NCBI RefSeq assembly: GCF_011043775.1
Contig: NZ_JAAKXY010000006.1
Coordinates: 62,001-126,000 of the forward strand
Direction of reading: 5' to 3'
DNA from: Natronolimnobius sp. AArcel1
GTDB taxonomy: Archaea > Halobacteriota > Halobacteria > Halobacteriales > Natrialbaceae
Length of the DNA stretch: 64,000 nt
The notes beneath the pieces were generated by a model. That model made no database searches. It saw only the letters and a list, made by a program, of their open reading frames with translations, and was not told the DNA's origin. Positions 1 to 64,000 of this stretch are shown here, in pieces. The stretch's first letter is position 1; the number at the start of each line of letters is the position of its first letter. The translations under genes and the position numbers were made by a program.

Positions 1-1
1 C

Positions 2-238
2 GTCTACCCGGACGAAAGCCACGGGTTTCCACTCCAGCGACGTTGGCTTGCCCATATGATGTCCGCAATATACACTTCCGCAGTACGCACCGCAGCCGTC
101 TTCATCCGCTCGAGAGCCACTACAGAGCCCGATCGTGAGGTAGTAGGCTGTGTGACCGGTTCGAGTGCTGTGGCATTTCCTGCGCTACTAAGTTGCTTAC
201 CGGGTGGGAATGAACCTCGAGCGAAAGCATCTCCGTGA
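2..238 (+). pseudogene. Possible C-terminal remnant of an S9-type alpha/beta hydrolase, cut by the window edge
   Basis: The frame is open from the left edge to a stop at 236-238. Its first residues read VYPDESHGF, which resembles the segment carrying the catalytic His near the C-terminus of prolyl-oligopeptidase (S9) family peptidases (usually YPDEGHGF). About ten residues later the likeness ends, and the tail does not look like the helix that normally closes this fold. It could be a decayed or truncated gene end, or chance. The identification rests on one short motif and is weak. Confidence 0.3.
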
Positions 239-1244
239 CTCAGTCTGGTCTGCTGTCTCTCTCGTCTATACGACTCAAGGCGGTATTTCAGCTACTAGAG
301 AGTGCTATCACCTATGTGGTTCACACACTGACTGCTGATCCTGCTCACGAGCGCGCTACGCCCGTTCGCTCTGGCGCAGCTCGGAATGAAGTGAGAGCCG
401 CGCATCCATCTGCTGATCTGGTGTGTTGGACTTTCAGTGAGTACTAGGATTCTCTCGAGATGGCCTCGATTTCCTGAACCGGGTGCTCTCTTGAATGGAT
501 ACCACCACGAGGACGATCATTGAAATTGACAGACCGACCTCCAATTACCCCCGATTTGTCTCTGGATTGTATTCTTTCAGGGGTGCACTCGAGTGTCCGC
601 AGAGATTGACTGGAAATATATTTCACACTAATATCTCGTTAATTCACCCGCTGATATTCCCTGTGGGTACTGCTATTGATTTTGTTTGATTTGGCCTCGA
701 TTTGTTGAAATGGTCTGGAACAGCACATGTGTGTTTGCTGTCTATTGGTGGGCTTTCTAACTGCGAATTTGGCTTGGGGATCACCCATTTACCTCATAGA
801 AATATAGCCGAAACTTATTATGGGTCCCAGTGGAATATACTAATCTGCAACCCTCTTCTGGAACTGCAACCCCTAGGGTCTAAGCCCCGAGAACCACCTT
901 CTAAAAACCATCATCTATCTACACTTTCTACACTACTACTGCGATTAATAGTGTAGTTTTGCGGAAGAAATGATTCCCAGATGTCTACTTTTCCCCTCGA
1001 GTCTTGATTCTCATGGTAGGTACTCGATGCTCCACTAGCATGGTGGTTCCCTAGTTTGCTGTTAGCATGCAACACATTACACTCTTTTAGATTCTATTGT
1101 AGTACTATAGTTGCTCGTTTTATAGGCCTACTTTGGAACCTAGCTCGTTATCTGCCCTGGTGTTGCATGCTCATACTCGCAAATAAGGGCATTTATTTCC
1201 GAGAATGGGCCAGATTGAAGTGGCTCCCCTGAGTGGTGCCGGCT
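239..1244. other. Gene-poor, AT-richer kilobase
   Basis: I see no convincing coding sequence on either strand. Short open frames here lack the acidic composition and GC-rich third positions of the neighbouring genes. The stretch contains a cluster of CTACACT repeats at 919-956 and a TATA-like TTTATT near 1192-1197, which probably drives the next gene. Lower GC and lack of genes beside a recombinase fit an island edge, but no attachment repeats or tRNA were seen. Confidence 0.5.
919..956. repeat. CTACACT direct repeats with an inverted copy
   Basis: CTACACT occurs at 919-925 and 928-934, nine bases apart. CTACACTA at 928-935 is matched by its exact reverse complement TAGTGTAG at 949-956, an 8-base stem around a 13-base loop. 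This could be a binding site for a DNA-binding protein or a small hairpin. It lies 290 bases before the DUF5805-like gene, too far for a core promoter. Confidence 0.5.
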
Positions 1245-1637
1245 ATGGCAGCCGACGACCGAGTCGCCGTGAAAACGTATGTGCCACGGTACCAAAAGGA
1301 GGTCTGGCAAGAGCACGCCGACGACCTCGAGATGAGTCAAAGCGAGTTCGTTCGGACAATGGTCCAGTCCGGTCGAAGTACGTTCGATGTGCCCTCGAGT
1401 GGGGGTAGCGAAACACCCCCCGATGAGGGTGGGGAAACCGACCACTCTGAGGGGTTCGGTGATCGCATTCTCGAGGTGCTTCAGCGCGAAGGTGTCAAGA
1501 ATTGGGACGAACTCGTTGACGCCCTGATTGACGATGTTGAGGACGATTTAGACGCAGCATTGCAGCGTCTGCAAGACGAAAATTTGGTTCGCTATAGCGG
1601 CCGCGATGGCGGCTACGTGGTGACAGAAAATGAGTGA
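1245..1637 (+). CDS. DUF5805-like protein: N-terminal ribbon-helix-helix-like part, C-terminal winged-helix-like part
   Basis: A 130-residue protein. The N-terminal part (VAVKTYVPRYQKE followed by MSQSEFVRTMV) resembles a ribbon-helix-helix DNA-binding segment. A Gly/Ser/Pro-rich linker at about 48-72 leads to a C-terminal winged-helix-like part ending RYSGRDGGYVV. I recognise the layout as the haloarchaeal DUF5805 family, typically found just before a Xer-type recombinase, as here: its stop overlaps the recombinase start by 8 bases, so the two are probably co-translated. The ATG at 1245 was preferred to a GTG at 1233 because the conserved part follows it directly. A role as an accessory DNA-binding factor for the recombinase is inference. 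Confidence 0.75.
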   Translation: MAADDRVAVKTYVPRYQKEVWQEHADDLEMSQSEFVRTMVQSGRSTFDVPSSGGSETPPDEGGETDHSEGFGDRILEVLQREGVKNWDELVDALIDDVEDDLDAALQRLQDENLVRYSGRDGGYVVTENE

Positions 1638-2661
1638 GAGCCAGCAGCTGAACACGGTCGAATATTTCCTGCAGGATATCGAACACCACGGGCGCAACGA
1701 CCGCACGGCAGCAGCCTATCGGCGAGTGTTGCGGGAGTACGAGACGTTCCTCCAGGAGCGATTCGATACAACGCCGCCAGCGGCCAGCTATCGTGATTGT
1801 ATGGCCTGGGTACATGAGATGCGTTCGACCCACTCAGAAAGCACTGTGGCGACGTATGCGTCGTATCTCAACCGTTTCTACAGCTACCTCGAGCGAGTGG
1901 GCCACGCCGAGGAAAATCCGATGACGGTCGTCTTAGAGGAGATGAACGAAACCATCGAGTCGAATCCAACGCGGCGAGATATTACGCTTGCAGAGATGCG
2001 TGCGTTCGTCGCTGATGTTCGCCATCCGCTTCATCGGGCGATCATCGTGCTGTTGTTGAAGACTGGACTCAGGGCGGGCGAACTCTGCAACCTGGATTTA
2101 GTTGACTGTCACCTCGAGCACGAGGCTCAGGACTGGCAGCCGCGGGCGCATATCGCCGGGCGACCGAATTCGCTCTTTATCTCGACAGAACACACCTACG
2201 GCGAGGAATCTGGCGGGGTGCAACGGAGTGCGTCAAACAAGCGCAAGCGTGAGACGGTGATTCCGATCGACGGGGAAGTAAAGCATGCGCTGATACAGTG
2301 GCTTGCGATCCGCCCTGATACGCCCTCGAACCCCGGGAGAACGACCGCCGAACCACTGTTCCTCAGCACGGCCGACAACTGGGGGGCGCGTCTCACACCG
2401 AAAATCGTCCATCACGTGGTTACCGACTATGCAGCAGACCGTGGCTGGCATCGAACCGGCGGCGGCGCGTCCGAGAACGTCACCCCGCATTACTTCCGTC
2501 ACTTCTTCACGACGCACCTGCGGGATCGAACCGGGGACCGAGGGATCGTCCAGTACCTCCGCGGTGATGTCGCCAGTGACGTGATCGATACCTACACTCA
2601 CAACTGGGGCGATCGGGTTCGGGATACCTATCTTGAGCACATCTATACGATCTCCGGCTGA
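1630..2661 (+). CDS. Tyrosine recombinase/integrase, Xer-like
   Basis: A 343-residue site-specific recombinase. Residues 1-100 form the SAM-like core-binding domain. The catalytic domain at about 115-335 shows the expected residues: R148 in TGLRAGEL, a Lys in the KRKRE stretch near 204-206, H287 and R290 in HYFR, and the probable nucleophile Y322 in DTYTH. It cuts and rejoins DNA through a 3'-phosphotyrosine. It is co-transcribed with the preceding DUF5805-like gene. That pairing suggests a resident chromosomal XerA-like enzyme rather than a phage integrase, although the low-GC surroundings leave a genomic-island role open. All catalytic positions are present, so it is probably active. Confidence 0.88.
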   Translation: MSESQQLNTVEYFLQDIEHHGRNDRTAAAYRRVLREYETFLQERFDTTPPAASYRDCMAWVHEMRSTHSESTVATYASYLNRFYSYLERVGHAEENPMTVVLEEMNETIESNPTRRDITLAEMRAFVADVRHPLHRAIIVLLLKTGLRAGELCNLDLVDCHLEHEAQDWQPRAHIAGRPNSLFISTEHTYGEESGGVQRSASNKRKRETVIPIDGEVKHALIQWLAIRPDTPSNPGRTTAEPLFLSTADNWGARLTPKIVHHVVTDYAADRGWHRTGGGASENVTPHYFRHFFTTHLRDRTGDRGIVQYLRGDVASDVIDTYTHNWGDRVRDTYLEHIYTISG

Positions 2662-2954
2662 CTAACCTCGTGTTGGACTGCATTCGAGTGGCGTTCGTGA
2701 CTCTCTGAGATGGCTCGTATCGCCAGTTTCCAAATTGTGTCTCCATTGGAAATTGGTGTTCTGGCCTCATATCTCGTTCGACATCAGGCAAATAAACCCT
2801 ATGTCGCTATACCGAAAACGTAGTTGTAGTTCAGAAGGCTTGGTACTCGCTGGACGAGATTCAGCCTTTGGCCAGATTGCCTGACGATCTCTGTACTACC
2901 CAAATTCACCGACGATTAGCGTGAAATCGCTGTACCCGTCTGTAGTCAAACAAG

Positions 2955-2962
2955 TATTAATA
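2955..2962 (+). promoter_or_regulatory. TATA box for the gene at 2987
   Basis: TATTAATA is centred about 28 bases before the ATG at 2987, the spacing expected for a leaderless haloarchaeal transcript. It supports the internal ATG rather than the upstream codon at 2921. Confidence 0.6.
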
Positions 2963-2986
2963 CCAATTCTACCTCTCTACTCTTGT

Positions 2987-3769
2987 ATGGATAGTCGGTT
3001 TCTCTTTGTTGGGGTAGTTATTTTGTTGGCCGTCTTGGGTTTAGTGGTGTTATTCTCGGTTCCATTGGGCATTGACCATAGTGAGGGACCTGTTGTGTTG
3101 GGCGATTCCGAAGAGTTCGTCTCTGCTGGACAGATCTCGAGCGAAGACCAACTACTAGTTCGGCACGACGCTACAGTAACAAACGACACCGCTCACACTG
3201 TACTCGAATACGAAAACGGAACCGTGGAATCCGTGTACCGTGACGGCGTCGTGTACACAAAGCATGTAACACACGTCGATAATGAGGACTGGTTTGAACG
3301 GAACGAACCAGCAACTGCCGAGATTATTCATTCCGGAGAATATCAAGATCGGTTCATTCGAATTTCTAAAGAGAATGGAACGTTCGATTCGTCTGAAATA
3401 GGTTCCGTACGCTCTATGACCTATTCGGGGTTGAGTTCAGCTGATTACGAGAAAACAGGTGAACAAAGCGACCCTGCACGGATAGTGTACTCACCAGAGT
3501 CTACATGGATGAAACTCGGTTCAGACACTCAACGAATCAGTTCTAAGTCGGGAGATCTCAAAACAGATCCTGAAACTGGCATCGTCCGAACGGCCTCGCT
3601 CCGTGTGACTGTGACAGAAGTGTCTTCGTACGGAGAGTTCTTGTTTTTCAGTGACGATGGTGATATCCTAGACGTACAGTATGAGTATGATCCTGAACCA
3701 GACATAGACCAGGTGGAGAAACCCTCATGGTTCAGACAGTGTGTCGAAAATGACCAATGCGAATTCTAA
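2987..3769 (+). CDS. Membrane-anchored extracytoplasmic protein of unknown function
   Basis: A 260-residue protein with one N-terminal hydrophobic segment (about residues 4-24), then an extracytoplasmic domain of mixed beta-type sequence containing several N-x-S/T sites, for example NDT and NGT. The segment has no lipobox, so it is a signal anchor or an uncleaved signal peptide. The C-terminal part (about 185-235) looks like a beta-rich lipoprotein-type domain. I do not recognise a family. The gene is less GC-rich than those downstream, as is the whole left 3.8 kb, and it is isolated with no operon partner. The start is supported by a TATA box 28 bases upstream. Confidence 0.7.
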   Translation: MDSRFLFVGVVILLAVLGLVVLFSVPLGIDHSEGPVVLGDSEEFVSAGQISSEDQLLVRHDATVTNDTAHTVLEYENGTVESVYRDGVVYTKHVTHVDNEDWFERNEPATAEIIHSGEYQDRFIRISKENGTFDSSEIGSVRSMTYSGLSSADYEKTGEQSDPARIVYSPESTWMKLGSDTQRISSKSGDLKTDPETGIVRTASLRVTVTEVSSYGEFLFFSDDGDILDVQYEYDPEPDIDQVEKPSWFRQCVENDQCEF

Positions 3770-3963
3770 TTGCAGATAGAAATCCCACTCAGCAATTTTG
3801 GCATCCGTGATTACTGCCCAAAAATCTGAATCGGAGTGTTTCACGTCGAATACAGTTATATTGGACTCCTCGAGTCCTGTCTCACCGATTCGTCGAGATG
3901 AAGCCACTTGAGCGAGACAAGGGGCGACACAGCAGCACAGAAAATCAGCAACGACTGTCGTCC

Positions 3964-4329
3964 TCAGACCGCTTCGGCACGAGCGCTCACCGTATCGAAA
4001 ATGTGTGGAACGAACCCTTCGGCGAGTGGCGAGAGTTCGTACACTCGCTGTCCACCCTCACGGAACTTGCCGACGAGTCCAGCGTCCTCGAGCGTGTTGA
4101 GGTGGTGATACAGGTCGTTTTGCCGTCGCTCGAGCAAGTCGGCGAGTTCACCGCTTCGGAGTTGCCCTTCCTCGGCGAGCAGATAGAGGATGGTAAATCG
4201 CGTGGGCTCACCCATCGCGCTGAGGCGATTTGCCTCGCGCTCGAGGTCGAGCGTCTCGTTCAGTAGCTGTGAGTCGAGCCGTTCTTGAGCCGTCGTTCGG
4301 TTGTTCGTCTGGACTTCGCGTTCACTCAT
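3964..4329 (-). CDS. ArsR-type winged-helix transcription regulator
   Basis: A 121-residue regulator. Residues about 35-105 form an ArsR-like winged helix: GEPTRFTILYLLAEEG gives helices 1-2, LRSGELADLLERRQNDLYHH the helix-turn-helix, and GKFREGGQRVYELS the wing. No metal-binding Cys or His cluster is visible, so its signal is unknown. It is transcribed away from the DUF7509-like gene at 4426. The 96-base gap between them holds an inverted repeat that may be its operator, so it probably regulates itself and that neighbour. A related regulator/DUF7509 pair occurs at 59664-60787. Confidence 0.8.
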   Translation of the reverse strand: MSEREVQTNNRTTAQERLDSQLLNETLDLEREANRLSAMGEPTRFTILYLLAEEGQLRSGELADLLERRQNDLYHHLNTLEDAGLVGKFREGGQRVYELSPLAEGFVPHIFDTVSARAEAV

Positions 4330-4351
4330 ATCTGTCTCTATGTGCTCGAGT

Positions 4352-4377
4352 GTCTTAGACTTAATCGTCGTTAAGAC
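4352..4377. promoter_or_regulatory. Inverted repeat in the divergent regulator/DUF7509 promoter region
   Basis: GTCTTA at 4352-4357 is matched by TAAGAC at 4372-4377, with a nested CTTAA/TTAAG pair inside. It lies 23-48 bases before the winged-helix start at 4329 and overlaps that gene's likely TATA region. It is a candidate operator, inferred from position and symmetry only. Confidence 0.4.
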
Positions 4378-4425
4378 GAATTGTCGACACGAGATTTACT
4401 ATCACGCAACTTGGACTGTATCGTA

Positions 4426-5118
4426 ATGGATACACTCACGGGGTATGAGGGCACGCCGATCGAGACGATAATCGCTCGGTCGGTCCCCGACGCGACGCCG
4501 GACGATGTTTTCGTCTTTCTCATGGGACCGTACCGCTTGCTTGATCCGTCGTATCTGTATCCGGGCGATGAGTATCCGCTGCCGTCAGACCCGCTCGCGC
4601 CGCGGGCTGGCGCTGGGGAACCCGACGCAATCGAGGCAACGCTGTAAACGATCTGTAAACGTGTCTCTGCAGAAACGGGGGTCACGGCGTTTATCGCGAC
4701 GGATATCGACATCCCGACTCGGCGAGAGGCCGAACAGCAACAACGTGACGAACCGGGACTGGCTGTGATCGACCAGTCGGTCGCGTTCGCACGCGCGAGC
4801 GCAGGAAACGCGTTCGTCTTTACAAAAGCCGGACTCACGACGGGTGCTGGGGCCGAGGCTGGAGCCATTCCCGAGCACTTCCGACTCCGCGACGAAGCAA
4901 CTCGACGTCGTGATCCGCGGACGTTCTGTATCTTCGCAGAAGCAACCGAAGCCTCCGGTGAACACGGCCGTGTCTACGAGCCTCGGTTCAGCAGCGCCTC
5001 GATCGATGAAATGGATGATGCCTACGATCTTCGCTTTCGCTACTTCGTCGACCGGGACGAACTCGTCGACCGGTTGATCGATTTCGTTGAGTCCTACGTC
5101 ATCCCGCTCTCGAGGTGA
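4426..5118 (+). pseudogene. DUF7509-like protein gene interrupted by an in-frame TAA
   Basis: Two open segments, 4426-4647 and 4648-5118, lie in the same frame and are separated only by the TAA at 4645-4647. Read through, they give a 230-residue protein collinear with the intact paralogue at 59664-60284: FLMGPY matches YLMGPY, and VTAFIATDIDIP matches INAFLAVDIDID. The stop replaces an Arg of the paralogue without any gap. The sequence around it is a near-duplication (ctgtaaacg, then tctgtaaacg). The simplest reading is a recent nonsense mutation; readthrough or a sequencing error is possible. The family's biochemical role is unknown. It is divergent from an ArsR-type regulator. Confidence 0.8.
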
Positions 5119-6042
5119 TTATTCGACGGCGAGTTCGGTCTCGAGGTCAGTGTCGTTGAGCAAAGCTCTGACGGCGTCGACAGCGTCGGTCGTTTCAGAG
5201 CGGTTCTCGAGGAGGACGGTTTCGCTGGGAAACAGTTGCTCGCCAAGTAGCAAGCCGTGGTCGCGGGCGGTCGAGCCGGTCACGGTCAGGTAGACGCCGA
5301 GTCCGTGCTCGGCGATTGCGGCCTCTTCTTCGCGGTGGCCGTTGGGATACTGAAAATCAACGCCGTCGAGCGTCCGAGTGCCGAGGACGGCTTGGACGAG
5401 TCGCTCGTATCGTGGTTCGATACAGAGCGGTCCCTCGTAGGCCTCGAGAAAGTCGCGGTCGAGTCCCTCGGCTGCGGGCGCGACGTCGGGGGTTGCCATC
5501 AACGTGTGGTAGACGGTATCGCCGAGGCCGGTAATAACGCGAACATCTGTATCAGCCGGGTCGATTCGCGCGTTGATCGCTTCGATTCGATCGAGTGGCT
5601 CCGGGCGGAGTGTGACGACTTCCTCGAGAATGAGGTCGGCGCTGTCGAAGCCGAGTGCGAACTCGTGGGTTCGCAGCGCGCGGAAGGGCTCTTCGCGGCC
5701 GATGAGTTGGACGTCGGCGTCAGTGTCGATCGCATCGATATCCGCGAGCGGAATCGTCACGCTGTCGAAGACGATCCGGCGCGGCTTCCCCGCCCGATCA
5801 TCTCGCAACAGGGTGTACTCTGGGGCGGTTGGGTCGTCGACAGTGCTGTAGTCGGCGAGACGATGGTAGACGTTTGGCTCGTCGGGCTCGAGGGTGCCCT
5901 TTGTGAGTGCCTTTTCGTGGCGAAGCGTCGAAGAGATCTCATCCGCGAGCGTCGGCTGCTCGAGACGTCGGGCCAAGCGGTCCAGTACGGACTCGAGCGG
6001 TCGTCCTTTGCGCGGGACTGCAATCGGAATCGTCTCGCCCAT
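5119..6042 (-). CDS. Conserved haloarchaeal protein with an ATP-phosphoribosyltransferase (HisG)-like N-terminus
   Basis: A 307-residue soluble protein. It opens with IPIAVPRKGR, which resembles the first strand and loop of HisG (IAVPNKGR), and the later segment LGFDSADLILEEV recalls HisG inner sequence. The phosphoribosyl-pyrophosphate-binding loop of true HisG is not evident, and the Thr/Ser-rich HisG catalytic segment is absent. The C-terminal third matches nothing I recognise. It could be a diverged HisG-fold (periplasmic-binding-protein-like) enzyme or ligand binder. The gene meets the interrupted DUF7509-like gene tail to tail with no spacer. The function is unassigned. Confidence 0.65.
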   Translation of the reverse strand: MGETIPIAVPRKGRPLESVLDRLARRLEQPTLADEISSTLRHEKALTKGTLEPDEPNVYHRLADYSTVDDPTAPEYTLLRDDRAGKPRRIVFDSVTIPLADIDAIDTDADVQLIGREEPFRALRTHEFALGFDSADLILEEVVTLRPEPLDRIEAINARIDPADTDVRVITGLGDTVYHTLMATPDVAPAAEGLDRDFLEAYEGPLCIEPRYERLVQAVLGTRTLDGVDFQYPNGHREEEAAIAEHGLGVYLTVTGSTARDHGLLLGEQLFPSETVLLENRSETTDAVDAVRALLNDTDLETELAVE

Positions 6043-6134
6043 CGGCCGATTCTCTGCCGGCGACGGATAAACGAGTTGTGTTTTCCGCTACGTTCTACAA
6101 AATCGGGATCTGTGACGCACGTGGGTGGGGCGGG

Positions 6135-8336
6135 TTATTCGCCGCCGTCTGCGAACATCGACCCGAGCTGGTCGCGCCACTCCTGAATGTCGGTGACGTC
6201 ATCCTGTAGCGACTCGAGGTCGGATTCGACACTGTCGACGTGGGATGCAACATCGTCGACATCGGACTCCACGGCATCGATGTCGTCGTCCAGTTCAGCA
6301 ACGTCTGTCTCGAGCGTCTCTGCGGTCTCCGTGACGTCGTCGAGACCGCTTTCAAGCGTCTCAACATCGCTCTCGAGTGTGTCAACGTCGTCTTCGACGG
6401 CGGTTACGTCGTCACTAACAGAGTCGACCGATTCGTCGACGGCTGCAACATCATCTTCGACGCCCTCGAGGTCGGAGTCGAGCGTTTCCACGTCAGATTC
6501 AACACGTTCGAGACCGGTTTCGACGGCATCGACATCGTCACTAACCGACTCAAGATCGGTTTCCAGTTCGTCAGTTTGGCTATCGAGTGCATCGATATCG
6601 TCGGGAACTGACGCGAGACTGGAGAGGTCTTCCTCGAGGTCGGTCGTCCACTCGGTCAACGTATCAATTTCGGTGCCGAGGTCGTCGACGCGGGTTTCGG
6701 TCCCGCCAAGGCGGTTGTCGATTGCAGCGACATCGGCCTGGAGGGCAGACTGCTCGGATTTGACCTCGTCGATGAGTTGCTTGCCGGTGCCGTGTTCGTT
6801 GAGGAACTGCTCGAGGGCGTCGGTGTAGGCTGTAACTTCCTCGACGCGGCTCTGAAGGTGGTCAAGGCGGGTGAGTTCTGCGGTCCCGAGTTCGTCGCCG
6901 AGTTCGGCCTGGAGTACCTCGAGGTCCTCGTCATCGACGGTTTCAGCGCGGATTTCAGCAGCGAGCGCGGCGGCGAGTTGGCCGTCTGGTTCGCCTTCCG
7001 TATCAAGTCCAGCCGCGTCGTCGGTCGTTGTGGCAGTTTCTGGCGTCTCGGCGGCCGACGTCTCAGGGGTGTCGATCGCTTCGTCGTCACTCATATCGAC
7101 GACATCGGCGTCGTCGACGCTGTCGGACTCTGCATCCGCGTCGACGGTCTCGGAGTCGGTGTCGACTGGTGCAGCCTCACTTTCTTCAGCCACTGGTTCG
7201 GAGTCAGCGTCTGGCTCGACATCAAGCGCTGTATCATCGTCTTCGGCAGCTGGATCCGCCTCGTCGGTGTCGTCGATGGACTCTTCGGAACTCTCGTCGA
7301 GCGCTGGCTCTGTGTCGTCTGCGTCGGCGTCGGCATCAGCAGGCTCGTCTAACTCGAGATCGAGTGTCTCTTCCGCTGCGTCGACATCGCCTTCGTCCTC
7401 GTCTGCGTCTTCGTCGACGCTTGCCGCCGCATCTTCGAGGTTGAGATCAAGGTCTGGCTCGTCGATATCGTCGTCTGCATCCTCGAGGTCGAGGTCGAGA
7501 TCAAGGTCGTCGCTTTCACCGTCGGCCTCACTGTCGCTTTCGACTGGCGGTTCGGGGTCGGGGATTTCGTCTTCTTCGAAGCCGAGGTCGATGTCCGGGG
7601 TATCGTCTTCGTCGTCTTCCTCGGTGGCCTCGAGGTCGGGGTCGGTGTCGACATCGCTGAGGTCGAGGTCGAGTCCGCCGTCGTCAGCCTCGTCGGCTGT
7701 CGCCTCATTGTCGTCTTCTGTGTCCGCATCAGCGTCCGCATCTGCATCAGCCGCTTCGGTATCGGCCAGTTCAGCAGCATCGGCGTCGCCTTCTGTCTCG
7801 TCGGTTGCGGCGGTGTCGTCGAGAGACTTGCTGTCCTCGTCACTGAGGCCCGGAACGGAAGACGATTCGCCCGAGAGCATCTCTCGGACGGCCTGGTTGC
7901 GGTCTTCGGAGACGATGCTATCGATAACAGTATCGTCGATTTCGTCGCCGCCGGACGTTCGTTCGTCGTCGCCAGAAACCTCGACGACCGTTGGTTCGGT
8001 CAAGAATTTCTCGGCGGTCTGTTCATCGTCAATTCGGATGCCATACACCGTCAGGAGGTCCTCACCGGCCTCGAGTGTGCCGGTGAATTCAACGTGGTTG
8101 TCCTGGAAAGCAGTCCAGTCGTCGCTGTGATAGTCGGGGTGGAAGCCGACTTTGTCCATTGGGAACGATTCAGGGATATCCTCGGAGAGTCGAAAGGTTA
8201 CCTGATCGTCTCGCTCGGATTCAATCTCGAAGCGAATCGCAGGCACGGGAAACTCATCCGCCGTGAACGCCTTTCGGACGGTTAGTCCGTCGGCGCTGAC
8301 CTCGATCACTTCGTCCGTATCGGCGGTGCTACTCAT
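6135..8336 (-). CDS. Large acidic protein with N-terminal globular domain, Asp/Glu-rich linker and C-terminal coiled coil
   Basis: A 733-residue protein in three parts. Residues 1-125 form a compact domain (for example VRKAFTADEFPVPAIRF) of a kind seen at the N-terminus of several haloarchaeal proteins. Residues about 155-465 are a very acidic low-complexity linker with DADADADTED-type tracts. Residues about 480-725 are a long coiled coil of heptad repeats of the type LESDVETLES and VDDVASHVDSVES. There is no signal peptide and no enzymatic motif. The shape suggests a cytoplasmic scaffold or structural protein, comparable in form to SMC-like or chemotaxis-type coiled coils, but no family is assigned. 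The Ser-rich open frames on the opposite strand are shadows of its Asp codons. Confidence 0.8.
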   Translation of the reverse strand: MSSTADTDEVIEVSADGLTVRKAFTADEFPVPAIRFEIESERDDQVTFRLSEDIPESFPMDKVGFHPDYHSDDWTAFQDNHVEFTGTLEAGEDLLTVYGIRIDDEQTAEKFLTEPTVVEVSGDDERTSGGDEIDDTVIDSIVSEDRNQAVREMLSGESSSVPGLSDEDSKSLDDTAATDETEGDADAAELADTEAADADADADADTEDDNEATADEADDGGLDLDLSDVDTDPDLEATEEDDEDDTPDIDLGFEEDEIPDPEPPVESDSEADGESDDLDLDLDLEDADDDIDEPDLDLNLEDAAASVDEDADEDEGDVDAAEETLDLELDEPADADADADDTEPALDESSEESIDDTDEADPAAEDDDTALDVEPDADSEPVAEESEAAPVDTDSETVDADAESDSVDDADVVDMSDDEAIDTPETSAAETPETATTTDDAAGLDTEGEPDGQLAAALAAEIRAETVDDEDLEVLQAELGDELGTAELTRLDHLQSRVEEVTAYTDALEQFLNEHGTGKQLIDEVKSEQSALQADVAAIDNRLGGTETRVDDLGTEIDTLTEWTTDLEEDLSSLASVPDDIDALDSQTDELETDLESVSDDVDAVETGLERVESDVETLDSDLEGVEDDVAAVDESVDSVSDDVTAVEDDVDTLESDVETLESGLDDVTETAETLETDVAELDDDIDAVESDVDDVASHVDSVESDLESLQDDVTDIQEWRDQLGSMFADGGE

Positions 8337-8405
8337 GCGGGCAACGTTGCCCCACCATTGTTATAAATGATACGGAAGAATATCAAATTTAGGTCATATA
8401 CGCGA

Positions 8406-9236
8406 CTAGAGATCGACGCGATCGCCGATCTCTGCGAGCTCGAGTCGGTGCGGGAATTCGAAGCTCTTCGCGTGATGATGGAGGACTTTCGGGTCGGATG
8501 TGAGCCCTTTCCACATGTCCCAGTGACTTGGGAGAAGCCGCTCGAGTTGGAGGTCGTTCGTCGCTTCAATGATCTGGTTTTCGTCGCTGTACCAGCTGGT
8601 TCGGGTTGGCTCGCCGGAGGACGAGTCAGGGACGCGGCCGATCGTTCCAAAGGCGAGAACACCCAGATCGATGTCGTACTCCTCGCCGATGCGAGCGAAC
8701 TCGTCGCTCGGTTTCGTATCGCCGCCGTGGAAGAAGGTACCGCTGTCGTGTTCGATGACGTAACTGACAGGGTGTGTCGAGTCGGGATCGTGGGCAGCTT
8801 CGACGTGGATGGTAAACTCGCCGATCTCGAGGGTGTCGCCCTCTTCGACTTCGCTGAGCTGCTCGTCGTCGATGTCCCACTCGTCGGTCCAGCCTTCCTC
8901 CTCCGTCACCGCGAGGCTGTCGTCTGCTCCGTAGAACGTTGCGTCCGTATTCTCGAGAATCGGGGCCTGACTCGGCCCGTCGACGTGATCAGTGTGTTCG
9001 TGCGTGGCGAGGACGGCGTCGGCCTCGGTCACGTCCTCGGAGTCGAACGGAACCGGGATCATGCGCGTGGTCCGTGGCGGATTGCCAAGGCTCAGGTAGG
9101 GATCGATGTAGATCGTCGTCCCCTCGCTGCCTTTGAGGATGAACCCATTGCAGCCAAGATACCAGATGCCGACGCTATCCGGTGTTGCATCTTCGACGTC
9201 ACGAACAAGCCAGTCTCCCCAGTCGCTTTCGACCAT
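8406..9236 (-). CDS. UlaG-like metallo-beta-lactamase-fold hydrolase
   Basis: A 276-residue metal-dependent hydrolase. The signature THEHTDHVDG (HxHxDH) is the zinc or manganese site. Further ligands are probably the His in EAAHDPDSTHPVSY and the Asp in FHGGDTKPS. The N-terminal WYLGCNGFILKGSEGTTIYIDPYL is typical of the UlaG (L-ascorbate-6-phosphate lactonase) and UPF0173 branch. The physiological substrate cannot be read from the sequence, and no sugar-utilisation genes lie nearby. The ATG at 9236 was chosen over upstream codons because the sequence before it is not hydrolase-like. It is probably monocistronic. Confidence 0.85.
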   Translation of the reverse strand: MVESDWGDWLVRDVEDATPDSVGIWYLGCNGFILKGSEGTTIYIDPYLSLGNPPRTTRMIPVPFDSEDVTEADAVLATHEHTDHVDGPSQAPILENTDATFYGADDSLAVTEEEGWTDEWDIDDEQLSEVEEGDTLEIGEFTIHVEAAHDPDSTHPVSYVIEHDSGTFFHGGDTKPSDEFARIGEEYDIDLGVLAFGTIGRVPDSSSGEPTRTSWYSDENQIIEATNDLQLERLLPSHWDMWKGLTSDPKVLHHHAKSFEFPHRLELAEIGDRVDL

Positions 9237-9330
9237 ACGTGACGATAGACAAACGAGTGCGTAAATGTTGCTGTCGAGTCCGCCGTCACTGACGAGAGGA
9301 GCAAGATGACTGAACAGCGTCGGACACGAC

Positions 9331-10041
9331 CTATAGCGGAACTGTCGACTCGAGCACTTCGGGTTCTTGTTCCATCTTTTCGCGGTCGGACTCAAACTCG
9401 AGCCAGGACGCACACAGCGCGGCGTTGTCTGCGGCGATGACTCGACCCGTCTCGGTGTCGTACTCAACCAAACCGGCATCGGCCAGCATCGGCAGGTGGA
9501 CGTGAACCAGCGAGACTCGAACGTTGTCGACGGTCTCTGCCGTCACGTCGTCCGTCGACGTCTCGAGCTGTGCAACGGCTCGAGCGAGTGCGTCGACCGA
9601 CACCGTGTCGATCTGATCGACCAGAACGGCGAGCATCGTCCGTCGTCGCTCGTCGGCAAGTCCACTGAACACGGCATCGAGTTCCGCACTCGAGGCGTGT
9701 GCGTTCCCAGTGCGGATGGTGTCGACGGTGGCGTCTGGCAGTGCGTCAGTTGCAACGAGTGTGCCGTTCTGATCGGCGATAACCCCTGCGTCTTTCAGGG
9801 CGGGCAGGACCCGGTGCTGACAGTCGATGCGCGTCCGCTGGTGTTCGTCGTCCGTGACTGCAGCGAGCGGCTTGTCGTTCGTTACGGCTGCGATCTCGTA
9901 TGCGAGATCGTTGGGGTCGATACCGTTTGGAGATCGTTCGGCGACGACTCGGAGCACTTCGCGTCGGGGTTCGTCTGCGAGCAGCGTGAAGAGCTCGTCT
10001 CGGGAGGGCACCGTTCGTCCGCCGACGTCTGAATTACTCAT
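9331..10041 (-). CDS. Two-domain winged-helix protein of the haloarchaeal DUF7344 type
   Basis: A 236-residue protein containing two related winged-helix domains. The first (about 10-95) begins ELFTLLADEPRREVLRVV, and the second (about 120-215) begins AVFSGLADERRRTMLAVLVD. Both end in HxVLPALKDAGVI or HLPMLADAGLVEYD type helices followed by a wing. This duplicated layout is typical of DUF7344 regulators in haloarchaea; dimer-like DNA binding by one chain is inferred. A perfect 18-base palindrome lies 37-54 bases before the start and covers the expected TATA position, which points to autoregulation. The target genes and signal are unknown. Confidence 0.8.
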   Translation of the reverse strand: MSNSDVGGRTVPSRDELFTLLADEPRREVLRVVAERSPNGIDPNDLAYEIAAVTNDKPLAAVTDDEHQRTRIDCQHRVLPALKDAGVIADQNGTLVATDALPDATVDTIRTGNAHASSAELDAVFSGLADERRRTMLAVLVDQIDTVSVDALARAVAQLETSTDDVTAETVDNVRVSLVHVHLPMLADAGLVEYDTETGRVIAADNAALCASWLEFESDREKMEQEPEVLESTVPL

Positions 10042-10077
10042 CACTTACGGGTCCGTACCGTTCGGGCAAAAGAACTG

Positions 10078-10095
10078 CTCCAAATTAATTTGGAG
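10078..10095. promoter_or_regulatory. Perfect 18-base palindrome before the DUF7344-type regulator
   Basis: CTCCAAATTAATTTGGAG reads identically on both strands. It lies 37-54 bases upstream of the ATG at 10041 (minus strand), and its AT core can serve as the TATA element. An autoregulatory operator is the likeliest role. Confidence 0.65.
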
Positions 10096-10325
10096 TAAGT
10101 GGCATTTTACCACCAGATACGTGAATATCTCGAGTGGATTGGTAAGTTTCTGTGAACACTGCACTCATATTCCCGAAAAGGATCCGATTCGCATACGTCT
10201 GTAGTCACATATTGAGAACCGCGTTATCACTGATTAGGGCAGTAAATATGCATGAGGCGAAGTCACACGATGCCCGACTCGTCACCAGTTCGGACCGTCC
10301 ACGATACACGAGTTTGAGTGGGTGA

Positions 10326-11375
10326 CTACCAGGTTCCGTGGAAGGTGTCGAACGAGAGGTCCTCGAGTGGCTTGTTGCCGATGGCGATCTCGTACTCGCC
10401 GGGAGTGAGCATCGGCTTGTGGAAGCGCGGCCCGTCGTCGGTCGTGATTCGCGGACAGCCGGTATTGACGAACGCGTCCATGTCGAAGTTCAGAAGGCGG
10501 TCGGGGGTGACCTCGTCCATCGTAATGAGGTACGCGTTGTCGTTGCCCTCGAGAATTTCTTGGGCCTGATCCCAGCGGCCCTGGCCGATTTTCGTACAGA
10601 AGATGACGCCCCATTTTTCGGCGTCCATCGCGCGGTGAACGGCACCGTAGCGCTGTTTCAGGAATTTTTCGGTGTCCGCGACAGTGACGACATTGTTGAC
10701 TGGATCGGCGATGACGACGTGTTTCTCGGGGTGTTCCATCGCCAGGCCGAGCGGGTGGAACTTGCCGCCGCCGACGTACAGCACCTGATCCGCGGGCACG
10801 TCCGCGCTCGCGTAGTTACATCCGAGCACCTGTCCCTCGTGGGTGAGTCGGTCATCACCGCGGCGGCTGTGGACCTCGTAGCCGCGTTCCTCGAGGAATT
10901 TGGTCATCTCCTCGTAGAGATTCATGTGCTGGGCCGTCGTCACGAGACCGACATCCTTGGTTTCGTCGGGGTCCTCGAGCGTCTCGAGGGCGTCTTCCAT
11001 GATCGGCGTGACTTCGACGTTCGAGAACAGCGGCACGTAGATCACCTTGTCCGTGTTCTTCATCGGCGAGTGGCCGAAGTGGACGAACACGTCAGTGCGT
11101 TTCATCAGGTAGGTGTCAAGGTCACAAGCGCCATAGCAGGGCTGACCCGAGAGCATGAACGTGACATCGCCCTCAGTCAACTCGCGCAGGTCGTCCGCCA
11201 CTTTTGGGCCGCGGCGCTTGAGCCCCTCGGGGAACTGCAGGCCGACCTTCTCGGCGTCGCGCTCCTCGACGGCGTCGATAATTCGCTCGAGTTCGTAGTC
11301 CCACTCGCGGTCGTGTTTCAACTGCATCCCGGTGTTTCGGAGGTCCCCTTCTGTGTACTCCGTCTCCTGGCTCAT
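10326..11375 (-). CDS. dph2: Diphthamide biosynthesis enzyme Dph2 (2-(3-amino-3-carboxypropyl)histidine synthase)
   Basis: A 349-residue radical-SAM-like enzyme that transfers the aminocarboxypropyl group of S-adenosylmethionine to the target His of elongation factor 2, the first step of diphthamide formation. Three Cys expected to hold the unusual [4Fe-4S] cluster are visible: C84 in CYGACD, C186 in LGCNYA and C297 in NTGCPRI. The GLQFPEGLKR and LYVGGGKFHPLGL segments are typical of archaeal Dph2. Archaea use a Dph2 homodimer, so no partner is needed. The gene stands alone, with an unrelated membrane protein divergent at 11528. Confidence 0.95.
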   Translation of the reverse strand: MSQETEYTEGDLRNTGMQLKHDREWDYELERIIDAVEERDAEKVGLQFPEGLKRRGPKVADDLRELTEGDVTFMLSGQPCYGACDLDTYLMKRTDVFVHFGHSPMKNTDKVIYVPLFSNVEVTPIMEDALETLEDPDETKDVGLVTTAQHMNLYEEMTKFLEERGYEVHSRRGDDRLTHEGQVLGCNYASADVPADQVLYVGGGKFHPLGLAMEHPEKHVVIADPVNNVVTVADTEKFLKQRYGAVHRAMDAEKWGVIFCTKIGQGRWDQAQEILEGNDNAYLITMDEVTPDRLLNFDMDAFVNTGCPRITTDDGPRFHKPMLTPGEYEIAIGNKPLEDLSFDTFHGTW

Positions 11376-11527
11376 TAGCCGTGGTAACGGCCACGGACGT
11401 ATAACGGCGGCGCTTTTCGGGCCGGTGACACAGCCTCGCAGTCAGCGCTCGCAACTCGAGTGTGGAGTATTGGCGACTGATTGTTTCGACCCAACAGTCA
11501 TAGTACTGGAGTGTAAACGGGGAGCTA

Positions 11528-12430
11528 ATGTCAGCGGAACAGTCTCCAGATGGCTATCTTTTCGACGTCTACCGTCGATATATCGGTGAACCTGAGGACC
11601 GGACCGACATCTACGCCGGGTTCAGTCTGTTCCTCGGCGGTATCGGCCTTGGGATCATTTCGTTGGTACTCTTCCTGTGGAGCACCAACTATGCTGCTCG
11701 TTCCGACGCGTACTTCACGTGGACCGAACCCGCGTACGCGCTCGTGATGGTCGCGTTGCCGATTTTGATGCTCGGAATCGTCGTCCTGTTGCCGTCCGAA
11801 CGTCGTGTACAGTATGCATCTATTGCGGGCGTGGCCGTGACCGTCGTCGCGGTCGGTGGATTTCTATACGCCTATCCGACCGACTGGAACGGCTACGGCG
11901 CAGATTACACCGCCGAGGTTATCGCGGTCTATGCAGTTGGTCTCGCCGCGCTTACCGCCTCCACTGGCGCAGCGTTAATCGCTCACTACCTCGATATGGC
12001 CCGTGAGGCCCAGCGAATCGAACCCACCGATGATGCGGAATCCGAATCGTACACCGATGAGGAAATCCAAAGCGACATCGACGCCGCGATGGAAGACGTC
12101 GAACTCTCCTGGGGTGGCGTCCAGAAAACTGAGCACAAGCGCCTGAGTTTCTCCGAAAACGAGTTCGACGAAGTCGACGTCGATAGCGTGGGGACAAAAA
12201 CCACCCGCTCCTCGGGCGTCGACGCGCAAGTTGCCGGCCTCAAAGGTCTCAAAGGCGGCGACACGAAAACGACCACCTCGAGTGCGACGGTCGATGATCA
12301 GACGCAGAAACTCAAAGAACTCCGCGAGCAACAGCGCGCCGAGGAGTTAGCAACGGATGACAGCAGTGGTCTCGTTGCAGCAGTGACTGGCAGGCTCGCA
12401 TCGCTGCGCAATCGTTTGGGGCGCAATTAA
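11528..12430 (+). CDS. Four-helix membrane protein with a cytoplasmic acidic tail (DUF7139-like)
   Basis: A 300-residue protein. Four transmembrane segments lie at about 30-51, 67-90, 95-115 and 130-155. They are followed by a long hydrophilic tail with the conserved-looking block DVELSWGGVQKTEH (about 195) and a coiled-coil-like KLKELREQQRAEE near 255-275. I recognise it as a haloarchaeal DUF7139-type membrane protein of unknown function. It lies 98 bases before the actin homologue on the same strand, but that gene has its own promoter. A functional link to the cytoskeleton is possible from proximity only. Confidence 0.75.
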   Translation: MSAEQSPDGYLFDVYRRYIGEPEDRTDIYAGFSLFLGGIGLGIISLVLFLWSTNYAARSDAYFTWTEPAYALVMVALPILMLGIVVLLPSERRVQYASIAGVAVTVVAVGGFLYAYPTDWNGYGADYTAEVIAVYAVGLAALTASTGAALIAHYLDMAREAQRIEPTDDAESESYTDEEIQSDIDAAMEDVELSWGGVQKTEHKRLSFSENEFDEVDVDSVGTKTTRSSGVDAQVAGLKGLKGGDTKTTTSSATVDDQTQKLKELREQQRAEELATDDSSGLVAAVTGRLASLRNRLGRN

Positions 12431-12498
12431 TCACTTATAAACTGACGTAAATACTATATTTTTCTGTATTTTCACAAAATGAAATCAATGCACATAGA

Positions 12499-12506
12499 TT
12501 TATAAT
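12499..12506 (+). promoter_or_regulatory. TATA box of the actin-homologue gene
   Basis: TTTATAAT is centred 27 bases before the ATG at 12529, giving a leaderless transcript. It is one of the clearest promoters in the window. Confidence 0.75.
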
Positions 12507-12528
12507 CCGTCAGCCGCCTTGGGCAACT

Positions 12529-13551
12529 ATGGCTAAAGGCCTAGACGTTGGGACGATGAACATCCTGTCTGCACAGCAGGATGGTTCCGACACGGTATTC
12601 GTGCAACAGCGTAACTCCTTCGTGGAAATTGAGTACTCGGATATGGCCGAGCAGATGCTTTCGCGAAGCGAAGTCCTTCACATTCGCAAAGACGATAAGG
12701 TCTACGTCGTCGGTGACGACGCCCTGAACTTTGCGAACATTTTCAACAAGGAAACCCGTCGCCCGATGAAACACGGGATCCTGTCGAACGACGAACAGAG
12801 CGCGATTCCGATGATGAAACTCATCATCGAACAGGTCGTCGGCGAGCCGGCCTATCCTGACGAGAAGCTCTACTTCTCCTCACCCGCAGATCCAATCGAC
12901 TCTGATCTCTCGACACTGTATCACCAGAAAACGATCGAATCATTCCTCAACGACATGGGCTACGACTCTGAGCCAATCAACGAGGGGATGTCCGTTATCT
13001 ACTCCGAACTCGCGGACAACAACTTCACCGGCCTCGGTATTTCGTTCGGTGCAGGGATGACGAACGTCTGTCTCTCCTACTACGCAGTGCCCGTCATGAA
13101 GTTCTCCGTCGCCCGCGGTGGCGACTGGGTCGACGAACAGGCCGCCCGCGCAACGGGCACGCCAGTCGACAAGGTCACCTCGATCAAAGAGGACGACTTC
13201 GAACTCGACTTCACCACCGACGTCGGTGGCGTCGAAGGTGCACTTTCGATCTACTACGAGAACCTCCTCGATTACGTCATCGAGAACATCGTCTCGGAGG
13301 TTGACGAGGAAGACGTTGAGGAAGGCCTCGACGTGCCAGTCGTCGTCACCGGTGGTACCTCGAGTCCAAGTGGCTTCGAGGATCTGTTCCGTGACCACCT
13401 GAACGACGCCAATATTCCGTTCTCGATCAGCGGCGTGACCCACGCTGACGAACCGCTCTACAGTGTCGCCCGTGGTGGCCTCGTTGCAGCTCGCTCCGAT
13501 GAGGATGTCGACGTTGAGGAAGAAGACGCTGACGCAGCGGCTGCTGAGTAA
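12529..13551 (+). CDS. Haloarchaeal actin homologue (salactin/volactin type)
   Basis: A 340-residue actin/Hsp70-superfamily ATPase. It shows the phosphate-1 loop at the N-terminus (GLDVGTMN), phosphate-2 loop ([16 protein letters not shown], about residue 165) and the adenosine loop ([12 protein letters not shown], about residue 270). It has an acidic C-terminal tail. The nearest characterised relatives are the haloarchaeal cytoskeletal proteins salactin of Halobacterium and volactin of Haloferax, the latter needed for disk cell shape; I cannot tell from sequence alone which it matches better. It is expected to polymerise with ATP and affect cell shape. Transcription is from its own strong TATA promoter. 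Confidence 0.85.
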
Positions 13552-13641
13552 CGACGCGACTCATATTTTTGCGTTTTCGACCGGACCTGAGGAGTGAAGC
13601 GGCTGGTAGTCTACAAGCCCGTAGGTGCAGACTCCTTGTCT

Positions 13642-13812
13642 CTACGATTGATAAAAGCGATTGAGAGCGTCGCGCCAGGACTCGGGAGTCTCGGGAACGC
13701 TGTCGTGGTCGACCGGAATGTCCGCGTACTCACAATGCGGACAGCTCACGGTCGAGACGTCACCGAGGGAGAGTTCCTCGAGCGAGCCCTGACACCGGGG
13801 ACACTCGTCCAT
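13642..13812 (-). CDS. Small zinc-ribbon protein (56 residues)
   Basis: This short gene encodes M-D-E-CPRC near the N-terminus and SCPHCEY about 20 residues later, a two-CxxC zinc ribbon, then a C-terminal helix with ESWRDALNRFY. Its length, two well-spaced knuckles and acidic bias make it convincing as a haloarchaeal micro-zinc-finger protein. It is transcribed towards the actin gene and divergently from the gene at 13956. Its role is unknown; such small zinc proteins are often regulatory or protein-binding. Confidence 0.75.
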   Translation of the reverse strand: MDECPRCQGSLEELSLGDVSTVSCPHCEYADIPVDHDSVPETPESWRDALNRFYQS

Positions 13813-13955
13813 AGGATGCCTTCGAACGGCCGCTCCTTAACTCTATTCGAAATTGTCACGAAACTGGTGGTGCTGGTGCGCCAGCTCACGTCACTCGAGA
13901 ATTACTACTGCGCATCTATAAAACTTTTTGTATGCGGGATGTGTATACCCTATGT

Positions 13956-14357
13956 ATGAGCCTGACCTCGTCTGCTGACCACGAAATTCCACTCGAGGGC
14001 TGTCGACCAGCGGATGTCACCCCTGTAGCGCTCGAGGCGAGTGCCCTCGAGTCGACTGCGCCGTCGTATCTGCGGGACCTGAAACGCGAGTTTGCTGCGG
14101 ATGGCCTCGCGCCGACTGCACTCACTATCGATGCCTGTTTTGACGAGACGTGTTCGCTTGCGACGCAGGACGAAATCGACCGAATTCGGGGCTACGTCCG
14201 CGCCGGTGCATTCCTCGGCGTTGGCTCCGTGACAGTCGCTATCGATGATATTACCGATGTCGAGACGGTCAAACCCGCACTCGAGGCGTGTGCCGAACGC
14301 GCCGACCGCGAGGGGATTGCCTTCGATCTCGAGGGGCCTATCACGCTCGAGCGCTAA
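13956..14357 (+). CDS. Conserved haloarchaeal hypothetical protein
   Basis: A 133-residue soluble acidic protein with predicted mixed alpha/beta structure (for example LTIDACFDETCSLATQDEIDRIRGYVRAGAFLG read as strand, loop and helix). Two Cys lie near the centre (ACFDETC) and one near the C-terminus. I do not recognise a family. The ATG at 13956 fits a TATA-like TCTATAAAA at 13915-13923; the codon at 13932 would be too close. It is followed after 9 bases by the methyltransferase gene, so the two are likely co-transcribed, and it may be linked to RNA modification. Confidence 0.65.
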   Translation: MSLTSSADHEIPLEGCRPADVTPVALEASALESTAPSYLRDLKREFAADGLAPTALTIDACFDETCSLATQDEIDRIRGYVRAGAFLGVGSVTVAIDDITDVETVKPALEACAERADREGIAFDLEGPITLER

Positions 14358-14366
14358 CGCTTCGGT

Positions 14367-14987
14367 ATGTCGCCGTCTCGTCGGACGATCGCCCGCGAAC
14401 TCGAGTCACTTGCTGATTTTGCCGATCCCTCGCCCGACCTCGAGCAGTATCTGACGCCGCCTGAAATTGCTGCCCATGTCTGTCATCTGGCTGCACTCGA
14501 GGACGACCTTTCGCGGCCAGTCGTCGACCTTGGAACGGGGACTGGAATGCTCGCGATTGGGGCTGCACTTGCGGGTGCCGAACGCGTCATCGGGATCGAC
14601 GTCGACACGGATGCGCTGGCGACCGCGCGGGAGAACGCGACTCGAGTCGGCGCTGCAGGCATCGACTGGGTTCGCGCCGACGCGACGGCCCCGCCGGTCG
14701 CACTCGAGGGCGCGACTGTGCTTTCGAATCCGCCCTTCGGCGCACAACGCGGGAATCGACACGCGGATCGGGACTTTCTCGAGGCCGCTGGCGCTGTCGG
14801 GACGGTGTCGTACACGATCCACAACGAGGGCAGCCAGGAATTCGTCGAGTCGTTCGCCGCGGACGCGGGCGGAGAGGTAACGCACGCGTTTCGAGCCGAG
14901 TTTCCGATTGAGCACCGGTTCGAGTTTCACACCGAAGCGGAGTCGACGCTGCAGGCGGAAGTGTTCCGGCTCGAGTGGACTCGTTGA
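14367..14987 (+). CDS. METTL5-type SAM-dependent RNA (adenine-N6) methyltransferase
   Basis: A 206-residue class I methyltransferase. The SAM-binding motif is VVDLGTGTGMLAIGA (about 51-65), with the acidic ribose-binding GIDVDTDAL after it. The catalytic NPPFGAQRG (about 119-127) is the (N/D)PP(F/Y) motif of amino-methylating enzymes. Its length and the LEQYLTPPEIAAHVCHLA entry segment match the METTL5/putative RNA methylase family, whose eukaryotic member makes m6A in small-subunit rRNA. The rRNA target here is inferred from family. It forms an apparent operon with the preceding hypothetical gene. Confidence 0.82.
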   Translation: MSPSRRTIARELESLADFADPSPDLEQYLTPPEIAAHVCHLAALEDDLSRPVVDLGTGTGMLAIGAALAGAERVIGIDVDTDALATARENATRVGAAGIDWVRADATAPPVALEGATVLSNPPFGAQRGNRHADRDFLEAAGAVGTVSYTIHNEGSQEFVESFAADAGGEVTHAFRAEFPIEHRFEFHTEAESTLQAEVFRLEWTR

Positions 14988-15091
14988 TTGCCTTCGACGC
15001 ACGGCGTGAGACGGCAATTATAGTTGGTGAGACGTCGCATTATTCAGCGTGAAGGGCGGAACGTGTTCAGTACAGCGTGCAAACACGCACG

Positions 15092-15754
15092 TCAGTCCAG
15101 ACAGATTCCCCAGTTGAGCGAAGGCTGAGCCACACTCTCTCCATCTTCGATAACGTCCAGTGATGACGAGAAGAGATAGACGCCATGGGGGAGACATGGA
15201 TCTGCCTCGTGGGGTGCAACGAGAACGTACTCTTCTGTCACAGTCTCACCTGGATCCAATTCAACCCTCTCTTCCATCGGCTCGCCACCGATTGCAGCCT
15301 CGGCTTGCCAGCACCCGTCCGGATCTGGCGAGGAATAGTGCTCGAGCGATTCCCAATCGTTCAGGAGCCGAGCATCGCGATCACTGTGTTCACCGTGCGA
15401 GAGGGGCCTTGGGCCATAGGCAAACGTTCGCTCAGTTGGCGCGTTATTCCCAATGATGACTCGAATTTGAGCAGGATGGTCGGCAGTGAACTCGTGGCGG
15501 ATTTCGATATCGAGATGAACGCCCTCGGCTGGCGTATCAACGCCGACAGAGATGTCCGGAGTCAAGCTCTCCGCTTCGTCGGTTGGAACGTCGTCATCAG
15601 GGGCGGAACAGTCAGCCTTCAACTTTTCCACAGATGGCACATCAGTCGTCAACGCTGGCTCGCCAGTCGTTTGATCGCTGAAGGGAACACTTCCGAGACA
15701 GCCGGTGAGGACGGGCAGTGTTCCAGTCGCGGCGAGCAGCTGACGCCGATTCAT
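15092..15754 (-). CDS. Tat-type lipoprotein, function unknown
   Basis: A 220-residue exported lipoprotein: NRRQLLAATG is the twin-arginine motif and LTGCLG the lipobox (Cys at about 19). The mature part has a beta-sandwich character, with HEFTADHPAQIRVIIGN and GETVTEEYVLVAP resembling Ig-like folds used in haloarchaeal surface proteins. Two further Cys pairs may form disulphides. No enzymatic motif is visible. The gene is flanked by a methyltransferase (convergent) and an ABC exporter operon, with no clear functional link. Confidence 0.7.
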   Translation of the reverse strand: MNRRQLLAATGTLPVLTGCLGSVPFSDQTTGEPALTTDVPSVEKLKADCSAPDDDVPTDEAESLTPDISVGVDTPAEGVHLDIEIRHEFTADHPAQIRVIIGNNAPTERTFAYGPRPLSHGEHSDRDARLLNDWESLEHYSSPDPDGCWQAEAAIGGEPMEERVELDPGETVTEEYVLVAPHEADPCLPHGVYLFSSSLDVIEDGESVAQPSLNWGICLD

Positions 15755-15895
15755 ACCAGATGCTCACTGGTACGTTGTGATAGGTTTTCTGAAAATCACA
15801 TTTCAAATTAGTATTTTCTCAGTACAGTTCTGACGGTACTGGTCCTGGTTTCAATTCGAACATGATCTGCATGCCGACGCCGTGCTCCACTCAAC

Positions 15896-17122
15896 TTACT
15901 CCTCGAGGTGTTCGATTCGCGCATACCGGCCTGCGCGCCAGCCGGCGATGAGCGCGACCACGGTGCCGACCACAATCGAGAGCCCGAAGCCGATTGCGTA
16001 CACCTCGAGTGGTGTCTGGAGCAAGTCATCGAAGCCGGCGACGGAGCCAGCGAGGCTGTTGAGTCGGCCGACGAGCACCGGCGTTGCTGCGAGTCCAATG
16101 ACCCCGCCGAGCAGCCCGATGAGTAACCCTTGCATCCCGATGGTTCCTGCGAGCAGTCGCCTCGAGAGGCCGATTGCCCGGAGGGCAGCGAGTTGCGTTC
16201 GCTGCTGGGCGGCCACAAGTGCGAACAGGTTGATGGTGAGGACGAGCCCACCGACGACGGCGAGGCCGACGAGCGTCCCGCCGCTTGCAAGCACGAGCGG
16301 CTGTTCCTCGAGCATGGCACCGATCTGTTCGTCACTGGTTCGGATGTCGTACTCAGGGTACTCCTCCTCGAGGTCGGCAGCGACCTCCTCGCGGTCAGCG
16401 TCGTCGGCGACGTTGCCGGTGATGAATGTCGCCCTGTCGGTGCCGATCGTCCCGGCAACGGCCTGTAGATCCACCAGTGGGAGCGAGACGGTTTCCGAGC
16501 CCAGGAATTGTGAGTAGTACTGAGAGGTGCCGACGACGGTGAACTCGTAGTCTGGCGCACTCTCCTGGCTGGTGCCGACGTAGATCGTGTCGCCAACGTC
16601 TGCACCGATTTCGTCTGCGACGCGTGGATCGAGGACGATCTCCTCGGTCGTCGGCTCGCTCGAGCGCTCTTCGTAGGCCGATTCAGGTGTCTCGAAGCCC
16701 TCTCCCTCCTCGAAGTCAAAGCCCTCGTGCGTTTGCTGGGCTCCGACGGCAGGCCGGCGCTCGAGATCGTCGGGATCGGTCCCAAGGTAGACATCGTGTA
16801 TGGCGATCGGTGTCGCGTACGTCATATCGTCGCGCTCGACGAGATCCGCCGCGATGCCGTGAGAGCCGACGATTGGGTTTTCGGTCCCGCTGGCGGAGGG
16901 GTCGACGGGATCGCTCGAGATCCAGATATCCTGATCGGCGTTCTCGAGGCCGTCTTCGCCGGTTTCGACGACGCCGACGCCGAGACTGGCAAGCAGCGTA
17001 ATCGAGAGAATGGCGATCGTAACTGCGACCACTGTCAACGCCGTTCGACCTGGAGAGCGCCGTAGCTGAGCGATTGCAAGGCCGGTCACGGCTTTCGTTC
17101 GGATGAGCGAGCCGCTGATCAT
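15896..17122 (-). CDS. ABC transporter permease, FtsX/MacB family
   Basis: A 408-residue permease with the MacB/FtsX layout: one transmembrane helix near the N-terminus (about 27-50), a large extracytoplasmic domain (about 55-280) and three C-terminal helices (about 292-315, 335-365, 375-395). The cytoplasmic loop RTQLAALRAIGLSRR is the typical FtsX coupling element. Its start overlaps the stop of the second permease by 4 bases, so the pair is translationally coupled. With the ATPase at 18374 it forms a complete heteromeric exporter-like complex of the MacB/LolCDE type. Its substrate could be lipoproteins, lipids or peptides and is not readable here. Confidence 0.88.
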   Translation of the reverse strand: MISGSLIRTKAVTGLAIAQLRRSPGRTALTVVAVTIAILSITLLASLGVGVVETGEDGLENADQDIWISSDPVDPSASGTENPIVGSHGIAADLVERDDMTYATPIAIHDVYLGTDPDDLERRPAVGAQQTHEGFDFEEGEGFETPESAYEERSSEPTTEEIVLDPRVADEIGADVGDTIYVGTSQESAPDYEFTVVGTSQYYSQFLGSETVSLPLVDLQAVAGTIGTDRATFITGNVADDADREEVAADLEEEYPEYDIRTSDEQIGAMLEEQPLVLASGGTLVGLAVVGGLVLTINLFALVAAQQRTQLAALRAIGLSRRLLAGTIGMQGLLIGLLGGVIGLAATPVLVGRLNSLAGSVAGFDDLLQTPLEVYAIGFGLSIVVGTVVALIAGWRAGRYARIEHLEE

Positions 17123-18384
17123 TGGCTTACCTCCTCTAAGACGGACGTTCGTGAGGCAACGGCAAGCGGATAGGGCACGGCGACGAGGCCAGCGAGCAAG
17201 GCGACGCCGATCCCGTAGGGGATGAACAGCGGGTGGACGACGGCAACGGCTCCTGGCGCAATCGTTGCACTCGCGGCCGCGTTAACAACGTGTATCGCAC
17301 CCATGCCGAGCCCGACACCGATGAGTGCGCCGACAGCCGTCGTTGCGAGCGTCGAGAGCGCGACAACCACGAGTCGGCTGAGTGTCGGGAATCCCACTGA
17401 CTCGAGGACGGCAAGCGTTTGCCGGTCCTCGTCGACTGTCATGCCCATCGTGGTCGCGACAAACGACGCACAGATGGCGATGCTGGCGACGAGCGCGAGA
17501 ACGCCCGTCGCGAGTGCGAGACCATCGTCAAACAGTGAGCCGAGGGCGACACCGTCAGGTGAGTCGATTTCGGCGTTCGGGTACGCCGTTTCGCCTGCTG
17601 TCTCAGCGGCGTCGGCGTCGCCCCAGACGAGGACGCTGTCGGCGAGTTCGTCGTCCGACGCGCCAGAGACGTGCTGTAATTCGCTCAGATGGACGAGTGC
17701 GATGGGAGCCTCGTTTTCACCGTCCGAACCAGCCGTTTCGACACCACTGACCGTCACCGCGGGATCCATGTCAGACGGGAGCGCTGCTTCACCGCCTGCA
17801 ACGGACAACTCGTCGCCGTCTGCCGCCTCGAGGCGGTCTGCGGCTGCCGTTGAGAGCAGAATCTCCTCCTGTGGCGCGCCCGTGTACGAGCCGTTATCGT
17901 AGTGTGAATCGCCCGCCTCGAGGCCATCCGTCGGGAGGCCGGCAACCGTTCGTGGCTCGCCGTCTGGAACGACGCCCACCATGAGAATTGTTTGTGGATC
18001 GCCATCGCCATTCTCGAGACGAACCGGTTCGACGAGGACTGGTGAGGCGTGGTCGACGCCATCTTCGTCGCTAATCGTCGCTGCGCGTTCGTTCGTCTCG
18101 CCGAGGCGTGGCCCTTCGACGCCGTCGACGGCAGAAACGGACTCGCTTCCCTTGGGTTCGAGTTCGGCGGTCGCATCGTTTTCGGAGACGACGCCGCCAT
18201 CAGCAAGCGCTAACGCGATGCCGGTCAGGACGATCAACAACGTAATGGTCAGCGCAACGGCGGCCGTCGTCGCTGCGATCCGTCCCGAACGAGTGCGGGT
18301 TGCTCGACTCCACAATCGACTGAGTGAAAACCCAATGAGGGCGTTCCAGCGCCCTCGACGTGTGCCGTCGCTGTCATCCGCCAT
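17119..18384 (-). CDS. ABC transporter permease, FtsX/MacB family (second subunit)
   Basis: A 421-residue permease, paralogous to the one downstream: an N-terminal helix (about 32-55), an extracytoplasmic domain (about 60-285) and three C-terminal helices. The loop DRQTLAVLESVGFPTLSRLV corresponds to the coupling segment of FtsX-domain permeases. The ATG at 18384 was preferred over 18390; both overlap the end of the ATPase gene, showing tight coupling. The extracytoplasmic domains of the two permeases differ greatly, so the complex is probably a heterodimer. It is expected to act in the cytoplasmic membrane with the neighbouring ATPase. Confidence 0.87.
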   Translation of the reverse strand: MADDSDGTRRGRWNALIGFSLSRLWSRATRTRSGRIAATTAAVALTITLLIVLTGIALALADGGVVSENDATAELEPKGSESVSAVDGVEGPRLGETNERAATISDEDGVDHASPVLVEPVRLENGDGDPQTILMVGVVPDGEPRTVAGLPTDGLEAGDSHYDNGSYTGAPQEEILLSTAAADRLEAADGDELSVAGGEAALPSDMDPAVTVSGVETAGSDGENEAPIALVHLSELQHVSGASDDELADSVLVWGDADAAETAGETAYPNAEIDSPDGVALGSLFDDGLALATGVLALVASIAICASFVATTMGMTVDEDRQTLAVLESVGFPTLSRLVVVALSTLATTAVGALIGVGLGMGAIHVVNAAASATIAPGAVAVVHPLFIPYGIGVALLAGLVAVPYPLAVASRTSVLEEVSQ

Positions 18385-19120
18385 CCGCAATCACCTGCCC
18401 ATCGCAGAGCGTGACCACCCGATCGGCGACGGACAGGGTCTCGTCATCGTGTGAGGCGACGAGCACCGCCCGTCCGCGCTCGCGCCCGACAGCAGTTAGT
18501 AACTCGAGGACATCCGCCCCAGTCGTTGTATCGAGTTCGCCCGTTGGCTCGTCGGCGACAATCACATCGGGGTCCGTCGAGAGCGCACGCGCGAGTGCCA
18601 CTCGCTGGCGCTCGCCGCCGCTGAGTTCGCTGGGCAGGTGGGTCGTTCGCGCCTCGAGTCCGACCGCCTCGAGTAACTCTTCTGCGCGGGCGCGGCGGCG
18701 GCGCTTGGGAACGCCCGCCTGTACGAGCGGCAGTGCCACGTTCGCTCGGGCCGACAGCGACGGCAACAGATGAAACCGCTGGAAGACGATGCCGACGTGT
18801 TGTCGACGCAGTCGCGTTCGTTGTCGGTCGGAGCGTGTTGTAAGATCATCGCCGAGCACTGACACGGTGCCCTCAGTTGGGACGACCAGGCCTGCGACCG
18901 TGTGCAAAATTGTCGACTTGCCGCTGCCGCTTGGCCCCTCGAGCCCGACGATTTCGCCACGTCCCACCGACAACGAAACGTCATCGAGCGCCCGAACCGT
19001 CCGCCCGCTCCCCGAACTGAATCGCCCACCACCTGAGCCATATTCGTGTGTGACGCCCTCGAGCTGGACAGCATCCAGTGGCCCGTCCTCGACTCGAGAC
19101 GCAGACGATGCTGTCGACAT
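18374..19120 (-). CDS. ABC transporter ATP-binding protein, MacB/LolD type
   Basis: A 248-residue ATPase. Walker A is GPSGSGKST, the Q-loop lies in FQRFHLLPSLSA, the signature is LSGGERQRVALARAL, Walker B is VIVADEPTGELD, and the H-loop is VLVASHDDE. The LSARANVALPLVQAGV stretch after the Q-loop is typical of the LolD/FtsE/MacB subfamily, which fits the two FtsX-type permeases that follow. The ATG at 19120 was chosen because the 27 residues added by the upstream start at 19201 are not part of the fold. It is the first gene of a three-gene operon. Confidence 0.9.
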   Translation of the reverse strand: MSTASSASRVEDGPLDAVQLEGVTHEYGSGGGRFSSGSGRTVRALDDVSLSVGRGEIVGLEGPSGSGKSTILHTVAGLVVPTEGTVSVLGDDLTTRSDRQRTRLRRQHVGIVFQRFHLLPSLSARANVALPLVQAGVPKRRRRARAEELLEAVGLEARTTHLPSELSGGERQRVALARALSTDPDVIVADEPTGELDTTTGADVLELLTAVGRERGRAVLVASHDDETLSVADRVVTLCDGQVIADGG

Positions 19121-19618
19121 CGTCTCTCCCTCGGACTCGGGGGTGGTTCCGGTCGTGGATCGAGACGCCGAAGCCGCCCTCGACAGTACGCGGTTGATCA
19201 TCGCCAGTAGTTCAACTCACTCGAGCGAACGGGAGTGCCGGCCATTGTTTCACACCGACTTCCCGTTTCCACGTACCGGTTAACCTCACTGGCGCCACCT
19301 GCAACTGTTCACCCCACCTATGAGTGTCAACCCAGCCGAATTCTCACAGCAATGTCTGTTTCTTGGTGGCTGGATAGTGATCGGCTCTGGAACACGAAAT
19401 ACCAACGTACAACGGGGTGTTCAGCATCTGTTTGAGAAACCTGCTGGGTTGGGCCGTCTCGAGCAGCGTTTCGCTATGCGGTAAGCGATGACACTCATGA
19501 ATACGAACCAATTTTGGCCGGCGTACGTCGCCATCCTCTCGAGAAGGCTGTTCGAACACGTGCTTCTCCTCCGAGAAAGGGTCCCATTCTGCGTCCGTTG
19601 GGTGCCTACTTGTGGCAG
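19121..19618. other. Intergenic stretch without a confident gene
   Basis: Between the ABC operon start and the rhomboid gene end lie about 500 bases. A 54-codon open frame at 19320-19484 (plus) and a 71-codon frame at 19344-19559 (minus) exist, but neither has family resemblance nor acidic bias. The composition is a little lower in GC than the genes around it. It may hold the promoter of the ABC operon; I see no repeat or RNA signature. Confidence 0.4.
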
Positions 19619-21454
19619 CTAGTTGTACGTCTCCTCGCTGGCAATGGCGACAGCGGTTCCATCCGACACGGCATAGATCGTTTCGTCTTCGTACTCGAAC
19701 TCGAGACCGTTTGCCGCAGTTGGCTCATCTGGCTCCGGGAGTGGGGCCGTTTCGACATCGCTCGAGGATTCAACCTCGAGGACGAATTCGCCGTCGTCCG
19801 GCACGATCGTGATGAGTCGGTTATCGATCCGGAGATCGGCTGTCTTTTCGTCGGATTCGTGGACGACTGTTGGCTCGGAATCGGCCTCCCACATGCGGAC
19901 CTGATAGACGGGATCGTTTCCGACGGGTTCCCATCCATGTCGATCGACGGAGACGGTCTCTCGCCAGCCAGGACCACCGACACTGACGGTTTCCTCACCC
20001 GTGTGGGCCAACTGCTGGTCGGGTATCGCTTCCATCCAGATGTTTCGTTGCTCGCTCGAGACGATCACGCCCGTCGCCTCGAGTCCCGAGTCATCGACCA
20101 GTTCGTCGAGGCCGATACCCGAGACGAGTTGGTTTTCGGCTTCCTCAGCGTACTCTATGGTGTAGTCTTCGATTTCAATCGCCTCGTCTCCGGGTTCGTC
20201 GTCGAAGACGACCACGTTCAGATTGACCGGAATTGCCATGCCCGAGAGTACTGCGAGGACCAGCAAGACGACGAGTACCGCTGAACTCCGCTGGGTGATC
20301 CTCGAGAGCCGCGTCCGTTCTCGAGCGTGCGTGGCGCGGGCGATGTCACGGATGCGGTCGATGCTGGTGGTATCCGTCTGATTGCCGGTTGCAATCTCGA
20401 GTACCCGGTCCGTGACTGCACCGGGGTGTTCGTCTGCGTTCCGATCGCGGAAACTGGCGAGTGCGCGGTCGATCCGGGCGGGCAGGACTGGTCGTTCGGT
20501 TGCCGTCAGCGCAACCGTGATCAGCAGTGCAAGTACCGCGACGATGACGAGCCCTGGGCCCTGAAAGAGGATATAGGTCTGATTCTCGCCGAACCAGTAA
20601 ATCTGCCAGAGGCCACGCGAAATTGCATACAGGAGGATCGCCAGCCAGACATGGAGTGCATTCGGCCGGTTGCCGCGACGCTCGAGGACGACGAGTGCGA
20701 GCACAAGCCCGAAGAAAAAGCCAAGCGCGTGACCCTGAATCGCGATTTCGGCCCACGAGGGTGCGGTTGGTGGACTTGGTTCGGCGGTATAGGTATAGAT
20801 CGGATTCTGCAGTGCACGATAGAGCGTCTGAAGTGCACTCTGGACGCCGATGACGCCAATGAGCGTCATGATTGGGTAGTGGACAATCGCAAAGCCAACG
20901 AACGCAAACACGACGCCGGAGAAGCCGATCACTGGCCCAAGCGAGAAAATACTCGTCAGCAGGCCAATGGCGATGACTGCGAGCGGGAAGAGTACGACGG
21001 CACGGATCCACGGTGTCGTCCACCAGGTGCGAAGACGTGCCCGCATCCCGTCGTCAGGACGGGTCTCTCGAGGCTGCGTCTGCGCGTAGTGGCTCCAGGC
21101 GTACTCGGCAATCGGCGCGGCGACGACGGTTCCGGCCAGATTACTGACGAGATGGCCAGCACTCGCGTGTGAAAAGGACGCTGTGAGTATTCCAAGCGGG
21201 TAGAAATACGACCAGGAGCGATAGGGAATCGTCACGGGGTCGCTGGGATCTGTGATCCCGTTCTGGACGAACAGATAGACGGCGAGAACGAACGCGATGA
21301 CGATGAGCGACCCCCACGGAACGCCCATGATGAGTCGGTCACCAGCAATGTCTCGCCACCGCCGGTCAGGGTCGGCAAGTCGCCTGACAACCGCAAGTGA
21401 GAGGACGACCGTCGCGACGATAACGGCCGCAAGCAGCGCCGCAATCGGTGACAT
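19619..21454 (-). CDS. Rhomboid-family intramembrane serine protease with a long extracytoplasmic C-terminal domain
   Basis: A 611-residue protein. The rhomboid core occupies about residues 50-320: SHASAGHLVSNL is the oxyanion-loop helix, GFSGVVFAF carries the nucleophile Ser (GxSG), and the catalytic His is in IQGHALGFFFG. It cleaves transmembrane substrates within the membrane. After the core come another helix (about 390-410) and a roughly 200-residue beta-rich, acidic C-terminal region facing outside. That region is unusual for the family and could present substrates or bind the surface layer. The gene is monocistronic, divergent from rpo11. Substrates are unknown. Confidence 0.87.
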   Translation of the reverse strand: MSPIAALLAAVIVATVVLSLAVVRRLADPDRRWRDIAGDRLIMGVPWGSLIVIAFVLAVYLFVQNGITDPSDPVTIPYRSWSYFYPLGILTASFSHASAGHLVSNLAGTVVAAPIAEYAWSHYAQTQPRETRPDDGMRARLRTWWTTPWIRAVVLFPLAVIAIGLLTSIFSLGPVIGFSGVVFAFVGFAIVHYPIMTLIGVIGVQSALQTLYRALQNPIYTYTAEPSPPTAPSWAEIAIQGHALGFFFGLVLALVVLERRGNRPNALHVWLAILLYAISRGLWQIYWFGENQTYILFQGPGLVIVAVLALLITVALTATERPVLPARIDRALASFRDRNADEHPGAVTDRVLEIATGNQTDTTSIDRIRDIARATHARERTRLSRITQRSSAVLVVLLVLAVLSGMAIPVNLNVVVFDDEPGDEAIEIEDYTIEYAEEAENQLVSGIGLDELVDDSGLEATGVIVSSEQRNIWMEAIPDQQLAHTGEETVSVGGPGWRETVSVDRHGWEPVGNDPVYQVRMWEADSEPTVVHESDEKTADLRIDNRLITIVPDDGEFVLEVESSSDVETAPLPEPDEPTAANGLEFEYEDETIYAVSDGTAVAIASEETYN

Positions 21455-21567
21455 GTGCCTGAGGTGCGACCGTGGGCGTATATACTGTTCGGCTCACCAT
21501 CCGACGGCGTCTACCAGTTGAACCGGCCTTCGAAAGGTACAAGCGGTCGACGAACGGAGTAGTCGCC

Positions 21568-21852
21568 ATGGAACTGCGGGTCACCGAGAGCACCGAGGAC
21601 GAACTCTCGATCGAAATTGCGGGCGAGGATCACACGTTTATGAACGTCCTCAAGGGCGCATTGCTCGAGCACGAAGACGTCAGTGCTGCAACGTACGACG
21701 TGAATCCAGAACAGTCCGGCGGCCAGACAGAACCGATTCTGACGGTCAAAACCGACGGGACCGTTGATCCACTCAACGCCCTCGAGGAAGCAGCCGTCGA
21801 CGTCCGAGAGAAGACGATTTCATTCCGCGACGCGTTCGAAGCTGCGGTATAA
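21568..21852 (+). CDS. rpoL: DNA-directed RNA polymerase subunit Rpo11 (RpoL)
   Basis: A 94-residue subunit of the archaeal RNA polymerase, the homologue of eukaryotic Rpb11 and of the bacterial alpha N-terminal domain. The motif [17 protein letters not shown] is diagnostic, and the following strands carry a haloarchaeal insertion ([11 protein letters not shown]). It pairs with Rpo3 in the polymerase assembly platform. The ATG at 21568 starts MELRVTE, typical for the family; the longer frame from 21472 adds non-conserved residues. It stands alone, separated from the other polymerase genes, as is usual in haloarchaea. Confidence 0.95.
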
Positions 21853-21908
21853 TCGCTGCTCACTCGTTTTACTGCACACTCACTTGCGTGAGCTCTCGCG
21901 ATAGCGGT

Positions 21909-22739
21909 CTAGCCGTCGGCTTCTGACTCGAGCGTGACGACACCCTCGCTCGAGTCGTAGTGGACGCGCTGGTCTTCGCTGGTCGTGTGGCTCACTGTTG
22001 CACGGAGGTCATCGACGTCAGCCGGACGATCAACGACCAGCACGGAGTGGCGCGGAGAGTAGTCCATCGTCTGTTCTCTCGGGCGCACGTCGTAGCCGTG
22101 GACGTGGACACCGTCGTCGACAGCCTCGACGCGAACCCACTCGTGGCGCACCGAACTCGAGCCGAATCCAGATTCGATGACGAGCACAATCTGGTTGTCG
22201 AAGGAAACGTCCTCGAGCGTCTCTCGAGACTCGTCGTCGGTTTCCTCGAGAGTGATCGCCGACTCGAGATCCGATTTCGTCTCGAGCAGGCTGGCGCTGT
22301 AGAACTCGCCGATGTCGAATCCCTGACCGTCGACGGCTCGTTCCTCGAGCCGGACCGCGGAAACGGGTTCGAACTCGAGGGTTGGCTCAGATTCCATCCC
22401 GTTGCCGAGGTAGTGATCATCCCAGTTCTCCGGATCATCGTGTGCAGGTCGTTCCGGTTCGTGAGGCGGGGTGTCAACGCGTGCTTCCTCAGGTTCATCA
22501 CCGTCGTTGCCATCCGTGTCCTCGTCGTCGACATCGCCCGTATCGGTTTCAGAACTGTCGTCTTCGTCCTCGTCGCGGTCGCTTCGCTCGCTGTTCTCGT
22601 CATCACGTGCGTTGCCATCGCCGTTCCCGTCGTCACTCTCGCCTGCTGGGTCACCTGTCTCCTCGAGGCAGCCGGCGGCGAGGCCAGCGAGTCCGGCCCC
22701 GCTTGCAACGAGGAGCCGTCGACGCGTTCGATCAGTCAT
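21909..22739 (-). CDS. Tat lipoprotein with Asp/Glu-rich linker, function unknown
   Basis: A 276-residue exported lipoprotein. TRRRLLVASGAG is the twin-arginine motif and LAAGCLEE the lipobox. An extremely acidic linker (about 30-90) joins the membrane anchor to a globular domain of about 170 residues. That domain includes DNQIVLVIESGFGSSSVRHEWVRVE (quoted in parts: a beta-strand, a Gly/Ser turn, another strand) and ends with a short strand-rich tail. No catalytic motif is evident. Other lipoproteins of similar build occur at 15092, 24660 and 26066. The gene converges on rpo11. Confidence 0.72.
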   Translation of the reverse strand: MTDRTRRRLLVASGAGLAGLAAGCLEETGDPAGESDDGNGDGNARDDENSERSDRDEDEDDSSETDTGDVDDEDTDGNDGDEPEEARVDTPPHEPERPAHDDPENWDDHYLGNGMESEPTLEFEPVSAVRLEERAVDGQGFDIGEFYSASLLETKSDLESAITLEETDDESRETLEDVSFDNQIVLVIESGFGSSSVRHEWVRVEAVDDGVHVHGYDVRPREQTMDYSPRHSVLVVDRPADVDDLRATVSHTTSEDQRVHYDSSEGVVTLESEADG

Positions 22740-22828
22740 ACACACCCGTTTCGGGGGTGCAGATAAACGCTTTGAGGAAGCTCAAAGACGCGTTTCACTG
22801 ACGGCGAGTGACAGTCGCTTCAGGCCAA

Positions 22829-23683
22829 TCAACACGCGGCGTAGAAGACGTACACCGTCTGCCCGCCCTCGTCAGGGCCAACGTGGATATCGAGTCCTTC
22901 CTGACTGAGTGTGCTCGAGTCGATATCCTCGGAGCCGGATTCAGCAGCCTGAATCGTCGCGGCAATCTCGTCGGCCAACGCCTCGCCGTCCTCATAGTCC
23001 TCGAGCTGGCCAACCGGCGGGTGTGAGGCTGCGATCAGGTCGGTCTGGCAGTCCACGCCGAACTCATCCGGGCCGGCGTACTGGGGTTCTGTGTCTTCGT
23101 ACTCGAGGGCGACGAGACCGCGATTTCGGTGCTCGGCGAACGCGGCGAGGTCGTCATCGTACGTCCGCTGCTCGTCGGCGTCACGGTCAGCATTGAGCCG
23201 CTCGTGGACCGCAGATTCGGTGGCCTCGAGGTCGACCCCTGCTGCCTCACTTCCCTCGCCGGGTGCATCCGGCGGCGCTGGCGCGCCAATGCCGGGCAGA
23301 ATCGAGAGCGGGATAACACCAGTTGCAAACAACAAAAAGACGATGCCGATGACAGCGAACGCGGGCAAGTACGGTTTGGCAACCTCGAGCCAGCTTGGCG
23401 TCTCGAGGTCCGTCTCGATGTCGTCGTAGTTCTGTTCGGTCTTCTCGAGATTGTGACTGCCACAGCGCGAGCAGGGCGGGTTGTTGCGCATGTGCTGGCG
23501 GCCACAGTCGGCACAGACCCACATGTACTGCGTGCCGGTGTCGACGGTGCCGTCGTCTCGGCCGCGATCGGACTCTTCGCCCTCGCGGACGACCGCCTTC
23601 TCGAATTTGTTGTGCCCGCAGCTATCGCAGGGTGGGTCGTTGTCCTCGTGTGGTTTGCCACACCACGTACACCGCCACTTCAC
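22829..23683 (-). CDS. Double zinc-ribbon, single-helix membrane protein with a reduced CAP-like domain
   Basis: A 284-residue protein. Two zinc ribbons open it: CTWCGKPHEDNDPPCDSCG (residues 5-23) and CADCGRQHMRNNPPCSRCG (about 56-74). A single transmembrane segment follows at about 107-127. The outer domain (about 150-284) begins ESAVHERLNADRDADEQ and continues DDLAAFAEHRNRG, the pattern of a CAP/SCP domain (normally NxxR and HSxxM). It looks shortened relative to the usual 130-160 residues, and ends VYVFYAAC. The zinc ribbons face the cytoplasm, so the protein could link a cytoplasmic partner to the surface. Monocistronic; role unknown. Confidence 0.72.
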   Translation of the reverse strand: MKWRCTWCGKPHEDNDPPCDSCGHNKFEKAVVREGEESDRGRDDGTVDTGTQYMWVCADCGRQHMRNNPPCSRCGSHNLEKTEQNYDDIETDLETPSWLEVAKPYLPAFAVIGIVFLLFATGVIPLSILPGIGAPAPPDAPGEGSEAAGVDLEATESAVHERLNADRDADEQRTYDDDLAAFAEHRNRGLVALEYEDTEPQYAGPDEFGVDCQTDLIAASHPPVGQLEDYEDGEALADEIAATIQAAESGSEDIDSSTLSQEGLDIHVGPDEGGQTVYVFYAAC

Positions 23684-23762
23684 TGGTACTAGGGGTCGAC
23701 CGCGACGAAATAAGCGTATTGAATCAAACTGATTGACTCACCTCGAGCGTCGAGTCTGTCGG

Positions 23763-24578
23763 TTAGAGTCGAACCGGCACGCCCTGCTCGTCGAGATACG
23801 ATTTCGTCTCCTCGATCGAGTACTCATCAAAGTGGAAAATCGACGCTGCGAGCCCGGCGTCAGCGTTCGCTTCCGTAAACACGTCGTACATATCCTCGGG
23901 GCTGCCACAGCCTGAAGAGGCGATTACGGGCGTATCAACGACCTCACAGACCGCTTCGGTCAGCGGCAGGTCGTAGCCGTCTTTGGTGCCGTCCTTGTCA
24001 ATCGAGTTGACGAACAACTCGCCTGCGCCACGGGATTCGGCTTCTGCTGCCCACTCGAGGACGTCAATTCCGGTCCCTTCGCGGCCACCCTTTTTCGTAC
24101 ACTCGAACCAGCAGGATTCGCCGTCGATTTCGGTGTAGTGCTCGCCCTGCTCATCGAAGCGCCGGCGCGCGTCGACGCTGATGACGATACACTGGCTGCC
24201 GAAGGCGTTCGCCCCCTCGTTGACGAGTTCCGGCCGCTCGAGTGCGCCGGTCGTAATCGAGACTTTGTCCGCACCAGCGCGAAGGGTTTCTTTGATATCG
24301 TCGGTGGTTCGGATGCCGCCACCGACAGTGAGGGGGATAAAGACCTCGTCTGCGACTCTCGAGACGACATCGAGCATCGTTTCGCGCCCCTCTGCGGAGG
24401 CGGTGATGTCGAGGAAGACGAACTCGTCAGCCCCCGATTCGTTGTACGCTTTGGCCATCTCGACCGGGTCGCCGGTGTATTTCAGGTCCTCGAAGTGCAC
24501 GCCGGTGTACACTGCCGGATTCCCGTCGTCGTCCAGATCAACGTCAATACACGGGATGATTCGCTTGGTGAGTGCCAT
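23763..24578 (-). CDS. hisF: Imidazole glycerol phosphate synthase cyclase subunit HisF
   Basis: A 271-residue TIM-barrel enzyme that, with the glutaminase HisH, turns PRFAR and ammonia into imidazole glycerol phosphate and AICAR in histidine synthesis. Diagnostic segments are IIPCIDVD at the N-terminus (catalytic Asp), [11 protein letters not shown] (phosphate binding), [10 protein letters not shown] (second catalytic Asp) and [12 protein letters not shown]. The start at 24578 gives the expected [13 protein letters not shown] haloarchaeal acidic insertion lies near [13 protein letters not shown]. No other his genes lie nearby, consistent with the scattered histidine genes of haloarchaea. Confidence 0.96.
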
Positions 24579-24659
24579 GTGGTCGTAGGCGAGTCTTTGC
24601 ACTGGGGGTAGTAAAGCCGTCTGGATCGAACAATTTCGACGGTGGGTCCGATCGCTTCC

Positions 24660-26069
24660 TCACCGCTCGAGCAGCCGATCCCGGAACGCCTCAACGGCCT
24701 CGGGGAGTACCTCGAGTTCTGCCTGGTATTTGGCGTACTCGCCGTACTCGTCGGTGAGTGTGACGTTCATTTCGGGGTCGCGACTCGCGGCTCGAGCGAC
24801 TGCATCGTCAGTCCACGATAGTTCTTGGAGAGTTTCGGCCAGTCGGTAGGCACCGAGTGACGGCTCATCGAGTGGCACGGCGTCGCGGGCCGTTTGTGCC
24901 GCCTCAAGTGCAGCCGCTCGTTGCGCGCGGATCTCGTCGCTATCATCGGGTGCCTCGACGTCGCCGTCAGCGATCCGATCGCGGACGCGCTCGAACCCAC
25001 GCAATGACTGCTCGAACTCGAGGGCGCGCTGGAGTCCGAGTCCAAAGGTCTCTGCCTCGAGTGTGTCCTCCATAGATTCGTGAGCCTGGTGTATCGAGCT
25101 TCCAGCCTGCCAGATGACGGACTCGAGTGATCGGGTTCCGTCAAACCCATCGAGTCCGACCGCCTCGTACCACGCCTCGCTTTCGCCGTCTTGCGATGGA
25201 AAGTCAGCCTCGTTGGCCCGCTCGATCGATTGCTCGAGCGTGTCCTCGAACACCGCCTCGAGATAGTGGTCGCCGTCACCATCTGCAATCCCGCTCGCGT
25301 AGCGTTCATCAAAGTGCGCCCAGATGCGTGTCGTGGTCGTTCCGAGCTCGAGGTCGCCCGCAGACTCACCGATTTCGAGGACATCGTCGGCTTCGTGGAC
25401 GTCCCACCGATTGAGGGTTCGCTCAGCGTGCTGGAGATCTCCGTCTCGCTGGAACGCATACAGTGTTGCACGGAGCCGTCCCGCGTCGGTATCTTCGCCA
25501 CGATACTCGGGTTCTGCACGCCGATCTGCAAGCGCCGACTGCACCGCGTCGTACTCGTCGCGAAGTTCAGTCAAGAGATCGTCTCGGTCGGCGTCGATAG
25601 CGAGCCACGCGGTCGCGGCTTCTCGAGCGACTTTGTGTTGTTCGCGTGCGTCCCGAAGTGCGTGATAGCGGTCTGCACCCACTGTGTCGGCGGCTTCATC
25701 CCGGCCCGCCATCGCCTCGAGTCGGTTCTCATCAATCGTTTCTCGGATAACGCCGTTTGGAATGTGAGATTCCTCGAGTGGCTCCGGTATCTCATCGATG
25801 AGTGTGTCTGTGCGCTCGAGTGCATCCTCGAGCGCGTCCGCATCCGGTTCAACGGGAACCGGCCACTCGAGAGTTGGTCCGTCCGACTCGAGGACCGTAT
25901 CGGCCTCTGCAGGTGTGTACGTCGGTGTGGACTCATCGCCGAATCCGGGGAGGCTCTGACAGCCCGCAACGGCGGTGCTCGTCGCTGCAGCGAGGCCTGC
26001 GAGCAGCTGTCGGCGAGTGCGACTCGAGTGTGGTGTGTGACTCTCGCCACCCAGTTTCTTGCCAGTCAT
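24660..26069 (-). CDS. Tat lipoprotein, predominantly helical, function unknown
   Basis: A 469-residue exported protein. TRRQLLAGLAAA is the twin-arginine motif and VAGCQS the lipobox. The mature protein is almost entirely alpha-helical, acidic and without Cys, with segments such as YDAVQSALADRRAEPEY and LEQSIERANEADFPSQ; it resembles no enzyme I know. Its start overlaps the preceding lipoprotein gene by 4 bases (ATGA-type), so the two are coupled and may act together at the cell surface. I would describe it as a helical bundle lipoprotein. Confidence 0.75.
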   Translation of the reverse strand: MTGKKLGGESHTPHSSRTRRQLLAGLAAATSTAVAGCQSLPGFGDESTPTYTPAEADTVLESDGPTLEWPVPVEPDADALEDALERTDTLIDEIPEPLEESHIPNGVIRETIDENRLEAMAGRDEAADTVGADRYHALRDAREQHKVAREAATAWLAIDADRDDLLTELRDEYDAVQSALADRRAEPEYRGEDTDAGRLRATLYAFQRDGDLQHAERTLNRWDVHEADDVLEIGESAGDLELGTTTTRIWAHFDERYASGIADGDGDHYLEAVFEDTLEQSIERANEADFPSQDGESEAWYEAVGLDGFDGTRSLESVIWQAGSSIHQAHESMEDTLEAETFGLGLQRALEFEQSLRGFERVRDRIADGDVEAPDDSDEIRAQRAAALEAAQTARDAVPLDEPSLGAYRLAETLQELSWTDDAVARAASRDPEMNVTLTDEYGEYAKYQAELEVLPEAVEAFRDRLLER

Positions 26070-26770
26070 GAGTCGTCTCCGTCGTTGGTCGCCTCGCGCT
26101 CAGCGGTGAGCACGTTGCGGTGACAGGACATACTCTCGGAACTGCTCCTGCTCGTTGGCCCGTCGTTGTACGGCCTGTCGACGCGGATCACGACCGCCTC
26201 CATGCGTTCGTAGTCTGCCTCGCAGGTGGTCTCCGGTGACTTCAGGTGCTGGCAGTACTCCGTTCGAAACGAGTTCCCGCGGGCGGTCACATCGAGGAGG
26301 TGGCGCTCGTAACAGTCTTCGATTGTTCGCTGGTCGATGACGACCGACTGCTGTTCGAAGTCGGTGTCGTCGACGAACGCCTGTATTTCGCGCTCGGCTG
26401 TCTCATCAGCGGTGATCTCGAGCGCGTCGGCGTCTTCGGTATCAGTAATAAACAGTGCCCGTTCGTGTGCGAGGATGGGCTCGTCTTCGTCTGCATCTGC
26501 AGCGTCTGCTGCCGTTTCCGCATCTGAATACACGAAGTGCTTGGCATCGTCCGAGCGGATGGACAGGGTTTCGCCCCGGTGACTCGAGTCAGTGCTGGGA
26601 CGTTCCGTCACAGTGTGTTCGTGCGTGCTGTTAGCAGTGACCTCGTCACTTGTGTTCTGTTCAAAGACCGATCCGCCGTCAAATCCGCCCGTACAGCCTG
26701 CGACTGCCACCGAGAGGGCGCTCCCGGCAGCGGCAAGTAACTGCCTGCGGGCTGGCGTAGAGGAGGGCAT
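26066..26770 (-). CDS. Tat lipoprotein with several Cys, function unknown
   Basis: A 234-residue exported lipoprotein: ARRQLLAAAGS is the twin-arginine motif and VAGCTGG the lipobox. The mature domain contains strands such as HERALFITDTEDADAL and QQSVVIDQRTIEDCYERH, with Cys residues near the C-terminus (YCQHL, TTCEADY, MSCHRN) that could form disulphides outside the cell. It is the first gene of a two-gene unit with the helical lipoprotein at 24660. The ATG at 26770 was chosen because the longer frame lacks signal-peptide character. I recognise no family. Confidence 0.72.
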   Translation of the reverse strand: MPSSTPARRQLLAAAGSALSVAVAGCTGGFDGGSVFEQNTSDEVTANSTHEHTVTERPSTDSSHRGETLSIRSDDAKHFVYSDAETAADAADADEDEPILAHERALFITDTEDADALEITADETAEREIQAFVDDTDFEQQSVVIDQRTIEDCYERHLLDVTARGNSFRTEYCQHLKSPETTCEADYERMEAVVIRVDRPYNDGPTSRSSSESMSCHRNVLTAEREATNDGDDS

Positions 26771-26902
26771 TATGCGACACACTCGTTGGTCGATTGGTAA
26801 ATACTTCTGGATGACGAATTGCCGTACTCGAGTAGCCGGCGCTCGAGAGGCTTGCAGTACGATGTAGGTGCGTTTAAGGGACCAAGACGCGAACGAACGG
26901 GC

Positions 26903-27088
26903 ATGGCAGACGACACTCCAGCCGCAGATCACGACTCGGGCGCTGACGTCGGCCACGATCTCGAGGCCGACCGAACGACCGCTCCAATGAGCGACTACTC
27001 CTCGCGTGCTGTCGCTATCGGCTTTCTCGTAATGAGTATCGGAATAACGGTTGTCTTTGGAATCCCGCTCGTTGCACTCGGACTGTAA
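26903..27088 (+). CDS. Small single-helix membrane protein (DUF7550-like)
   Basis: A 61-residue protein: an acidic N-terminal half with the conserved-looking HDLEADRTTAPMSDYS, then one transmembrane helix (about 37-58, VAIGFLVMSIGITVVFGIPL). The pattern matches a widespread haloarchaeal micro-protein family, which I recall as DUF7550; its function is unknown. It is divergent from the lipoprotein operon start at 26770. The ATG at 26903 is preferred over the longer frame because acidic sequence begins there. It converges with the ribbon-helix-helix gene 6 bases downstream. Confidence 0.7.
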   Translation: MADDTPAADHDSGADVGHDLEADRTTAPMSDYSSRAVAIGFLVMSIGITVVFGIPLVALGL

Positions 27089-27094
27089 GGGCCG

Positions 27095-27322
27095 TTAGAA
27101 GACGTATTCGTCGTCGTGGCCCATCATTCCGTCATCTTCAAGGCCTGTTCCGCCGGTTGCTCCTTCTTCTTCGTCCATCGGTCCGCTGGTCTTGTAGGCT
27201 TTGATCCCCGTCGAGAGGAGATCCTCAATCGCTTCTTCGCGATTGACGAACTCGCCACGCTCGACCATCTGGGCGATTTGCATCTCGAGATGTTCCGGGA
27301 TGGTGATCTCTGCTTTTGGCAT
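27095..27322 (-). CDS. Ribbon-helix-helix protein of the CopG-like DUF7120 type
   Basis: A 75-residue probable DNA-binding protein. PKAEITIPEHLEMQIAQMV gives the beta-strand and first helix of a ribbon-helix-helix fold, and NREEAIEDLLSTGIKAY the second helix. The C-terminal 25 residues are acidic and flexible (GGTGLEDDGMMGHDDEYVF). This pattern is common in haloarchaea (DUF7120). It would bind DNA as a dimer; its targets are unknown. The gene is monocistronic. Confidence 0.8.
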   Translation of the reverse strand: MPKAEITIPEHLEMQIAQMVERGEFVNREEAIEDLLSTGIKAYKTSGPMDEEEGATGGTGLEDDGMMGHDDEYVF

Positions 27323-27628
27323 GCTGATTCGGCTTTCGGCGAGGGGGTATTTAGGTTTGACGGGGATTGTACGCTCCTTGAAATCACACGTAGTGCGTGT
27401 GTATGCACCGAGTACTGATTCCCACCACCGACAGCGGGCCTCCTCGAGAGGTTGATCGAAGCGACTCTCGGTTGATCCTACGCTGGACGGTCAGGGAGGA
27501 GTGACGTGAAAAGCGGGTGCGGGTACGTGGTGGACACGCCGCGTCGGGGGTGGAGTGATGCCAGTGTGAGAGACAGCCAGACTGTGGCTGTGACGCGGGT
27601 GTGGGTTCGTCTTCGTCGCGACGGGGTC
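27323..27628. other. Intergenic stretch, no gene seen
   Basis: About 300 bases between two minus-strand genes. Open frames here are on both strands, lack acidic composition and match nothing recognised. It should include the promoter for the ribbon-helix-helix gene (ending near 27323) and the 3' end of the next transcript. No repeat was seen. Confidence 0.4.
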
Positions 27629-27928
27629 TTAGCGGTTGCCCATCATGGAGTCGAAGGCGTTTTTCAGCGTTGCTCCCGGCTGGGTGATCGAATTCAGCTG
27701 CTGGCGCATCTTGCGCTGGTTGAAGTAACTCGCGAACGCGAGGATTGTTGGCGGCCAGAGGCCAACGAACAGTCCGCGCTGTCGGTCTCCGCGGAGGAAA
27801 AAGTAATACCACGAGAGGGCGACGGATGCGCCGGCTGCGAGGAACGCTGGCCCCATTGCTTGGTCGCCAACTTCTTCTACTGCCTGTCCAGAGATTTCCT
27901 GGTCTGTCATCTGCTGTTTACTCGCCAT
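27629..27928 (-). CDS. Small membrane protein, two helices
   Basis: A 99-residue protein. After a hydrophilic N-terminus (QEISGQAVEEVGDQA), two hydrophobic segments lie at about 28-46 and 52-68 (AGASVALSWYYFFLRG and GLFVGLWPPTILAFASYF), followed by a basic-polar C-terminus. The ATG at 27928 opens MASKQQMTDQE. No family is recognised, but the acidic N-terminus and good codon usage support it as real. It is divergent from the sulfite-oxidase-like gene with a 199-base shared promoter region. Confidence 0.7.
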   Translation of the reverse strand: MASKQQMTDQEISGQAVEEVGDQAMGPAFLAAGASVALSWYYFFLRGDRQRGLFVGLWPPTILAFASYFNQRKMRQQLNSITQPGATLKNAFDSMMGNR

Positions 27929-28127
27929 GCACGTTGTCGGTGGGTAAGATGCTACTAAGTCGTGGCGAGGGTTTCGAGATGTATCCCTGGCTTGTTCATC
28001 CAAACGAAGTGTTCCCAATCGTTTCAACCCTGATTCCGTCCCCGAAATTCGGACTTTGCATAGCGCGACCGACACCATGCTCGAGTCACTGCGTCACATC
28101 TACGTCTGTCCGCGCGAACACACTTGT

Positions 28128-28721
28128 ATGCCGACCGACGTCACAGACCTGTATCAGGAGTTCGGCGACGACCGACTCCCGCCGGGCCAGCGCGAGACGA
28201 CGGCGTTTCCAGTCCTCTCGAAGAGTGCCACGCCGACCTGGGACCCTGACACCTGGGAGTTTACCGTCACTGGCGCTGTTGATACGGAACTCCGTTTCTC
28301 TTGGGAGGAGTTTCGCGACCTGCCACACGAAACCCAGCGCCAGGACTTTCACTGCGTGACCGGCTGGAGCAAGTTCGACTGCGAATTTACGGGCGTCCCG
28401 TTCCCCGAACTCGCCGAGCGCGCGGGCGTTCACGACGATGCCTGCCACGTCATGTTTTCGGCGCTCGATGACTACACGACTGACCTCCCGCTCGAGGAGT
28501 GCATGCGCGATGAAGTACTGTTCGCGTGGGACTACGACGGCGAGTCACTGCCCGCAGATCATGGCGGGCCGCTTCGGGTCGTCACGCCGCACAGATACGC
28601 CTACAAGGGCGCAAAGTGGGTCGACGGCATCGAGTTACTCACCGAACCCGAGCGCGGCTACTGGGAAAAGCGAGGCTACTCCCAGACGGCGGACCCGTGG
28701 CGTGAGGAGCGATATAGTTAG
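28128..28721 (+). CDS. Sulfite-oxidase-like molybdopterin oxidoreductase
   Basis: A 197-residue protein with the sulfite oxidase (SUOX/YedY) molybdopterin fold. The Cys that ligates molybdenum is in DFHCVTGWSKFD (about residue 79), and the segment DHGGPLRVVTPHRYAYKGAKWV is typical of the family. It lacks the dimerisation domain of true sulfite oxidases and any signal peptide, so it is a cytoplasmic YedY-like or short form; the electron partner and substrate are unknown. The ATG at 28128 begins MPTDVTDLYQEF. It lies just before menF on the same strand with a 32-base gap, so it may share the transcript. Confidence 0.85.
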   Translation: MPTDVTDLYQEFGDDRLPPGQRETTAFPVLSKSATPTWDPDTWEFTVTGAVDTELRFSWEEFRDLPHETQRQDFHCVTGWSKFDCEFTGVPFPELAERAGVHDDACHVMFSALDDYTTDLPLEECMRDEVLFAWDYDGESLPADHGGPLRVVTPHRYAYKGAKWVDGIELLTEPERGYWEKRGYSQTADPWREERYS

Positions 28722-28753
28722 GCTGAAGGCGAGGCGGTCCTGAACATCGTGCG

Positions 28754-30172
28754 ATGGACGGGACCTCGGAGGGACGGCTGGCGGGTACGCCCCATGAACC
28801 AGCGAGCGAGACGCTCGAGGAGCCCCTGGTCAGTGCGAGCCGCGAACTTGCGGACGTTTCGTTCGGTGCGATTACTGACGCGGAGTTCACTGATGATGAG
28901 GCCAGCCAGTTGCGACTGCAGTGGGCCACCCCGGATGGCCTCGAGATCGTCGGGCGCGGTGTTGCTGCCCGACTCACCGCAACCGGCCCGGACCGATTCG
29001 CGGCAATCCGCCAGCAGGCGAGCGATCTTTTTGTCGACCTCGAGCACAACGGGCCGGCAATTGCCCGCCCGCGTGCGTTCGGCGGCGTTGCGTTTCACGA
29101 CAGTCACGATACGACGACTGCGGGGTCCACTACCGTAGCGGGCGATTCACATTGGGAGGGATTCGACGCCGCGTCCTTCGTCGTCCCGCGCGTGTTCGTC
29201 ACGCGCAGTGATACCGACGACGTCACAGGAAATGCGAAAATCTGGCTGACGGCCGTCGGCACCGACGCCAGCGCCACGAACGAGCGACTCGAGCGTTGGG
29301 ATGACCGACTCGCGGACCTCCCTGCGATGCAGCCAAGCGGAACGAGCCCCGGCGTCGCCAAAACCGAGCGAACCACCACGCGCGAGCAGTGGGCCAGTCA
29401 AGTTGATGACGCCCTCGAGCGAATCGCGACGGACAGACTCAGGAAAGTCGTCCTCGCACAGGCGCTCTCGGTCGATCTGGAAGACGAGATCGACGTTGCG
29501 TCGACGCTCGAGCGCCTGCGTCGTCGGTACCCGAACTGTTACCGATTCCTGATCAGCGGCCACGACGGGTCGACGTTCTTCGGTGCGCCGCCCGAACGGC
29601 TGGTTTCGAAACGCGGTGATCACGTCGAAACCGAAGCACTGGCTGGCTCTGCGCCCCGCGGCGAGGCACCCGAAGAAGACGAAGCGTTCGCCGATGAGAT
29701 GCTTTCGAGCGACAAACTCGACCGCGAACACGACCTGGTCGTCGAAGCGATTCGCGACCAACTCGAGGGACTCGCCAGCGAGCTACACATTGGTGATCGC
29801 GGCATCCGGAAGTTGGCGACGATTCAGCACCTCCAGACGCCAATCGAGGCGACGCTTGCGGCTGATCGTCACGTCCTCGAGCTCGTCGAAGGACTGCATC
29901 CGACACCGGCGGTCGGCGGGATGCCCCCGGACGCTGCCTGGGAGACGATTCGCGACACCGAGCCTTTCGACCGCGGCTGGTACGCCAGCCCAATCGGCTG
30001 GTTCGACGCCAACGGCGACGGCGAATTTGCAGTTGGGCTCCGGTCGGGAGTCGCAACAGCAGACCGCGTCACACTCTTTGCCGGCAACGGGATCGTCGCG
30101 GACAGTGACCCGGACGAGGAGTGGGAGGAAGTCCAGTTGAAGTTCCGCCCGATTCTCGACGAACTGCGATAA
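28754..30172 (+). CDS. menF: Isochorismate synthase MenF
   Basis: A 472-residue chorismate-binding enzyme converting chorismate to isochorismate, the entry step to menaquinone. The C-terminal chorismate-binding domain (about 205-465) has the hallmarks RKVVLAQAL, FLISGHDGSTFFGAPPERLV, EALAGSAPRG, HLQTPIEA and GLHPTPAVGGMP. The N-terminal third is variable, as in other MenF/EntC proteins. It is followed after 15 bases by menD, so the first two steps are co-transcribed. Absence of neighbouring amine-transfer genes argues against anthranilate or PABA synthase. Confidence 0.95.
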   Translation: MDGTSEGRLAGTPHEPASETLEEPLVSASRELADVSFGAITDAEFTDDEASQLRLQWATPDGLEIVGRGVAARLTATGPDRFAAIRQQASDLFVDLEHNGPAIARPRAFGGVAFHDSHDTTTAGSTTVAGDSHWEGFDAASFVVPRVFVTRSDTDDVTGNAKIWLTAVGTDASATNERLERWDDRLADLPAMQPSGTSPGVAKTERTTTREQWASQVDDALERIATDRLRKVVLAQALSVDLEDEIDVASTLERLRRRYPNCYRFLISGHDGSTFFGAPPERLVSKRGDHVETEALAGSAPRGEAPEEDEAFADEMLSSDKLDREHDLVVEAIRDQLEGLASELHIGDRGIRKLATIQHLQTPIEATLAADRHVLELVEGLHPTPAVGGMPPDAAWETIRDTEPFDRGWYASPIGWFDANGDGEFAVGLRSGVATADRVTLFAGNGIVADSDPDEEWEEVQLKFRPILDELR

Positions 30173-30187
30173 CGACCGACGATTGTT

Positions 30188-31966
30188 ATGCACGCACCAA
30201 ATCGCGCAACGCTGTGGGGTCGCATTCTCGCCGACGAACTTGCCGCAGGTGGCCTCGAGGCTGTCTGTATCGCGCCCGGAAGCCGGTCGACGCCGCTGAC
30301 GGTTGCGTTCGCCGAACACGACGATATCGACGTGTATTCACACCTTGACGAGCGCTCGGCGGCCTACTTCGCGCTCGGTCGCGCCCGGCGAACCGGCGAG
30401 CCAACTGCACTGATCTGTACCTCCGGTACTGCGGCAGCGAACTTTCATCCGGCCGTTCTCGAGGCGAATCAGGCCCGCGTGCCGATGCTCGTTCTCACGG
30501 CGGATCGGCCACCGGAACTCCGAGATAGCGGCGCGAATCAGACCGTCGATCAGGTCAAACTCTACGGCGACGCAGTGCGCTGGGCCGCCGAACTGCCCGT
30601 TCCCGAGGCTGACGAGCGAACCGTTCGCAGTCTTCGGACGACCGCCGCACGCGCGCTTTCTGAAACCGTCGGCGTCGAACCCGGCCCCGTCCACCTGAAC
30701 TGTCCGTTTCGAAAGCCACTCGAGCCACTCGAGGTCCCCGACGCTGTTCCGGATTCATTTGGGGAGACGCTCGCTGGCCGGGGACGCGAGGGTGCGTTCG
30801 TCGAGACCGTACGTGGGAATCGAACGCTCGAGGACGACCGCGCCGCAGAAATCGCTAGCGCGCTCGAGGCAGCCGAGCGCCCACTCGTCGTCGCTGGACC
30901 TGCCGATCCGACAGCGGCACAGACGCTCGAGGCAGAATCCGTCGTGTCCGTCGCTGAGCGACTTGGCGCGCCGATACTCGCGGACCCGTTGTCGGGGCTG
31001 CGATTCGGCCCACACGTCCGGCACGCTGACGGATTGCCTGCTGTCTTCGGTGGCTACGACACCTACATCAACCACATCGACGAGCCGGATGTCGTCCTCC
31101 GATTTGGGGCGTCGCCGACCTCGAAACCGCTGCGTCACGCCCTGCGAGACGCGGCTGCACGCCAGTTCGTCGTCGATCCCGCGGGTGCGTGGCGCGAGGC
31201 GACCTTTACCGCGACGGATCTGGTCGCCGCAACGCCTGAGTCGGTCATCTCGGGTATCCTCGAGTCGCTCGAGTCCGATTCAGTGTCGGATACGGTGTGG
31301 CTCGAGCAAATCGCCGAGGCCGAGCGTCGACACTGGGACCTCGCCGCCGATGCGTGTGAGCGGGGGTCGCTCGAGGCCGACCCCTTCGAGGGAGCAGTTC
31401 TCAGGGATGTTTTCGCGCATGCGCCGGACCCGGCGACGATTTTCGTCTCGAACAGTATGCCGATCCGAGACGCGGATCGGTTTGGACAGCCCCGTGCGTC
31501 CGAGTTGACGGTCCTCGCCAATCGCGGTGCAAGCGGGATCGACGGCATCGAAAGTACGGCGTTGGGGGCGGGCAGCGCCGCAGACGAACCACTCGTGCTC
31601 GTCACCGGCGATCTGGCCTTTTACCACGATGCGAACGGATTGCTCGCAGTCGACCGCTGCGATGTCGACGCGACCATCGTCTTGCTGGACAACGACGGTG
31701 GCGGCATCTTCCATAAGCTTCCGATTGCGCAGTTCGAGCCGCCGTTTACCGACCAGTTCAAAACGCCCCACGGCATCGAGTTTGAGCCGCTTTCGGAGGC
31801 GTACGGCCTCGAGTTCGCGCGCGTTAGGCCTCACGAGTTTTCGGGGGCGTATCGAGACTCGCTCGAGCGCTCGGGGACGCAGGTGCTGTCGGTGTCGTTC
31901 GATTCTGAGGAGAGTCACCGACGCCGGGAGGACCTTGCAGAACGTACTCGAGATGCGATTCGCTGA
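30188..31966 (+). CDS. menD: 2-succinyl-5-enolpyruvyl-6-hydroxy-3-cyclohexene-1-carboxylate synthase MenD
   Basis: A 592-residue thiamine-diphosphate enzyme joining isochorismate and 2-oxoglutarate with loss of CO2. IAPGSRSTPLTVAF is the N-terminal signature, ICTSGTAAANFHPAV follows, and the ThDP-binding motif is VTGDLAFYHDANGLL to LLDNDGGGIFHKLPI (GDL and LDNDGGG; Mg2+ and diphosphate). Length and domain order (PYR, central, PP) match the bacterial and archaeal enzyme. It is in an operon with menF. The downstream gap to 32131 holds an inverted repeat and the tail-to-tail permease. Confidence 0.96.
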   Translation: MHAPNRATLWGRILADELAAGGLEAVCIAPGSRSTPLTVAFAEHDDIDVYSHLDERSAAYFALGRARRTGEPTALICTSGTAAANFHPAVLEANQARVPMLVLTADRPPELRDSGANQTVDQVKLYGDAVRWAAELPVPEADERTVRSLRTTAARALSETVGVEPGPVHLNCPFRKPLEPLEVPDAVPDSFGETLAGRGREGAFVETVRGNRTLEDDRAAEIASALEAAERPLVVAGPADPTAAQTLEAESVVSVAERLGAPILADPLSGLRFGPHVRHADGLPAVFGGYDTYINHIDEPDVVLRFGASPTSKPLRHALRDAAARQFVVDPAGAWREATFTATDLVAATPESVISGILESLESDSVSDTVWLEQIAEAERRHWDLAADACERGSLEADPFEGAVLRDVFAHAPDPATIFVSNSMPIRDADRFGQPRASELTVLANRGASGIDGIESTALGAGSAADEPLVLVTGDLAFYHDANGLLAVDRCDVDATIVLLDNDGGGIFHKLPIAQFEPPFTDQFKTPHGIEFEPLSEAYGLEFARVRPHEFSGAYRDSLERSGTQVLSVSFDSEESHRRREDLAERTRDAIR

Positions 31967-32070
31967 GCCGCGCCGATACTGTGCGGTGAGAGTACTGTTT
32001 TCGCGGGTGTGACTGTCTCTGAGCGAATGGGTCGGCGTTTCGCTGGTGGTCGCTCTCGAACAAATAAATA

Positions 32071-32084
32071 GTATAGTGCTATAC
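32071..32084. repeat. Short inverted repeat between convergent genes
   Basis: GTATAG and CTATAC face each other across two bases in an AT-rich patch (from about 32058) between menD and the convergent permease gene. It may contribute to transcription termination, but haloarchaeal terminators are poorly defined and no long T-run follows. Confidence 0.35.
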
Positions 32085-32130
32085 CAAAATTGGGTGTTGC
32101 GTACGAATCGAATGGGCCGATTGTGTGGTC

Positions 32131-33009
32131 TCAGAGTGCGATCATCGTCACACCGATCACCGCGAGGACGGCGGCGATGAGTCGAATTCGGAAGTGACGC
32201 TCACCGAGCAAGATGCCGCCGAGGATGACGGCGACGATGGCTTGCGTGTTGATGATCGGCGAGGCGATGCTGGCCGGCAGGACCGCAAACGCGAGCGTCG
32301 TCAGGTGCTCGCCCAGTGCGACCATCCCGCCCGCGAGCGCAAACTTCGGCAGGTCTGTACGGACATCGACACCGCGTGGTGGATTGCGAATCGCACCCGG
32401 GAGCAAGACGACAGCAATACCGACGAGCAACAGCGGTACCCACAGCCGCTCCGGAATCGCGAGTTCCTGTAGCGCGATTCGCTTACCGAGGTCGCTCACT
32501 GCATAACACATCGCGCTCAACAGGGCCAACTGTGCCGGCCTCGAGTTCGCGGCTTTGGCAATCGGCTTGAGGAACCCGCCGGGATCGTAGTTGGCGACGT
32601 AGACCGCGAGCGTCGCGACGACGACGCCGGCGACCTGCAGCGGGGTGAGAATCTGGCCGAGTATCACGACCTCGAGCGGGAGGACGAACATCGGGACGGT
32701 CTTGTTGATCGGTGTGACGTAGGAGACGTCGCCGTCCTCGATTGCACGCAGAAATAACACGAACGCGATGGCGGTCATCACGACGGTGAGTCCAGTCACA
32801 CCGATCTCAGAGAGTCCGAACTGAGAGAGGACGGTTGTGGCGTTGGTGGCTTCCGTGGCAGCAACCGGCAGATACCACGCGACGGCGAACGTGTTGAGTA
32901 GAACTGTCAGCGCCGCTGGTGAGTAGCCCGAGAACAACCGTTTGAGGAGATAGATGTAGACGCCCCACACCACGGCGGCACCGAGCGCGACTCCGAGACC
33001 GGCATCCAT
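32131..33009 (-). CDS. EamA/DMT-family transporter
   Basis: A 292-residue permease with ten predicted transmembrane helices in two EamA repeats (about 1-140 and 150-292). Repeat ends such as PINKTVPMFVLPLEVVILGQILT and IINTQAIVAVILGGILLGERHF are typical of the drug/metabolite superfamily. Substrate specificity cannot be read; members move nucleotide-sugars, amino acids or drugs. It lies between menD and menB but on the other strand, so it is probably not part of menaquinone synthesis. No signal or regulator is adjacent. Confidence 0.85.
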   Translation of the reverse strand: MDAGLGVALGAAVVWGVYIYLLKRLFSGYSPAALTVLLNTFAVAWYLPVAATEATNATTVLSQFGLSEIGVTGLTVVMTAIAFVLFLRAIEDGDVSYVTPINKTVPMFVLPLEVVILGQILTPLQVAGVVVATLAVYVANYDPGGFLKPIAKAANSRPAQLALLSAMCYAVSDLGKRIALQELAIPERLWVPLLLVGIAVVLLPGAIRNPPRGVDVRTDLPKFALAGGMVALGEHLTTLAFAVLPASIASPIINTQAIVAVILGGILLGERHFRIRLIAAVLAVIGVTMIAL

Positions 33010-33105
33010 ACCTCGCCGAATGGAAGTGCGTTACAAGAGTCGTTCGATTGGGCGGCCGAAATGTGCCGTCTCGAGGCGTTGTGACCCGCTTGTCGTGTGG
33101 TGACG

Positions 33106-33432
33106 TTACTCTATCTGTGGTGCTTGGTCGTTACTTCGACCGGGAAGTTCGAGTTCAATCTCGAGTTCCGGATCACCCATGCCGTCGAACTCGATCTCGA
33201 GGTTGACCGGCTCGCCGAACGCGAAGGGCAGTTCCCAGGCCTCGTCGCCGCTGGAGTCGCTGATCGTGAGTTCGTCGCCGTTGCGCAGCTGTTCGCCCAG
33301 TGCGATCAAGAACTCGCCCGCGTCGGCAGCGTCGAGACGGTACTCCTGTTCGAACTTGCGGCCGGCGCGGATGACGGTTCGGTCGTCGCTGGGTTCGTCG
33401 GCGTCGGGAGCGTTCTCTGTAGCGTCTGTCAT
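33106..33432 (-). CDS. Amphi-Trp domain protein
   Basis: A 108-residue protein. The conserved block EQEYRLDAADAGEFLIALGEQLRNGDELTIS is split here: an N-terminal strand, helix and strand, then DEAWELPFAFGEPVNLEIEFD, which holds the Trp of the amphi-Trp fold. It is a small haloarchaeal and halophile family of unknown role, acidic and soluble. The ATG at 33432 starts MTDATENAP. It is divergent from menB with a 118-base gap that must hold both promoters. Confidence 0.82.
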   Translation of the reverse strand: MTDATENAPDADEPSDDRTVIRAGRKFEQEYRLDAADAGEFLIALGEQLRNGDELTISDSSGDEAWELPFAFGEPVNLEIEFDGMGDPELEIELELPGRSNDQAPQIE

Positions 33433-33550
33433 CGGAGCACGTACGGTGTCCAGCAAAATGATTCTCGTGGGTGGTGTCTCGACTCGCGACGCGGTCGGGC
33501 CGAGCGTGACGAGAGCCTTATCAGGAATCGCACACCACTCTCGAGCACCA

Positions 33551-34444
33551 ATGGTTTCGGAACTGTTCGACCCCGACCGCTGGGAGCCCGTCGCCGAGCT
33601 GAACGACGAGTTCCGGGATATTACGTATCATCGCGCACTCGAGTCCGGGACGGTTCGGATCGCGTTCGACCGCCCTGACGTTCGCAATGCCTTCCGGCCG
33701 GGCACTGTCGATGAGTTGTACGACGCCCTAGAGCACGCCAAACGCCAGACGGACGTGGGCTGTATCCTTCTGACGGGCAACGGCCCATCGTCGAAAGATG
33801 GCGGCTGGGCCTTTTGTTCAGGCGGAGACCAGACGATTCGCGGCGAGGATGGCTATCAGTACGAGGGAGACGAAGACCGTGCCTCTGAGCAGGGACGACT
33901 CCACATTCTCGAGGTCCAGCGCCTGATTCGCCACGTTCCGAAGGTCGTCGTCTGTGTCGTCCCCGGTTGGGCGGTCGGTGGCGGGCACTCGCTACATGTC
34001 GTCTGTGACCTTACGCTCGCGAGTGAGGAGCATGCGAAGTTCCTCCAGACTGACCCGGACGTGGCGAGTTACGACGCCGGCTTCGGCTCCGCATACTTGG
34101 CAAAGCAGATCGGCCAGAAGAAAGCGCGCGAAGTCTTCTTCCTCGGAAAGACCTACTCCGCCGCGGAGGCAGCCGAGATGGGCATGATCAACGAGGCCGT
34201 ACCCCATGAGGAACTCGAGGAGACAGCCCTCGAGTGGGGCGAGCGTATCAATGCCAAGAGTCCAACGGCGATGCGGATGCTCAAGTACGGCTTCAACATG
34301 ACCGACGACGGCATGATCGGCCAGCAGGTGTTCGCGGGCGAGGCGACCCGACTTGGTTACATGACTGACGAGGCGGCAGAAGGCCGAGATGCGTTCGTCG
34401 AGGGTCGAGACCCCGACTTCGACGACTTCCCGTGGCACTACTGA
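33551..34444 (+). CDS. menB: 1,4-dihydroxy-2-naphthoyl-CoA synthase MenB
   Basis: A 297-residue crotonase-superfamily enzyme closing the second naphthoate ring of o-succinylbenzoyl-CoA. The CoA and oxyanion-hole segments are RIAFDRPDVRNAFRPGTVDEL, FCSGGDQTIRGEDGY and VVPGWAVGGGHSLHVVCDLTLAS; the bulky catalytic residues of MenB are present in the SYDAGFGSAYL region. The ATG at 33551 gives MVSELFDPDRW, usual for the archaeal enzyme; the longer frame from 33179 only reads over the amphi-Trp gene. It lies alone, between menF-menD and menA-menC-menE, which act before and after it. Confidence 0.95.
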   Translation: MVSELFDPDRWEPVAELNDEFRDITYHRALESGTVRIAFDRPDVRNAFRPGTVDELYDALEHAKRQTDVGCILLTGNGPSSKDGGWAFCSGGDQTIRGEDGYQYEGDEDRASEQGRLHILEVQRLIRHVPKVVVCVVPGWAVGGGHSLHVVCDLTLASEEHAKFLQTDPDVASYDAGFGSAYLAKQIGQKKAREVFFLGKTYSAAEAAEMGMINEAVPHEELEETALEWGERINAKSPTAMRMLKYGFNMTDDGMIGQQVFAGEATRLGYMTDEAAEGRDAFVEGRDPDFDDFPWHY

Positions 34445-34524
34445 CTCCAGCGGCCGTCATAGATGCCCCTCGTATTTGCCAGCGAAAGCAAACCATTTGA
34501 AGCTCAACCCCCGAGTTCCGGATA

Positions 34525-35829
34525 GTGACGCTCCCTGACCGGTCTTCGCTTTCGCGGCGCGAGTACGTTCGGTTGGCTGTCGCAGCCGGCGGGACGGCCG
34601 CATTGAGCGCGTGCCTCGGCAGTGACGGGGACGACGCCTCGAGCGTCGACGTTCCATCGGGGACCGACGAACCGGAGTCGCTTCCGACACGACAGCACGC
34701 CTGGAACGACGCGCTGACGACCGACGAGCACGGCACCGTTCAGCCGCCAGCACATCACGTACTGGTTGCGCTGTCGCTTCAGGACAACGTGGTCGAGGAC
34801 GGACGTGTCGACAACAGTGCTCGAGAAACAACCGAAACTGCACTACGCGCGCTCGAGCGCGCCTACGAGTGGAGCAACGAGGGGCTGGTCTTTACGCTCG
34901 GCTACACGCCGGCGTACTTCGACCGGTTCGACGAGTCGCTGCCGGAGTTGGTCGATCTTCCGGAGCCTGAAGCGCTGACTGGACAAGAATCACCCGATTT
35001 CGACGACTTTGATGCCGTCTTCCACCTTGCGAGTGACAGCCCTGAGGTCGTCATCGAGGCCGAGGAAGGCCTGTTCGGTGAGGTCGAGACGCTCAACGGA
35101 GTCGACCCCGAACTCGAGACCGATCTCTCGGCGGTTTTCGATCGACTCGAGGACCAGCGCCGGACTGGCTTCGTCGGCGATGGGTTGCCAGCCGACCACA
35201 CTGATACTGACGGCGTGCCTGAGTCGGTACCCGAGGATGCGCCCTTCTTCATGGGCTTTCGCTCGGGATTTCAGGAGAGTCAGGCCACGGAGGACCGCGT
35301 GACGCTCGAGTCGGGTCCGTTCGCTGGCGGGGCAACCCAGCACGTCGAATCGATGGATATCAATCTCACGCAGTGGTTCAACCAGGAAAATCACTTCCAG
35401 CGGGTTTCGAAGATGTTCAGCCACGAACATGCCACCGAGGATCTCGTCGGCGATGTCGGCGAGACGCTTACGGGCTCGAGTGAGTTGCGTGACGAGCGGA
35501 TCGACTCGACGGCTGCGGACGCACGCAGTCACAACGTTGTTGGCCACGCACAGAAGGCCGCTCGAGCCAGAGAGGACGGTGAGCCGCTCCTCTTGCGCCG
35601 GGATTTCAATACAGTTGACAGCGGGGGGCCGGGCCTGCATTTCGTCTCGCTCCAGCACGATATCGACGAGTTCGTCCGGGTTCGCGAGGCGATGACTGGT
35701 GCGGATCTCGACGTGCCGATGGCGAACAACGGTATTCGACACTACATCTTCGTCACCCGGCGTGGAAACTACCTGGTTCCGCCACGACCACTGCGAGCGT
35801 TACCGCCAGCAGATCCGGACGCAACATGA
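34525..35829 (+). CDS. Tat lipoprotein of the DyP-type peroxidase superfamily (DUF7405-like), with an altered GxxDG motif
   Basis: A 434-residue exported lipoprotein starting with GTG. SRREYVRLAVAAG is the twin-arginine motif, LSACLGSD the lipobox. The mature part resembles DyP haem peroxidases: LVALSLQDNVVEDG, FTLGYTPAYFDR, then MGFRSGFQES where the family normally has FGFRDGISQP. The catalytic Asp of GxxDG is thus a Ser here. The later KMFSHEHA and NVVGHAQKAAR segments carry His that may serve as haem ligands. With the altered motif it may bind haem without peroxidase activity. It heads a unit with the P19-like and cohesin-like genes, a layout like EfeB-type iron uptake. Confidence 0.75.
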   Translation: MTLPDRSSLSRREYVRLAVAAGGTAALSACLGSDGDDASSVDVPSGTDEPESLPTRQHAWNDALTTDEHGTVQPPAHHVLVALSLQDNVVEDGRVDNSARETTETALRALERAYEWSNEGLVFTLGYTPAYFDRFDESLPELVDLPEPEALTGQESPDFDDFDAVFHLASDSPEVVIEAEEGLFGEVETLNGVDPELETDLSAVFDRLEDQRRTGFVGDGLPADHTDTDGVPESVPEDAPFFMGFRSGFQESQATEDRVTLESGPFAGGATQHVESMDINLTQWFNQENHFQRVSKMFSHEHATEDLVGDVGETLTGSSELRDERIDSTAADARSHNVVGHAQKAARAREDGEPLLLRRDFNTVDSGGPGLHFVSLQHDIDEFVRVREAMTGADLDVPMANNGIRHYIFVTRRGNYLVPPRPLRALPPADPDAT

Positions 35830-35884
35830 CGACTCGAGACGCTGAATCGCTTTCGAGACCACAAGACACGTGACACGACACACC

Positions 35885-37336
35885 ATGACACGACAGCTAT
35901 CAGACGGCGAGAGGACTTCGACTACGATCGACCGACGGACGGTCGTCCAGCGACTTGGTGCAGTAACCGGGACGCTCGCGCTTGCGGGCTGTCTTGGGGA
36001 GAGTGACGATGATGATACCGAGGGCGAGAGCGATACCGGCGACACAGACGGTGGCGACGATGTCGACGCGATGCCCGATCTCATCGATGTCGATGATCCG
36101 CCGGCTGCGGTCTACATTCCGACCCACCGCGAAGCCATGCGAATGCTCGAGCCGATCGAGGCCGGCGAGTACGCGCTCGCGCCGATGCTGTCGTATCCAC
36201 ACCCGTTTTGGGTGATTGCGGGCGGCGGCGATGTTGAAGACGAGGTCGAACGCGTCGAGCCTGAGGACGGCCGTGGCGTCCACATGATGTTCACGCTCTG
36301 GGACGCCGAAACGGAGACCGTTTTGCCGGTCGACGAGGGCGTCCAGATCCGGATCGAACGCGACGGCGAGCAGATCAGCGACTCCCCGCTGTCTCCGTGG
36401 CCGATGCTCTCACAGGAGATGGGGTTTCATTTCGGAGACAACGTTGTGCTCCCCGAAGACGGAACGTACACGGTCGAGGTCACGCTCCCGCCGATTTCGG
36501 CGACCAAGACTGGCGACCTCGAGGGCCGGCTGGATGACAGCCAGACAGTGAGCTTCGAGTTCGTCTATGACGACGAGTTCCGCGAGGAAGTCATCGGTGG
36601 CGTCGACTTCCTCGATGAGGTGTACTGGGGTGAACCGGGTGCGCTCGAGCCGATGGACCACGGTCATGATGCTGATGAGCACGATGACCACGATCATAGC
36701 GATCATGACGATGGCCACGACGGACACGATGACGACCACGGCGATGATGGGCACGATGACCATGGCGATCATGACGACCACGACGAGCACGGCGATCATG
36801 ATCACGATGACCACAGCGGTCATGACGACCACGATGATCATGGCGATCACGACGAGCATCATCACGTTCCCTACTCCGAGCTCCCACCGGTCGAGGCCTT
36901 CCCCGGAACGCGACTCGAGGCTGGCGATGCCGATGCAGATGACGATCTTAATGGCGACACACCGGCAACGCGAGACCTCCCACGCAGCGGCGACGCGGCG
37001 TTTCTGGCAACGCTGCTCGAGTCGGACCATCGACTGGCCGACGGCGACCAGTATCTGCTCGTTTCGCCGCGGACGCCGTACAACCGCGTGCCGCTCGCAG
37101 ATATGTCGCTCTCGGTGACGATTAACGACGATGAGGAAACGGCTCTCGAGCAAACGATTGACGACGAGTACGGACTTCATTACGGCGCGTCGCTTTCGAC
37201 CGCGGTCAAACCGGGTGCGTCGGTGACGATCACGGTGGAGTCACCACCACAGGTTGCCCGCCATCAGGGGTACGAGACGGCCTTCCTCGAGATGGAGCCG
37301 GTCGAACTCGTGGTTCCGGAGGGTGATAATGACTAA
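35885..37336 (+). CDS. Tat lipoprotein, P19/DUF7350-like metal-binding protein with a His/Asp-rich segment
   Basis: A 483-residue exported lipoprotein: IDRRTVVQRLGAV is the twin-arginine motif and LAGCLG the lipobox. Residues about 60-215 resemble the P19 (iron transporter) family with AVYIPTHREAMRMLE, YALAPMLSYPHPFWVIAGGG and the Met-rich HMMFTLWD and WPMLSQEMGFHFGD, the usual metal ligands. Residues about 257-328 consist almost entirely of His and Asp in HDDHGD-type units, an obvious metal buffer. A C-terminal beta-rich repeat (about 340-480) closes it. It is co-transcribed with the DyP-like gene; the cohesin-like gene starts within its end. Iron or copper handling at the surface is inferred. 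Confidence 0.78.
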   Translation: MTRQLSDGERTSTTIDRRTVVQRLGAVTGTLALAGCLGESDDDDTEGESDTGDTDGGDDVDAMPDLIDVDDPPAAVYIPTHREAMRMLEPIEAGEYALAPMLSYPHPFWVIAGGGDVEDEVERVEPEDGRGVHMMFTLWDAETETVLPVDEGVQIRIERDGEQISDSPLSPWPMLSQEMGFHFGDNVVLPEDGTYTVEVTLPPISATKTGDLEGRLDDSQTVSFEFVYDDEFREEVIGGVDFLDEVYWGEPGALEPMDHGHDADEHDDHDHSDHDDGHDGHDDDHGDDGHDDHGDHDDHDEHGDHDHDDHSGHDDHDDHGDHDEHHHVPYSELPPVEAFPGTRLEAGDADADDDLNGDTPATRDLPRSGDAAFLATLLESDHRLADGDQYLLVSPRTPYNRVPLADMSLSVTINDDEETALEQTIDDEYGLHYGASLSTAVKPGASVTITVESPPQVARHQGYETAFLEMEPVELVVPEGDND

Positions 37337-38192
37337 TCGGGTGCGAACGTTCACACTCGTGCTCGTGTGCGTTCTCGCGCTGTCACTGGCTGCGATGCCC
37401 GCAAGCGCCGGAGACGGAAGCGTGTCGGTCTACTTCCAGACAGAGGAGGAAAGTTCGACCACCCTTGAGATCGATGCCGACAGCGGCGACACCATCGAAC
37501 TCGAGATCGTGATGAGTGCTCACAGCGACCTCCGTGGGCAAGGAATCGACGAACTTGCTGCGACGGTCGAGTATAATACGTCCGTCTTCACCGTCACCGA
37601 AGCCGACCATGGTCCGATGCTGGCGAGCGGCGATTCCGACGCCGAGATTGACGGCTCGCTCGATGTCGACGACGATACAGGACAGCTACTGGTTGACCAG
37701 GAACGCACACCTTCGGGTGACGGTGCAACCGGAAACGACCCGTTCGCAACGCTGACGCTCGAGGTAGCGGAAGATGCTGAAGTGACGACGGAGACGCTCG
37801 AGGTCACCGATTCGTCGGCGAGTTCGGTCAGAGACTATCCGCGGTCCGTCTTCGACAACGATGCTATCATCCACGTCGAGGGCGGGGCGGACGAGTCGGA
37901 TGATGAGGGTGATGACGACGATGACGGTCCGGAGGGCGTTACACTGGGCGATGGAGTCGATGACGACACGAACGAGACAGACGACACAACTGAGACGGAC
38001 ACAACCGAGAGTGCGTCGAACGACGCTGATTCGGAGACGGACTCGAACGAAACGAGTGAGGAATCGAGCAATGGCACTTCGGACGCGGCAGACGACGCTA
38101 CAGCCGGTGACGATTCCGTCCCCGGATTCGCGATACCCGGTGCACTCATCGCGCTCGCGGTCTGGCTCGGCCTTCTCATCCGCGCCGACTAA
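37329..38192 (+). CDS. Cohesin-like surface protein with PGF-CTERM-type C-terminal anchor
   Basis: A 287-residue secreted protein. A Sec signal peptide (about 1-27, ending PASAGDGS) is followed by a cohesin-like domain of about 150 residues: VSVYFQTEEESS, DTIELEIVMSAHSDLRG, the hydrophobic core strand IDELAATVEYNTSVFTV and FATLTLEVAEDAE, matching the jelly-roll cohesin fold that in bacteria receives dockerins. A Ser/Thr/Asp-rich linker (about 190-262) and VPGFAIPGALIALAVWLG at the end match a PGF-CTERM type anchor. It overlaps the P19-like gene by 8 bases. Dockerin-bearing hydrolases are encoded 9-13 kb downstream, so partnership is plausible but unproved; the operon context points equally to metal handling. 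Confidence 0.72.
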   Translation: MTNRVRTFTLVLVCVLALSLAAMPASAGDGSVSVYFQTEEESSTTLEIDADSGDTIELEIVMSAHSDLRGQGIDELAATVEYNTSVFTVTEADHGPMLASGDSDAEIDGSLDVDDDTGQLLVDQERTPSGDGATGNDPFATLTLEVAEDAEVTTETLEVTDSSASSVRDYPRSVFDNDAIIHVEGGADESDDEGDDDDDGPEGVTLGDGVDDDTNETDDTTETDTTESASNDADSETDSNETSEESSNGTSDAADDATAGDDSVPGFAIPGALIALAVWLGLLIRAD

Positions 38193-38294
38193 CGAATTTT
38201 CGAGAGGTGTTTCGACCGTTCCGTTCGTGATGAGTATTCGCAGACTCGAGCGCAATGCCAACGTTAACACTCCCGCAAGTTGGACACTCGAGTC

Positions 38295-39230
38295 ATGACT
38301 GAGGCCGAGACGTCACGAGCGAAGGCGTGGGTGATGGCGGCACGCCCCCAGACGTTGCCCGCTGCTGCGGCACCCGTCATCGTCGGGACCGGACTCGCGG
38401 TCGCTGAAGGGGTGTTTGCCCCGCTTCCCGCACTGATGGCGCTCGTTGGGGCAGCGCTGATTCAGGTCGGGACGAACTTTGCGAACGACTACTACGATGC
38501 AATCAAGGGTGCGGATACGGACGACCGCGAGGGATTTACTCGGGTCACCCAGTCCGGGTTGATCGCACCTGAACAGGTCAAACTCGCGACGATCATTACG
38601 TTCGCGATTGCAATTCTCAGCGGCACCTATCTCGTCTATATCGGTGGTGTTCCAATCCTCGTTATTGGTCTCCTGAGCGTGTTCTGTGGCTGGGCCTACA
38701 CTGGCGGCCCGTACCCGCTTGGCTATCACGGCCTCGGCGATCTGTTCGTCTTCGTCTTCTTCGGCATCATTGCCGTCATGGGCACGTTCTACGTCCAAGC
38801 CGCGGCCGTCCTCCCCACGGATACGTTCATCACAACGATTCCCGACGGCACCGTCACGCTCGAGTCGTTTGTCGCCAGTCTCTCCATCGCAGCGCTTTCG
38901 ACCTGTATCATCATCGTGAACAACATCCGCGACCGCAAGACCGACCGGGAAGCGGGCAAACGGACGCTTGCAGTCCGACTGGGCTATCGCTGGAGTCGCG
39001 TTGAGTACGTTTTCCTTCTCGTCCTCGCCTATTTCGTCCCGGTCTGGTTCTGGCTCGAGGGCTACGGCGTGGCAACGTTGCTCCCGCTCGTGTCGGTGCC
39101 CTACGCTGCGGTAGTCACCCGAACGGTGCTGACCAGAACCGATGGCGAGGCGTTGAACCCGGCACTCGAGGGCACCGGCAAACTGCTCGCGCTGTATGCG
39201 GTACTGTTCGCCGCCGGGGTGGTGCTGTGA
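38295..39230 (+). CDS. menA: 1,4-dihydroxy-2-naphthoate polyprenyltransferase MenA
   Basis: A 311-residue UbiA-family membrane enzyme that attaches the polyprenyl chain to dihydroxynaphthoate. The first Asp-rich motif NDYYDAIKGADTDDR and the second NNIRDRKTDREAGKRTLAV coordinate Mg2+ and diphosphate. About nine transmembrane helices are predicted. The ATG at 38295 gives MTEAETSRAKAW. It overlaps menC by 4 bases (GTGA), which overlaps menE likewise, so menA-menC-menE form one transcript. It is preceded by the cohesin-like gene with a 102-base gap. Confidence 0.94.
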   Translation: MTEAETSRAKAWVMAARPQTLPAAAAPVIVGTGLAVAEGVFAPLPALMALVGAALIQVGTNFANDYYDAIKGADTDDREGFTRVTQSGLIAPEQVKLATIITFAIAILSGTYLVYIGGVPILVIGLLSVFCGWAYTGGPYPLGYHGLGDLFVFVFFGIIAVMGTFYVQAAAVLPTDTFITTIPDGTVTLESFVASLSIAALSTCIIIVNNIRDRKTDREAGKRTLAVRLGYRWSRVEYVFLLVLAYFVPVWFWLEGYGVATLLPLVSVPYAAVVTRTVLTRTDGEALNPALEGTGKLLALYAVLFAAGVVL

Positions 39231-40324
39231 ACTCCGATCGTGACCTGGATGCGACAGACGACAGCGACGACACGCTCCAGTTTTCGTATCGCCCGTTTTC
39301 ACTTGCACTCGAGAAGCCACTCGAGACCGCTGCCGGCCCAATTGACGCCCGCGAGGGCTTTCTCGTCCGTCTTGTCGATTCGAACGGCGTCGTTGGCTAC
39401 GGCGAGGCAGCCCCGCTTGCGGGGTGGACTGAATCGCTCGCCGATTGTGAAGCCGCACTCGAGCGCGTCCAACCGGCGCTCGACAAGGGTGGCCCAAGCG
39501 CGGCACTCGAGGCGGTGGATAAACGGGTTGCCGCACGCCACGCCCTATCGCTTGCATTTTCGGATCTCCAGGCGTCTCGGCAGGCGACGCCGCTGTATCG
39601 CTATCTCGGCAACGGGCCGATGATCGGTAGAGTGCCCGTGAACGCGACGATTGGCGACGGCTCGCCGGCAGACACCAGTGCGGCCGCACGCCACGCCAGT
39701 GACCGCGGCTTCTCCTGTTGCAAACTGAAAGTCGGACTACGCTCGCTCGAGGCAGATCTCGAGCGCATTCGCGAAACCCGGGCCGCCGTCGGCGAGGAAA
39801 TGGCTCTCCGCGTCGATGCGAACGAAGCCTGGACCTACGAGGAAGCCGAGCGCGCACTCGAGACGCTCGATGATCTCGATGTCGCCGTCCTCGAGCAACC
39901 ACTTCCAGCGGGCGCACTCGAGGGGCATGCGGACCTCCGTGCACAGCACTCGGGCGTCGATATCGCACTCGATGAAGGGCTGCTCGAGCACGGCATAGAC
40001 AACATCTGCGAGGTTGGGGCGGCTGATGCCGTCGTCTTGAAGCCGATGGCGCTCGGCGGGATCGATGTCGCCCGAAAGGTCGCCGCCTGGGTGACCGAAC
40101 TCGGCATTACGCCGATTATCACGACGACAATTGACGGCGTCGTCGCGCGAACGGGTGCCGTCCATCTCGCGGCAGCGATTCCCAACATCCCACCGTGTGG
40201 GCTCGCGACGGCGGACCTGCTCGCAGAGGATCTCGGACGAGACCCGGTCTTGCTCGAGAAGGGTGCTGCCGTCGTCCCGCAGGCAAAAGGACTCGGTGTC
40301 GAGGGAGTGTGGGGAGACGAATGA
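39227..40324 (+). CDS. menC: o-Succinylbenzoate synthase MenC
   Basis: A 365-residue enolase-superfamily enzyme dehydrating SHCHC to o-succinylbenzoate. Catalytic features in order are CCKLKVGL (KxK), LRVDANEAW (Mg2+ Asp), VLEQPLP (Mg2+ Glu), IALDEGLL (Mg2+ Asp) and VVLKPMALGG (second catalytic Lys). It starts with GTG overlapping menA and its stop overlaps the ATG of menE, both by 4 bases. The length is normal for the family. Related dipeptide epimerases are excluded mainly by the men gene context. Confidence 0.94.
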   Translation: MNSDRDLDATDDSDDTLQFSYRPFSLALEKPLETAAGPIDAREGFLVRLVDSNGVVGYGEAAPLAGWTESLADCEAALERVQPALDKGGPSAALEAVDKRVAARHALSLAFSDLQASRQATPLYRYLGNGPMIGRVPVNATIGDGSPADTSAAARHASDRGFSCCKLKVGLRSLEADLERIRETRAAVGEEMALRVDANEAWTYEEAERALETLDDLDVAVLEQPLPAGALEGHADLRAQHSGVDIALDEGLLEHGIDNICEVGAADAVVLKPMALGGIDVARKVAAWVTELGITPIITTTIDGVVARTGAVHLAAAIPNIPPCGLATADLLAEDLGRDPVLLEKGAAVVPQAKGLGVEGVWGDE

Positions 40325-41910
40325 CGCCAGTCGACTGGCCCACACGAGACCTCCTCTCGCACCGAGCCGCAACGACACCGAACCGAACGGCGCTGATCGA
40401 CGCCGACACCGGACGCGAGTGGACGTATCGTGAGTTCGACCGCCGGGTGGACCGGGTCATACAGGCACTCGAGGAAGCCGGTATCGACACTGACACTGCC
40501 TCGAGTGGCCGACTCGGCGTGGTCATGGATACACGGCCAGCGTTTGCGGCCGTCTTCTTCGCAGCGATGCGCTGTGGGCAGACACTCGTCCCGCTGAACG
40601 TTCGGGAAACGACGAGCGAACTCGCGACCAAAGTCGAGCGAACCGATCTCGAGGTACTCGTCTGCGAACGCGAGACAGAAGGAATGGCGCTCGAGGTAGC
40701 CACTGCTGCGTCCGAATCCAGCGAGAACGTGGCGGTCGTCTCCGTTGACGACGCTGAGTCTCCCGTTCAGTCGATTCGTTCGGCGCTCGAGTCCGAGTCA
40801 ACCCACAAAACCCAATCGACAGCGGTCGATCCCGTCGCGCTCGAGCCGGATGACACCCAACTTCTCATGTTCACGTCGGGCACGTCGGGCGAGCCGAAGA
40901 TCGTTCGACTGACGGTTGGCAATCTGGTCGCCAGCGCGACTGCTTCGGCGTTTCGCCTGGGTCTCGAGCGCGATGATCGCTGGCTGTGCTGTCTGCCGAT
41001 GTATCACATGGGTGGGATTGCACCCGTGCTCCGGTCGACGTTGTACGGCACGACCGCCGTTATCCAGCGCGAGTTCGACGCCAATGAGACTGCGCGCGTG
41101 ATGGACGAGTACGAGATCACGGGCGTCTCGCTCGTCCCGACGATGTGCAAGCGACTCCTCGAGGCGGGCTGGCAGGTTCCTGACTCGCTGCGATTCGTTC
41201 TCCTCGGCGGTGCTCCAGCCTCGAGTGAGTTGCTCGAGCGCTGTCTCGAGGCGGGCGTGCCAGTGTGCCCAACCTACGGGATGACCGAGACCGCATCGCA
41301 GGTGGCAACGGCGACACCCGCAGAACTCGGGGTTCACGAAAGAACTGTTGGCCAGCCGCTTGTCACCACCGACGTGACGATCGTCGATGAGCAAGGTAAG
41401 CCGGTCTCGAGCGGTGAATCCGGTGAACTCGTCGTTTCCGGACCGACGGTGACGCCGGGCTATCTCGACGCCGACCGGACGGCCGAGGCGTTCGGCGAGT
41501 ACGGCCTGCACACCGGCGACGTGGGGTATCGAGACGACGGTGGCCGACTCTGGATTCTCAACCGGCGCAGCGACCGAATCGTCACCGGCGGCGAGAACGT
41601 CGATCCCGGCGAAGTCGTCGCCACGTTGCGCGCGCATTCTGCAATCGAGGAGGCAGCCGTGCTCGGCCTCGAGGACGCGGAGTGGGGTGAACGAGTCGGC
41701 GCGCTTGTTGTCCCGACTGACACGGCATCGGCTCTCGAGGTCGAGGCCGTTATCGAACACTGCGACGAACAGCTTGCGGGGTTCAAGCGGCCGAAAACGC
41801 TCGGCGTCGCCGACTCGTTGCCCCGAACTGCGTCGGGGACCGTCGACCGGGAGGCTGCTCGCGAGCGACTCCTCGAGGATGGCGTCGACGTGGCTGACTG
41901 GGAGCGCTAA
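40321..41910 (+). CDS. menE: o-Succinylbenzoate-CoA ligase MenE
   Basis: A 529-residue acyl-CoA synthetase of the AMP-binding family. The ATP/AMP motif is LMFTSGTSGEPK; further motifs are YGMTETASQVA, TGDVGYRDDGGRLWILNRRSDRI and the C-terminal KRPKTLGVADSLPRTASGTVDR (quoted in short: catalytic Lys and hinge). It converts o-succinylbenzoate to its CoA ester, the substrate of MenB. It is translationally coupled to menC. No menH or menI is seen in the window, so those activities must be encoded elsewhere. Confidence 0.94.
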   Translation: MTPVDWPTRDLLSHRAATTPNRTALIDADTGREWTYREFDRRVDRVIQALEEAGIDTDTASSGRLGVVMDTRPAFAAVFFAAMRCGQTLVPLNVRETTSELATKVERTDLEVLVCERETEGMALEVATAASESSENVAVVSVDDAESPVQSIRSALESESTHKTQSTAVDPVALEPDDTQLLMFTSGTSGEPKIVRLTVGNLVASATASAFRLGLERDDRWLCCLPMYHMGGIAPVLRSTLYGTTAVIQREFDANETARVMDEYEITGVSLVPTMCKRLLEAGWQVPDSLRFVLLGGAPASSELLERCLEAGVPVCPTYGMTETASQVATATPAELGVHERTVGQPLVTTDVTIVDEQGKPVSSGESGELVVSGPTVTPGYLDADRTAEAFGEYGLHTGDVGYRDDGGRLWILNRRSDRIVTGGENVDPGEVVATLRAHSAIEEAAVLGLEDAEWGERVGALVVPTDTASALEVEAVIEHCDEQLAGFKRPKTLGVADSLPRTASGTVDREAARERLLEDGVDVADWER

Positions 41911-41964
41911 CTGCGTACCGATTTTGGAAACGGGATTAAGACGCTCGAACCCCTCTCTCGAGTC

Positions 41965-42720
41965 GTGTGTACACTCACGCTCGCCTGGCAGGTGTTTGAG
42001 GACGCGCCGGTTGCCGTCGCAGCGAACCGGGACGAGGCACTCGAGCGCGAGTCGCGCCCGCCGAGTGTCTACCGCGAGGAGCCGCTGATCGTCGCCCCGC
42101 AAGACGCCGAAGCGGGTGGCACCTGGATCGGCTACAACGAACATGGCGTGTTCGCTGGCATTACGAATCGCTGGCTCGACGCCGAACTGGCGGGTGAGCG
42201 CTCGCGCGGGCTACTCGTTGGTGACGTCCTCAAGGCCGAATCTGCCGCCGAGGCGGCAACTGTCGTCGAGAACGCCACTGTCGAAAACGAGTACGACGGC
42301 TTCAATCTCGTCATTGCCGACGCGGCCGATGCGTACTGTTTCCAGTGGGACGGTTCGCTCGAGCGAACTGTCTTCGAACCCGGCGTCCATGTCGTGGTCA
42401 ACGCTGCCGTCGACGATGATGTGTCGATTCCCGACAGTCGGGCCGAGGCCGCTCACGCGCAGGCTGCGAACGCTCGAGCAGTTCGCCGGGACCTCGCCGC
42501 CGAGCGCGATGAGTCGGTTTCGGACTGGCTCGAGCGTGCTGGGACTGTTCTGGGAGATCACGACTACGGCGTCTGTATCCACGGTGACGGGTTCGGCACG
42601 CGCTCGTCGTCGTTGCTCGCGCTCGGGTCCGACCGCAGGCAGTATCTGTTTGCGCCGGGTCCACCCTGTCGGACTTCCTACGAGGACGTTCGCCTCGAGT
42701 GCGATTTCGGTGACCATTAG
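41965..42720 (+). CDS. NRDE (TANGO2-like) family protein
   Basis: A 251-residue protein that begins with GTG then CTLTLAWQVF; the Cys at position 2 is the potential N-terminal nucleophile of an Ntn-hydrolase-like fold. AANRDEALERESRPP carries the family name motif NRDE, and GGTWIGYNEHGVFAGITNRW follows as expected. The eukaryotic relative TANGO2 has been linked to haem or lipid handling; the archaeal function is not known. It lies 54 bases after menE on the same strand and may be co-transcribed. The length is normal for the family. Confidence 0.85.
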   Translation: MCTLTLAWQVFEDAPVAVAANRDEALERESRPPSVYREEPLIVAPQDAEAGGTWIGYNEHGVFAGITNRWLDAELAGERSRGLLVGDVLKAESAAEAATVVENATVENEYDGFNLVIADAADAYCFQWDGSLERTVFEPGVHVVVNAAVDDDVSIPDSRAEAAHAQAANARAVRRDLAAERDESVSDWLERAGTVLGDHDYGVCIHGDGFGTRSSSLLALGSDRRQYLFAPGPPCRTSYEDVRLECDFGDH

Positions 42721-42788
42721 CGGTGGTCGCTCTCGCTGTCGGAACACCGAAGGGCACATTTAAGCGGCTCCCCAACGCTCTGTTGGAC

Positions 42789-42839
42789 ATGGACGCATTC
42801 TTGCCTGTCGCGACACGCACGCAGAGGTGGTCACTGTGA
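42789..42839 (+). CDS. Possible 16-residue leader peptide before the HTH gene
   Basis: An ATG at 42789 lies 27 bases after a TTTAAG TATA-like element (42759-42764), the position where leaderless transcripts begin. It opens a 16-codon frame (MDAFLPVATRTQRWSL) whose TGA overlaps the GTG of the next gene in a different frame (GTGA). This suggests translational coupling. It may be chance; the peptide resembles nothing known. Confidence 0.35.
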   Translation: MDAFLPVATRTQRWSL

Positions 42840-43186
42840 GCGTTTCCGCCGCCGAAGCGGAACTCTCGGAGGACGAACGCGCCGGCCTCGAGCTCGTTCG
42901 CGAAACTGGTGGGATTCACCAGAGCGATTTCTGGAAGGAACTGGGCGTGTCCTCGCGAAAGGGCAGCCGAATCGTCGAGTCGCTCGTTGAAAAAGACCTC
43001 GTCGACCGCGAGGAAACGGTCTACAGCGGTCACAACACCTACCACATCACGCCGACCGCTCGAGACCTTGATTTCCGGCTGCTGATGGCCGGTGACATGC
43101 TCTCGCCGTTTATCGGTGAAGAGGAAGTCGATCCAAACAGCGACGCGTTCTCGCAGTGGATCATGAACCTCGCGTACGAAGAATAA
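42836..43186 (+). CDS. Winged-helix transcription regulator (Lrp/MarR-like)
   Basis: A 116-residue DNA-binding protein. LSEDERAGLELVRETGG and IHQSDFWKELGVSSRKGSRIVESLVEKDLV form a winged helix-turn-helix; the wing follows in REETVYSGHNTYHITPTAR. The C-terminal GDMLSPFIGEEEVD and SQWIMNLAYEE complete a well-conserved haloarchaeal one-domain regulator. No ligand-binding domain is present. The GTG at 42836 was preferred because conserved sequence begins right after it; GTG at 42827 is possible. The target is unknown; it follows menE and the NRDE gene but has its own promoter. Confidence 0.82.
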   Translation: MSVSAAEAELSEDERAGLELVRETGGIHQSDFWKELGVSSRKGSRIVESLVEKDLVDREETVYSGHNTYHITPTARDLDFRLLMAGDMLSPFIGEEEVDPNSDAFSQWIMNLAYEE

Positions 43187-43209
43187 CCCGCAGTTAGCCC
43201 GTTCCCTCG

Positions 43210-43635
43210 TTATTCGTACCGTCCGAATCGTTCGATCAACACGAACGGATCTCGTTCTCGATTGTAGTAAGAAACGTCGCCATCTAACGCCTCGAGAATC
43301 CGGCGATGGACCTCTCGTGCGGCGCGACTCTCGTCAGGTTCTAAGTTGTGACGACCACGCATGTCTGTCCAGAAGTCGCCGTCAAGCCACAGCAGCGTCT
43401 CTTGGTTGGACTGGTAGACGACGTCGCCATACTCGGCAAGTCCGTCGCGGTCGGTTGCGAGTTGTCGACCAGACAGTTGTGCGCGTGCGAGGACGGCGAC
43501 GAGCTGACGCCGCGAGACTGGGGCATGCAGCGCGACATCGTTGATCGTCTCATCGAAGTACGCTTCGACGAGGTCACAGGCGCGAGAGAACTCGTCAAAC
43601 TCGAATTCGACCGTGTGATTGCGTGGAAGTTTCAT
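43210..43635 (-). CDS. Conserved haloarchaeal hypothetical protein
   Basis: A 141-residue soluble acidic protein, largely helical: EFSRACDLVEAYFDETINDVAL (quoted as separate helices), then SRRQLVAVLARAQLSG and ESRAAREVHRRILEALDGD. It ends in a short strand and loop. No Cys, no membrane segment and no known motif are visible. The ATG at 43635 begins MKLPRNH; the upstream codon at 43644 is less likely. It converges with the regulator at 42836 and is 93 bases after the gatA stop, so it may read from its own promoter. Confidence 0.65.
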   Translation of the reverse strand: MKLPRNHTVEFEFDEFSRACDLVEAYFDETINDVALHAPVSRRQLVAVLARAQLSGRQLATDRDGLAEYGDVVYQSNQETLLWLDGDFWTDMRGRHNLEPDESRAAREVHRRILEALDGDVSYYNRERDPFVLIERFGRYE

Positions 43636-43727
43636 AGTCAGCAAATCGCGTGTCGGTCAGTAGCTGTGTCATTCACAACTACTGATAAAAGTGTATCCCT
43701 CGTCGCAGTGAGCGAAACACGTCCTCC

Positions 43728-44999
43728 TTACTCGAGCGCACTTGCCGCTCGGATCAGTCGCTCTTCGCCAAAGGCCGGGCCGACGAGTTGGAGGCCGACC
43801 GGCAGCCCATCAGTCTCGCCTGCTGGCACCGAGATTGCCGGCAGATCCGCGAGGTTGACCGGGACCGTGTTCGCGTCGGATAAGTACATCTGGAGCGGAT
43901 CCTCGAGGCTCTCGCCGAGTTCGAACGGCGGGACGGGCATTGTTGGTGATGCGAGCACATCGGCTTCGGCGAGTGCGTCGTCGAAGTCCTGTTTGACCCA
44001 TGCGCGGGCGTCTTGGGCCTTCTTGTAGTACTTGTCGTGGTAGCCAGCTGAGAGGGCGTATGTGCCAAGGAGAATTCGGCGTTTGACCTCGTCGCCAAAG
44101 CCCTCCTTGCGCGCTTTCGCGAAGGCCTCGTTCCAGTTGCCGTCGTAGCCGCCCGAGTTGCCGTAGCGGACGCCATCGAATCGTGCGAGATTCGAGGAGG
44201 CTTCCGACATCGCGATCACGTAGTAGGCTTCGACGGCGTGTTCGACCGACGGCAGCGAGACCTCGTGATATTCGGCGCCCTGTGCTTCAAGTTCCGAAAT
44301 CGCGTCCCAGAAGGTCTCGACGACGCCCTCGTCAGCGCCCTCGAGCAGTTCCGTTGGGACGCCAATCTGGAGGCCCTCGACGTCGCCCGTTGCGGCGTCG
44401 GCGTAGGACTCGCCCTCGAGATCAGTCTCTCGAGTCGTCGCGTCGTGGTTGTCGGGGCCGGCGATCACGTCGAGCAGGGCGGCGGCGTCTTCGACCGTGT
44501 TCGCGAAGGGGCCGATCTGCTCTAAGCTGTTGCCGTAGGATACGAGGCCGTAGCGCGAGACGAGGCCGTAGGTTGGCTTGATGCCGACGACGCCACAGAA
44601 CGCGGCGGGACAGCGGATCGAGCCACCGGTGTCGGAGCCAAGTGCAACGTCGGCCTCGCCGGCGGCGACGGCTGCTGCGGAGCCACCGGAGGAGCCGCCG
44701 GGAACGTGACCCGGTGCGGCGGGGTTGTCCGTCTCGCCGAACGCGGAGGTTTCGGTCGTCGAGCCCATCCCGAACTCGTCCATGTTGGTCTTGCCGACAA
44801 TCGTTGCGCCGGCGTCTGTAAGCCGCGAGACGACCGTTGCGTCGTACGGCGGGACGTACTCCTCGAGCATAGCCGAGCCACAGGTCGTGCGCACGCCCTC
44901 GGTGGAGATGTTGTCCTTGACGGCGACGGTCGTGTCCGCGAGCGGGCCGTCGTCTGCGCCGTCGATTCGCTCCTCGGTGATGAAGATGTTCTCGGCCAT
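43728..44999 (-). CDS. gatA: Asp-tRNA(Asn)/Glu-tRNA(Gln) amidotransferase subunit GatA
   Basis: A 423-residue amidase that hydrolyses glutamine and passes ammonia to GatB for transamidation of misacylated tRNA. The Ser-cis-Ser-Lys triad is visible: K28 in VAVKDNI, S104 in PGGSSGGSAAA and S128 in DTGGSIRCP. Further family sequence is GIKPTYGLVSRYGLV. The gene is 1 base from gatC, with which it forms an operon; gatB is not in the window. The length is slightly short of bacterial GatA (about 480) but normal for haloarchaea. Confidence 0.95.
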   Translation of the reverse strand: MAENIFITEERIDGADDGPLADTTVAVKDNISTEGVRTTCGSAMLEEYVPPYDATVVSRLTDAGATIVGKTNMDEFGMGSTTETSAFGETDNPAAPGHVPGGSSGGSAAAVAAGEADVALGSDTGGSIRCPAAFCGVVGIKPTYGLVSRYGLVSYGNSLEQIGPFANTVEDAAALLDVIAGPDNHDATTRETDLEGESYADAATGDVEGLQIGVPTELLEGADEGVVETFWDAISELEAQGAEYHEVSLPSVEHAVEAYYVIAMSEASSNLARFDGVRYGNSGGYDGNWNEAFAKARKEGFGDEVKRRILLGTYALSAGYHDKYYKKAQDARAWVKQDFDDALAEADVLASPTMPVPPFELGESLEDPLQMYLSDANTVPVNLADLPAISVPAGETDGLPVGLQLVGPAFGEERLIRAASALE

Positions 45000-45000
45000 G

Positions 45001-45285
45001 TTAGGAAACGTTCGGCCCCTTGAAGTAGCCGTCCTCGGTTTCGGTTGCGTTTCGAAGCGCTGCGTCTGTCTCGAGGGAGTCGCGTTCCTCGTCCGGTCGC
45101 ATCACGTTCGCGAGGTCTGCCTCGCGGTCGACTTCGGGAACCTCATCCAGGGTTTCGAAGTACCCGAGAATATCCGCGAACTGGCGCGTAAACTGGTCGA
45201 TCTCGTCATCATCGAGATCGACTCGAGCCAGGTCTGCAACGTGGCGAACGTCGTCCGGCTCGACTTCGTCCGGGCTCTCACTCAT
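45001..45285 (-). CDS. gatC: Asp/Glu-tRNA amidotransferase subunit GatC
   Basis: A 94-residue scaffold subunit wrapping around GatA and GatB. VRHVADLARVDLDDDEI and FTRQFADILGYFETLDEVPE are diagnostic, and the DSLETDAALRNATETEDGYFKGPNV tail (quoted in part) is the typical C-terminus. The ATG at 45285 gives MSESPDEVE. It heads the gatC-gatA operon. In many haloarchaea gatC is a close neighbour of a TFB gene; here three glycoside hydrolase genes lie between the two. Confidence 0.94.
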   Translation of the reverse strand: MSESPDEVEPDDVRHVADLARVDLDDDEIDQFTRQFADILGYFETLDEVPEVDREADLANVMRPDEERDSLETDAALRNATETEDGYFKGPNVS

Positions 45286-45606
45286 GTCCGAGCACACTCG
45301 CCAGCGGAGAGTAAGGGTTTCGATACGGGTACGCAGGCGCTGCCGTCACGACGGTTGGTCGGAACCATGTCTCATCAGTCGGGGGTCAGGGTGATTTCGT
45401 CCTCGAGGTGACCACTGAGGACACTCGTTGCATGGGTTCACGTTATCACCACTCGTCAGAATATCTGCTCTGTCACAGGGGAAATTTTAATTATGGAGCA
45501 GGCGTACATTTATCATGTCTGTCAGTAACTAGCACTGGCAGTTACGAACGACTATCGACTCACGCGACTCGAGTTCGCGTGAGCGTCCGGCACGGGCACG
45601 ACACCT
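45286..45606. other. Promoter region between gatC and the GH12 gene
   Basis: About 320 bases hold the divergent promoters. On the plus strand there are two AT-rich elements, TTTTAATTAT at 45485-45494 and ATTTATC near 45508-45514, the latter about 25 bases before an inverted repeat at 45525-45545. The ATG at 45607 therefore has a leader of roughly 70-90 nucleotides, longer than is usual here. A frameless fragment ending LEDEITLTPD (minus strand, stop near 45377) may be a gene remnant. Confidence 0.5.
45525..45545. promoter_or_regulatory. Inverted repeat at the probable GH12 transcription start
   Basis: GTAACT at 45525-45530 and AGTTAC at 45540-45545 are exact reverse complements around nine bases. 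The element AACTAGCACTGG (45527-45538) inside it resembles sequences before the GH9 and GH10 genes. It is a candidate operator for substrate-dependent control; position and symmetry are the only evidence. Confidence 0.5.
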
Positions 45607-46902
45607 ATGACACGTAAACCCACTGATTCCGACGGCGAACCGGCGGAGAACAACTGTACGGAGCGTTCGAGTCGAGAGTCCGCGAGCGGCCGTCTCGGAC
45701 TCGGATCGCGACGCAACTTTTTGAAGGCAAGCGCTGGCGCGGGTGCGCTCTTGCTCGCCGGCAGTTCGCTCGCGGCGGGACAAGAACTCGCTGAGGAGAC
45801 ATGCGAATCGTTTGGCGAAATCACCGTCGGCGACGGCAACTTCCTGCTGATCAACAACGACTGGGGAGCAACCGCTGACGATTTCGAGATGTGTAGCTGG
45901 CTCGCCGAGGACGGCAGCTACGGCTACCACTGGGAGACGCGGACGACAGGTGGCGGCGAGCCAAACTATCCGCAGGTGCTGCTTGGCACCAAACCGTGGG
46001 GCGACGACAGCGGTGCCGACTCGTTCCCGATTCAGCGCGGCGATGTCGACGAACTGATTCTCGAGATCGACATCGACCTCGATATTTCGGGCGGCGAGTG
46101 GAACCTCGCCGAGGAGTGGTGGCTGATGGAACAACCGCCGTTAGAGGAAGAAGAGACCCACACCCACGAGATCATGTTGGTACTCGACTGGAGCGACGAC
46201 CACGGTCACAACGGGACACTCGAAGACAGCGCCTGGACCGACCAGTTCGGCAACACGATTGACTACTGGGAGTTCTACGGGGACGGCGGTGGCACCGACG
46301 CAGACTTCCATATTTTCCGCGTGAGCGGCGGCCTGACGACGGGCCAGATCGATTTGACGGAGATCATGGACTATCTCACAGCAAACGTTGGTATCAGTGA
46401 GGATCTGTGGGTCAGCGGCATCGAAGTCGGCAGTGAGTACTGGGAGGGCACGCAGGGCGACGTCACCTACAATACCCTCGACGTAACGATCAACGGAACG
46501 ACCTACACCAGCGGGAGCGACGGAACTGGAACCCCGCCTGGCGACAGTGGTGATGACGACGATGACGATGGCGGCGATAATGGCGATGACGATACCGGTG
46601 ACGACGACGATACCGGTGACGACGACAGCCCGGGTGACGGTGATGACGACCTGAACGCCGTGATGAACACGAGCACGACGTCAGCGTCGGCTGGCGACCG
46701 ACTCACGTTCGACGCTGAGGATACCACGGGCAATGGAACCTGGATCGACTCCCTCGAGTGGGACTTTGACGACGGGACGACCGCCAGCGGCTGGTGGAAC
46801 GAGCACACGTACGAGTCCGCAGGGACGTACACGGTCGCGCTTGATGCGACCGACAACGAGGGAACGACGACCACTCACGAGGTGGAGATTACCGTTTCCT
46901 GA
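45607..46902 (+). CDS. Secreted GH12-family endoglucanase with Asp-rich linker and PKD domain
   Basis: A 431-residue exported enzyme. A twin-arginine motif (GSRRNFLKASAG) follows a 34-residue hydrophilic extension. The GH12-like catalytic domain (about 65-300) shows the family landmarks: NNDWG near 83, YPQVLLGTKPWG, the nucleophile E188 in HTHEIMLVLDW and the acid/base E277 in VGSEYWEG. An Asp/Gly linker (about 310-350) leads to a PKD domain (about 350-431; WDFDDGTTASG and HTYESAGTYTVAL). It should cut internal beta-1,4-glucan bonds. Unlike its two neighbours it has no dockerin. It is the first of three adjacent hydrolase genes with separate promoters. Confidence 0.83.
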   Translation: MTRKPTDSDGEPAENNCTERSSRESASGRLGLGSRRNFLKASAGAGALLLAGSSLAAGQELAEETCESFGEITVGDGNFLLINNDWGATADDFEMCSWLAEDGSYGYHWETRTTGGGEPNYPQVLLGTKPWGDDSGADSFPIQRGDVDELILEIDIDLDISGGEWNLAEEWWLMEQPPLEEEETHTHEIMLVLDWSDDHGHNGTLEDSAWTDQFGNTIDYWEFYGDGGGTDADFHIFRVSGGLTTGQIDLTEIMDYLTANVGISEDLWVSGIEVGSEYWEGTQGDVTYNTLDVTINGTTYTSGSDGTGTPPGDSGDDDDDDGGDNGDDDTGDDDDTGDDDSPGDGDDDLNAVMNTSTTSASAGDRLTFDAEDTTGNGTWIDSLEWDFDDGTTASGWWNEHTYESAGTYTVALDATDNEGTTTTHEVEITVS

Positions 46903-47090
46903 TCTCGGCTCACCGCCATCCGGATGGTAGCCCATCAGCCACCTGTGTGGGGTGTGGAACACGTTTTGGACGTGTCGGTCACACCACTGAAGCGTTGATT
47001 CCTTCGAATTGCTGTTCTCGAGGGCTCGTGTCAGAAATTCCATAGGCACTGATCGGCGTCACATCGATCCGCTCCACAGTAAATTACACT

Positions 47091-47112
47091 CAAAACACTA
47101 GTGATTTTAATA
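47091..47112 (+). promoter_or_regulatory. GH10 gene promoter with CACTAG element
   Basis: TTTTAATA at 47105-47112 lies about 31-38 bases before the ATG at 47143, so the leader is only a few nucleotides. CAAAACACTAG (47091-47101) sits directly upstream, overlapping the BRE region, and CACTAGTG at 47096-47103 is palindromic. A similar element precedes the GH9 and GH12 genes. Confidence 0.55.
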
Positions 47113-47142
47113 CGTGGGCAGTGACACCAGTGATGAGACCCA

Positions 47143-48867
47143 ATGACTGATCAGACACACTCTTCACCGACCGACGCCGCCTCCACGGACGGCCAGCGTT
47201 CGGACACCACGTCGAATCGCGATCACACTGAGACGGCCCTCGAGCGACGGTCGTACATGCAGCTACTCGCCACAGTCGGTGTGGCAACCCCGCTGCTTGG
47301 TGCGTCGAGCGGGGCGGCGACTGCGCAAGCGACGAGCGATGAGTGGGAATCGGCAGCGGACGAGCGCATCGAGACGCACCGAACGGGCGACCTCGAGGTC
47401 GTGGTTGAAGACGACTCCGGTGAGCCAGTTGCCGACGCCGACGTCGCCGTCGAGATGGATGAGCACGCGTTCAGATTTGGTGTCGCACTCGATGCCCCGA
47501 CGTTGCTCGAGGCGGACGAGACCGATCCCTATCGCGAGCACACACGAGAACTATTCAACACTGTCGTGTTCGGTGACCATCACAAGTGGCGGTTTTTTGA
47601 GGACAATCCCCAAACGGCCGACGACGCGACGGCGTGGGCGCTCGAGCACGACCTCGACGTCCGGGGCCATACCTGCCTCTGGGGAAACGTCAACGCGTGG
47701 TCGATCCCCCCTGATGTCGTCGAAGCCATGGGAATCGACTGGCCCGAGGGCGGCGCGGACGATCCTGACTACGACCCCGAGTACGTCCGCGAGCGCACAC
47801 TTGATCACATCGAGGATCTCATCGAGCACTACGGCGACGACATTATGGAGTGGGAAATCGTCAACGAGGTGCTCCATGAGACGGCGCTGATCGCAGCGGT
47901 TGAGGAGGGGCCAGACGAAGAACTCGACCCGACGGCGGCGGCCACCGCGCCGGTGCTCGCCGAGTGGTACGACCATGCACAAACCGTGGCCGACCGCGAG
48001 GGTGTCGGTATCGCTGTCAACGACTACAACACGCTCGAGGGCGACTACGCGGACACGCAGGAGGCCTATCACGAGCAAATTCAGTTCTTACTCGAGGAGG
48101 GAATCGACCTCGACGGCATCGGCTTTCAGTGTCACTTCGACGCGGCGGAGACGCTCGAGCCGGAGGCCGTGTATTCGATTCTCGACGAATTCGCGGAGTA
48201 CGATGTCGGCCTGCGGATCACTGAGTTCGACACGTTCCAAGAGTTACAGGACGAAGAGTGGGAGAGCGACGAGGCAAAAGGCGAGTTCCTCTCTCAATTT
48301 CTCAAGACGACCTACAGTCACCCGGCAGTCGAACAGTTCGTTCTCTGGGGGCTCTGGGATGGCGATCACTGGGGCGACAATTTCGACGGGCACGAGGCCG
48401 ACGCGCCCCTGTTCTACGAGGACTGGGAGCCGAAACCCGGCTACGACGCCTACACGGACCTCGTTTTCGATCAGTGGTGGACCGACGAATCAGGGACGAC
48501 GGACTCGAGCGGGCGCTACGAGACGCAGGCGTTCCTGGGAACACACGAGGTCTCGGTGACAGTGAACGAGACGACGGTAGAAGAGACGATTTCTGTGACA
48601 GAGTCCGACGGCACGACTGAAGTGGTTGTCACGGTCTCCGATGAGAGTGAGGATATTTCGGTTGGCGGCTACGAACCGCAGGATACGACGGGCGATGGGT
48701 TGGCCAACGATATCACCGGTGATGGGCAGACAACCCACGACGACGTTGCTGCCTTCTTCGAGCACATCGACGCCGATGCGATTCAGGAGAATCCGCAACT
48801 GTTCGACTTTGCTGAAACCGGTGACATTGGATTCAGTGACGCCCTTGCGCTGTTGCGATCAGTTTGA
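47143..48867 (+). CDS. Secreted GH10-family xylanase with C-terminal dockerin-like domain
   Basis: A 574-residue exported enzyme. LERRSYMQLLATVG (about 33-46) is the twin-arginine signal. A short beta-domain (about 83-105) precedes the GH10 TIM barrel (to about 440). Visible landmarks are RGHTCLWGN (174-182), the acid/base E242 in EIVNEVLHE and the nucleophile E361 in RITEFDTF, then LWGLWDGDHW. After a small beta-repeat (about 455-500), residues 506-574 form a dockerin-like module: DITGDGQTTHDDV and DFAETGDIGFSDA are two Ca2+-binding loops, the second imperfect. It is expected to hydrolyse xylan outside the cell and bind a cohesin. Confidence 0.9.
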   Translation: MTDQTHSSPTDAASTDGQRSDTTSNRDHTETALERRSYMQLLATVGVATPLLGASSGAATAQATSDEWESAADERIETHRTGDLEVVVEDDSGEPVADADVAVEMDEHAFRFGVALDAPTLLEADETDPYREHTRELFNTVVFGDHHKWRFFEDNPQTADDATAWALEHDLDVRGHTCLWGNVNAWSIPPDVVEAMGIDWPEGGADDPDYDPEYVRERTLDHIEDLIEHYGDDIMEWEIVNEVLHETALIAAVEEGPDEELDPTAAATAPVLAEWYDHAQTVADREGVGIAVNDYNTLEGDYADTQEAYHEQIQFLLEEGIDLDGIGFQCHFDAAETLEPEAVYSILDEFAEYDVGLRITEFDTFQELQDEEWESDEAKGEFLSQFLKTTYSHPAVEQFVLWGLWDGDHWGDNFDGHEADAPLFYEDWEPKPGYDAYTDLVFDQWWTDESGTTDSSGRYETQAFLGTHEVSVTVNETTVEETISVTESDGTTEVVVTVSDESEDISVGGYEPQDTTGDGLANDITGDGQTTHDDVAAFFEHIDADAIQENPQLFDFAETGDIGFSDALALLRSV

Positions 48868-48951
48868 TCCGACAGGTTGTCTCTCACTCGAGTACTGTTC
48901 TCTCGTAACCGCCCACCACAGACAAAATTACGACTAAGCAAATTAAAAATT

Positions 48952-48976
48952 AACTAACACTAGCAGGAACTTTTAT
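48952..48976 (+). promoter_or_regulatory. GH9 gene promoter with CACTAG element
   Basis: AACTAACACTAG at 48952-48963 matches the GH12 element AACTAGCACTGG in 10 of 12 positions and shares AACACTAG with GH10. TTTTAT at 48971-48976 is the probable TATA box, 29-34 bases before the ATG at 49005. That yields a near-leaderless transcript. Confidence 0.55.
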
Positions 48977-49004
48977 GAGAGTCTGTTGCGACATAATTTC
49001 ACGT

Positions 49005-51233
49005 ATGAGTCAGCAACAACATATGGCGATGGATCGACGGCGAATGCTACAAGCGATGGGCGGACTCGCATCCGCTGCGGTCCTTGGCGGGGCGATGACC
49101 GGAACTGGGATGGCGGCTCACGACGATGAGTATCGTGGCGTGCGCGTCAATCAAGTCGGCTATCCACTCGAGGGAGTCAAACGAGCGATTATCACGTCCC
49201 AGGCGATGAATGTCGACGGCGTCTCGACGTTTTCGCTTGTCGATGCCGACAGCGGCGAGACGGTCTACGAGGGGGACCTCATGGACGAAACCCTTGGTGA
49301 GGGTGAGAGTGCGGACAACCCCTGGGACGGGACCGATGCAGTGAGTGACGAGTTCGGAACTGACCACAGCATCAAATACGCAACCTTCACCGAGTTCGAC
49401 GAGCCCGGTGAGTACCAGGTCGTCGTCGGTGACGAGGAGTCCTATTCGTTCGAAATCGCCGACGCGAGCGATCTGTACGCGCCAGTGCTTCGGGACGTTG
49501 GCCGACTCTATACGCTCAAACGCTCGAGCACCCGTATCGAGGATCCCTACACCGGCCTCGAGATGGGGCCCGGCCACGAACAGGACGAAGAGGCTATCAT
49601 CGCCGAACCGATCGGCGACTGGCTCGAGGACTACGAGGCTGGCGACACGATCAGCATTACCAACGGCTGGTACGACGCAGGCGACTACGGCAAGTACGTC
49701 AACCCGACGGGAGTCACCGTTGCGCAACTCATGCTCGCCTACGAGCGCAACCCCGAGTCGTTCCACGCCGGCCAGTTCCATATCGACCACCTTGTGGACG
49801 ATCCAGAACTCGGCGAGATGCCGGACATTCTCGTTGAATGCAAGCAGGGACTGCACTTTTTGACGCAGATGCAGCGGCCAAACGGGTCGCTGTTCTACAA
49901 ACTCGCGGGCAACGAGAGCTTCCCGGACATGGACGTCGCACCTGAAGACGACGATATGGATCGGTACGTCTTCGGCACCTCTTCGGCCGGCACGGCCCAC
50001 GCCTGTGCGGTCTTTGCGATGGCCGCTCGCATCTACGAGGACCACGACCCTGACTTTGCCCAATCGATGCTCGAACACGCCGAGGACGCCTGGGCCTGGC
50101 TCGAGGCCAATCCAGATCTCGTCTGGGAGGAATCAGAGGACCAAGACGAGGGCTCGGGACCGTACGCTCGCGACGAGTATGACGAACCGGATCGCTTCTG
50201 GGCGGCCGCAGAACTGTTGCGGACGACTGGCGACGACAGCTACGATCAGTGGATTCAGGACACTGACCTCGGCTATGACGGCTTTGAGGGACCGGTCGAC
50301 GATCTGCCCTCGGACGTGGAAGCGCCGATCGACTGGAACAATCCGGTTGGACTCGGCCACTACGCGTACTTCTGGGCGGATGGCGACCTTGCCGGCACCA
50401 GCCACGAAGATACAGAGACAGCTGCAGCGGGACTCAACGGCGCGTACTGGGCGACACAGCGGTATCTTGATGACCCAGACGCCGATGAGTTCGATGCGTG
50501 GACAACCGGCGTCTACGACCTCTACTGGGGCTGGAGTAAATCCGGGCTCTCGAGGGCGCTTCAGGGCCTCTGGGCAGTCGAAATGCACGAAGAGATCGGC
50601 AACGAGTGGATCGGAGACGAGCCGGAAGCCGCCGTGATCACGGAGCCACTCCATCACGTCCTCGGGCGCAGTCCAACAGGCTATTCGTTCGTCACCGGCC
50701 ACGGCGAGCGCTCGACACAGAACCCACACGACCGCATCGTTCAGAGCCAGGAGATGGACGAGCCGATTCCGGGCATGCTCGTCGGCGGCCCACACCTCAG
50801 CGACGGCGTCGATGAAGACGGCACGTTCGAGCATCTCGGTGTGGACTCGACGGATGCGTTCGATCAGGGGCCGCTGCTGGCCTACGCCGACATTCACGAC
50901 TCTTACGCGACCAACGAGTGGGCAATCAACTACACGGCACCGCTGTTCATGCTGCTTGCGGAAGTCGTCGGCACCATTGACGAAACGCCCGAACCCGACC
51001 CAGTCGAATCAGGTGACAGCATTCAGGTTGGTGAGTACAGCACCGAAGACACCACGAGCGACGGTCTGCACAACGACTTCACTGGTGATGGTGAAACCAC
51101 CCACGACGACGTGACCGCCTTCTTCGAGAATCTCGAGGACGAAAACATCCAGAACAATCCAGAGGCGTTCGACTTCGCCGGGGACGGCGAGGTCGGGTTC
51201 GCGGATATCGTGGAGATGCTCAACCGAATCTAA
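49005..51233 (+). CDS. Secreted GH9-family endoglucanase with N-terminal Ig-like domain and C-terminal dockerin-like domain
   Basis: A 742-residue exported enzyme. DRRRMLQAMGGLAS is the twin-arginine signal. Residues about 44-152 form a CelD_N-type Ig-like domain (VRVNQVGYPLEGVKRAII). The GH9 barrel (about 155-655) has the catalytic pair D224/D227 in GWYDAGDYGKYV, H575 in STQNPHDR and the acid E638 in TNEWAINYTAPL, all at expected places. Residues 673-742 are dockerin-like: DFTGDGETTHDDV and DFAGDGEVGFADI are two clean Ca2+ loops. It should cleave cellulose and attach to a cohesin. The ATG at 49005 was preferred because MSQQQHMAMDRRR fits a Tat signal. Confidence 0.92.
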   Translation: MSQQQHMAMDRRRMLQAMGGLASAAVLGGAMTGTGMAAHDDEYRGVRVNQVGYPLEGVKRAIITSQAMNVDGVSTFSLVDADSGETVYEGDLMDETLGEGESADNPWDGTDAVSDEFGTDHSIKYATFTEFDEPGEYQVVVGDEESYSFEIADASDLYAPVLRDVGRLYTLKRSSTRIEDPYTGLEMGPGHEQDEEAIIAEPIGDWLEDYEAGDTISITNGWYDAGDYGKYVNPTGVTVAQLMLAYERNPESFHAGQFHIDHLVDDPELGEMPDILVECKQGLHFLTQMQRPNGSLFYKLAGNESFPDMDVAPEDDDMDRYVFGTSSAGTAHACAVFAMAARIYEDHDPDFAQSMLEHAEDAWAWLEANPDLVWEESEDQDEGSGPYARDEYDEPDRFWAAAELLRTTGDDSYDQWIQDTDLGYDGFEGPVDDLPSDVEAPIDWNNPVGLGHYAYFWADGDLAGTSHEDTETAAAGLNGAYWATQRYLDDPDADEFDAWTTGVYDLYWGWSKSGLSRALQGLWAVEMHEEIGNEWIGDEPEAAVITEPLHHVLGRSPTGYSFVTGHGERSTQNPHDRIVQSQEMDEPIPGMLVGGPHLSDGVDEDGTFEHLGVDSTDAFDQGPLLAYADIHDSYATNEWAINYTAPLFMLLAEVVGTIDETPEPDPVESGDSIQVGEYSTEDTTSDGLHNDFTGDGETTHDDVTAFFENLEDENIQNNPEAFDFAGDGEVGFADIVEMLNRI

Positions 51234-51423
51234 GCGCGCAGCAACACGCTCGAGTGCATTCGTTCTCGAGTGGTTCGTTTTGCAGCGACTCGAGCGAACT
51301 CGAGTTACCCGCTTGCGTTCATGTCTGCGAACCAATTAGATACCACAGCCTTTAAGTATGTTTCGGCCGTTATCAGTGAGCACTGCATAGCGTTTTCATC
51401 GACGGTTTACCGGTCCCAATACA

Positions 51424-52398
51424 ATGACTGACTCCACAATCCGAACCCGTAGCGACGAGCGCCAGCACACCGACCAGGAGCAGGAGTCTGCCGAGCAGGA
51501 ACGAGAACAGTGTCCCGAGTGTGGCGGTCGTGTCGTTTCGGACGCCGAGCACGCCGAAACAGTCTGTACGGACTGTGGGCTCGTCGTCGACGAGGGCGAA
51601 ATCGACCGCGGCCCAGAGTGGCGCGCCTTCGATGCCGCCGAAAAGGACGAAAAGTCCCGCGTCGGCGCGCCGACGACGAACATGATGCACGACCAGGGCC
51701 TGTCGACGAACATCGGCTGGCAGGACAAAGACGCCTACGGCCGCTCGCTCTCGAGTCGCCAGCGCCAGAAGATGCAGCGGCTTCGCACCTGGAACGAGCG
51801 CTTCCGTACGCGTGACAGCAAAGAGCGTAACCTGAAACAGGCACTCGGCGAAATCGACCGCATGGCGAGTGCGCTTGGCCTGCCGGAAAACGTCCGCGAA
51901 ACTGCAAGCGTGATCTACCGACGTGCACTCGAGGAGGACCTGCTCCCGGGTCGCTCGATTGAGGGCGTCGCGACGGCCTCGCTGTACGCCTCTGCACGGC
52001 AGGCTGGGACCCCGCGCAGCCTCGACGAGATCACGGCCGTGAGCCGCGTCGAGAAAGACGAAATTGCTCGGACGTACCGCTACGTCATCCGGGAACTCGG
52101 CCTCGAGGTCCAGCCAGCCGATCCGGAGAGCTACGTGCCGCGCTTTGCAAGCGATCTGGATCTTCCTGACGAGACCGAACGCCGCGCCCGCCAGTTGCTC
52201 AAGACGGCCAAAGACGAGGGCATCCACAGCGGTAAGTCGCCGGTCGGCCTCGCGGCTGCTGCTGTCTACGCTGCCGCGTTACTCACCAACGAGAAGGTCA
52301 CCCAGAACGATGTCAGCGAGGTTGCGAGTATCTCCGAAGTGACAATCCGAAATCGGTATCACGAACTGCTCGAGGCTGAAGAGGCCGCGCCGGTCTGA
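51424..52398 (+). CDS. tfb: Transcription initiation factor TFB (TFIIB)
   Basis: A 324-residue general transcription factor that binds the TATA-TBP complex and recruits RNA polymerase. The N-terminal zinc ribbon has C30, C33, C48 and C51 (CPECGG and CTDCGL); the B-finger or reader segment follows in RGPEWRAFDAAEKDEKSRVG. Two cyclin-like repeats (about 120-215 and 220-315) include LEEDLLPGRSIEGVATASLY and GKSPVGLAAAAVYAAALLTN. Haloarchaea have several TFBs; which one this is cannot be said. A TATA-like TTTAAGTAT at about 51351 lies 70 bases before the start. It follows the GH9 gene, which is probably a separate transcript. Confidence 0.96.
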   Translation: MTDSTIRTRSDERQHTDQEQESAEQEREQCPECGGRVVSDAEHAETVCTDCGLVVDEGEIDRGPEWRAFDAAEKDEKSRVGAPTTNMMHDQGLSTNIGWQDKDAYGRSLSSRQRQKMQRLRTWNERFRTRDSKERNLKQALGEIDRMASALGLPENVRETASVIYRRALEEDLLPGRSIEGVATASLYASARQAGTPRSLDEITAVSRVEKDEIARTYRYVIRELGLEVQPADPESYVPRFASDLDLPDETERRARQLLKTAKDEGIHSGKSPVGLAAAAVYAAALLTNEKVTQNDVSEVASISEVTIRNRYHELLEAEEAAPV

Positions 52399-52515
52399 GT
52401 CTCGGCGCTGTTGTCGGCCGTAATGGCTGGTTTGAGTGAATTAATTTGGTACTGTCCGATCACTGGCGCGTTTAGTCACTGTATACTGAATATATGGGCT
52501 CGCTACGTTGGGAGT

Positions 52516-52647
52516 ATGAACAGCGAATGCGACAACTGCGAGGCTCGCTCAGAGATCGCATACACGCTTACGACCTACCTCGAGCGCGGTGATGAGCAGG
52601 TTGATCTTCACTTTTGCTCGACGGATTGTCTGCAGGTGTGGACCTAA
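52516..52647 (+). CDS. Small zinc-binding protein (43 residues)
   Basis: A short protein with CDNC near the N-terminus (SECDNCEARSEIAY) and HFCSTDCLQVW at the end, forming a treble-clef or zinc-ribbon-like site, CxxC...CxxxC. The segment between is a beta-hairpin-type LTTYLERGDEQVDL. It resembles the small zinc proteins common in haloarchaea (DUF7576 type, from memory). The ATG at 52516 is preferred because the upstream frame is low in acidic residues. Its role is unknown; such proteins commonly regulate or stabilise partners. Confidence 0.7.
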   Translation: MNSECDNCEARSEIAYTLTTYLERGDEQVDLHFCSTDCLQVWT

Positions 52648-52730
52648 CGCGAGGAGTGTCTGGTGCTGGCGACTCGAGCGCATTGTATGGCTCGGCTGAC
52701 ACTTATTGGTGGTCACGCTGAAGCGTCAGT

Positions 52731-53645
52731 ATGACAATTGCGCCGACACCCGAGGAACTTCCCGACGTGAGTACGTCGAGCGGTGATGTAACAGCCGAGG
52801 TTCGAACAGTCAACGGGATTCGGCTGCATACGGTCGTCGCGGGCGACCCGACCGATCCGCTCGTCGTCTTCTTGCATGGGTTTCCGGAGTGTTGGATCGC
52901 GTGGCACCAACAGATTGCGCCGCTCGTCGAGGCGGGGTTTCGGGTGCTCGTGCCCGATCAGCGCGGGTATAACCGCAGCGAGAAGCCACGCGGCGTTCGC
53001 GCGTACCGCCAGCAGCAACTTGCCGCCGATATCGTGGGGCTAATCAAGTCAGAGGGCGCTGGGAGCGCCCATGTCGTCGGCCACGACTGGGGCGGCATGG
53101 TCGCCTGGGACCTTGCACTTCGGTATCCCGAGTACGTCAACCGACTGACGATAGCGAACGCGCCCCATCCTGTCGCGTTTCGCCAGCACCTGCTCTCGAA
53201 TCCCGCCCAGATGCGCCGCAGTTGGTACGCCTACTGCATGCAAGTCCCCTGGCTGCCGGAACGGCTGTGTCGGTCCAACGACTTTCGACTCCTCGAGCGC
53301 GCGCTCTGTGACACCGCTGCACCAGGGACGTTCACCGATGCCGACCTCGAGCGGTATCGTCGCGCCTGGGGCGTCACCGGTGTGCTCTCGGGAATGATAA
53401 ACTGGTATCGTGCGAGCGCCAGATACCCGCCGAACCCGCCACGCGAACAGGTTGACGCGCCAACACTCGTCATCTGGGGCACCGATGACGTTGCTCTTGG
53501 CACCGAACTCGCACTCGATAGCTACGAGTACTGCCCTCGAGACCAGCGTCGCCTCGAGTTACTCGAGGGCACGAGCCACTGGGTTCAACATGAACACCCC
53601 GAGCGCATGACTGAGTTAGTGCTCGAGCATGCAACCGCTGGCTGA
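52731..53645 (+). CDS. Alpha/beta hydrolase, epoxide-hydrolase-like
   Basis: A 304-residue alpha/beta hydrolase. HGFPECW is the oxyanion-hole motif typical of epoxide hydrolases and haloalkane dehalogenases. The nucleophile Asp lies in VVGHDWGGMVAWD. The later Asp of the triad is near IWGTDDVALG and the catalytic His is in LEGTSHWVQHE. A cap domain with Tyr and Trp (about 150-215) follows the nucleophile. It should open epoxides or hydrolyse an ester; the substrate is unknown. Single gene, between a small zinc protein and the Bat-type regulator. Confidence 0.88.
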   Translation: MTIAPTPEELPDVSTSSGDVTAEVRTVNGIRLHTVVAGDPTDPLVVFLHGFPECWIAWHQQIAPLVEAGFRVLVPDQRGYNRSEKPRGVRAYRQQQLAADIVGLIKSEGAGSAHVVGHDWGGMVAWDLALRYPEYVNRLTIANAPHPVAFRQHLLSNPAQMRRSWYAYCMQVPWLPERLCRSNDFRLLERALCDTAAPGTFTDADLERYRRAWGVTGVLSGMINWYRASARYPPNPPREQVDAPTLVIWGTDDVALGTELALDSYEYCPRDQRRLELLEGTSHWVQHEHPERMTELVLEHATAG

Positions 53646-53735
53646 GACACTGGTATTGATCGATTCCCAGGGAATAGGAACAACAGCGAATATATTCAGG
53701 CGCCCCACGCTTCACTAGACCTAGAACTCACACCC

Positions 53736-54410
53736 ATGGCTCAGGCAACACTGATACTGACGATGCCCGAGCAGCTCTGGATTCAGCAGCTCTCAACGGC
53801 ACACCCGGAAACGACGTTTCGCGTACAGGCAGCAGTCCCTGGAGCGGAGACGGGATTTGCACTCGTTCGAATCGCCGGCTCAGACGTGACTGCTGTTCTC
53901 GAGGCAATGCGTGAACACGACCAGCTTACCGAGTTGACAATCGCCCAGCGAAGTGAACGCGAGGCGACGGTTCACTTCGAGACGACGGCCCCGCTGTTGC
54001 TGTTTTCCTCACAGGAATCAGGAATTCCGATCGAACTCCCGATCGAAATCGCCGACGGCGAGGCCACAGTGGAGGTTACCGGCTCGAGAGAGCGCCTCGC
54101 TGAACTCGCCGAACAACTCGAGTTCTTTGGGCTCTCCTATCGGATCGATAGCGTCAGTGAGCGACTGCACCAGAGCCAGTTACTCTCCGAACGCCAACTC
54201 GAGATCGTCGTGACGGCTGTCGATCAGGGCTACTACGACACGCCGCGGCGGTGTTCGCTGACGGACCTTGCAGAGCACCTCGGGATTGCAAAGTCGACGT
54301 GCAGCGAGACGCTCCATCGTGCTGAAGAGGCGATTGTCAAACGGTTTGTCGAGGATTTGCCGGGACTGGACGGGGCAGAGTCACTCGCTGAACAGCTTGC
54401 AGCAAACTGA
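53736..54410 (+). CDS. Bat-type regulator with C-terminal HTH-10 domain
   Basis: A 224-residue haloarchaeal regulator. Residues about 1-150 form a small-molecule or partner-binding region of the Bat family type (TTFRVQAAVPGAETGFALVRIAG and similar), and the C-terminal HTH-10 domain covers about 152-220: LLSERQLEIVVTAVDQGYYDTPRRC, SLTDLAEHLGIAKSTCSE and HRAEEAIVKRFV. These regulators usually control nearby genes. The NrfD/Fe-S operon begins 250 bases downstream on the same strand, making it the natural candidate target. The ligand is unknown. Confidence 0.85.
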   Translation: MAQATLILTMPEQLWIQQLSTAHPETTFRVQAAVPGAETGFALVRIAGSDVTAVLEAMREHDQLTELTIAQRSEREATVHFETTAPLLLFSSQESGIPIELPIEIADGEATVEVTGSRERLAELAEQLEFFGLSYRIDSVSERLHQSQLLSERQLEIVVTAVDQGYYDTPRRCSLTDLAEHLGIAKSTCSETLHRAEEAIVKRFVEDLPGLDGAESLAEQLAAN

Positions 54411-54659
54411 TGACGAGATCGGACCAGTAACTCTGTTGTATATCCCCTCATTCGGCTTTGTGTAGCGATAAAACGGACGCAGTATTTATATCTCCGAACA
54501 TATTCGCCGCAATTCTCGTGAACTGGAAATTGGGTGTATAATACAACCAGACGTAGCCGCGAGTGCGCGGTAGCGGGAAGGTACAGATGGACATATTCAA
54601 GTACACTCCGTCAAGTTACTGCTCTACGAAAACGCCGTGTACAGAGGTGTTTTACCCAG

Positions 54660-56279
54660 ATGAGTACGGACGATGAATCATTCCACCCACTCGGAAGCGA
54701 GTGGGAAGACGAACTCGAGACGATGCTCGACGATACCGAGTACGATACGGACCTCGGTATGCAAATGGCCCAAGACGCATTCCGCGTCACGAAGGGCGAA
54801 CTCTCTGAAGCCGACTTCCACGAGAAATATCACGACGATGTGATGGAGGAGTTCGGCGAGGACGAACGACCAACCAAGGAAGCGTACGAAACCGCCCAGG
54901 AAGAAGCGAAAGGGACGGTTGGTCGAATGCTCTCGAAATTCGATGGTGATGGCGAGGACAGTCGCCGCGGTGCCATGAAGAAGATGGGAGCCGGTGCGGC
55001 TGCTGTTGGTCTCGGTGCATGGGGAACCGTCGATGACGGTCCAAGCCAGCCCGAACCAAGCGTTGCTGCAGCACAGGAAGAAGGCGACGACGATGCAAAT
55101 GATCTCCAGTGGGGGATGACAATCGACCTCGAGCGATGTGACGGTTGTCTAACCTGTGTTGAGGCCTGTACGCAGGAGAACGACCTCGATCAGGGTGTCA
55201 ACTGGATGTACGTCCTCGCGTTCGAAGACGAACTTAGCTCTGGTGGCTCACCAGCGCCCGACGTTCGTGGCGGTATTGACGGGTTTGATATGCTCGTTCG
55301 CCCGTGTCAGCACTGTACTGATGCGCCGTGTGAGAAGGTGTGCCCGACGACGGCACGTCACACCCGGGACAAGGACGGCCTCGTCCTTACGGACTACGAC
55401 GTGTGTATTGGCTGCCGATACTGTCAGGTTGCTTGTCCCTACGGTGTCAACTACTTCCAGTGGAACGAACCAGACGTTTCGACGGACGAAATCGCTGATC
55501 ACATGGGTGTCGAACCCGGCGAGGAAGGCGACCATATGACCGACGACCGTGGTCGATGGGTCGACGCTCGAGCCCCACGGGGCGTCATGAGCAAGTGTAC
55601 GATGTGTCCAACTCGTCAGGATGGCCTCATGGGCGACGAACAGGTCGGTACCACGGCTTGTGAGGAAGCTTGCCCACCGGATGCAATCCAGTTCGGAAAC
55701 GTCAATGACGAGCGAAGCGATGCCTACCAGCACCGTGAGAACCCGAACAAGAGTCGCTCGATTATTGACGCCCACCACAACATGCCGTCACCCGACGACA
55801 TCGATGAGGAACTCGACGGCGACACCGATCTCGAGGACGCACTCGAGGCGCTCGAAATCGAGTCCGATGTGGTCGCGATCATGAAAGCGATCGAGATCAC
55901 GACGGATGATCTCGGCCCCAGCGACGAGGAGAACACGACGCTCCTCGAGCAGGAACAAGAGATTCTTGAAGCCGTTGAAACGCTCGAGGAGTACGTTGAT
56001 CTCGAGGACGAAGATGCACTGGACGAACTTCGGCTTGGCGATGGTGAAGAAAGCGACGCCGAAGACCGCCTTCGCAACTTCGCCGGTAACCCTAGCTCGA
56101 TGTTCAAACTTCTCGAGGAGTATGGGACGAACCCGAACATCGCGTACATTGGGAAAGAACCCGGACCGAACGCTGAGCAGGTTGAAGGACCAGTCTCGTA
56201 CGATGGCTGGGACAGTTTGACCGACAACCGGAAGGAAGTCCTTGACGAGGATACTGTTGACGGAGGACTGTTCTCATGA
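54660..56279 (+). CDS. Four-cluster [4Fe-4S] ferredoxin-type subunit (PsrB/DmsB-like) with N-terminal domain and C-terminal acidic extension
   Basis: A 539-residue electron-transfer subunit. An acidic N-terminal domain of about 95 residues precedes a Tat-like motif, SRRGAMKKMGAGAAAVG at 101-117. Sixteen Cys in four groups then bind [4Fe-4S] clusters: C160/163/166/170, C216/219/224/228, C249/252/255/259 and C313/316/334/338, the PsrB/DmsB order. A 150-residue acidic, helical C-terminal part is unusual for the family. It overlaps the NrfD gene by 4 bases. The catalytic molybdopterin subunit that normally goes with it is not beside it. An AT-rich region at 54480-54545 holds two TATA candidates, so the leader is long. 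Confidence 0.87.
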   Translation: MSTDDESFHPLGSEWEDELETMLDDTEYDTDLGMQMAQDAFRVTKGELSEADFHEKYHDDVMEEFGEDERPTKEAYETAQEEAKGTVGRMLSKFDGDGEDSRRGAMKKMGAGAAAVGLGAWGTVDDGPSQPEPSVAAAQEEGDDDANDLQWGMTIDLERCDGCLTCVEACTQENDLDQGVNWMYVLAFEDELSSGGSPAPDVRGGIDGFDMLVRPCQHCTDAPCEKVCPTTARHTRDKDGLVLTDYDVCIGCRYCQVACPYGVNYFQWNEPDVSTDEIADHMGVEPGEEGDHMTDDRGRWVDARAPRGVMSKCTMCPTRQDGLMGDEQVGTTACEEACPPDAIQFGNVNDERSDAYQHRENPNKSRSIIDAHHNMPSPDDIDEELDGDTDLEDALEALEIESDVVAIMKAIEITTDDLGPSDEENTTLLEQEQEILEAVETLEEYVDLEDEDALDELRLGDGEESDAEDRLRNFAGNPSSMFKLLEEYGTNPNIAYIGKEPGPNAEQVEGPVSYDGWDSLTDNRKEVLDEDTVDGGLFS

Positions 56280-57652
56280 GCACGAAGACACCGGATGAAT
56301 CGGACATTCTGCGACCGATCGGGATCGACGCGATCTCGAAACCGTATCTGGCACTGTTCGGTGCTGCATCGGTCGCGTTCGGTATCTTCCTGATCGGCTG
56401 GATGTACCAGCTCTGGGTTGGGATGAGCGTTACCGGGCTTTCTGACTGGGGTTCCGGCGGCGGTGTCACCTGGGGTCTCTATATCGGCGCGTTCATCTGG
56501 TGGGTCGGGATCGCCCACGGCGGGATTATCCTGTCCGCTGCGGTCCGACTGCTTGGCATGGATCGGTACATGCCAGTTGCCCGCCTTGCAGAGATGTTGA
56601 CGCTTGCAGGCCTCTCGGCCGCTGGCTTCTACATTATTGTCCACATGGGCCGTCCGGACCGGATGGTCACGAGCGTTATTGGTCACTACCACATCACGGT
56701 GAACAACTCGCCACTGGTGTGGGACGTGACGGTCATTACGGCGTACTTCGTCCTCACGGCGACGTACCTCGGACTCACGCTCCGATACGACATCACGCGA
56801 CTGCGTGATGACCTTCCGGATATCTTCGAGCCGATGTACAAGATGATGACCCTCGGTTACTCCGAGAAAGAAGACGAGGTCATTGAGCGGATGGTCTGGT
56901 GGCTCGCGCTGGCGATCATCATCATGGCTCCGCTCTTGCTCCACGGCGGTGTGATTCCGTGGCTGTTCGCCCTGCTGCCGACCTACCCCGGCTGGTTCGG
57001 CGCAATTCAGGGGCCACAGTTCCTGACAATTGCACTTACCTCGGCAATCAGTGGCGTCATTCTGGTCTCTTACGCCTTCCGACGCGCGTACGACTGGGAC
57101 CACATCATTACGGATGATGTCTTCCGCGGCCTGCTCCTGTGGCTCGGATTCTTCTGCCTGTTGTTCCTGTGGCTTCAGCTGCAGCAGCTTGCGTCCGGGA
57201 GCTTCTCGCCAACTGTCGACCACGAAGCCGCAACGGCTTCGAAGTTCTCGCACCCAGCGTACATCGTGCCGATGATGATGGTTCTGGGCGTCCTCGCGTA
57301 CATCTTCGCGACGACGATCCGTCCATCGCTGTTCACCAAAGCACGCGCCATCGGTGCGGCCGTGCTGGTGTTGATCGCAACGCTCGTCGAAAAGACGTAC
57401 TTCGTCGTTGCTGGCCTCTGGTACCCTGCATTCAGTATCTACGACGCCACGCCCGGCGAGTACATGCCGAGCTTGATCGAAATGTCGTCGGTGCTTGGGA
57501 CGATTGGGATGGTGACGTTGTTCTTCCTCGTCATCTCCAAACTCGTTCCCGTGGTCGAACTCCACGCCATCGAACATCTGCGTGGTGACCACGGACATGG
57601 CCACGATGACGACTCAACTGAAAGCGCAACTGAACAGGAGGTGAAAGCATGA
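56276..57652 (+). CDS. NrfD/PsrC-type membrane quinone-interacting subunit
   Basis: A 458-residue membrane protein with about nine to ten transmembrane helices, belonging to the NrfD/PsrC polysulfide-reductase family: GLYIGAFIWWVGIAHGGIILSAAVRLLG (first core helices) and GRPDRMVTSVIGHYH are typical. It anchors the Fe-S subunit in the membrane and exchanges electrons with menaquinone, made by the men genes of the same window. It overlaps both the preceding Fe-S gene and the following small membrane gene by 4 bases. A His/Asp-rich tail (HGHGHDDD) closes it. The direction of electron flow cannot be told. Confidence 0.88.
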   Translation: MSTKTPDESDILRPIGIDAISKPYLALFGAASVAFGIFLIGWMYQLWVGMSVTGLSDWGSGGGVTWGLYIGAFIWWVGIAHGGIILSAAVRLLGMDRYMPVARLAEMLTLAGLSAAGFYIIVHMGRPDRMVTSVIGHYHITVNNSPLVWDVTVITAYFVLTATYLGLTLRYDITRLRDDLPDIFEPMYKMMTLGYSEKEDEVIERMVWWLALAIIIMAPLLLHGGVIPWLFALLPTYPGWFGAIQGPQFLTIALTSAISGVILVSYAFRRAYDWDHIITDDVFRGLLLWLGFFCLLFLWLQLQQLASGSFSPTVDHEAATASKFSHPAYIVPMMMVLGVLAYIFATTIRPSLFTKARAIGAAVLVLIATLVEKTYFVVAGLWYPAFSIYDATPGEYMPSLIEMSSVLGTIGMVTLFFLVISKLVPVVELHAIEHLRGDHGHGHDDDSTESATEQEVKA

Positions 57653-57957
57653 GCGCACTCACGGCTGCACTCACGATGTTGCCATTGTATGCCGGTGTCG
57701 GTGGGACCGAAGGCGTTACTGGCTTCCCAAACATCGGGACGTACCTCATCTTCGGGGTCGTGCTGGTGCCGATCTACGTGATGATCATCGCGTGGTTCAC
57801 CGGGACGCCGCGTGACACGAAAACCGGCGTGATGGGAATCGTGTACCTGGTCGGCATTACAGCCGGCATGTGGGTCCCAATGTTCTTCCTGACGATGCTC
57901 ATCGGGATCATCTTCTTCGGCGGTCTGCCGGAACCAGTCGGTTCACCTGGTCCGTAG
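57649..57957 (+). CDS. Small membrane protein of the Fe-S/NrfD operon, copy 1
   Basis: A 102-residue protein with three hydrophobic segments (about 5-20, 29-48 and 60-88). GTEGVTGFPNIGTYLIFGVVLVP and GITAGMWVPMFFLTM are shared with the paralogue 131 bases downstream. It overlaps the NrfD gene by 4 bases, so it is a subunit or assembly factor of that complex. I recognise no named family. Its position and coupling give more information than its sequence. Confidence 0.78.
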   Translation: MSALTAALTMLPLYAGVGGTEGVTGFPNIGTYLIFGVVLVPIYVMIIAWFTGTPRDTKTGVMGIVYLVGITAGMWVPMFFLTMLIGIIFFGGLPEPVGSPGP

Positions 57958-58087
57958 ACTCACCGTCGACTTGTCCGATTTTGTGACGCGGTTTTTGTTG
58001 TTTTTATCCCCTCCTGACTGGCTGTGCACAATCGGACCTTGAAAGCCCATGCAGTATCGAAACTGCCGTGGGAGCAGACAACTGGCT

Positions 58088-58411
58088 ATGACACTGTCAC
58101 TCTCCGTCGCACTCGGTGTGTCAGAGCTGTCGCTGTTGTATCACGGTTACGACGGCACCGAAGGAGTCACCGGCTTTCCAAATATCGGGACATGGCTTAT
58201 TTTCGGCGTCGTCCTCGTGCCCGTCTACGTCATGGTAATCGCGTGGTTCGCGGGCACCCCACGCGATACGAAACTCGGGGGGATGGGCGTCCTCTACCTG
58301 ATCGGCATTACCGCAGGGATGTGGGTGCCCATGTTCTTCCTGACAGTTATCATCGGCATCATTTTCTTCGGTGGCGCACCGGAACCGATCGGCTCGACCG
58401 GCCCGCCATAG
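58088..58411 (+). CDS. Small membrane protein of the Fe-S/NrfD operon, copy 2
   Basis: A 107-residue protein, paralogue of the gene at 57649. The blocks GTEGVTGFPNIGT, LIFGVVLVPVYVM, IAWFAGTPRDTK and GMWVPMFFLT agree at most positions, while the N-terminus is diverged. It has three hydrophobic segments and ends GSTGPP instead of GSPGP. The ATG at 58088 starts MTLSLSVALGV. It lies 131 bases after copy 1, a typical tandem duplication with retention, which suggests the two form a heteromeric or alternative subunit. The next gene, Mrp-type, begins 100 bases later. Confidence 0.76.
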   Translation: MTLSLSVALGVSELSLLYHGYDGTEGVTGFPNIGTWLIFGVVLVPVYVMVIAWFAGTPRDTKLGGMGVLYLIGITAGMWVPMFFLTVIIGIIFFGGAPEPIGSTGPP

Positions 58412-58511
58412 TCTCGAGACAAACTCGAGCCCTCGAGTGTCTGGGCGGTTCCGAACCATCACACGTATCCCCGTCGGCCTCTTTCAGTTCACCAACCGCT
58501 ATCGACGCACC

Positions 58512-59603
58512 ATGAGTATCACAGAACACGAACTCAAGATCAAACTCGAGGACATCGAGGACCCTGATATCGGCGAGGACATCATCTCGCTCGGCTTGGT
58601 CAACGACGTCACGATCGACGACGAGACAGCCCGTATTTCACTCGCGTTCAACGCCCCGTATGCCCCCTCCGAGATGGAACTGGGCAATCAAATCCGGGAA
58701 CTCTGTGATGAGGTTGGCCTCGAGGCCGACCTGCGAGCCCACGTCGGGCAGGAACACGGCTTCGACGACGAGGTGCTCCCGCGCGTCCGAAACGTCATCG
58801 CAGTCGCCTCCGGGAAAGGTGGCGTCGGGAAGACGACCGTCGCAGCGAATCTCGCCGCCGGCCTCGAGAAACGCGGCGCGATGGTCGGCCTACTGGATGC
58901 CGACATCCACGGCCCGAACGTGCCGAAGATTCTACCAGTCGAAAGTGATCCTGGTGTGACGCCGAACGAAGATATCGTCCCGCCGCGCTCGGATGGCGTC
59001 CGAATCATCAGTATGGGCTTCATGATGGAAGAAGATGACGACCCCGCAATCTTGCGTGGGCCGATGGTCAACAAGTTCATGATGAAGTTCTTGGACGGCG
59101 TCGAGTGGGGTCGTCTCGATTATCTTATTGTCGACCTCCCGCCGGGGACCGGCGATGCAACCTTGAACCTCCTGCAGTCGATGCCAGTCACCGGAGCCGT
59201 CGTCGTCACGACGCCCCAGGAGATGGCGCTCGAGGATACCCGAAAGGGGATTCAGATGTTCAACAAGCACGACACGCCCGTACTGGGCGTCGTCGAGAAC
59301 ATGAGTTCGTTCGTCTGTCCGTCCTGTGGCGACCAACATGGCCTGTTCGGGACCGAAGGTGCAGATACGATCGTCGACAACTACGACGTCCCACTGCTCG
59401 GACGCATCCCGATTCACCCCGACTTTGGTGCCGACGGTAGCAAGGGCCCAATCGTCAAAGACGACGACAGCCCGGTCCAAGAACACGTCGAGGACGTTGT
59501 CGCCGAGGCCTCCGACCGCATCGGCGAGGCAAACCGCCGCACGGTCAACGAACACACCTCGGATACGCCCGATAACACGCTTCCGACCGAGACTGAAGAC
59601 TGA
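58512..59603 (+). CDS. Mrp/NBP35-type P-loop ATPase, Fe-S cluster carrier
   Basis: A 363-residue protein. Residues 1-85 are a MIP18/DUF59-type domain (LEDIEDPDIGEDIISLGLV). The P-loop ATPase domain (about 95-330) has the deviant Walker A GKGGVGKTT, LDADIHGPNVPKIL and VDLPPGTGDATLNL, and a CPSCG motif that binds a bridging [4Fe-4S] cluster. It carries Fe-S clusters to apoproteins; being next to a 16-Cys Fe-S protein makes that operon a plausible client. The ATG at 58512 was chosen over longer starts because MSITEHELK opens the domain. The C-terminal 30 residues are acidic and flexible. Confidence 0.93.
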   Translation: MSITEHELKIKLEDIEDPDIGEDIISLGLVNDVTIDDETARISLAFNAPYAPSEMELGNQIRELCDEVGLEADLRAHVGQEHGFDDEVLPRVRNVIAVASGKGGVGKTTVAANLAAGLEKRGAMVGLLDADIHGPNVPKILPVESDPGVTPNEDIVPPRSDGVRIISMGFMMEEDDDPAILRGPMVNKFMMKFLDGVEWGRLDYLIVDLPPGTGDATLNLLQSMPVTGAVVVTTPQEMALEDTRKGIQMFNKHDTPVLGVVENMSSFVCPSCGDQHGLFGTEGADTIVDNYDVPLLGRIPIHPDFGADGSKGPIVKDDDSPVQEHVEDVVAEASDRIGEANRRTVNEHTSDTPDNTLPTETED

Positions 59604-59663
59604 TTCGGTCGTTTCTGTTTCGCTGCCTGCTATTCCTCGTGCCAATCCTGCGAGCAGTAGCAG

Positions 59664-60284
59664 TTACTCGAGATACTCGAGGTCACCGAACCGTTCACGG
59701 TTCATCGTCGTGACGACGAACCGTTTCACCGTCTCGATCAGTTCGGCTTCCGTTTCGTACGTTTCGATGCGAAGGTCCCAGCGCGTTCGTGCTGACCGAA
59801 TCATTTCACTGGTTACATCCGATTCGTGGACGAATACGATCCTGTCACCGTGGGTCTCCGCAAGGTTCTCGAGGACGCTACCTGCTTCTTCGCCAATGCC
59901 GAAATTGTGACCTAAAAACGGAACGATGAACACGGTCGCATTTGCACAGCGACTGTATTCGATACTCTGTGTTACTGCATCCACTGCGTCCGTGTCGATA
60001 TCGATATCAACTGCGAGAAACGCGTTAATTCCTGGATCTGTTCGAAGATCGCCTTGTACTCGCCGAAGTAGGGCTTTCGCCTCGTCAATTTCGCCTTTGT
60101 TTTGGAATAATTTCCTGAACGGTCCCGGGAGTTCGTTGATCTCCACGTCGTTTAGTTCGTCGTTGTTGAACACGTAGTTTAGGTTGAACGATTTGTACGG
60201 CCCCATCAGATAGAGTAGAAAACGGTCGTAGGCTACATCGCCGAGTCGGTCCGCGATGTGATCACGTGTAATTTCCTGCGCCAT
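59664..60284 (-). CDS. DUF7509-like protein, intact copy
   Basis: A 206-residue soluble protein that includes LYLMGPYKSFNLNYVF near residue 25, INAFLAVDIDIDTD and FIVPFLGHNFGIGEEAGSV. It is collinear with the interrupted gene at 4426-5118. The Gly-Pro-Tyr turn and the Gly-rich segment near residue 130 suggest a Rossmann-like nucleotide-binding fold, perhaps a TIR- or nucleoside-processing-like domain, but this is inference; the family has no known function. It is divergent from a winged-helix gene with a 98-base AT-rich intergenic region. Confidence 0.8.
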   Translation of the reverse strand: MAQEITRDHIADRLGDVAYDRFLLYLMGPYKSFNLNYVFNNDELNDVEINELPGPFRKLFQNKGEIDEAKALLRRVQGDLRTDPGINAFLAVDIDIDTDAVDAVTQSIEYSRCANATVFIVPFLGHNFGIGEEAGSVLENLAETHGDRIVFVHESDVTSEMIRSARTRWDLRIETYETEAELIETVKRFVVTTMNRERFGDLEYLE

Positions 60285-60382
60285 GATTACAACAATATAT
60301 CAATAGTATATAAAAGAGGGCCTTTTCGAAAAATCCTGGCTTGAGAAAGACTAAAAGGAGAAACCGCGTAGTACCGAATACA
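60285..60382. promoter_or_regulatory. Divergent promoter between DUF7509-like and winged-helix genes
   Basis: The 98-base AT-rich gap carries TATATAAAA-like sequence (about 60305-60315) and an inverted pair CCTTTT/AAAAGG (about 60321-60358). Such an arrangement allows one regulator to control both genes. The equivalent gap before the interrupted copy at 4330-4425 also holds an inverted repeat, though with a different sequence. Confidence 0.45.
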
Positions 60383-60787
60383 ATGGGGACGAAAAACACG
60401 CGGATCGCCGACAACCCGGACGATCCGGCTGATCTCCTTCCCGAAGAGAGCGTCCTCTCTCTGGATGACTATCTCGAGATGCAGGCTGCAGTCGGTGATC
60501 GAACCCGGTTCGAGATCGTTTACCGACTCACACACTCTGGTGATCTCACACCCACCGAACTCGACGATGTGATGGATATCGACGACAGCACGCTCCATTA
60601 CCACCTCAACAAACTACGGGACGTTGGCCTGATCGAGAAACGCGTCCAAACGGAACGCGACAGCGATGGCCTCTACGCCTACTATCGTGCGACAGTCCTC
60701 GGTGAGGTCATCCTCGAGAACGGTGTCGAGGAACTCCTTCGCCGCGAGTGGGACTTCAGTGAGGCGTACGATAGCACCAGTAACTGA
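60383..60787 (+). CDS. ArsR-type winged-helix regulator paired with DUF7509
   Basis: A 134-residue DNA-binding protein. AAVGDRTRFEIVYRLTHSG, LTPTELDDVMDIDDSTLHYHLNKL and RDVGLIEKRVQTERDSDG form a winged helix with an ArsR-like helix-turn-helix; the last part is the wing. The C-terminal VILENGVEELLRREWDF is a helix that may support dimerisation. Low overall similarity to the regulator at 3964-4329, but the same fold and gene pairing. The ATG at 60383 gives MGTKNTRIADNP. It probably regulates itself and the DUF7509-like gene. Confidence 0.82.
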   Translation: MGTKNTRIADNPDDPADLLPEESVLSLDDYLEMQAAVGDRTRFEIVYRLTHSGDLTPTELDDVMDIDDSTLHYHLNKLRDVGLIEKRVQTERDSDGLYAYYRATVLGEVILENGVEELLRREWDFSEAYDSTSN

Positions 60788-60801
60788 TCAGACGCGGGCG
60801 A

Positions 60802-61941
60802 CTACTCGGCCGGCGGGGGTGTCGGTTCGTCTTCGAGCAGCGACGCGATGTACTTGTCGACGTGGTCGTCCATCCGTCGCTTGTAGCCCGCCTGCCGGGC
60901 GAGTCGGTCCAGTTCGCGGGCGACGAGACTGCCGTACTGCACTGCCTTTTTGTCCCGCATCGCAACCGTCTCAGGGAGGTACTGCGCGGCAACCTGTCGG
61001 AAGCCCCGTTTTCGCATCTCCTCGTCGGCCAACAGCTCGTTCGGCAGTCGGAGCGCCGCGTCAACGACGGCGTCGTGAAGCAGGGGTGCAACCGGCTCGA
61101 GGCCGGCGGCCCGAATCGACAGCACGTCGCGGGGCAGTTGCTCGGAGAGACTCCGAATCTGCTCGCGGACCGCGCCGCGGGTGGTTTCGGCGTCGACGCG
61201 GTGGTCGAGCCGGACGACCTTTTCGTAGCCCCCAAAGAGTTCATCAGCACCCTGTCCGACCGCGAGCGCGTCGAAGCCGTCGGCGGCGACGCGTTCGCCG
61301 ACGAGATACAGCGGGAGGGCGATCTGGACGTCCATCGCGTTCGTCCGCCCCGTCGCGCGGACGATTTCGGGCACCGCACGCTCGAGGTCTGCCGGCTCGA
61401 GGTCGACGACGGTAAGGTCCCTGCCCATCGCCTCGGCGGCGGTGTGGGCGGCCTCGATGTCGTGACTGTCGGGGAAGCCAACGACGTAGAGTGGCGCATC
61501 AAGGAGTTCGGCGACGAGCGCGGAGTCGACGCCGCCCGAAAAGGCAACGGCGATGTCGCGCTCTGGGGCCGTCGCGTCGCTGTGTGCGGTTTGAATCGCT
61601 GACTCGAGTGCCTCGAGGGCGGCTGCCTGATCGGATTCTGGTTCGGGTTCGGGGAGTGTCCAGTGGCGCTCGAGAGTGGTTGTGTCAACAGGCAAGTGCG
61701 GATCGTCTGCGTCCAGGGCAGCCCCTGCTGGAACCGGGACGGGGTCGTCGAGTGAAGCGGGTTCGAACGCCCACTGCAGGACGTCCGTTTCGCCGGCCTC
61801 GAGAAACAGTGGTTCGCGCCCGAGGACATCGCGGACAAGTCGTCCGTCAAGTTCGCCTGCAAAGCCAGTGGTGCCGGGCAGTGGGTCCGTTCGCTCGAGG
61901 GCGTCACGGACAGTCTCTGTATTGGCACCGCGTAACGTCAT
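60802..61941 (-). CDS. Asparagine-synthase-like protein with reduced N-terminal part
   Basis: A 379-residue protein. The synthetase domain (about 120-360) has the PP-loop AFSGGVDSALVAELL, NAMDVQIALPLYLVGERVAADG, GQGADELFGGY and RDKKAVQYGS, as in asparagine synthetase B. The N-terminal glutaminase domain is shortened, and the usual nucleophile Cys at position 2 is absent (it begins MTLRG), so it cannot hydrolyse glutamine in the normal way and may use ammonia or another amine. It overlaps the PHP gene by 4 bases. Its product could be asparagine or another amide; beta-lactam-synthetase-like enzymes are related. Confidence 0.85.
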   Translation of the reverse strand: MTLRGANTETVRDALERTDPLPGTTGFAGELDGRLVRDVLGREPLFLEAGETDVLQWAFEPASLDDPVPVPAGAALDADDPHLPVDTTTLERHWTLPEPEPESDQAAALEALESAIQTAHSDATAPERDIAVAFSGGVDSALVAELLDAPLYVVGFPDSHDIEAAHTAAEAMGRDLTVVDLEPADLERAVPEIVRATGRTNAMDVQIALPLYLVGERVAADGFDALAVGQGADELFGGYEKVVRLDHRVDAETTRGAVREQIRSLSEQLPRDVLSIRAAGLEPVAPLLHDAVVDAALRLPNELLADEEMRKRGFRQVAAQYLPETVAMRDKKAVQYGSLVARELDRLARQAGYKRRMDDHVDKYIASLLEDEPTPPPAE

Positions 61942-62624
61942 TGCCATAGCCCCGGCACGCTGTTTCGTACCCGTCGGGTGACGCCACCAGCGAACTGCCG
62001 GACGCTGATGTGCCACGGTGTCCGTTTGCCTTCGACGGAGGTCTTGCCTTCGCGAATCGCCTCGAGAATTGCGTCGGCGCTTCGGTCGTCGGCGTCGACG
62101 CGGGTGACGGCCTGGCCGACCATCTCGCTGATATGGGCGTCGCTGCCGGCGGTTCGGGGCAGGTCGTGCTCGCGGGCGAAGCGGTCGGCTTGCCGGTTGG
62201 CGCGGCCAGTGAGCAGACGCGAGTTATAGACCTCGATTGCGTCCCCTTTCGCAAGTTGCGTACGTGAAATTCGACCCATGACGCCGTGGCGCGATTCCTG
62301 GAACGGGTGAGGGATCACGGCGATTCCACCTTGCTCGTGGATCGCCTCGAGCGTCGTTTCGTAGGACAGTCCTGGTGGGATGGCGCGTTCGACGCCAAGT
62401 CCGAGAATATGGCCTGCCTTACTCGAAATTTCGATTGCCGGGATACCCACGAGTCCATACTCGGGGGCGCGTTCTGCGGCCTCGAGGCTGGCATCTATCT
62501 CATCGTGATCGGTCACCGCAATCGCATCGAGGCCGATCGCTTCGGCTTGCTCTAAGATGAGCGACACCGGGTCGCGGCCGTCGTACGATAGCGACGAGTG
62601 GGCGTGAAGTTCGACCGACAGCAC
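61938..62624 (-). CDS. PHP-domain metallo-phosphoesterase
   Basis: A 228-residue protein. Metal ligands are visible in order: ELHAHSSLSYDGRD, TDHDEIDASLEAAER, HILGLGVE, PHPFQESRHG and SDAHISEM, the order of PHP-domain phosphoesterases. It should hydrolyse a phosphate ester with two or three metal ions; the substrate is unknown. A GTG at 62624 gives MLSVELHAHSS, matching the family start; the upstream ATG at 62675 adds non-conserved residues. It is the first gene of a two-gene operon with the asparagine-synthase-like gene. Confidence 0.87.
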   Translation of the reverse strand: MLSVELHAHSSLSYDGRDPVSLILEQAEAIGLDAIAVTDHDEIDASLEAAERAPEYGLVGIPAIEISSKAGHILGLGVERAIPPGLSYETTLEAIHEQGGIAVIPHPFQESRHGVMGRISRTQLAKGDAIEVYNSRLLTGRANRQADRFAREHDLPRTAGSDAHISEMVGQAVTRVDADDRSADAILEAIREGKTSVEGKRTPWHISVRQFAGGVTRRVRNSVPGLWQ

Positions 62625-62735
62625 GCGTGGTAATTCGGGCAGCGTGATGAAAAGCACCCCGGTCCCGGTTGCCACCGTGGCTGATGGAGACCGTCAAGCC
62701 AGAACGCTTGAGAGGCTTCACTCGAGAACAGGGCT

Positions 62736-63968
62736 ATGAACTCGGTGACGAGCAGGCTCCCCGGCAGCGACCGTCCGACCAGTCGGACGAGACTGTTTGG
62801 CTCGCTCTGTACGCTGGTCTTTCTCGTCAATCTTGGCCGGCTCATCTATGCGCCGCTGCTCGAGCCGCTGCGAGACGTCTTTGGGGTTGGACCAGCGGCT
62901 GTTGGTTTGCTCGCGACGCTGGCCTGGGTTGGGTCGACAGTGCCTCGACTGCCGACTGGCTATCTGCTCACGAAGTATCCGCGTCACACAATCGTTCTCT
63001 GGAGTGGCATCATCATGACGGGGTCGTCGGTTGTTGCCGCCGCATCGGTTTCACTCGAGATGCTCTACGTCGGTGCGTTGCTCATGGGCGTCGCCAGCGG
63101 CGTCTACTTCGTGTCGGCGAACCCGCTCGTAAGTGAACTCTTCCCGGAGCGTGTCGGCCGGATGATCGGCATTCACGGCATCGCCGCACAGGTTGCAGCA
63201 GTGATCGCGCCCGCATTCGTCGGCGTTGTGCTGGCGATTACACTGTGGCCGCTTGCTGGTTGGCGAGTGATCTTTCTGGCAATTGGATTCGTTTCGCTGT
63301 GCTCGACGGTGGTCTTCTACGTGCTCGCAAAGCGCGCGACGTTGCCTGATGCTGGGGCAGCCGACCGGAACCTTCGGGCTGCATGGTGGGCGAACTGGCG
63401 ACTCATTGTGACTGCCGTGGCGTTGGTTGGCTTTATCGGCCTCGTCTGGAACGGCGTGTTCAACCTCTATGCGACGTATCTCGTGGACTCGAAGGGACTC
63501 TCTGATGGCGTCGCACTCACGCTATTGACCGTCATGTTCGCCACCGGACTGCCGGCGTTCTGGATTATGGGGTCGCTCGCGGATCGATTGCCGTTTATTC
63601 CCCTGCTGCTCGCGATCACCGGCGCGTTTGCCGTCTCCCTGTATGCACTGACGGTTGTGCAATCGCTTGCAGGCGTCATCGCAGTCAGTGCGATCATGGG
63701 CTTTGTCATCCACAGCCTCTTTCCCGTCTCGGATACGTACGTCCTCGCGTCACTGTCTGATGCCCATCGCGGCAGTGCGTACGCGATTTTCAGTGCGACG
63801 ATGATGCCACTTCACGCAGTCGGCCCGTTTGCCGTCGGCTGGCTTGTCGAACAGGGTTTTTCGTTCGATGACGTGTTCCGCAGCTTCGTCGTCGGACTCG
63901 TCCTCACCATCGTCGGTTTCGTCGTGCTGTTCTCACTCGGAGCCGTGCCATCCGACTCGAGCGAGTAA
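62736..63968 (+). CDS. MFS transporter
   Basis: A 410-residue permease of the major facilitator superfamily with twelve predicted transmembrane helices: the first follows a short polar N-terminus (LVFLVNLGRLIYAPLLEPL), and the loop RLPTGYLLTKYPRH has the RxPxGxL pattern between helices 2 and 3. A cytoplasmic loop near 195-210 separates the halves. The SLFPVSDTYVLASLSD segment is characteristic of MFS proteins related to drug or sugar-phosphate carriers. The substrate is not readable. It is divergent from the PHP operon; the gene ends 32 bases before the right edge. Confidence 0.86.
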   Translation: MNSVTSRLPGSDRPTSRTRLFGSLCTLVFLVNLGRLIYAPLLEPLRDVFGVGPAAVGLLATLAWVGSTVPRLPTGYLLTKYPRHTIVLWSGIIMTGSSVVAAASVSLEMLYVGALLMGVASGVYFVSANPLVSELFPERVGRMIGIHGIAAQVAAVIAPAFVGVVLAITLWPLAGWRVIFLAIGFVSLCSTVVFYVLAKRATLPDAGAADRNLRAAWWANWRLIVTAVALVGFIGLVWNGVFNLYATYLVDSKGLSDGVALTLLTVMFATGLPAFWIMGSLADRLPFIPLLLAITGAFAVSLYALTVVQSLAGVIAVSAIMGFVIHSLFPVSDTYVLASLSDAHRGSAYAIFSATMMPLHAVGPFAVGWLVEQGFSFDDVFRSFVVGLVLTIVGFVVLFSLGAVPSDSSE

Positions 63969-64000
63969 CGATACCACAGAGCGCCCTCGAAATTTGATGC

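Follow-up and report, generated by a model that had tools for sequence, protein, structure and literature searches.

Three genes for predicted β-glycan hydrolases lie side by side in the 64,000-nucleotide stretch of Natronolimnobius sp. AArcel1 DNA analysed here (the window), and they raise the question whether their products act as free secreted enzymes or as parts of a larger assembly. A preceding sequence-only reading had described them as three secreted hydrolases of families GH12, GH10 and GH9, which is ordinary on its own, since haloarchaeal cellulases of these families have been published before (PMC10267330), and sets of GH5, GH9, GH10 and GH12 are a reported signature of cellulotrophic haloarchaea (PMC10267330, PMC4569967). 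Its remark that cellulolysis is uncommon in haloarchaea and known mostly from alkaliphiles is half right, because the published cellulotrophs include the neutrophiles Halococcoides, Halosimplex and Halomicrobium (PMC10267330, PMC4569967). The enzymes were named correctly, but the architecture was overlooked, namely that the GH10 and GH9 proteins end in dockerin-like domains. We argue below that this aerobic halophilic archaeon probably has a cellulosome-like system of which the window encodes dockerin-tagged components; the tags would bind a common scaffold and complexes would form.

Three neighbouring glycoside hydrolase genes

All three open reading frames are intact, and the sequence-only reading had placed them correctly on the plus strand. 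The first (45607..46902, 431 aa) encodes a GH12-type endo-β-1,4-glucanase with a C-terminal PKD domain (aa 353-430, 46663..46896; PKD_4 of Pfam, E=7e-14) and without a dockerin; the second (47143..48867, 574 aa) a GH10 enzyme, likely an endo-xylanase (Pfam GH10, E=1.3e-38), whose C-terminal dockerin-like domain (48649..48864) was delimited by profile and alignment; and the third (48975..51233, 752 aa) a GH9 enzyme, likely an endoglucanase, composed of a CelD_N Ig-like domain (49131..49442, Pfam E=1.6e-12), the catalytic domain (49476..50957, Pfam E=1.5e-67) and a dockerin-like domain (51015..51230) recognised by profile and alignment. Profile searches bore out the proposed families, with GH10 (133 bits) and GH9 (229 bits) scoring above the Pfam cut-offs; the GH12 protein scored 19.7 bits with PF01670, under the cut-off of 27, and was assigned by phmmer against the PDB (best 3wx5, E=1e-8; 1oa4, E=5e-5), where 11 of the 12 chains among the matches listed are cellulases or endoglucanases, mostly named GH12 or Cel12.

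The catalytic residues were found where expected in two of the enzymes: the conserved GH12 glutamate pair aligned with E188 (EIM) and E277 (GFEPWEG), and the GH10 pair is present as E242 (EIVNE) and E361 (ITEFD). In the GH9 enzyme the residues had been identified correctly but numbered 10 too low; on the 752-aa open reading frame they are D234/D237 (DAGDYG), H585 (NPHDR) and E648 (TNEWAIN), and the offset fits a start at Met11. Twin-arginine N-termini on all three proteins support the claimed Tat-type secretion, and each protein is acidic, with a predicted pI of 4.05. The gene order GH12-GH10-GH9 is kept in the only further genome of this genus in the sample, with identities of 86, 91 and 92%, respectively. 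Within the host genome the GH9 gene is unique (a single match in a genome search), while the window GH12 is 67% identical to a GH12-like paralogue at L010:8434-9618, the latter being dockerin-tagged and the window copy bearing PKD instead.

Dockerin-like tags and a scaffoldin candidate in the host genome

The dockerin-like domain comprises ∼70 residues with two Ca-loop/helix motifs, of which, in the window domains, loop 1 (D21..D32) is complete and loop 2 (D53..D64) lacks the third-position Ca ligand. The AF2 model of the GH9 dockerin (pLDDT 92.8) gave its highest TM-scores with known dockerins (0.53/0.66 to 2vn5, at a Foldseek E > 1). As the Pfam Dockerin and Cohesin profiles are too insensitive for these halophilic sequences, own profiles were built; by Pfam Dockerin_1 the best host-genome domain stays under the cut-off (21.1 versus 22.9 bits), and one related enzyme of Natrinema ejinorense passes it (24.1 bits). 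Searching with our own profile yielded 13 copies in the host genome, all C-terminal, carried by the window GH10 and GH9, five GH5 proteins, a further GH10, a GH12, a GH43, a lyase-like protein (so labelled from reading its sequence), an esterase-like and a CBM-like protein, so that at least 10 of the 13 tags sit on glycoside hydrolases, and five of the six GH5 matches as well as the sole GH9 of the genome are tagged. Pairwise identities among the 13 tags range from 44 to 86% (mean 64%), whereas 71 of the 78 pairs of the remaining protein parts have no detectable similarity; conserved tags on dissimilar enzymes point to a common partner. An upstream motif common to the tagged genes was rejected, as the k-mers found came solely from the dockerin coding sequence.

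A candidate for this partner is an 817-aa secreted Tat protein elsewhere in the host genome (L010:15695-18148, G000:C2), which is composed of three cohesins, two FN3 domains, a CBM5/12-like segment (21.6 bits, under the cut-off of 26.2) and a terminal PKD resembling that of the window GH12, and has no predicted TM segment. It is flanked by six of the 13 tagged proteins, where random placement expects 0.11 within 20 kb. Because Pfam is silent on the host-genome repeats, 22 repeats of their family were tested against Pfam Cohesin, which came out as the top family and was matched by 11 of them (best E=6.6e-6); the third host repeat alone gave no Pfam Cohesin match, and a PDB profile search from the three host repeats only gave no cohesin match. 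The repeat modelled by AF2 is that of N. ejinorense, 53% identical to the host repeat, rather than a repeat of the host scaffoldin itself; the model (pLDDT 87) has nine strands, each of its 50 top-scoring PDB matches is a cohesin, alone or in complex with a dockerin (best E∼1e-7), and the closest by TM is the Archaeoglobus cohesin 2xdh (TM 0.78). Judged by family profile and modelled fold, the scaffoldin repeats are cohesins.

Cohesins, dockerins and anchors across haloarchaea

At least three cohesin matches were obtained in 31 of 391 haloarchaeal genomes and at least four dockerin matches (up to 15 candidates per genome being counted) in 27; 17 genomes show both, a co-occurrence with Fisher p=7e-15 at species and 5e-6 at genus level, in which related genomes are not independent. 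Counterexamples are three genomes of one genus with 4-7 dockerin matches and zero cohesin matches. Similar clusters of scaffoldin and dockerin-bearing enzymes were observed in N. ejinorense (L073, genome G202), Halopiger goleimassiliensis (L074, genome G077) and about ten other haloarchaea, and in the relatives' cellulase clusters the cohesins number 2-8 per protein. In three genomes (G208, G264 and G002) multi-cohesin proteins bear a dockerin of their own as well and are adaptor-like; G002 has 15 cohesin matches, dockerin-tagged GH9-CBM3-FN3 and GH3 proteins, and a 1665-aa two-cohesin protein with a terminal PGF-CTERM-like tail, while genome G344 combines GH5, eight cohesins and a CBM-like C-terminus in one protein and also encodes a 258-aa single-cohesin protein.

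These distributions bear on the reading by which the C-terminal domains are substrate-binding modules, the hydrolases free secreted enzymes and the multi-cohesin protein an unrelated adhesin. Substrate binding is how the haloarchaeal ‘type I dockerin’ enzymes have been interpreted in print (PMC10963439, PMC13260240), among them those of Natronoglomus (PMC10963439), and these proteins often bear PKD and CBM-like modules. Yet the domain has a dockerin-type two-loop sequence and fold model, genuine cohesins stand within the same gene clusters and co-occur with it across genera, and the tag is also found on esterase-like and CBM-like proteins, so that we regard this reading as rather unlikely.

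Whether a cohesin holds one enzyme or several is a further matter, on which the single-cohesin proteins bear. The window itself encodes one on the plus strand (37341..38192; Pfam Cohesin 24.2 bits, cut-off 24.1), with a signal, a single cohesin-like domain, an acidic linker, a C-terminal hydrophobic segment and a PGF-CTERM-like tail (VPGFAIPGALIALAVWLGLLIRAD). From these features it may possibly be a cell-surface anchor, with at most a possible link to the dockerins; as a dedicated dockerin anchor it was rejected, for homologues also occur in genomes without dockerin matches, and an anchor specific to the dockerin system was not identified in the host genome. Among relatives, several genomes have single-cohesin proteins with PGF-CTERM-like tails next to dockerin enzymes. 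A widespread gene for a PhoX phosphatase carrying both cohesin and dockerin adjoins a single-cohesin PGF-CTERM-like anchor, indicating that the cohesin/dockerin link extends beyond cellulases. Both arrangements, together with the cell-associated cellulase activity (PMC4569967), would suit cohesin-dockerin pairs whose sole role is to fix individual enzymes on the cell, each cohesin holding one enzyme, without multi-enzyme assembly. We consider this quite unlikely in view of the 2-8-cohesin proteins located in cellulase clusters and of the host scaffoldin, which has three cohesins and lacks a predicted TM segment. An ordinary cluster of free cellulases and xylanases, for which the known GH5/9/10/12 sets of cellulotrophic haloarchaea speak (PMC10267330) and in which the C-terminal domains would have no binding role, is scarcely credible, because strong conservation of the domain on unrelated enzymes is difficult to account for unless they share a partner.

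A proposed cellulosome-like assembly and its known counterparts

For the cellulosome-like system that we favour, the GH10 and GH9 enzymes would leave the cell folded via the Tat pathway, and their C-terminal dockerin-like domains would then dock onto the secreted scaffoldin (L010:15695-18148), which would gather GH5, GH9, GH10, GH12 and lyase-like enzymes on a cellulose/xylan substrate. We infer that cohesin-dockerin binding would lead to complexes whose enzymes may act in synergy there. The window GH12, with PKD in place of a dockerin, is probably a free, substrate-bound partner, and in relatives dockerin enzymes may be held at the cell surface by single-cohesin PGF-CTERM-like proteins. Such strains reportedly hydrolyse insoluble cellulose only through a cell-associated activity (PMC4569967), a finding that docking of the enzymes at the cell surface would fit. 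In a broader form, we see an even chance that aerobic extreme halophilic archaea of at least about ten genera build true cellulosomes that underlie their cell-bound cellulose degradation, with Tat-folded dockerin enzymes, multi-cohesin scaffoldins and, in some species, adaptor scaffoldins and archaeosortase-attached anchors.

The simple bacterial cellulosomes of mesophilic clostridia are encoded by gene clusters of the cip-cel type, e.g. that of Clostridium cellulolyticum with CipC. The putative host system resembles these in that a scaffoldin gene lies among genes for dockerin-bearing enzymes of GH5/GH9/GH10 type, that one secreted protein combines several cohesins with a putative carbohydrate-binding module (here the sub-cut-off CBM5/12-like segment), and that the GH9 has a CelD_N-type Ig domain. 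It differs in being archaeal, Tat-exported, acidic for high salt and aerobic; its scaffoldin carries the CBM5/12-like segment and PKD, not CBM3, and GH48 was not seen among the proteins examined.

With the cellulotrophic haloarchaea described before it shares enzyme families and hosts (PMC10267330, PMC10963439), though these papers report neither cohesins nor scaffoldins in haloarchaea (PMC10267330, PMC10963439). The Natronoglomus cluster contains a 1755-aa ‘GH5/CBM6’ protein, a 258-aa ‘S-layer glycoprotein’ and dockerin proteins (PMC10963439), and the lengths match the 8-cohesin GH5 and 258-aa single-cohesin proteins of G344. Among archaea, the nearest fold by TM-score, 2xdh, is a non-cellulosomal module of Archaeoglobus fulgidus, and multi-cohesin proteins, with up to 5 cohesins, occur in ANME archaea (PMC9012536); the dockerin partners in A. 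fulgidus and ANME, however, are ABC-transporter proteins and similar, not polysaccharide hydrolases (PMC9012536), and the same paper cites older work by which scaffoldins are absent from archaea. Descriptions of cellulosomes come from bacteria and fungi that live anaerobically (PMC12484212), and a recent survey of genomes for them dealt with bacteria (PMC11557425). In the open-access literature searched, we found no earlier proposal of a haloarchaeal cellulosome.

If true, the cellulosome principle would extend to another domain of life, to aerobes and to near-saturated salt, and the haloarchaeal parts would be a source of salt-stable cohesin-dockerin pairs. It would also offer a possible reason why only cell-bound haloarchaeal cellulases attack insoluble cellulose (PMC4569967).

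Cohesin and dockerin proteins at other haloarchaeal loci

Three haloarchaeal genomes of a single genus (G050, G079 and G089) were found to encode 4–7 dockerin-type C-termini each, while zero cohesin matches were obtained in G079 and G089 with either our own profile or Pfam, and one weak match to our own profile was detected in G050. In G002, a probable Halococcoides genome, a 1665-aa protein (L085:6183-11180) is a candidate anchoring scaffoldin: it contains two cohesins and a long linker of TDEPG repeats, and has a PGF-CTERM-like tail. At another locus, a 239-aa protein (L067:5580-6299) looks like a CBM-like beta-sandwich combined with a dockerin; it is a possible docked substrate-binding module without a catalytic domain.

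Other features of the window

The window encodes a cohesin-like protein with a PGF-CTERM-like tail (37341-38192), with DUF7405 and DUF7350 proteins encoded upstream and a UbiA-family prenyltransferase gene directly after it. At the left end (1-4000), GC content drops to 0.52 versus ~0.61, and ORF 1630-2661 was judged possibly recombinase-like by reading its sequence; this region may mark the boundary of an integrated element.

A widespread cohesin/dockerin gene pair

A two-gene unit is widespread in haloarchaea (loci L068-L072, e.g. L069:4980-8363). One member is a secreted protein of ~870-900 aa with one cohesin and one dockerin, of which the scanned L069 copy is a PhoX-type phosphatase; the adjoining other member (~250 aa) has a single cohesin and a PGF-CTERM-like tail. 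This gene pair suggests that cohesin-dockerin pairing has a general use in surface attachment.
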